This document shows positions 1 through 6,181 of a DNA stretch of 6,181 nt, piece by piece. How positions within the stretch are numbered: position 1 is the stretch's first letter; every line of letters begins with the position of its first letter. A program made the position numbers and the translations under genes. Source of the DNA: an uncultured Anaerolineaceae bacterium (GTDB lineage Bacteria > Chloroflexota > Anaerolineae > Promineifilales > Promineifilaceae); contig CALBTC010000076.1 of the NCBI GenBank assembly GCA_937967805.1, forward strand, positions 1-6,181. The letters run 5' to 3'. The notes beneath the pieces are model-generated. The model searched no databases and was not told the origin of the DNA. It saw only the letters and a list, made by a program, of their open reading frames with translations.

Positions 1-371
1 GCGTGGCCTGGGACGGCGAACATTTGTGGACCGCGTCGCAGCAGCACGGCAAGCTTTTCAAGGTAGACCGGGAAAGCGGCGACGTGCTGGAAACGATTCC
101 CGTACCGGTGGCCAGTGGCGGCTTGGGCTTTTATGATGGTTCTCTGTGGCTGGGCATCGCCTACCCCATGAGCTTCGATGCCCGCTACGAGCAGTTCAAC
201 TGGGAAAGTGACGAACAACATTACGCCATTGTTCGCCTGGACCCATCAAACGGCGCAGAGCTGGCCCGCTACGAAATCGCCTTTTTGCCAATGGGCCTGG
301 CCTGGATTGGCGACGATCTCTGGATCAGCCATGTCGCCGAACGCCAACTGCACCGTGTTCAACTCACCTGA
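1..371 (+). CDS. Beta-propeller repeat protein, 3' end (5' partial)
   Basis: This is the C-terminal 122 or so residues of a longer protein; the frame is open to the left edge, and the GTG at position 3 is probably an internal valine rather than a start. The sequence shows blade-like repeats of the type G-L-A-W-D-G-x-x-L-W followed by a turn and a strand ending in V-D-x-x-S/T-G: 'WDGEHLWTAS', 'FYDGSLWLGIA' and 'WIGDDLWISH', with 'LFKVDRESGDV' and 'IVRLDPSNGAEL' between them. That pattern is typical of the NHL / SMP-30 / YncE-like beta-propeller superfamily. Such proteins bind ligands or partners, or are lactonase-like; nothing here fixes a function. The protein ends in a repeat strand 'LHRVQL', so no extra C-terminal domain follows the propeller. 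It converges on the GDPD genes. Cellular location is unknown because the N-terminus is missing. Confidence 0.75.
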   Translation, partial: VAWDGEHLWTASQQHGKLFKVDRESGDVLETIPVPVASGGLGFYDGSLWLGIAYPMSFDARYEQFNWESDEQHYAIVRLDPSNGAELARYEIAFLPMGLAWIGDDLWISHVAERQLHRVQLT

Positions 372-394
372 AAAACAAACCGCGAAGAACGCGG
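371..394 (-). terminator. Candidate intrinsic terminator for the leftward GDPD genes
   Basis: Read on the minus strand, a perfect 5-bp GC stem CCGCG / CGCGG (positions 394-390 and 384-380) with loop TTCTT is followed directly by TTTGTTTTT. It lies about 70 nt past the stop of the downstream GDPD gene. On the plus strand the A-rich side comes first and no T-run follows, so it would not serve the propeller gene well. The stem is short. The sequence also resembles a degenerate CGCGG-type intergenic repeat, since a further 'gatcgcgg' follows. Confidence 0.5.
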
Positions 395-463
395 GGATCG
401 CGGAGTTGATAAATTCTCTAATCAGTAAACCTGAAAACTAACCTGCTGCTTACTAACAACTGC

Positions 464-1273
464 TCAAAGTCGCCCCAGCAAACGCAGCGCCTGATCCGGA
501 AAGTCTGAAATCAACCCGTCTACGCCAATGTCGATGAGGCGCTGCATGTCGCTGGGCAGGTTTATCGTCCACACATGTACGGCAATGTTGTTGCGGTGTG
601 CCGAGCGGACCGAACGCGGCGTTACTAGCTGCACTCCGGAGCCGGGATCGATTGGCGGGATTTGCAGCACTTTTCCCTGCCCCCAATACAATCGTTCCAG
701 GCGCAGCCTATCCAGCACCAGCCAACGCAGCACCTCGGCATGGGAGGCGACGTGGGTCACTTCCGGGCAAGCTAGGCGAAACTCGGCTACGGTTTTGTTG
801 CTAAATGAACCGACACACAATCGATGAGAAACATTGTGTTGTCGGATGAGCTCGGCAAACGGCCGTACCAGACTCGGCCTCTCCTGCTTCATGTCGATGT
901 TGATCCACAGGTTGGGGAACGTTTCAAACACCTCAGCCAGCGTGGGGATGGTGATCCCCTGCCCGCGAAAGGGGAAGGTGTGCCCGCCGTCAGGGGTGAA
1001 GCGATAGCCGGCATCCAGTTGTTGCAGCTCAGCGAAGGTGTGGTTTTGGATACGGCCGTTGCCATCCGTTGTCCTGTCCACGGTTTCATCATGACACACC
1101 ACCAGCACGCCATCGGCCGTTTGGTGAATGTCAAGCTCCAGCCCGTCAATCGGCAGCTCCGCCGCCTTTTTAAAGGCCAACATCGTGTTTTCCGGGTACA
1201 GCCCACGCCAGCCGCGATGGGCCAGCACGACGACGCCACCCTGGTGGGCGAACGGTTTACTGGGTAGGCGCAT
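464..1273 (-). CDS. Glycerophosphodiester phosphodiesterase, cytosolic-type paralogue (GDPD-A)
   Basis: This protein of 269 residues is a GDPD-family TIM barrel that hydrolyses glycerophosphodiesters to sn-glycerol-3-phosphate and an alcohol, using a divalent metal. The family signature is intact: 'AHRG' (H19, R20) and 'PENT' (27-30), the metal pair E-x-D in 'ELDIH' (E46, D48), the second catalytic His in 'CHDETVDRTTDG' (H61), 'NIDMK' (125-129, with Asp127 where the third acidic ligand sits), and the C-terminal 'HVWTIN' (233-238) and 'GVDGLISDFP'. There is no signal peptide or membrane segment, so it is probably cytosolic and similar in role to UgpQ. The ATG at 1273 has no visible Shine-Dalgarno; the bases before it are the 7-bp tandem repeat of the spacer. 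Translation may depend on coupling to, or readthrough from, the upstream paralogue, 66 bp away on the same strand. The substrate head group cannot be told from sequence. Confidence 0.93.
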   Translation of the reverse strand: MRLPSKPFAHQGGVVVLAHRGWRGLYPENTMLAFKKAAELPIDGLELDIHQTADGVLVVCHDETVDRTTDGNGRIQNHTFAELQQLDAGYRFTPDGGHTFPFRGQGITIPTLAEVFETFPNLWINIDMKQERPSLVRPFAELIRQHNVSHRLCVGSFSNKTVAEFRLACPEVTHVASHAEVLRWLVLDRLRLERLYWGQGKVLQIPPIDPGSGVQLVTPRSVRSAHRNNIAVHVWTINLPSDMQRLIDIGVDGLISDFPDQALRLLGRL

Positions 1274-1275
1274 GA

Positions 1276-1310
1276 TAATGGTTAATTGTTAATGGTAAAT
1301 GGTTAATGGT
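1276..1310. repeat. Five tandem copies of a 7-mer (TAATGGT) between the GDPD genes
   Basis: Units at 1276-1282, 1283-1289, 1290-1296, 1297-1303 and 1304-1310 read TAATGGT, TAATTGT, TAATGGT, AAATGGT, TAATGGT. Three are perfect and two differ at one base. The array ends 2 bp from the GDPD-A start codon and so occupies its ribosome-binding region; no purine-rich SD is present there. Confidence 0.85.
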
Positions 1311-1314
1311 TATT

Positions 1315-1344
1315 TTCACCTTGTCACCCCTTCACCTTGTCACC
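1315..1344. repeat. Direct repeat of TTCACCTTGTCACC, period 16
   Basis: Two exact 14-bp copies at 1315-1328 and 1331-1344 are separated by CC. Each copy is itself built of CACC/TCACC words. The right-hand copy contains the stop codon of GDPD-B (1340-1342). Confidence 0.85.
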
Positions 1345-2236
1345 TTATCAATTCCAAGAGCAAATCCGGCCGGTCGGTGATAATCCCATCCACTCCCAAG
1401 CCAATCAGTCGCTCCATTTCGGCGGGGTCGTTGATGGTCCAGGCATGCACTTGAATGTTGTGGCTGTGCGCCGCGTGGATGAAGCGTTCGGTCACCACGT
1501 CTACCTCGCCAATGAGGGGCAGCGATGAGGTGAGCGGCACCTGGAAAGCGGTGCCCGGAGCCTGGAAGAGTGCGCCGAGAAAGATGGTGTTCAGGCCAAA
1601 AAAGCGCTGGATTTCCGGCTCCACCATCGAAGTAAGCACATGAGGACATACTTCACGAAACTCTTCCATCGTCACCTGGTGGAAGGTGGCAACCAAAAGC
1701 TTTTCTTCCATATTATAATCGCGGATGAGCTGGCAGAACGGCCGTACCATGCTCGGCGTTTCTTGCTTAATCTCAATGTTCATCCGCATGTCCGGGTAGC
1801 GCTGGAACATCTCTTCCAGCGTCGGCACCTGGATGCCCTGGCCGCGGTAGGGAAAGGTTTCATCACCATCGTCGCTCCAGTAATAGCCCGCGTCCAGCTC
1901 GCGGATTTCGGCAAAGCTCATCTCTTTGATGGCGCCGCTACCGTCGGTGGTGCGGTCTACGGTGGCGTCGTGCATGAGGATGATGACGCCATCTTTGGTT
2001 TGGTGAATGTCCATCTCCAGTACATCCACGCCCAGCTCCACCGCGTGGTCAAAGGCCACCAGCGTGTTGCTGGGGCGCAGCCATTCGCCGCCCTGGTGGG
2101 CAATCACCATCACGCCGTCCTGCTGCGTAAAAAATGGATATTCCGGCACCGGCTGCGCCCGCCACGCCAGCGTGACGTACAGCACGGCCAACAAAATAAT
2201 CACCCCCAAACCAATCCGTATCTTTCGGCTCCTCAT
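1340..2236 (-). CDS. Membrane-anchored glycerophosphodiester phosphodiesterase paralogue (GDPD-B)
   Basis: This protein of 298 residues is a GDPD-family barrel behind an N-terminal basic-hydrophobic segment ('MRSRKIRIG', then hydrophobic to about residue 25), which reads as an uncleaved anchor or signal; the catalytic domain is probably outside the cytoplasmic membrane. Visible motifs are E74-x-D76 in 'EMDIH', H89 in 'MHDATVDRTTDG', 'NIEIK' (153-157) with Glu155, 'HAWTIN' and 'GVDGIITDRPD'. It departs from the classic signature at the first motif, where 'HRG' is 'HQG' (Q48) and 'PENT' is 'PSNT' (S56). The first catalytic His (H47) is kept, so activity is plausible but specificity may be altered; it may simply belong to a natural subfamily with this variant. 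It aligns with GDPD-A along the whole barrel (for example 'FPYRGQGI' against 'FPFRGQGI', 'MVRPF' against 'LVRPF'), so the pair is a tandem duplication. A good SD, GGAGAG (2247-2242), lies 5 nt before the ATG. Confidence 0.92.
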   Translation of the reverse strand: MRSRKIRIGLGVIILLAVLYVTLAWRAQPVPEYPFFTQQDGVMVIAHQGGEWLRPSNTLVAFDHAVELGVDVLEMDIHQTKDGVIILMHDATVDRTTDGSGAIKEMSFAEIRELDAGYYWSDDGDETFPYRGQGIQVPTLEEMFQRYPDMRMNIEIKQETPSMVRPFCQLIRDYNMEEKLLVATFHQVTMEEFREVCPHVLTSMVEPEIQRFFGLNTIFLGALFQAPGTAFQVPLTSSLPLIGEVDVVTERFIHAAHSHNIQVHAWTINDPAEMERLIGLGVDGIITDRPDLLLELIR

Positions 2237-2241
2237 CTAAT

Positions 2242-2247
2242 CTCTCC
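2242..2247 (-). promoter_or_regulatory. Ribosome binding site of GDPD-B
   Basis: GGAGAG on the minus strand is 5 nt from the ATG at 2236. It fixes the start and therefore includes the N-terminal membrane segment in the protein. Confidence 0.7.
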
Positions 2248-2274
2248 GTCCCAAAAGTGTCAAAAATCTGCCGG

Positions 2275-2283
2275 ATTGTACCA
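2275..2283 (-). promoter_or_regulatory. Candidate extended -10 promoter for the GDPD pair
   Basis: On the minus strand TGG-TACAAT (2283-2275) fits an extended -10 element (TGn then TATAAT with one mismatch). It would start transcription near 2268 and give a leader of about 30 nt with the SD GGAGAG correctly placed before the GDPD-B ATG. No convincing -35 is visible at the usual spacing, which an extended -10 can tolerate. Confidence 0.35.
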
Positions 2284-2423
2284 GCAAACGGTCACTGAAT
2301 CATGGATTTTTAGAAGATTAAAAGATGCTGGATTGACAGAATAGAGATTTTGCTTCACACTCACTATTGGATTGATAACGGTACACGAGAGGAGCTGATA
2401 TTTCCCCAACACTTAAGGGTGAC

Positions 2424-2441
2424 GCTCATATAAACATGAGC
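2424..2441. repeat. Perfect 6-bp dyad GCTCAT / ATGAGC in the divergent intergenic region
   Basis: GCTCAT (2424-2429) and ATGAGC (2436-2441) flank a 6-nt loop. Pairing extends by two more base pairs (A2422, C2423 with G2443, T2444) if C2442 is bulged. It lies 17 bp upstream of the -35 of the chelatase promoter and has no T-tract, so it suits an operator better than a terminator. No protein partner can be named. Confidence 0.4.
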
Positions 2442-2458
2442 CGTGGGTGAAACGGCCG

Positions 2459-2486
2459 TTGCGATCAAAATCCCATGCAGTATAAT
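2459..2486 (+). promoter_or_regulatory. Sigma-70-type promoter of the chelatase gene
   Basis: A perfect TATAAT (2481-2486) is preceded at 16-bp spacing by TTGCGA (2459-2464), which matches the -35 consensus at four of six positions. The predicted start is near 2493, giving a 5' leader of about 77 nt. The palindrome AACGGCCGTT (2451-2460) overlaps the first two bases of the -35. Confidence 0.6.
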
Positions 2487-2493
2487 CCCCAAG

Positions 2494-2561
2494 CCAGTAA
2501 TCGGTAGACCATAATCCGTAAACCGTTTACCGATTACCGACCACCGATTACCGAATACTGG
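2494..2561 (+). promoter_or_regulatory. Repeat-built structured 5' leader that can pair with the SD
   Basis: CCAGTA (2494-2499) pairs with TACTGG (2556-2561), and after one A-A mismatch TCGGT (2501-2505) pairs with ACCGA (2550-2554), giving an 11-bp stem that covers the GG of the GGAG Shine-Dalgarno (2560-2563). A smaller hairpin GTAAA-ccg-TTTAC (2518-2530) sits in the loop. A direct repeat of ACCGATTACCGA (2529-2540 and 2543-2554) gives two alternative partners for GTAATCGGT (2497-2505), which would leave the SD free. It is not a recognisable cobalamin riboswitch: it is too short and I see no B12-box-like sequence. The repeat could also be a chance insertion of a common intergenic word. Confidence 0.4.
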
Positions 2562-2569
2562 AGATAAAA

Positions 2570-3676
2570 ATGGCACGTCGAGCAGTCTTTCCCTTCACAG
2601 CAATCGTCGGACAGGAACGTATGAAACGGGCGTTGATCCTCAACGCCGTCAGCCCCCAGATTGGTGGCGTCCTCATCCGGGGCGAACGCGGTACCGCTAA
2701 ATCCACCGCCTCCCGCGCCCTGGCCGCCCTCCTGCCGGACATCGAAACCGTTGCCGACTGCCGCTTTGGCTGCGACCCCAACCGTCCCGGCCAATGGTGC
2801 GACGAGTGCCGCGTACGCCATGCCGATGGCGCGCTACAAGTGTCCACCCGCCGCACCCCCTTTGTCGATCTGCCCGTCAGCGCCACCGAAGACCGCGTGG
2901 TGGGCACGCTGGACATCGAAAAAGCTATCCAGAAAGGTGAAAAACATTTTGAAGCAGGTGTGCTCGCCGCTGCCAACCGGGGTTTGCTCTACGTCGATGA
3001 GGTCAACTTGCTGGATGATCACGTCGTCGATCTGCTGCTCGATTCGGCGGCGATGGGCGTGAACGTTGTCGAGCGTGAGGGGATCAGCTTTACCCATCCT
3101 GCCAAATTTATCCTCGTCGGCACGATGAATCCCGAAGAAGGCGATTTACGACCGCAGCTCCTGGACCGCTTCGCCTTTTCTGTGCACATCTCCGGCCTCA
3201 GCAACGCCCACCAGCGTGTTTCCATCATGGAGCGGCGCATCAATTTTGAAGTCAACCCCGACGGCTTCCGCGAAGAGTGGGAAGCATCAGAAAAGCAGAT
3301 GGCCGACCAGATTTGCGCTGCCCGCGAAATGGTTAATACAGTGAAATATTCGCGGCGCGACCTGCACTCTATCGCCGGGCTGACCAGCGCCATGAACGTC
3401 GATGGCCACCGCGCTGACCTGGTAATTTTGCGCGGGGCGCAGGCCCACGCCGCCTTCCAGGGGCGCGCCCACATCACCGATGAAGATATCGTCCTGGCGG
3501 CCGAACTGGCCTTACCGCACCGCATTAAGGGACGGCCGTTCCAGGACACCGCCATCTCCGCCGCCGACCTCGAAGAAAAGCTGGAAGACGCACAGGCCGA
3601 AATGGGCATGGGCGAACCCAGCGACGACCCCATGGATGACACCGTTGACCAGCAGGACGTAAAAAAAAAGCCTTAG
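2570..3676 (+). CDS. chlI: ChlI-like AAA+ chelatase ATPase (zero-frame product of the chlID locus)
   Basis: This 368-residue protein is an AAA+ ATPase of the BchI/ChlI family, the motor subunit that drives metal insertion into a tetrapyrrole together with a D-type subunit and a large ChlH/CobN-type subunit. Visible motifs are 'FTAIVGQE' (9-16), Walker A 'GERGTAKST' (38-46), Walker B 'LLYVDE' (139-144), sensor-1 'GTMNPEEG' (184-191), arginine finger 'LLDRF' (197-201) and 'SRRDL' (261-265) in the sensor-2 region. A four-cysteine cluster C64-x3-C68-x8-C77-x2-C80 lies in the insert after Walker A; I recall it from ChlI/D-type proteins of cobalamin producers, and it could bind zinc. Residues from about 333 are acidic linker, not catalytic domain, and the frame ends 'VKKKP' two codons after the A9 run. 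The start is well supported by GGAG at 2560-2563. All ATPase motifs are intact, so this product could serve as the small subunit by itself. Confidence 0.9.
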   Translation: MARRAVFPFTAIVGQERMKRALILNAVSPQIGGVLIRGERGTAKSTASRALAALLPDIETVADCRFGCDPNRPGQWCDECRVRHADGALQVSTRRTPFVDLPVSATEDRVVGTLDIEKAIQKGEKHFEAGVLAAANRGLLYVDEVNLLDDHVVDLLLDSAAMGVNVVEREGISFTHPAKFILVGTMNPEEGDLRPQLLDRFAFSVHISGLSNAHQRVSIMERRINFEVNPDGFREEWEASEKQMADQICAAREMVNTVKYSRRDLHSIAGLTSAMNVDGHRADLVILRGAQAHAAFQGRAHITDEDIVLAAELALPHRIKGRPFQDTAISAADLEEKLEDAQAEMGMGEPSDDPMDDTVDQQDVKKKP

Positions 3677-3704
3677 ACTCGGATGAAGCCAGCGACGGCG
3701 CCGA
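3654..3704 (+). promoter_or_regulatory. Candidate programmed -1 frameshift site joining ChlI and ChlD parts
   Basis: In the ChlI frame the codons GTA-AAA-AAA-AAG-CCT-TAG contain the classic -1 slippery heptamer A-AAA-AAG (3664-3670) inside nine A residues (3661-3669). The -1 frame has a TGA at 3646-3648 and the zero frame ends at 3674-3676, so the only window in which the shift can occur is 3649-3673, and it holds the heptamer. An SD-like AGGA (3654-3657) lies 6 nt upstream. Eight nt downstream an interrupted stem can form: TCGG/CCGA (3679-3682 with 3701-3704) around GCC/GGC (3688-3690 with 3697-3699). The shift gives a 685-residue fusion (367 residues plus 318). The competing explanations are RNA-polymerase slippage on A9 or a one-base error in the run, since ten A residues would make the gene continuous. 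Confidence 0.72.
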
Positions 3705-4626
3705 AACCAGCCAGCAGGCAGAGGCCGGCCCTCAAACCGTGCCCCAATCTGCCCAGGAAGGCCAATGGTGGGAAGGTGGCCAAAAGGTACAATCCAAACA
3801 AGAGTTTATGGCCCGCCGCCTGGACACCCAGCTAGACCGCCTCACCCGCAAATCGGCCGGACGCCGCTCCCAGACCAAGACCGAACGCAAACGCGGCCGT
3901 TACGTGCAATCCCGCGTCCCCAAAGGCAAAGTCACCGACCTCGCCTTCGACGCCACCTTCCGCGCGGCGGCCCCCTACCAGAAAGAGCGCGACCGTTCCG
4001 AACTGGCCCTGGCCCTGGAAAAAAGCGACCTGCGCGAAAAGGTGCGCGTGCGCCGCGCCGCCAACCTCATCCTCTTTGCCGTGGATGCCAGTTGGAGCAT
4101 GGCCGTTGCCGAACGCATGGAAGCGACCAAAGGGGCCATCATGTCCCTGCTCACCGACGCTTACCAGCGGCGCGACCGCGTCGGGCTGATTGTCTTCAAC
4201 AAAAACGATTCCAACCTGGTGTTGCCCCCCACCAATTCGGTACAGCTCGCTAAAAAAGCGCTGGCCGACATCGCCGTGGGCGGCAAGACACCACTCTCTG
4301 CCGGACTAATGATGGCCTATGACGTCTTCCGCCAGGAATCATTCACCCATCCAGACGTAATGCCCATGCTCATTCTGCTGACCGACGGCGCGGGCAACGT
4401 CAGCCTGAGCGACCTGCCGCCGCAGGAAGAGGCCCACCGCATTGCCGAACTCATCAAGGAAGCAGGTGTGCGCTCCGTCGTCATCAACATGGAGCACGCC
4501 GCCTTCGACCAGGGTCTGGCCAAGCTGCTGGCCGAAAAGCTGGAAGCCCCCTGCCACACCTTGGAAGACCTCCGTGCCGACACGCTCTACCAGACCGTCT
4601 TAGGCGAGCTCGACAACAAAAAATAA
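3670..4626 (+). CDS. chlD: ChlD-like VWA half of the chelatase, read in the -1 frame
   Basis: This is the C-terminal part of a ChlD/BchD-type medium subunit, the scaffold that holds the AAA+ ring to the large chelatase subunit. It begins with a low-complexity acidic/Gln-rich linker, then a basic stretch with the family-typical 'GRRS', 'RGRYV' and 'LAFDATFRAAAP', then a von Willebrand A domain. The MIDAS residues are present: 'DASWS' (fusion residues 506-510), Thr574 in 'GGKTPL' and Asp606 in 'LLTDG'. Spacing and order match full-length ChlD, and the 685-residue fusion is close to the usual length. I see no good independent start: the first possible one is GTG 3739 without an SD, the first ATG is 3808 with only a weak AAGAG close by, and either would lose the AAA+ half. 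It is therefore best read as the frameshifted extension of the preceding frame. The stop codon TAA (4624-4626) overlaps the left end of an inverted repeat. Confidence 0.85.
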   Translation, partial: ALDSDEASDGAETSQQAEAGPQTVPQSAQEGQWWEGGQKVQSKQEFMARRLDTQLDRLTRKSAGRRSQTKTERKRGRYVQSRVPKGKVTDLAFDATFRAAAPYQKERDRSELALALEKSDLREKVRVRRAANLILFAVDASWSMAVAERMEATKGAIMSLLTDAYQRRDRVGLIVFNKNDSNLVLPPTNSVQLAKKALADIAVGGKTPLSAGLMMAYDVFRQESFTHPDVMPMLILLTDGAGNVSLSDLPPQEEAHRIAELIKEAGVRSVVINMEHAAFDQGLAKLLAEKLEAPCHTLEDLRADTLYQTVLGELDNKK

Positions 4627-4712
4627 ATCACGAATGAAACGAATAGACGAATGAACACGAATAATAAATAGCAAAATTCGTCTCATTCGTTCGTTCGTCC
4701 AATTCGTGATTT
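4625..4712. repeat. Large imperfect inverted repeat of ACGAAT / ATTCGT words after chlD
   Basis: The left arm (4625-4662) and right arm (4676-4712) are imperfect reverse complements around a 13-nt A-rich loop. The outer 11 bp, AAATCACGAAT with ATTCGTGATTT, pair perfectly, and so do the inner ACGAAT / ATTCGT ends. Both arms repeat ACGAAT or ATTCGT several times. It begins inside the chlD stop codon, and TTTGCTTTTCT follows the right arm, so the transcript could fold into a long hairpin that ends transcription or protects the 3' end. No ORF or transposase lies inside, so it is a miniature or interspersed-type repeat rather than an insertion sequence. Confidence 0.75.
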
Positions 4713-4731
4713 GCTTTTCTGTGCAACCATA

Positions 4732-4751
4732 TTGCAACTGTCTTGTTGTAA
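4732..4751. repeat. 7-bp dyad TTGCAAC / GTTGTAA upstream of the hydrolase
   Basis: TTGCAAC (4732-4738) and GTTGTAA (4745-4751) are inverted around a 6-nt spacer, with one G-T pair if folded as RNA. It lies about 50 bp before the hydrolase start, where an operator might be expected. No convincing -35/-10 pair at standard spacing is visible in this stretch. Confidence 0.25.
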
Positions 4752-4785
4752 AAATAAGCCATCTTACCCGATAAAGATCCATAAA

Positions 4786-4790
4786 AGGAG
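4786..4790 (+). promoter_or_regulatory. Ribosome binding site of the alpha/beta hydrolase
   Basis: AGGAG within AAAAGGAG lies 11 nt before the ATG at 4802 and only 2 nt before a TTG at 4793. Two nt is too close for initiation, so the ATG is preferred although its spacing is rather long. Confidence 0.55.
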
Positions 4791-4801
4791 AATTGCTTCC
4801 C

Positions 4802-5848
4802 ATGTCCACTGTTCCGACTTTACCCGGCATTACGTCCCAAATAGTGCAAACCGATCGTTTAAATGTTCATGTCCTCTCTTGCGGTCCCGAGGAAGGCACC
4901 CCGGTTATTTTTGTTCACGGCAACGTTTCTTCCGCCACCTACTGGGAAGAAACCATGCTAGCCCTGCCAGAAGGCTATCGTGGCATTGCTGTAGACTTGC
5001 GCGGCTATGGCGACACGGAACCGCTGCCCATCAGCGGCGCTACCGGCATGGCCGACTTTGCTACCGACGTGCGCTCCGTTGTAGAGACGCTGGGGCTGGG
5101 CAAACACCACATCGTGGGGCACAGCATGGGTGGCGGTGTGGTGATGCTGTATGCCATCAACCATGCGTCCGATTTGCTTTCCATCACTTTAGCCGACCCC
5201 ATTTCACCCTATGGCTACGGTGGCTCCAAGGGCGCGGATGGCAAGATGGTATACGATGACGGTGCACCCAGCGGCATCAATCCGGAATTTGTGGAGCTGC
5301 TGGCCAACGGCGAGCGCGGCCTTGAAAACCCCATGTCGCCCCGCAACGTGCTGCGCGGTTTTTACGTGAAGCCGCCATTCATCCCAGCCCGTGAAGAGGC
5401 GCTGCTAAGCTCCATGCTCACTACCAAAGTCGGGGATGACTGGTATCCGGGCAACGCGGTGCCTTCGAATAACTGGCCCGGCGCGGCTCCCGGTGACAAA
5501 GGGGTGTTGCCCGCCTTCAATCGCAAAAACTTTGATGCCAGCGGGCTGGCCAATATCGATCCCAAACCACCTATTTTGTGGGTGCGCGGCGCGGACGATT
5601 TGATTGTTTCTGATTACGCCATGTTTGATTTGGCGGCGCTAGGACATATGGGGGCGGTCCCCGGCTGGCCCGGCAATGAGGAATGTCCTCCCCAGCCGAT
5701 GCTGGCTCAAACCCGTGCCGTGCTGGACAGCTATGCAGCCAATGGCGGCAGCTATCGAGAAGAAGTGATTGAGGATGCCGGGCACTCGCCTTATCTGGAG
5801 AAACCGGAGGAATTTAACGCGCTGTTTCATGCACATTTGGCTGGGTAA
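4802..5848 (+). CDS. Alpha/beta-hydrolase fold protein
   Basis: This 348-residue protein has the alpha/beta-hydrolase core of esterases, epoxide hydrolases and related enzymes. Visible features are the oxyanion-hole strand 'VIFVHGN' (35-41), 'AVDLRGYGDT' (63-72), the nucleophile elbow 'GHSMGG' with Ser108, the acid in 'RGADDLIVS' (Asp265 or Asp266) and the catalytic His328 in 'DAGHSPYLEKP'. A long cap-like insertion runs from about residue 134 to 250, rich in Gly, Pro and Asn. There is no signal peptide, so it is probably cytosolic. The nucleophile is Ser, which argues against Asp-type epoxide hydrolases and haloalkane dehalogenases. The substrate is unknown, and neither neighbour suggests a pathway. 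It is separated from chlD by the inverted repeat and has its own SD, so it is likely a single-gene unit ending at the terminator at 5874-5910. The stop TAA shares two bases with an AACGGCCGTT palindrome. Confidence 0.92.
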   Translation: MSTVPTLPGITSQIVQTDRLNVHVLSCGPEEGTPVIFVHGNVSSATYWEETMLALPEGYRGIAVDLRGYGDTEPLPISGATGMADFATDVRSVVETLGLGKHHIVGHSMGGGVVMLYAINHASDLLSITLADPISPYGYGGSKGADGKMVYDDGAPSGINPEFVELLANGERGLENPMSPRNVLRGFYVKPPFIPAREEALLSSMLTTKVGDDWYPGNAVPSNNWPGAAPGDKGVLPAFNRKNFDASGLANIDPKPPILWVRGADDLIVSDYAMFDLAALGHMGAVPGWPGNEECPPQPMLAQTRAVLDSYAANGGSYREEVIEDAGHSPYLEKPEEFNALFHAHLAG

Positions 5849-5856
5849 CGGCCGTT
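5847..5856. repeat. AACGGCCGTT palindrome overlapping the hydrolase stop codon
   Basis: This is a perfect 10-bp palindrome identical to the one at 2451-2460. Its core ACGGCCGT also occurs at 859-866, 1052-1059, 1738-1745 and 3532-3539, making six copies in the window. Confidence 0.85.
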
Positions 5857-5873
5857 CTCCACTCATCGCATAA

Positions 5874-5910
5874 AAAAAGACCCGGCGAAAAAAAATCGTC
5901 GGGTCTTTTT
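5874..5910. terminator. Strong bidirectional intrinsic terminator
   Basis: The left arm 5874-5888 and right arm 5896-5910 form a 15-bp stem with a single G-T pair around a loop of seven A residues. The stem core is GACCCG, the 5' side begins with an A-run and the 3' side ends in five T residues. It therefore works as a rho-independent terminator in both directions, for the rightward hydrolase and the leftward membrane-protein gene that converge on it. Confidence 0.93.
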
Positions 5911-5930
5911 AACGTTATAGCGGCAAATCA

Positions 5931-6181
5931 TTAAGCATTGTAAGCCAAAAAGTAATTGCTGGCCTCATCGTGAACCAGCAGCGCCCAAATTGTATAAACA
6001 CCTACCAGCGTGCCCAACGGGAAATTCATCAAGCTCAAAAAGCCGATAACCAGCGCCAAAATACGCGCCCATGACTTACGTTTGAGCAATCCCCATCCGG
6101 CGAGGATGCCAGGAATAGAAATCACCACCAATATCCCCATGACAAACGTGCCCACAACGGCCAAGATGCTCATGGCTTCAC
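5931..6181 (-). CDS. Small membrane protein, C-terminal part (5' partial at window edge)
   Basis: The visible 80-odd residues hold two or three hydrophobic helices: one at the start ('VVGTFVMGILVVISIPGILAGWGLL'-like, in two pieces), then a basic 'KRKSWAR' turn, a second helix, and 'NFPLGTLVGVYTIWALL'. The motif G-x-G-L-L-x-R-x-x-W-A-R followed by N-F-P-x-G-T-x-x-G-x-Y-x-x-W is a pattern I recall at the C-terminus of many small uncharacterised bacterial membrane proteins. The ATG at 6173 may be internal: the frame stays open to the right edge (Glu-Ala precede it), no SD is visible in the 8 bases left, and related proteins usually have more N-terminal sequence. No function can be assigned. Confidence 0.6.
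   Translation of the reverse strand, partial: EAMSILAVVGTFVMGILVVISIPGILAGWGLLKRKSWARILALVIGFLSLMNFPLGTLVGVYTIWALLVHDEASNYFLAYNA

What the first reader, a model, noticed from the sequence alone, without database searches (positions are those of the whole stretch)
2570..4626. One chelatase locus, two subunits: ChlI and ChlI-ChlD through -1 frameshifting at A9
Seen: intact ChlI-type ATPase in one frame, VWA/MIDAS domain open in the -1 frame, the frames overlapping only in 3649-3673, where the in-frame heptamer A-AAA-AAG lies. The zero-frame stop comes two codons later, an SD-like AGGA lies upstream, a modest stem lies 8 nt downstream, and the second half has no credible own start. Known: programmed frameshifting in chlD genes has been reported (Antonov, Mol Biol Evol 2020, from memory) as a way for cobalamin producers lacking a separate small-subunit gene to make both cobalt-chelatase subunits. 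Inferred: this is such a case.
Basis: partly seen in the sequence, partly recalled or inferred. Interest (0 to 1): 0.85.

Follow-up and report, generated by a model that had tools for sequence, protein, structure and literature searches.

The report
Two proteins from one slippery gene
A bacterial gene makes both a short and a long version of a chelatase-type motor protein, most likely because RNA polymerase stutters on a run of nine A's that related bacteria have kept.

Summary
In detail: an intact ChlI-type ATPase (2570-3676) and a VWA/MIDAS half open in the -1 frame (3649-4626) overlap only around an A9 run (3661-3669). It is no sequencing error: 75 of 78 relatives with both halves show the same break at an A8-A10 run. 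Such two-product genes (fs-chlD) are published, also for Chloroflexi. (1) Mechanism: the run stays A9-A10 through at least 15 changes of codon phase and 6 of frame layout on one quick tree. Stops close both other frames, the window has no stem better than shuffles, and ten single-frame orthologues keep the run too. This fits transcriptional slippage (as in Thermus dnaX) better than ribosomal -1 shifting. The A7-A8 minority looks ribosomal: 18 of 18 split sites in heptamer phase, 9 of 18 with a favourable downstream fold. (2) Function: the CobN/BchH large subunit is in 3 of 50 relatives' genomes (two are BchH), the corrin gene cbiC in 1 of 35, a second ChlI-like gene in 30 of 35. A cobalt chelatase is therefore unlikely. 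Slippage is inferred, not measured.

The parts
2559..2565 (+). SD-like TGGAGAT before the ATG at 2570
   Evidence: read directly from the sequence
2570..3676 (+). zero-frame ORF, ChlI-type AAA+ ATPase, 368 aa (short product)
   Evidence: AAA_lid_2, Mg_chelatase; TIGR02442 N half; PDB ChlI 8osf, E 5.7e-99
2681..2704 (+). Walker A GERGTAKS
   Evidence: read from the translation; motif name recalled
2984..3001 (+). Walker B LLYVDE
   Evidence: read from the translation; motif name recalled
3661..3669 (+). A9 run; the proposed transcriptional slippage site
3664..3670 (+). in-frame heptamer A-AAA-AAG (alternative ribosomal site)
3674..3676 (+). zero-frame stop TAG (ends ChlI from A9 transcripts)
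3684..3686 (+). third-frame stop TGA (would end products of A8 or A11 transcripts)
3649..4626 (+). -1-frame opening: linker plus VWA domain (second half of the predicted 685-aa long product)
   Evidence: (PDB 2x31 BchD)
4084..4098 (+). MIDAS DASWS (DxSxS) of the VWA domain
   Evidence: read from the translation; motif name recalled

Best explanation
A Chloroflexota fs-chlD gene expressed by programmed transcriptional slippage. RNA polymerase slips on the A9 run. Faithful A9 transcripts give the 368-aa ChlI-like ATPase. Transcripts with one extra A give a 685-aa ChlI-VWA protein with no ribosomal trick. A8 and A11 transcripts give 371- and 372-aa ChlI forms. Shown: frames, conservation of the run, its independence of codon phase, stops in the other frames, no stem in the window. 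Inferred: that slippage occurs in the cell, its rate, and that both proteins join in one AAA+/VWA complex, which in this lineage probably serves something other than cobalt insertion.
For: 1) Length, not phase, is kept. Of 116 split -1 sites, 98 have A9 or A10, in phases 18/29/51; among A9-A10 sites phase changed at least 15 times and frame layout at least 6 times on one quick tree. 2) All 108 A/T runs of 9 or more in 1,614,188 b of 149 loci lie at this site, 0 elsewhere; A8 8 on and 18 off, A7 13 on and 137 off. The loci were chosen because they hold the gene, and from A7 and A8 I would expect only 2-3 off-site A9, so the weight lies on the site's own length. 3) Both other frames stop within 10 codons in 94 of 105 split A8+ genes against 8.1% of codon shuffles, and in 9 of 10 single-frame A8+ genes against 10%. 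PMC5009743 (passages) describes such dual stops for Thermus dnaX. 4) Ten single-frame orthologues keep A8-A10 at this place, where no shift is needed for the long product. 5) A9-A10 sites lack a stem (mean z -0.24, control -0.22); A7-A8 sites average -2.40, all 18 sit in one heptamer phase, and 5 of 18 have a third-frame stop within 6 codons against 79 of 98. 6) PMC1088944 (passages): A9 of Thermus dnaX slips; PMC3711429 (passages): realignment sites are often homopolymers of eight or longer.
Against: No RNA data. Direction is nearly constant (116 -1, one +1 among split genes with a run); by the rule of PMC3711429 that points to ribosomal shifting, though slippage that adds one A also predicts -1. 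Every phase still contains A-AAA-AAA. Split A7 genes also have both other frames closed within 10 codons in 9 of 11 (shuffles 6.3%); by the count only 3 of 11 have a third-frame stop within 10, six related rows lying at 11, so the stop contrast depends on the threshold. SD-like stretches upstream of split A8+ sites are somewhat enriched (5-mers 8 of 105 against 3%, 4-mers 24 of 105 against 11%). A relative's genome (G002, a MAG) shows only tRNA-Lys UUU among 42 tRNAs, so the two-tRNA-Lys argument made for Thermus does not carry over. Mean z of long sites depends on the stretch folded (-0.24 to -0.74; -0.85 for A8+ over 60 nt against -0.21 control). Short and long sites switch only 4 times on the tree; 3-4 independent pairs cannot reach significance. 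One single-frame A8 gene (L131) is not in the heptamer phase of the other short sites.
Confidence: 0.63

Rival explanations
1. Programmed ribosomal -1 frameshifting at A-AAA-AAG/A-AAA-AAA, as reported for chlD of other taxa; the A9 length is incidental or adds efficiency.
For: Heptamer present and in frame. Direction -1 in 116 of 117 split genes with a run. Published chlD sites are A_AAA_AAR under purifying selection, with up to 63% shifting in E. coli tests (passages). A7-A8 relatives look ribosomal. Only tRNA-Lys UUU seen in one relative. Slight SD-like enrichment at A8+ sites.
Against: No stem in the window; AGGA kept in L001 but not in L002, L004, L005. It does not explain why A9-A10 is kept in all three phases or why ten single-frame orthologues keep the run with both other frames closed in 9 of 10.
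Confidence: 0.27
2. Two separate genes: the VWA half is started internally (GTG 3739 or ATG 3808) or by coupling to the zero-frame stop.
For: In-frame starts between the run and the VWA core exist in 113 of 116 split loci (79 with ATG); 46 have an SD-like stretch before one.
Against: Start distance varies and 37 of 116 have no ATG. 26 of 148 relatives are one continuous frame. It leaves the A run unexplained.
Confidence: 0.05
3. A homopolymer sequencing or assembly error, or a broken gene.
For: Homopolymers are error-prone; the single-frame A10 genes L027 and L040 and the +1 gene L062 could be such errors.
Against: 75 of 78 relatives' loci carry the same break, and protein matches cover both halves.
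Confidence: 0.02

Closest known systems
fs-chlD genes (PMC3711429, passages seen; PMC9227772, parts 1-3 of 4 read; Antonov 2020 msaa081, not held, recalled)
   Same: ChlI and ChlI-VWA from one gene with a frame break at an A-rich site; PMC9227772 already names Chloroflexi (Anaerolineaceae, Brevefilum) and cases without large subunit
   Different: Published reading is ribosomal shifting, usually with a downstream structure; here A9-A10 in any codon phase, no stem in the window, both other frames closed, and slippery single-frame orthologues
Thermus thermophilus dnaX (transcriptional slippage at A9)
   Same: Run of nine A's in the sense strand, stops in both other frames, two products that differ by a C-terminal part (passages)
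   Different: In Thermus dnaX the long product is in the template frame; here the short one is, as in the two-ORF dnaX genes with 7-10 A's of PMC3711429. Unrelated gene; slippage not measured here
Mg-chelatase BchI/BchD
   Same: Sequence matches to ChlI 8osf/6l8d/1g8p and BchD 2x31
   Different: There separate genes working with BchH (recalled); no PF02514 match in 47 of 50 relatives' genomes

Membership tests
fs-chlD two-product genes | ChlI half and VWA half in overlapping frames, both conserved | tested here: met
fs-chlD two-product genes | A-rich slippery site in the overlap, conserved | tested here: met
fs-chlD two-product genes | stimulatory RNA structure downstream (called usual in PMC9227772, so not obligatory) | tested here: not met
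   window z +0.5 and -0.17; z below -1.5 in 9 of 18 A7-A8 and about 11% of 98 A9-A10 split sites
aerobic cobalt chelatase (CobN with ChlI/ChlD) | cobN and corrin pathway in the genome | tested here: inconclusive
   own genome not held; relatives: PF02514 in 3 of 50, CbiC in 1 of 35
aerobic cobalt chelatase (CobN with ChlI/ChlD) | no separate small-subunit gene | tested here: inconclusive
   relatives: second ChlI-like gene in 30 of 35; own genome not held
programmed transcriptional slippage genes | A/T homopolymer of 8 or more, kept | tested here: met
programmed transcriptional slippage genes | site independent of codon phase | tested here: met
   phases 18/29/51 at A9-A10, at least 15 changes on one quick tree
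programmed transcriptional slippage genes | stops in both other frames (as in Thermus dnaX) | tested here: met
programmed transcriptional slippage genes | shift direction not conserved among orthologues (rule in PMC3711429) | tested here: not met
   116 -1 and 1 +1 among split genes with a run, though 12 single-frame genes also keep one
programmed transcriptional slippage genes | heterogeneous mRNA at the run | not testable with these tools
   no RNA data
TIGR02442 Cob-chelat-sub | whole-protein score over 779.45 | tested here: inconclusive
   halves scored apart: 500.2 and 267 bits; the joined protein was not scored

The most novel reading that the evidence does not exclude
Across Chloroflexota one AAA+/VWA gene is kept slippery at the level of RNA polymerase: the length of the A run is selected while its codon phase and even the gene's frame layout drift. 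Single-frame 'fused' chlD genes with the run thus also make ChlI. Lineages whose run shortens to A7-A8 fall back on ribosomal shifting, with the heptamer in phase and, in about half of the sites, a hairpin. In most of the window's lineage the pair works without any chelatase large subunit.
Probability: 0.47. Interest if true: 0.68.

Novelty: new variant of a known kind. Interest (0 to 1): 0.5.

Why it matters
It would move a published frameshift family, in this phylum, from the ribosome to the RNA polymerase, and show one gene switching between the two within a phylum (dnaX is known to use both in different species, PMC3711429 passages). It predicts that orthologues annotated as ordinary fused genes make two proteins. 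It also gives a testable case for the open question of what ChlI/ChlD pairs do without CobN or ChlH.

Tried and rejected
Rejected: sequencing error or pseudogene; separate gene with internal start as the main route; a conserved operon that would name the function. Neighbours vary: DnaN-like in 20 of 79 loci, GDPD in 14, DAHP synthase in 13 (named from one representative each). Rejected: protein-level selection for lysines as the cause of the run; AAG is 43% of lysine codons elsewhere in the same genes, and the encoded peptide varies (VKKKP, EKKT, KKKVS). Led nowhere: plasmid search gave only distant chelatases (37 records, none over 60% identity); Rfam gave no match in the window; the tRNA-Lys census found UUU alone and does not help slippage. 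Not usable: Antonov 2020 is not held, so whether it discusses slippage for these genes is unknown to me. Rows left out: L037 and L042 and L148 lack the ChlI half; L085 and L086 repeat L002 and L029; L133, L153 and L154 have no run of 7 or more and are perhaps separate bchI/bchD-type genes (L154 lies beside a large-subunit match; the other two not looked into). The 40 loci were picked by me from the list, which is itself cut; the 50 and 35 genomes were picked by me from those behind the 80 loci.

Full report
What is there. The window holds an intact ChlI-type ATPase (2570-3676) and, in the -1 frame, a linker and VWA domain with a DASWS MIDAS motif (open 3649-4626). The two halves match consecutive parts of one family model, TIGR02442, and solved ChlI and BchD chains by sequence. 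The frames overlap only around nine A's at 3661-3669. The window's own genome is not held.

Is it real. A genome-contig scan with the VWA half found 392 relatives and kept the best 80; their titles name Chloroflexota groups (Anaerolineae, Ardenticatenia, Promineifilum, Thermoflexus and the like; placement recalled). Both halves lie in 78 of 80: 75 split at -1, 2 in one frame, 1 at +1. L001, at 98% (ChlI) and 99% (VWA) protein identity, has the same A9. The break is therefore a conserved feature.

Wider set. Thirty loci from a search of 301 genomes of the phylum (135 with a match) and 40 picked from its list were added. Of 151 loci including the window, 148 have both halves: 119 at -1, 3 at +1, 26 in one frame. 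After two duplicates were dropped, 129 sites have a run of 7 or more A's: 116 split -1, one +1, 12 single-frame.

The run behaves like a polymerase site. At split -1 sites the lengths are A7 11, A8 7, A9 81, A10 17. At the 98 A9-A10 sites the base after the run lies in codon position 1, 2 or 3 in 18, 29 and 51 cases. On a quick tree of 144 ChlI halves (42 of 139 inner branches weak) the phase changed at least 17 times overall, and at least 15 times among A9-A10 sites in the tree. A ribosomal A-AAA-AAG needs only six A's in the window's phase, yet none of the 51 split sites in that phase has fewer than nine. In 1,614,188 bases of 149 loci every A/T run of nine or more (108) is at this site, none elsewhere; A8 8 on and 18 off, A7 13 on and 137 off. 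The loci were chosen because they hold the gene, and only a few off-site A9 would be expected anyway.

Other frames are closed. Among split genes with A8 or more, both other frames stop within 10 codons in 94 of 105, against 8.1% after shuffling the downstream codons. In the window these are TAG 3674 and TGA 3684. Ten single-frame genes keep A8-A10, and in 9 of 10 both other frames stop within 10 codons, against 10%. Fourteen more distant single-frame relatives have no run of 7 or more. PMC5009743 (passages) describes this dual-stop layout for Thermus dnaX, and PMC1088944 (passages) its A9 run. Split A7 genes also pass the 10-codon test in 9 of 11; by the count six related rows lie at 11 codons in the third frame.

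A second class. The 18 split sites with A7-A8 differ. All 18 lie in the phase A_AAA_AAA|G. Their downstream 45-nt folds average z -2.40 against -0.24 at A9-A10 sites (Mann-Whitney p 1.3e-7; control stretches +0.13 and -0.22); 9 of 18 are below -1.5. Third-frame stops within 6 codons are 5 of 18 against 79 of 98. Hairpins are plain in L063, L080, L113, L115 and L116, whereas L121-L126 are weak (z near -1). These sites look ribosomal, like the published chlD cases. The rows are related: there are only four switches, and 3-4 independent pairs lean the same way without reaching significance. With other stretches z is -1.40 to -2.15 against -0.24 to -0.74. Cut to 38 clusters at 80% identity, the long class has 30 and the short class only 2 split representatives. 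Of the three single-frame genes with A7-A8, L097 and L101 share the phase and L131 does not.

Against this reading. Direction is almost always -1, which the rule in PMC3711429 (passages) reads as ribosomal. SD-like stretches are mildly enriched before A8+ sites. There are no RNA data. One relative's 42 tRNAs show only tRNA-Lys UUU. I put polymerase slippage at 0.63 and ribosomal shifting alone at 0.27; both may act.

Function. The large subunit PF02514 is in 3 of 50 relatives' genomes. Two are BchH, lying between a ChlI match and a 614- or 628-aa frame that also matches ChlI, probably ChlD. The third is a CobN-like fragment in the one genome with CbiC. CbiC is in 1 of 35. A second ChlI-like gene is in 30 of 35 (not in G009, G011, G023, G039, G048); the one whose surroundings I listed, in G002, has no VWA half beside it. 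In 50 further genomes PF02514 is in 18 and CbiC in 7. PF02514 is in 0 of the first 26 listed (G122 to G265). It is in 7 of 8 tested genomes with a split A7 gene (all but G120). Of the genomes with single-frame slippery genes, G309, G287, G062, G344, G295, G263 and G027 have it, and G122, G325, G257, G241 and G039 do not. MAGs are incomplete, but the pattern speaks against a cobalt chelatase in the window's lineage. PMC9227772 (parts 1-3 of 4 read) already reports such Chloroflexi fs-chlD genes without large subunit and calls the function unknown. By analogy with AAA+/VWA pairs (recalled) I expect a remodelling or metal-loading role.

Novelty. The two-product gene is known. Searches for slippage with magnesium chelatase, with chlD, with Chloroflexi, and realignment with chelatase listed no paper that proposes slippage for chlD in its title or the start of its abstract. 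In PMC9227772 the one 'transcriptional slippage' counted is a reference title; in PMC3711429 I saw only the passages. Antonov 2020 was not available.

Recall only: contig lengths suggest L126 Herpetosiphon aurantiacus, L128 Roseiflexus RS-1 and L131 Chloroflexus aggregans.

Noticed in passing
window 859, 1052, 1738, 2452, 3532, 5848: Palindrome ACGGCCGT occurs 6 times (expected 0.12). In L001-L036 it occurs 569 times in 563,362 b against 11.6 expected (49-fold; next octamer palindrome 3-fold), but 12 times in 674,400 b of L038-L080 and 0 in 122,618 b of L119-L137: a clade-specific highly iterated palindrome, like cyanobacterial HIP1 (name recalled). A search for 'highly iterated palindrome' with Chloroflexi found no paper; of 196 papers holding the letters, the 10 listed are on other matters by title.
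   Followed up: partly
window 464-1273 and 1340-2236, minus strand: Two tandem glycerophosphodiester phosphodiesterase genes (PF03009), probably a duplication; GDPD-family genes lie near the chelatase gene in 14 of 79 loci, the window included.
   Followed up: no
window 4802-5848: Alpha/beta hydrolase; weak match to BchO (TIGR03056, 38.9 bits, cut-off 172.55), so no evidence for a chlorophyll link.
   Followed up: no
genomes behind L113-L116 and L119-L137: The CobN/BchH large subunit is common in the branch of L119-L137 and in the A7-plus-hairpin genomes of L113-L116, but rare among the 50 tested relatives nearer the window.
   Followed up: partly
window 4627-4710: AT-rich stretch with inverted copies ATCACGAAT (4627) and ATTCGTGAT (4702) just after the gene; possible terminator or small mobile repeat.
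   Followed up: no
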